Shown: positions 1 through 8,745, numbered from the stretch's first letter. The stretch is DNA of 8,745 nt from Nitrospinota bacterium (GCA_016212295.1 JACRGO010000059.1:1-8745); one strand, 5' to 3'. The notes: generated by a model from the sequence alone, not told the origin. A program made the numbers and translations.

Positions 1-2
1 CC

Positions 3-141
3 AAAAATATTTGAAATTTTCAAAAAAGGCGCAATGTTTTTTCACGGTTGGAGATACTTACTCGCCTATTCCGAAAATTTATCTCTTTTTGCCATAAAAC
101 GTTTCACTTTTTGCCGCCTTTTTGAAATTTCAAATATTTTT
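3..141. repeat. Inverted repeat A/A' (arms 3-30 and 116-141)
   Basis: The left arm (28 bases, 3-30) begins AAAAATATTTGAAATT and ends AAAAAAGGC. The right arm (26 bases, 116-141) begins GCCTTTTTGAAATTTC and ends AAATATTTTT. The reverse complement of the right arm equals the left arm except for two single-base indels in the T and A runs. The 85-base interval between them contains the complete left arm of the second inverted repeat, so the A hairpin and the B hairpin overlap topologically. Arm identity is read directly; function is unknown. Confidence 0.75.
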
Positions 142-199
142 AGCTCATTGCCGAAATGAAATGTGCGAGATAAATTCTCAGAATAGGCGAGTAAGTATC
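53..199. repeat. Inverted repeat B/B' (arms 53-85 and 167-199)
   Basis: Two 33-base arms match in inverted orientation at 31 of 33 positions. The left arm starts GATACTTACTCGCCTATT (53-70) and the right arm ends AATAGGCGAGTAAGTATC (182-199). The 81-base interval includes the right arm of inverted repeat A. The right arm ends 23 bases before the helicase start codon, so a B:B' hairpin in mRNA or single-stranded DNA would lie immediately upstream of that gene. It may be a remnant of a mobile palindromic element or a regulatory structure; the sequence does not decide between these. Confidence 0.8.
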
Positions 200-222
200 T
201 ATTTCCCATTTTTTCATTCACC

Positions 223-2082
223 ATGAGTTTCTCCAACGAAATCCACCGTCTTAATCCAAGACAGAAAGAGGCAGTCCTGCACGAAGAGGGTCCCCTATTA
301 ATCCTCGCCTGGGCAGGCTCCGGGAAGACCAGGGTCATTACCACCAGGACCGCGTACCTGATAGGCCAGGGGGTGGCCGCTGAAAGCATCGTGGCCGTTA
401 CCTTCACCAACAAGGCAGCCAAGGAAATGCGGGAGAGGGTGAGCGCCATGCGGAAAGGGAAAAAAGGCAAGCGCCCGGTTATCTCAACCTTCCACTCCCT
501 CTGCCTGTCAGTCCTGCGGGACGGCATCCAGCACCTGGGATACCGCAAGGATTTTTCCATCTACGACGCCTCCGAGCAACTCTCCCTTATGAGAAACCTC
601 ATGGGCGACATCAAGGTACAGGACCGTAGCTTCAAGGTGGAGTCACTAATGGAGCGGCTCAGCAGGACCAAGAACGGGGTCGCCTTGCCGGAAGAGGAAG
701 ATGAAGAGGACGAGGTCAAGGCCGCTGTCTTCCAGTCCATCTATCCTAAATACCAGGAGGCGCTGAGGGCGTTCAACGCAGTGGATTTTGACGATCTCCT
801 CCTCCTTGCCCTCAGACTATTTAGGGAACACCCGCCCTCCCTGGACCGGTACCGCGAGCGGTTTCGCCACATCATGGTGGATGAATACCAGGACACGAAC
901 CGTGTGCAGTATGACTTTATTAAAATGCTGGCCGGGGCGAGGAGAAATCTCTGCGTTGTTGGGGACGACGACCAGTCCATATATGGATGGCGCGGGGCCG
1001 ACCTGGGGAATATCCTGGATTTTGAAAGAGATTTTCCCGGCGCGAAGGTGGTGAGGCTGGAGCAGAATTACCGCTCCTTCGGCCACATCCTCAAGGCCGC
1101 CAACGGGGTGATCAGAAATAATTCCAAGAGGATGGAAAAGGCCCTGTGGACTGATCGGGGAGACGGGCCGAAGGTTAAGGTTTTTCAGGCAAGGACCGCG
1201 GAGGAGGAGGCCAAATGGGTGTCGGACAGGATCGTCCGCCTCAAATATGAACAAAAGCTGGCCTATGAGGATTTCGCGGTTATCTACCGGACCAATAATC
1301 TCTCCCGTCCTTTTGAGGAAGCCTTGAGAAAGGAAAGGCTTCCTTACCGGATCGTGGGCGGGACCGGATTTTTCGAGCGGAAGGAAATCAAGGACCTGGC
1401 GGCTTATCTCAAGGCCATGGCCAATCCAGACGATCATTTGAGCTTCTTGAGGGCAGCCTCGGCGCCAAAGAGGGAACTCGGCGCAACCAGCTTTGAAAAA
1501 ATAACCGCCTTCGCGCAAAAGGAATCCATTACCCTGTTGGACGCCTTCGCAAGGGCGGGGGAGGCCGTGGGGTTGAAGGGAAAGGCGGCGGAAAAGGCAG
1601 TGGACTTCGCGGCCTTGCTTCGGCGGTACGGGGAACGGTTTCAAAAAAGAGGGGAAATGGGGAAATCGCTCCAAGGGCTATTGGAGGAGATAGGTTTTAA
1701 TGACTACCTGATGGAGTTTTACAAGACCCTTGACGTGGCGCGAAAACGCATTGAAAACGTGGAAGGGTTCGTCCGTTCCCTTTCCCAATACGAGGAGGAG
1801 GCCGAGGCCCCTTCACTTACAGGTTTCCTGGAAAGCCTTGCCCTGACGGACATGGAAGAAGGCCGGGATGAGTCAGAGGGAGGCATCACCCTCATTTCCA
1901 TGCACTCCTCAAAGGGACTGGAGTTTCCGGTCGTTTTCATAGAAGGCTGGAGGAGGAGGTGCTGCCGCACAAGAGGTCCATGTTCTCCGAGAGGGAACTG
2001 GAGGAGGAGCGGCGTCTTTTTTACGTGGGACTCACCCGCGCCAGGAAGGAATTGCATCTCACCTATACGGAGCATCGACTGA
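223..2082 (+). CDS. rep: Rep/UvrD-type superfamily 1 DNA helicase, frameshifted (5' part)
   Basis: This is an ATP-dependent 3'-5' DNA helicase of the UvrD/Rep/PcrA group, acting in replication restart or repair. Visible motifs: Q motif LNPRQKEAV (residues 10-18), Walker A AGSGKT (31-36), FTNKAAKEM (61-69), TFHSLC (89-94), DEXX box VDEYQDTN (219-226), motif III GDDDQSIYGWRGAD (247-260), motif IV QNYRS (281-285) and motif V SMHSSKGLEFP (559-569). The order and the NPDD and APKRE segments resemble E. coli Rep more than UvrD. Homology stops at Gly575 (codon 1945-1947); the following 44 residues are Arg/Cys-rich out-of-frame sequence. The true C-terminus, with motif VI, lies in another frame at 1947-2249, so one base appears to be missing. 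The restored protein would be 675 aa, close to the 673 aa of E. coli Rep. The start fits family N-termini, and an in-frame stop at 184 excludes a much longer form, but no Shine-Dalgarno sequence precedes it. Rep is the likeliest family; PcrA/UvrD remains possible. Confidence 0.88.
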   Translation: MSFSNEIHRLNPRQKEAVLHEEGPLLILAWAGSGKTRVITTRTAYLIGQGVAAESIVAVTFTNKAAKEMRERVSAMRKGKKGKRPVISTFHSLCLSVLRDGIQHLGYRKDFSIYDASEQLSLMRNLMGDIKVQDRSFKVESLMERLSRTKNGVALPEEEDEEDEVKAAVFQSIYPKYQEALRAFNAVDFDDLLLLALRLFREHPPSLDRYRERFRHIMVDEYQDTNRVQYDFIKMLAGARRNLCVVGDDDQSIYGWRGADLGNILDFERDFPGAKVVRLEQNYRSFGHILKAANGVIRNNSKRMEKALWTDRGDGPKVKVFQARTAEEEAKWVSDRIVRLKYEQKLAYEDFAVIYRTNNLSRPFEEALRKERLPYRIVGGTGFFERKEIKDLAAYLKAMANPDDHLSFLRAASAPKRELGATSFEKITAFAQKESITLLDAFARAGEAVGLKGKAAEKAVDFAALLRRYGERFQKRGEMGKSLQGLLEEIGFNDYLMEFYKTLDVARKRIENVEGFVRSLSQYEEEAEAPSLTGFLESLALTDMEEGRDESEGGITLISMHSSKGLEFPVVFIEGWRRRCCRTRGPCSPRGNWRRSGVFFTWDSPAPGRNCISPIRSID

Positions 2083-2249
2083 GGTACGGGAAGCTTGAGC
2101 CGGTGGTCCCTTCCAGGTTTCTTGACGAAGTGCCTGGGGAGGCTGTCCAGAGGATGGACGCGCCGGAAGAGGAGGCGCCGGACCCGGAACAGGAGGCAAG
2201 GGACGCCAAGGCGTTTTTCGCCAACATGCGGGAAATCCTGGGAAGGTGA
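1947..2249 (+). pseudogene. rep: C-terminal part of the Rep/UvrD helicase in a shifted frame
   Basis: This frame encodes LEEEVLPHKRSM followed by ERRLFYVGLTRARKEL, which is helicase motif VI with its nucleotide-contacting arginine, and then YGKLEPVVPSRFL and a tail ending ANMREILGR. The whole segment is collinear with the C-terminus of E. coli Rep. It joins exactly to Gly575 of the upstream frame if a single C is restored in GGCTGG at 1945-1950. It is therefore the 3' end of the same gene and not an independent gene. The GTG at 1959 is an internal valine codon and has no ribosome binding site of its own. Either the gene is recently inactivated or the assembly has lost one base. Confidence 0.85.
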
Positions 2250-2258
2250 ACTGCTCCC

Positions 2259-2288
2259 TTGACTTAAAACATTTCAAATTGTTACTAT
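2259..2288 (+). promoter_or_regulatory. Probable sigma70-type promoter of the rpmH operon
   Basis: A -35 box TTGACT (2259-2264) is followed after 18 bases by a -10 box TACTAT (2283-2288). The -10 box is preceded by TG one base upstream (2280-2281), giving an extended -10 element. Transcription would start near 2295, leaving a leader of about 29 bases before the rpmH ATG. It lies in the 74-base gap after the helicase gene and is the best promoter-like sequence I could read in the window. Assigned by consensus only. Confidence 0.55.
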
Positions 2289-2323
2289 GAATCAATCTTT
2301 TAACTATCTTGGACGGTGAAGAA

Positions 2324-2458
2324 ATGTCAGTAACGTATCAACCAAATAGAATCAAGCGGAAACGGACGCATGGATTCAGGGCAAGAATGAGCACCAGCAA
2401 CGGTAGGAAAGTCCTTGCCAGGAGAAGGGCAAAGGGCAGGAAACGCCTGGTCGTTTAA
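2324..2458 (+). CDS. rpmH: 50S ribosomal protein L34
   Basis: This 44-residue, strongly basic protein belongs to the large ribosomal subunit. It begins [18 protein letters not shown] and continues [20 protein letters not shown], ending GRKRLVV. This is the canonical L34 sequence, including the TYQPN start, the [12 protein letters not shown] block and the [17 protein letters not shown] block; its length is normal. The start is set by family conservation; a weak GGTGA lies about nine bases upstream. It is the first gene after the promoter at 2259-2288, and rnpA begins five bases after its stop, the near-universal bacterial arrangement. Nothing unusual is seen. Confidence 0.97.
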
Positions 2459-2463
2459 TTTTC

Positions 2464-2811
2464 ATGAGACCTCAGTGTTTTTCGCGAAGGGAGCGGCTGG
2501 TTGAAAAAAGGGACTTTGAGGCAGCTTTCAGCAAAGGGCGGAAGAAAAGGGCCAACCCTCTCCTTCACGCCTGTCTGTTGAAAAAGCCCGGGAAAACGGC
2601 CCGCCTTGGCTTGGTGGTTTCCAGGAAGGTCGGGAACGCGGTGATTCGAAACCGGGTGAAGCGGAGACTGCGTGAAATTTTCAGGAAAAATAAGGAGAAA
2701 ATCCTGAGCGGGACGGATGTGGTTCTTATCGCCAAACCGGGAATACATAATTGTGCTTTCGGGGAATTGGAAAAAATTTTCTTATTTGAAATTTTAAAAG
2801 ACCACGTCTGA
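2464..2811 (+). CDS. rnpA: Ribonuclease P protein component
   Basis: RnpA is the protein subunit of RNase P, which works with the catalytic RNA to remove 5' leaders from tRNA precursors. The 115-residue protein has the usual length. It carries the signature arginine-rich RNR helix RNRVKRRLREIFR (about residues 62-74), preceded by the LGLVVSRKVGNAVIRN strand-loop. An N-terminal basic segment (RRERLVEKRDFEAAFSKGRK) fits the family and is followed by a central strand around HACLLKKPG. The C-terminal part has DVVLIAKPG, matching the family's fourth strand region. The gene starts five bases after rpmH and has little Shine-Dalgarno sequence, so translation is probably coupled to rpmH. yidD follows after five bases. 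Confidence 0.96.
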   Translation: MRPQCFSRRERLVEKRDFEAAFSKGRKKRANPLLHACLLKKPGKTARLGLVVSRKVGNAVIRNRVKRRLREIFRKNKEKILSGTDVVLIAKPGIHNCAFGELEKIFLFEILKDHV

Positions 2812-2816
2812 CTCTC

Positions 2817-3029
2817 ATGATTTCCAAGCTTCTTGTTTTCATCATAAAGGCTTATCAAAGAATCATTTCCCCCTTTCTTCCCCCCGCTTGCCGGTTTTAT
2901 CCAAGTTGTTCGTCTTACGCCATGGAGGCATTGGGAAAGCACCGTCTTTTCAAGGGTTCCTTTCTTATTATAAAGAGAATAGGCAAGTGCCATCCCTTTC
3001 ACGAGGGCGGAGTGGACCCGGTTCCCTGA
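2817..3029 (+). CDS. yidD: Membrane protein insertion efficiency factor YidD
   Basis: YidD is a small membrane-associated protein that improves YidC-dependent insertion of inner-membrane proteins. This 70-residue copy has the full family pattern: an N-terminal amphipathic helix (KLLVFIIKAYQRIISPFLPP), the conserved CRFYPSCSSYAMEAL segment with its two cysteines, then HRLFKGSFLIIKRIGKCHPF and the terminal GGVDPVP. The length is typical. It starts five bases after rnpA without a clear Shine-Dalgarno sequence, which suggests coupling. yidC normally follows closely; here 280 bases intervene, most of them a palindromic repeat element. Confidence 0.95.
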   Translation: MISKLLVFIIKAYQRIISPFLPPACRFYPSCSSYAMEALGKHRLFKGSFLIIKRIGKCHPFHEGGVDPVP

Positions 3030-3309
3030 GAGAGGGCGCTGGACCCCTTCCGCTTCCTTGAGTGAAAGAGCATAGCTTCGCAAATTGACTAATGAAAATA
3101 GTGATTTCCCAAAAAGCTGAGTGACTAAAGTGTAAAGTGAACTAAAGTGGCTAAAGTTAAGGAAGGCAAGGCACAAAGGCAGAAGGCACTAAGATGGGAA
3201 GGCGGAAGATTCAAGGCTTTGTGCCTTTGTGCCTTGCCTTCCTTAACTTTTAGTCACTTTAAACTTTAGCTCACGTTAGTCACTCGTTCATCCCCTCGGA
3301 GTTACTTAT
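3030..3309. other. Non-coding gap between yidD and yidC
   Basis: This 280-base gap contains no plausible gene. It is mostly occupied by the first copy of a palindromic repeat element (about 3054-3285). The last bases hold the yidC ribosome binding site GGAG at 3298-3301, eight bases before the ATG. I see no T-run terminator and no convincing promoter. Whether yidC is cotranscribed through the hairpin or has its own promoter cannot be told from sequence. Confidence 0.7.
3054..3285 (+). repeat. Palindromic repeat element, copy 1
   Basis: A conserved left flank (about 3054-3117, including GTGATTTCCCAAAAAGCT) leads into a long hairpin. The outer left arm (3119-3158) begins GAGTGACTAAAGTG and is built from degenerate repeats of CTAAAGTG. 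The outer right arm (3245-3284) ends GTTAGTCACTC. Nested inside, 3154-3181 and 3222-3249 are perfect 28-base inverted arms (AAGTTAAGGAAGGCAAGG and onward), enclosing a 40-base loop. The left flank and outer arms match a second copy at about 6411-6595 in the same orientation; the inner arms do not. A miniature non-autonomous mobile element or an intergenic palindromic repeat family is the likely nature. No protein is encoded. Confidence 0.85.
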
Positions 3310-4974
3310 ATGGAAGTTCGGGCCGTTGTGGCTTTTGTATTGTCGTTGCTGGCTTTCGCGGGCTGGAATTTTTTCCTGGAGTCCAGGCACACTAAGGAGA
3401 CCCCCAAGGTCCATTCAATGCAGGAGAAAATGCCTGCCTCTACCACGGAGCCGGCGTCTCTGAAAAAGGCCGAGGGACCAGGAATTTCTCAAGCGCCTCC
3501 GTCTTCCATCGGGCTTTCCTCTCCGGAGCATGCCGCTGACGCAAAGGCCGGTTCGCCCTTCGATGCTTCTCTTAAATCCGGCAAATCCGCCAAGGACGTT
3601 ACCGTCACCCTTAAAAACAGCACGATGGTCTTCACCACCGCCGGGGCCGGAATCAAGTCCTTCCTGCTCACCAAGTACAAGGACCATAATGGAAAACCCC
3701 TGGAACTCATCCGCGCCCCGGAGGGGAACATACCATCGCCTCGCATTGAATTGGCGGACAAGAACCTGGCTTTGTTCATAGGACGAGGCATCTATGACGC
3801 CTCCACTGATAATTTGGCCCTGTCGGAAAACAACCCGGCAGGTTCAATTGTCTTCTCTCTGAAAGACCACTCCGGCCTGGAGGTCATAAAGGAATATTCC
3901 TTTGCCTTCGACAGTTACAAGGTCGATTGCTCGATAAAAATGAGTTATGGAAGCGAGCCGCTTAAGACCCTTCTTATATCCTGGCACGATGCCATCCAAT
4001 CCGGAAAAACCGAAAAAGACAGCTATACTTACGAAGGCCCCACTACCCTCGTGGGATTCGACAGAAAAACGGACGCCAAGAACCTTGATGAAGGGCCGGT
4101 CCGCCACGCTGGAGACTTGAAATGGACCGCCTATCAAAATAAGTATTTCGCCATTGCCCTGATCCCCTTGGAAAAAAATCTGGCGGCGGTGATCGAAAAG
4201 GGCAGGAACGGAGCGGCCTCGGTGGGCCTGGAGTACAGCCAGGAAAGTTTTCCCTTTCAGAATAAATTTTCCTTCTTTTTGGGTCCAAAGGAAATGGACC
4301 AGTTGGACCGCCTGAAGGCAATCTCCCTTGATTACCTCCTTGACTACGGGTGGTTCGGCAATTTCTTCACCTTCCTTGTGAAGCCGCTTTTTAGTTTCCT
4401 GCAATACTTTTACCACATGACCGGCAATTACGGTTGGTCCATCATCATAATGACCGTCATAATAAAAGTCCTCTTCTTCCCCCTTTCCCACAAGAGCTTC
4501 AAGTCCATGAAGAACATGCAGAAGATCCAGCCGGAAATCAAGATTTTGCAGGAGAGGTATAAGGACGACAGGCAGATGCTGAGCCAGGAGCTTATGCGGG
4601 TGTACCGCGAGAACAAGGTCAATCCCATGGGAGGCTGTCTTCCAATGATCCTGCAGATCCCGGTGTTCATAGCCCTCTACCAGGTGCTTTTGGTTTCCAT
4701 TGAACTGCGGAACGCCCCATTTATTTTATGGATTTTGGATCTTTCCGAGAAGGACCCTTTCTACGTGACGCCCCTGCTTATGGGCGCCACCATGTTTTTG
4801 CAGCAGAAGATGTCTCCTCCAGTGGGAGACCCGACGCAGCAAAAAATGATGATGATCCTGCCGATAGTGTTCACCTTCCTCTTCATGAATTTTCCTTCCG
4901 GCCTTGTTATTTACTGGCTGGTGAATAATGTTTTGACAATCGGGCAGCAATATTACATAAACAAGTATTCATAG
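3310..4974 (+). CDS. yidC: Membrane protein insertase YidC
   Basis: YidC inserts and folds inner-membrane proteins, alone or with the Sec translocon. This 554-residue protein has the Gram-negative architecture. Residues 5-22 form the N-terminal membrane anchor. A Ser/Pro/Ala/Lys-rich linker follows (about 25-90), then the periplasmic P1 domain (about 95-340). The conserved C-terminal insertase core of membrane helices starts near 350. Hallmarks include the SFKSMKNMQKIQPEI cytoplasmic segment, ENKVNPMGGCLPMILQIPVF, QQKMSPPVGDPTQQKMM and FPSGLVIYWLVNN. The hydrophilic-groove arginine of E. coli YidC (R366) aligns with Lys386, so the positive charge is kept. The start has a GGAG ribosome binding site (3298-3301). 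jag follows 33 bases later. The C-terminal tail is short, ending at NKYS. Confidence 0.97.
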   Translation: MEVRAVVAFVLSLLAFAGWNFFLESRHTKETPKVHSMQEKMPASTTEPASLKKAEGPGISQAPPSSIGLSSPEHAADAKAGSPFDASLKSGKSAKDVTVTLKNSTMVFTTAGAGIKSFLLTKYKDHNGKPLELIRAPEGNIPSPRIELADKNLALFIGRGIYDASTDNLALSENNPAGSIVFSLKDHSGLEVIKEYSFAFDSYKVDCSIKMSYGSEPLKTLLISWHDAIQSGKTEKDSYTYEGPTTLVGFDRKTDAKNLDEGPVRHAGDLKWTAYQNKYFAIALIPLEKNLAAVIEKGRNGAASVGLEYSQESFPFQNKFSFFLGPKEMDQLDRLKAISLDYLLDYGWFGNFFTFLVKPLFSFLQYFYHMTGNYGWSIIIMTVIIKVLFFPLSHKSFKSMKNMQKIQPEIKILQERYKDDRQMLSQELMRVYRENKVNPMGGCLPMILQIPVFIALYQVLLVSIELRNAPFILWILDLSEKDPFYVTPLLMGATMFLQQKMSPPVGDPTQQKMMMILPIVFTFLFMNFPSGLVIYWLVNNVLTIGQQYYINKYS

Positions 4975-5007
4975 CGCGGCATCACCGCAGCTTCAGGAGA
5001 CGAATTC

Positions 5008-5619
5008 ATGGCATGGTTTTTTGGATCAAAAAATAAAGACGAAGTAAATTCCGGCGAGGAATCCAGCCAGACAATTGAAAAGGCTGAAGAAAAAACGGAT
5101 GACTCAGCGGCGGCTTTTCCGTGCGCCTTGGAGGAAAAACCTGGAAGCGGTTTTCCATCCGGTAAACCCCAAAAATCGCCGGATGATATTTTGAAGAATT
5201 TACTGGACCTGATGGGGGTGGAATACGCGATTTCCAGGGAAGAAACCGATGACGGGATACATTTTAACATTTCCGGCGAGTATGAGGCGCTCCTTATAGG
5301 GAAGATGGGGCAAACCCTGGACGCCCTGGAATATCTGATAGGTAAGATATGCCACGGGGGACGGGAAGCGCCGGAAAAGAGAATTTTCCTGGATGTTGGA
5401 AACTACCGCAAAAAGAGAGAGGAAAAAATCGTTTTCCTGGCCCGTAAACTGGCCTCAAGGGTGGCAGACCATGGAAGACCGGAAATAATAAAACCCATGA
5501 GTCCAATGGAGAGAAAAATTGTCCACATGACTCTGCGTGACCACCCTTGCGTGGAGACGAAAAGCGAGGGCGAGGGATTTTATAAGGAAATCGTTTTGTC
5601 CTATAAAAAAAGCTTATAG
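5008..5619 (+). CDS. jag: Jag/KhpB-type RNA-binding protein (KH and R3H domains)
   Basis: Jag (KhpB) is a cytoplasmic single-stranded nucleic acid binding protein commonly encoded beside yidC. Residues about 57-135 form the KH domain, with the GKMG loop at 98-101 inside IGKMGQTLDALEYLIGKI. Residues about 143-200 form the R3H domain, with the defining Arg169 and His173 in ERKIVHMTL and the family sequence VETKSEGEGFYKEIVL. The first 55 residues are acidic and low in complexity. They replace the folded Jag-N domain found in many Firmicutes homologues, so this is a form without that domain. The start is supported by AGGAGA at 4995-5000. Total length is 203 residues. It is probably cotranscribed with yidC. 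No clear terminator follows. Confidence 0.94.
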   Translation: MAWFFGSKNKDEVNSGEESSQTIEKAEEKTDDSAAAFPCALEEKPGSGFPSGKPQKSPDDILKNLLDLMGVEYAISREETDDGIHFNISGEYEALLIGKMGQTLDALEYLIGKICHGGREAPEKRIFLDVGNYRKKREEKIVFLARKLASRVADHGRPEIIKPMSPMERKIVHMTLRDHPCVETKSEGEGFYKEIVLSYKKSL

Positions 5620-5691
5620 CGGGTTGCAACGATTTTTTTTATCTGTTAATCTCTAAGGCATTCAGGCGCGAACTTTTTTGATTCAAAATTC

Positions 5692-5886
5692 ATGTCTTTT
5701 TTTCTGACGGTTATCGGGATGGTTCTGATTGTGGAAGGCGTCCCGTATTTTTGCTTTCCTGCCTCAGTAAAGGCCCTTGCGGTAAAACTTATCGAGATGG
5801 ATGAAAAAATGCTAAGGGGCATGGGATTTCTCCTTACCATAGCCGGGCTTGTCTTTGTTTATATAGGAAGACGCGTTATTATATAG
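5692..5886 (+). CDS. DUF2065-type small inner membrane protein
   Basis: This 64-residue protein has two hydrophobic segments (about residues 2-21 and 43-58) separated by a short loop containing SVKALAVKLIEMDEKMLRGMG. The pattern resembles the DUF2065/YjeT family: a hydrophobic start ending in EGVPYF, a central LRGMG and a second helix ending in an arginine. The function of that family is not established. No clear Shine-Dalgarno sequence precedes the ATG. The stop codon overlaps the ribosome binding site of the lipoprotein gene eight bases downstream, so the two are probably translated together. Family assignment rests on pattern memory and is moderately sure; that it is a real membrane protein gene is likely. 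Confidence 0.75.
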   Translation: MSFFLTVIGMVLIVEGVPYFCFPASVKALAVKLIEMDEKMLRGMGFLLTIAGLVFVYIGRRVII

Positions 5887-5894
5887 AGGCTTCC

Positions 5895-6407
5895 ATGCAG
5901 AAACCACTTACTGGATTTTTAGCCTGCCTCCTTGTTCCAGCCTTTTGTTTTGTCCTAGGCTGTGAAACAACCAGCGGGGACGGCAAGCTCAAGGAAAAGA
6001 AGACTGAGCGGGTCATTCCATCCGGCAAGGCCCGAGGCGAGGCAACAATCGTGCATGAGACAATCGTTGAGGAAGTCCCCGCCAACGAAGCCGAGAGCCG
6101 GTTTTCCGATATTCCTATCCCACAAGGTTTTAAATTGGATAGATCCAGGTCCTTTGTATACGAGGCAGGGCATATCAAGGCAGGGCTGTTGAGCTATGAG
6201 GGAGGGGCCTTCTCCATGGACAAAATAATTTCCTTTTACAAGACCGAGATGCCCCCTTTTCAATGGAAACTGACGAATAGTTTCGAGGCCAACGACGCCA
6301 CCTTGTATTTTGAAAAACCGGGCTGGTTCTGCAGGATACAAATCCAGTCCACCAAGTTCCGTAAAACAGACCTCCTTATTTCACTTGGCCCAAAACCCGC
6401 TGAATAG
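5895..6407 (+). CDS. Putative lipoprotein of unknown function
   Basis: The 170-residue product starts with a signal peptide, MQKPLTGFLACLLVPAFCFV, ending in a lipobox LGC with Cys23 as the lipidated residue. Residues 24-65 are charged and probably unstructured. Residues about 70-165 look like one small alpha/beta domain: SDIPIPQGFKLD, then a strand-rich stretch (FVYEAGHIKAGLLSYEG), a helix (SMDKIISFYKTEMPPFQW) and strands around ATLYFEKPGWFCRIQI. This arrangement recalls a type of envelope domain I have seen in deltaproteobacterial and related lipoproteins, but I cannot name the family. The start is supported by AGAGG at 5885-5889, overlapping the upstream stop codon, which indicates translational coupling with the DUF2065-type gene. 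The stop codon lies three bases before the left flank of the second palindromic element. Confidence 0.85.
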   Translation: MQKPLTGFLACLLVPAFCFVLGCETTSGDGKLKEKKTERVIPSGKARGEATIVHETIVEEVPANEAESRFSDIPIPQGFKLDRSRSFVYEAGHIKAGLLSYEGGAFSMDKIISFYKTEMPPFQWKLTNSFEANDATLYFEKPGWFCRIQIQSTKFRKTDLLISLGPKPAE

Positions 6408-6410
6408 CAT

Positions 6411-6595
6411 TTCCTTGAAAGAACCTGGTTTCGCGAATTGATTAATGAAAATAGGTGATTTCCCAAAAAGCTGAGTGACTAAAGTGTAAAGTGAACTAAA
6501 GTGCCTAAAGTTGTGGTAGGTTTCTTTATTTTATAGCAGAAAAATAACTTCCACAACTTTAGTCACTTTAAACTTTAGCGCACTTTAGTCACTCG
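6411..6595 (+). repeat. Palindromic repeat element, copy 2
   Basis: The left flank (6411-6472) and the left arm beginning GAGTGACTAAAGTGTAAAG (6473 onward) match copy 1 almost base for base; from 6431 to 6512 I count about four differences. The 44-base arms 6473-6516 and 6551-6594 pair at 33 positions: 14 outer pairs, a ten-base internal mismatch, then 19 inner pairs with one mismatch. The 34-base loop is unrelated to the centre of copy 1, and the inner stem here is only GTTGTGG with CCACAAC. Copy 2 begins four bases after a lipoprotein stop codon, and copy 1 begins 25 bases after the yidD stop codon. Confidence 0.85.
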
Positions 6596-6679
6596 CATTG
6601 CAATCCCGTTGATTTTTAAGGAAAAACTTTGAAATTCCGATACAGTTATTAAATGAGAAACAATATTTGAAATTATTTT

Positions 6680-6686
6680 GGAGAGG
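6680..6686 (+). promoter_or_regulatory. Ribosome binding site deciding the start at 6690
   Basis: GGAGAGG (6680-6686) lies just before the ATG at 6690; its GGAG part is six bases from that ATG. The reading frame remains open further upstream to a TTG at 6678, but using it would place the ribosome binding site inside the coding sequence. The ATG at 6690 is therefore preferred. Confidence 0.7.
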
Positions 6687-6689
6687 ATC

Positions 6690-7475
6690 ATGAGCGAAGA
6701 AAAATCTCAAGACCAGGAAGCGCAATCCGTTTCAGAACAAAAAACCGGGAAAAACGCATCGGAGTCCATGAATGCCTGCTCAACCCCAATAAATAGCATG
6801 GACGAAAATAAGGGCGGGGGTTCCGCTACCGCCTTTATAGCCATTGTCCTGGCCTTGCTGGCCTTGGCAGGGCTCCTCTTCATGGGGCCGAATCTCAGCA
6901 GCCGGATCGATTCCGTGAAATTCGAGATGGACAGCGTGTCCCAGTCAGTGCAGGCCGTGGAGCAAAAAATCCAGGATGTGGATGATTCCGTGCAGGGCCT
7001 TAAAAACAAGCTTGGCGGATTTGAAAAAACCGTGGCCATTCTCGAATTGAGGAGAATGCTGAATACCCTGGAAACAATCAATAAAAATATACCGGAATCC
7101 ACTGCCGTCAAGACTGAATCAATTAAGGAAAATATCCTTGCTATCCTCTCCGACCTCGGGGCCGCTAAGTCCCCAGAGGAAAATGAAATTTCCGGCAAAG
7201 GACCGGAAGCAGGCGTAACCCCACCGGATGAAATAATTCAGGGCGAGGGACCTAAAGGCGCTGAAATAGGGCCGGAGCAGCCTCAGATTTCCACTACTGA
7301 GCCTGCCCAGCCACAATCTTCCACGAAACCGGAAGAACCGCAAGCCCCAAAAGCCGGCATTGGAGACGCCTTGAAGTCGCCAGGTAGCGCCGGAGCGGCC
7401 GGTACGAGTGACGCCGGGACCTCTCCCGACAACGGGAAAAAGGATTTTGGTAAAATCGAAATAAGGCAAGAATAG
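6690..7475 (+). CDS. Membrane-anchored coiled-coil protein of unknown function
   Basis: I do not recognise a family. The 261-residue product has a polar N-terminal tail (1-41), one membrane helix (about 45-66, ATAFIAIVLALLALAGLLF), and a likely coiled coil (about 71-130) with heptad spacing in VKFEMDSVSQSVQAVEQKIQ and the segments after it. A helical region follows to about 160. The C-terminal tail (160-250) is rich in Pro, Gln, Glu, Gly and Ser, with degenerate repeats such as EQPQISTTEPAQPQSSTKPE. There is no cleavable signal peptide, so an inner-membrane protein with a small cytoplasmic N-terminus is plausible. The layout resembles envelope spacer or scaffolding proteins, but no function is claimed. 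A LapA-type gene starts nine bases downstream, suggesting a two-gene unit. Confidence 0.85.
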   Translation: MSEEKSQDQEAQSVSEQKTGKNASESMNACSTPINSMDENKGGGSATAFIAIVLALLALAGLLFMGPNLSSRIDSVKFEMDSVSQSVQAVEQKIQDVDDSVQGLKNKLGGFEKTVAILELRRMLNTLETINKNIPESTAVKTESIKENILAILSDLGAAKSPEENEISGKGPEAGVTPPDEIIQGEGPKGAEIGPEQPQISTTEPAQPQSSTKPEEPQAPKAGIGDALKSPGSAGAAGTSDAGTSPDNGKKDFGKIEIRQE

Positions 7476-7484
7476 AAAGGACCA

Positions 7485-7820
7485 ATGATGGGTATTTTAC
7501 GATTTACCATAGGGTTGCTCTTGTTCCTGGTCGTGGTGATGTATTCCGTACAGAACCTGACGCCGGTTTCCATCGGATTTTATAATCACCACTTTGAATT
7601 GAAAACGGCGCAAGTCCCGGTTATAGTGGTCATTTGTTTTTCCGTTCTGGCCGGTTTCATCCTGTCCTGGCTGGTCAATATTTCAAAAGTCCACGGTCTG
7701 AAATCCCTGGCAAGAAAACAGAGGAAGGAAATAAAAAAGCTCTTGAAGCTTTCTGAAAAACAAGACGTCCGGATCGCCGCCCTCACCGAATCCTCGAAAT
7801 CGAACCCAAAGCCTAAATAA
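7485..7820 (+). CDS. LapA-type (DUF1049) inner membrane protein
   Basis: The 111-residue protein has two membrane helices (about 4-21 and 43-65) flanking a short segment NLTPVSIGFYNHHFELKTAQ. A basic, coiled-coil-like cytoplasmic tail follows (70-111, SLARKQRKEIKKLLKLSEKQ). The sequence QNLTPVSIGF followed by VPVIVVICFSVLAGFILSWL is the usual signature of the LapA domain, called lipopolysaccharide assembly protein A (LapA/YciS) in E. coli. There LapA works with LapB in control of LPS synthesis; no LapB-like gene is visible here. AAGGA lies before the start. Either ATG (7485 or 7488) could be used, and the second has the more usual spacing. It is probably cotranscribed with the coiled-coil gene. 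Confidence 0.88.
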   Translation: MMGILRFTIGLLLFLVVVMYSVQNLTPVSIGFYNHHFELKTAQVPVIVVICFSVLAGFILSWLVNISKVHGLKSLARKQRKEIKKLLKLSEKQDVRIAALTESSKSNPKPK

Positions 7821-7958
7821 GGCAGTTATCAGGGTGCAGGGTACAGTTGCCAGGAAGGGCGAAGGCAAAGGGCCTAAGGCTGAAGACTGAAGGTTTTAAT
7901 CCGCGTTTTTGGCGGGCTTCGTGTTAAAATAATAAAATAAAAAGAAAGGAGAAAAAGC
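7821..7958. promoter_or_regulatory. Gap before the FISUMP gene, with strong ribosome binding site
   Basis: The first part (7821-7895) is purine-rich and slightly repetitive (CAGGGTGCAGGGTACAG and AAGGC/GAAGG motifs) and encodes nothing convincing. The last part becomes AT-rich and ends in AAAGGAG at 7945-7951, seven bases before the ATG at 7959, a strong Shine-Dalgarno sequence. A promoter such as TTGGCG (7909-7914) with TAAAAT (7933-7938) can be drawn with an 18-base spacer, but it would start transcription at the ribosome binding site, so I do not assert it. Confidence 0.45.
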
Positions 7959-8615
7959 ATGAAAAAAAGTATTCGGAAAGTATTGGGTCTCGCTCTTGGT
8001 TTTGGGCTTTTCGCGTCGGCCCTTGCCCCAGTCTCCGCCCTTGCCGCTGGAAAAGGAATCGGCACTCTTGTGATTACCACGCAGGACACCTCGAAAAAAC
8101 AGGTAGCAGCGCCAATATCCGTGGATGGCGTGCTTAAGGGAACCGGGAAAGTGATCCTGAAGAAGCTTCCGGCAAAGACGTACGAAGTGAAATTCGGGGA
8201 TCTGGCGGGATATACCATTGTGTCTCCCAGGAGCGGAAAGAAAAAAGTTCAGGTAAAGGCAGGGGAGGTAGCACGATCGACAGCGATTTATAAAAAGTCC
8301 TCTTCCGGTGTTGGTGGGGGCACAACAGGCGGCGGAAAAACGGTAACCGACGTTGACGGCAACGTTTATAATACAGTAACCATAGGCACCCAGACATGGA
8401 TGAAAGAAAATCTTAAGGTAACCAAATACCGCGACGGCACTGCCATACCCACTACCACAGCGGATATTTCAGCCGAGACCTCGCCGGCATACCAGTGGGC
8501 ATATAATGGTGATGAAAGCAATGCCGCTGCCTACGGCCGATTATATACCTGGCATGCCGCGACCGACAGCAGAGGCTTATGTCCCGCGGGCTGGCACTTG
8601 CCTACCGCACGGTAA
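7959..8615 (+). CDS. Secreted PEGA-like and FISUMP-domain protein, truncated
   Basis: The product has a signal peptide (1 to about 29, with SALA before the likely cleavage site). Next comes a beta-rich PEGA-like domain (about 35-112: GTLVITTQDTSKKQ, PISVDGVLKGTG, LKKLPAKTYEVKFG), followed by a Gly/Ser/Thr linker (113-130). A Fibrobacter succinogenes major paralogous (FISUMP) domain begins near residue 131, with DVDGNVYNTVTIGTQTWMKE, NLKVTKYRDGTAIP, AYQWAYNGD and AYGRLYTWHA. It stops eleven residues after the start of RGLCPAGWHLPT. In this family that motif is normally followed by a further half domain beginning near a DEW motif. Here TAA follows immediately and neither other forward frame continues the domain, so the gene looks truncated, perhaps by an insertion near 8608. 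FISUMP proteins are predicted surface or secreted proteins without a settled function. The start is secure because of the ribosome binding site at 7945-7951. Confidence 0.82.
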   Translation: MKKSIRKVLGLALGFGLFASALAPVSALAAGKGIGTLVITTQDTSKKQVAAPISVDGVLKGTGKVILKKLPAKTYEVKFGDLAGYTIVSPRSGKKKVQVKAGEVARSTAIYKKSSSGVGGGTTGGGKTVTDVDGNVYNTVTIGTQTWMKENLKVTKYRDGTAIPTTTADISAETSPAYQWAYNGDESNAAAYGRLYTWHAATDSRGLCPAGWHLPTAR

Positions 8616-8632
8616 ATTTGTTCTACCATATC

Positions 8633-8743
8633 TCACACGCCATTAAGGGTGCAGGAGTTTTTTGTCATGCGCAGGTAATCGAAGACCAACCTGGCGCTAC
8701 GGTGTAGTTGCCTCATCTTTTGCGCGACATTGGAGACACCTTT
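8633..8743 (-). CDS. Possible C-terminal fragment of an unidentified gene, cut by the window edge
   Basis: On the reverse strand an open frame enters from the right edge and ends with TGA at 8635-8633. It encodes about 36 residues, including VAQKMRQLHRSARLVFDYLR, and ends TKNSCTLNGV. The peptide is basic and helical in appearance, as at the ends of many transposases, but I do not recognise a family. It lies about 18 bases beyond the premature stop of the FISUMP gene, which would fit an insertion sequence interrupting that gene. The frame is short enough to be chance. Confidence 0.3.
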   Translation of the reverse strand, partial: KGVSNVAQKMRQLHRSARLVFDYLRMTKNSCTLNGV

Positions 8744-8745
8744 GG

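Follow-up and report, generated by a model that had tools for sequence, protein, structure and literature searches.

Palindromic repeats with common ends and exchangeable centres in a Nitrospinota genome

It is unsettled by what means small palindromes of bacteria spread and what keeps their arms complementary as the sequences diverge, and the repeat family described here bears on both questions. Bacterial MITEs (RUP, Correia/NEMIS, ERIC/RU-1, YPAL/RU-2 and RPE) are, in the consulted part of PMC2229807, non-coding, shorter than about 250 bases, intergenic and able to form long stem-loops, and our family resembles them in these respects. REPs, as described in PMC3733652, measure 20–40 bases, have stems of 5–13 bp and bear a terminal tetranucleotide tag, GTAG or CGTC, on one side. 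Template switching, a mutation process, has been documented both to create stems and to make the arms of a stem match (PMC8794818, PMC8604942).

Two palindromic copies in the window

The window, meaning the whole stretch of DNA analysed, is one 8,745-base contig (C236) of a 237-contig draft genome of 3.74 Mb (G000). The genes near the two copies are ordinary, encoding a UvrD-like helicase, RnpA, YidD, YidC, a KhpB/Jag-type protein, a LapA-domain protein and a Fib_succ_major protein. A preliminary description of the sequence had reported two related palindromic copies, and these were borne out at 3066–3286 and 6419–6645, with a common left part and outer CTAAAGTG arms. The copies align at 94% over 66 bases and 95% over 38 bases; the left part is indeed shared, although it measures about 53 bases rather than the 60 or so first given. 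As single-stranded DNA, copies 1 and 2 fold with z scores of -13.5 and -9.8, respectively, and 0/200 shuffles were equally good. Both carry the ten-base internal mismatch reported earlier, with TNAAGTGAAC in the left arm facing (A/C)GCTAAAGTT in the right, and inspection of the two centres confirmed that they differ as described. The inner arms of copy 1 are perfect, as claimed, but form a stem of 29 bases (3153–3181/3222–3250), not 28. Copy 2 had been ended near 6595 but extends to 6645, because its right end, which recurs in the genome and is absent from copy 1, had been overlooked. Both copies lie downstream of stop codons, at corrected distances: the left end of copy 1 is 36 bases 3' of the yidD stop (3027–3029), and that of copy 2 is 11 bases past the stop of an ORF at 5895–6407. 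Copy 2 is a near-complete canonical element, with a left end, an imperfect CTAAAGTG hairpin with the canonical centre, and a right end. Copy 1 is a derivative that has lost the right end and has a derived centre, a second hairpin being nested at its tip. Their parts are as follows.

3066–3098, + strand: left end (LE) of copy 1, AAGAGCATAGCTTCGCAAATTGACTAATGAAAA; fits the genome-wide LE pattern with 1 mismatch, and the same LE occurs in another family of the class
3099–3118, + strand: left spacer of copy 1, TAGTGATTTCCCAAAAAGCT; common to CTAAAGTG-type copies
3119–3158, + strand: left outer arm of copy 1, made of CTAAAGTG units; from copy–copy alignment and arm comparison
3159–3244, no strand: nested second hairpin of copy 1, CACAAAGG-type, with loop ATGGGAAGGCGGAAGATTCAAGG; also on contig C161
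3245–3286, + strand: right outer arm of copy 1; the right end of other copies is missing here
6419–6451, + strand: left end (LE) of copy 2; recurs among LE–RE copies
6452–6472, + strand: left spacer of copy 2; recurs in genome copies
6473–6516, + strand: left arm of copy 2, made of CTAAAGTG units and terminating in GTTGTGG; from alignment, arms and folding
6517–6550, no strand: canonical T-rich/A-rich loop of copy 2; recurs in many copies
6551–6594, + strand: right arm of copy 2, CCACAAC...GTCACTC; from alignment, arms and folding
6595–6645, + strand: right spacer and right end (RE) of copy 2, ...AACTTTGAAATTCCGATACAG; the RE pattern occurs at 31 places, with 0 for the reversed control, and also terminates another centre type

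Other features of the window were seen in passing. The UvrD/Rep-type helicase ORF (223–2082) looks frameshifted (window 1940–2249), the end of the protein, FYVGLTRARKELHLTYTEHRL, lying in another frame from about 1959. The Fib_succ_major-domain ORF (window 7959–8615) has an early stop and matches only profile positions 1–75 of 187; it is probably truncated or frameshifted near 8612. A further palindromic element at 52–200 has inverted ends AGATACTTACTCGCCTATTC / GAATAGGCGAGTAAGTATCT (34 bases, 94%), and its relatives lie near C4:4084, C49 and C70:34891, one of them with a CACGAAT hairpin nested within it.

Common ends around exchangeable centres

The preliminary description had proposed a repeat family, and its copies are not confined to these two places but number in the dozens across the genome: a pattern of two arm units, GTGACTAAAGTGN{0,30}CTAAAGT, matched 60 times genome-wide and the reversed control pattern 0 times, which excludes chance. 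The left half of copy 1 gave 61 alignments in the genome and the longer copy 2 gave 85, with both strands of the palindrome counted. The canonical order is LE AAGAACATAGCTTCGCAAATTGATTAATGAAAA, spacer, left arm GAGTGACTAAAGTGTCAAGTGAACTAAAGTGCCTAAAGTTGTGG, T/A-rich loop, right arm CCACAACTTTAGTCACTTTAAACTTTAGCTCACTTTAGTCACTC, spacer and RE AAAGAAAAACTTTGAAATTCCGATACAG. LE (about 33 bases) and RE (about 28 bases) are the non-complementary ends of a complete copy, and one or both are missing in many copies; the hairpin between them is about 120 bases long, with arms of about 40 bp. By simple ORF calls, 39/40 hairpins lie outside long ORFs and 25/38 lie between tandem genes. The family, two of whose copies lie in the window, is best explained as a palindromic repeat that is modular, does not code for protein and is dispersed through the genome. 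A text search of the literature found no match to the repeat strings, and Rfam gave no match above gathering score, only sub-threshold matches to microRNA hairpin models. The exact LE pattern was not found in viral contigs, and among plasmids neither copy 2 nor an element from G015, a genome from another family within the class, was matched.

The ends stay the same around differing interiors. Thirteen complete LE–RE copies, 54–341 bases long, were extracted; within this one genome, the shell holds the CTAAAGTG hairpin, an CCACGAATTAACAC hairpin (CACGAAT type) or none. The same ends enclose a hairpin other than the CTAAAGTG one, GGAACCACGAATTAACAC...GTGTCCATTCGTGGTTCC, at C138:14577, C143, C148:18362 and C156:17676, a nested mixture at C227 and no hairpin at all at C96:12129 (54 bases). 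G015 has a closely similar LE (28–29/29 identical) together with RE, and there the shell holds a third kind of centre, CCACGAAATACACGAAATACACGAAA, an CCACGAAATACACG hairpin (CACGAAA type). In that genome the hairpin sits between direct repeats of about 22–44 bases, which are clear in G015 and weak in our genome (p 0.03–0.62), and palindromes with a second palindrome nested at the tip are again seen. The CACGAAT hairpin is found in a different shell as well, an inverted pair GTAACATTTTAGC... / ...GCTAAAGTGTTAC at C222, C170 and C168 that was recognized by eye and was negative in the automatic inverted-repeat test. The elements at these three sites are near-identical, with ends GTAACATTTTAGCTGTTTGAAAAAAGGC / GCTAAAGTGTTAC around the hairpin. 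Because the same ends surround differing centres, the centres are interchangeable modules. The centre of copy 1 is itself found elsewhere: a search with it identified C161:6457, where the junction CTAAAGTTAAGGAAGGCAAGG and loop ATGGGAAGGCGGAAGATTCAAGG are identical and the outer arms are shorter. The centre was thus inherited rather than rebuilt in place, and a swap of ready-made modules explains why this pair of copies has unrelated yet self-complementary centres.

We consider it somewhat probable, at roughly 60%, that the family is a modular repeat made of a shell and an exchangeable hairpin, with centres drawn from other hairpin families and arms occasionally copied into each other. In a complete copy a large hairpin is enclosed by the shell, whose two ends, LE and RE, are short and not complementary to each other. 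Hairpins are exchangeable within the shell and are also seen shell-less or nested in the tip of a second hairpin, copy 1 being an example; centres would be self-complementary because each belongs to another hairpin repeat family, not through rebuilding in place. The arms are built of units of 7–10 bases, which would be gained and lost, and an arm would occasionally be overwritten with the sequence of its partner, for which polymerase template switching is the simplest copying step. Copies may move as units, with an enzyme presumably acting on the ends or on the hairpin. Complete copies are fewer than shell-less hairpins, and what moves may therefore not be the shell.

A more ambitious version of this reading is tentative and rather unlikely: a mobile shell, its two fixed ends near-identical across bacterial families, might swap cores from other hairpin families in a cassette-like palindrome system, with new cores entering at hairpin tips or, as in G015, between direct repeats, via single-stranded template switching.

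Arm matching and same-genus loci

Arms match their own partners slightly better than those of other copies. Among 25 two-armed copies, whole left arms scored 0.607 against their own right arms and 0.574 against those of others (p 0.028), an excess driven by four copies (C97:23467, C148:24408, C138:37790 and C70:23863) whose arms are near-perfect, unlike the canonical mismatched pair. C97:23467 has the left-type version in both arms, C148:24408 and C138:37790 have the right-type version in both, and C70:23863 has its own unit order in both. The covariation check recommended in the preliminary description, when run on the arms, revealed matched double changes above shuffles, but the effect was modest and most copies retain the ten-base mismatch. 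The 16 canonical copies had 10 matched double changes compared with 1.9 by shuffling (p 5e-5), and once the most divergent copy was removed there were 6 compared with 1.3 (p 6.5e-4), in shuffle tests that ignore relatedness between copies. Three matched changes fall at the outermost column and may mark a subfamily. We read the arm matching as real but modest. The near-perfect arms fit occasional arm-to-arm template switching, which is the simplest of the routes known (PMC8794818, PMC8604942); arm matching is compatible with selection for pairing too, and the data do not separate the two. Such copying must be rare, as most copies retain the ten-base mismatch. The earlier proposal that the hairpin is rebuilt in situ by template switching finds some support in the arms and is unneeded for the centres, given the match at C161.

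It is also conceivable, but very improbable, that replicative template switching made each hairpin in place, with the likeness among copies arising from reused templates. Perfect stems, matched arm changes and nesting at tips are all consistent with this account, as is the documented capacity of template switching to create stems and equalize arms (PMC8794818, PMC8604942). However, dispersed loci have long non-palindromic parts in common (LE, spacers, loops and RE), which weakens it, and the whole centre of copy 1 is shared with another locus (C161).

In a same-genus genome, G001, the element was present at 0/8 readable loci, including the yidD–yidC locus that holds copy 1; gene names at these loci were read from sequence, apart from those of the annotated genes of the window. 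By eye, there was no comparable hairpin at yidD–yidC, flhB–flhA, a fliQ/fliR-like locus, HU or a nucleotidyltransferase-like locus, and flhF–flhG, a purA/serA-like locus and rnhB each had an unrelated element, either a hairpin or an inverted repeat. In sampled stretches, long hairpins occurred at about 0.8 (G000) and 0.55 (G001) per 10 kb, and in shuffles not at all. A second batch of flanks, with little synteny to G001, added no orthologous element. The exact ends that comparison with element-free loci had been expected to give were not recovered, the G001 intergenic regions being too diverged to place a junction.

These loci bear on the idea that selection retains a hairpin at each site, for instance for mRNA processing, stability or termination, while sequences drift under constraint. 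We consider this rather unlikely. Nearly all copies are intergenic, most of them between tandem genes, the arms carry matched double changes, and at three of the eight readable G001 loci the CTAAAGTG hairpin of G000 has as its counterpart an unrelated hairpin or an element with inverted repeats; the last observation, a raw count, is suggestive. However, the remaining five loci lack a comparable hairpin, insertion into the only free space would likewise place unrelated elements at the same intergenic sites, and the ten-base mismatch is retained in most copies. Nor does a T-run directly follow the stem, and the copy at the G000 HU gene lies between the stop codon and a separate terminator common to both genomes. 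Matched changes in such hairpins should be read with caution, as they are not proof of RNA function.

Comparison with described repeats

We also weighed whether the family is a MITE in the strict sense, an insertion sequence that carries an internal deletion and is mobilized through its ends by a transposase. Like MITEs, its members are short, non-coding, dispersed in multiple copies and intergenic; they are missing from same-genus loci and have two fixed ends. In class relatives G004 and G009, moreover, CTAAAGTG hairpins lie between terminal inverted repeats GTAAGTTCAAACTGA. In our genome, by contrast, LE and RE do not form an inverted pair (three window-type copies score 17–19 compared with shuffle maxima of 22–30), and neither terminal inverted repeats nor target duplications of the LE–RE shell were found; the search for duplications, another check that the preliminary description had advised, covered 13 complete copies, in which flank similarity was not above shuffles. 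No transposase for the ends was found in the genome contigs, and among LE/RE matches in the 237 contigs we noticed no longer pair with a gene between the ends, in an assembly of a kind that repeats often break. We consider a MITE origin of this kind unlikely. The GTAAGTTCAAACTGA motif also flanks CTAAAGTG hairpins in Candidatus Anammoxibacter, a member of another phylum, where the inverted-repeat score is within the shuffled range; judged from these sequences, the shared arrangement suggests transfer between phyla.

Membership among the REPs was rejected on size, tag and RAYT linkage. The hairpin of about 120 bases with arms of about 40 bp compares with a 20–40-base unit with a 5–13 bp stem, and the hairpin foot reads AAAAAGCT-GAGTGAC and GTCACTC-GC, the canonical unit having GTAG only at the stem tip. 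A REP/RAYT origin fared no better, as the element flanks neither of the two Y1_Tnp loci in this incompletely assembled genome. Separately from this family, a Y1 transposase gene at G000:C211:14616–14861 is flanked on both sides by GGATTTGCAATCC-type palindrome arrays, an arrangement that is RAYT-like.

With many copies in one genome, the same ends, differing cores and some arms apparently overwritten, the modular repeat offers material in which comparison of strains could separate insertion, core exchange and arm correction. Template-switch (quasi-palindrome) correction turns one arm of an inverted repeat into a copy of the other through multi-base compensatory changes (PMC8794818, PMC8604942); it differs in that it is a way of mutating rather than a family of elements, and here it would be read from paralogous copies, not from a parent–offspring comparison. 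REPs, REPINs and BIMEs, with their RAYT Y1 transposases, are similar as dispersed intergenic palindromes with imperfect stems, dimers and mosaics, but differ in that our stems are about 40 bp and lack a tag at the hairpin foot. By size, copy number and placement the family works like a MITE-type repeat (PMC2229807, consulted part), but, as tested, it belongs to neither the MITEs nor the REPs. According to the same part of that source, most bacterial MITEs have the terminal inverted repeats and target duplications not found here, and a whole palindromic centre swapped between fixed ends is described for none. It further describes YPAL/RU-2 of enterobacteria as having, like our family, internal rather than terminal inverted repeats and no TA ends; YPAL differs in its target duplications of 3–26 bp, and the two are set apart by description, not by sequence. 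Together, these comparisons show a family that is new among the records searched and belongs to a familiar class, the small palindromic interspersed repeats of bacteria, within which it is distinguished by fixed ends and exchangeable palindromic cores.
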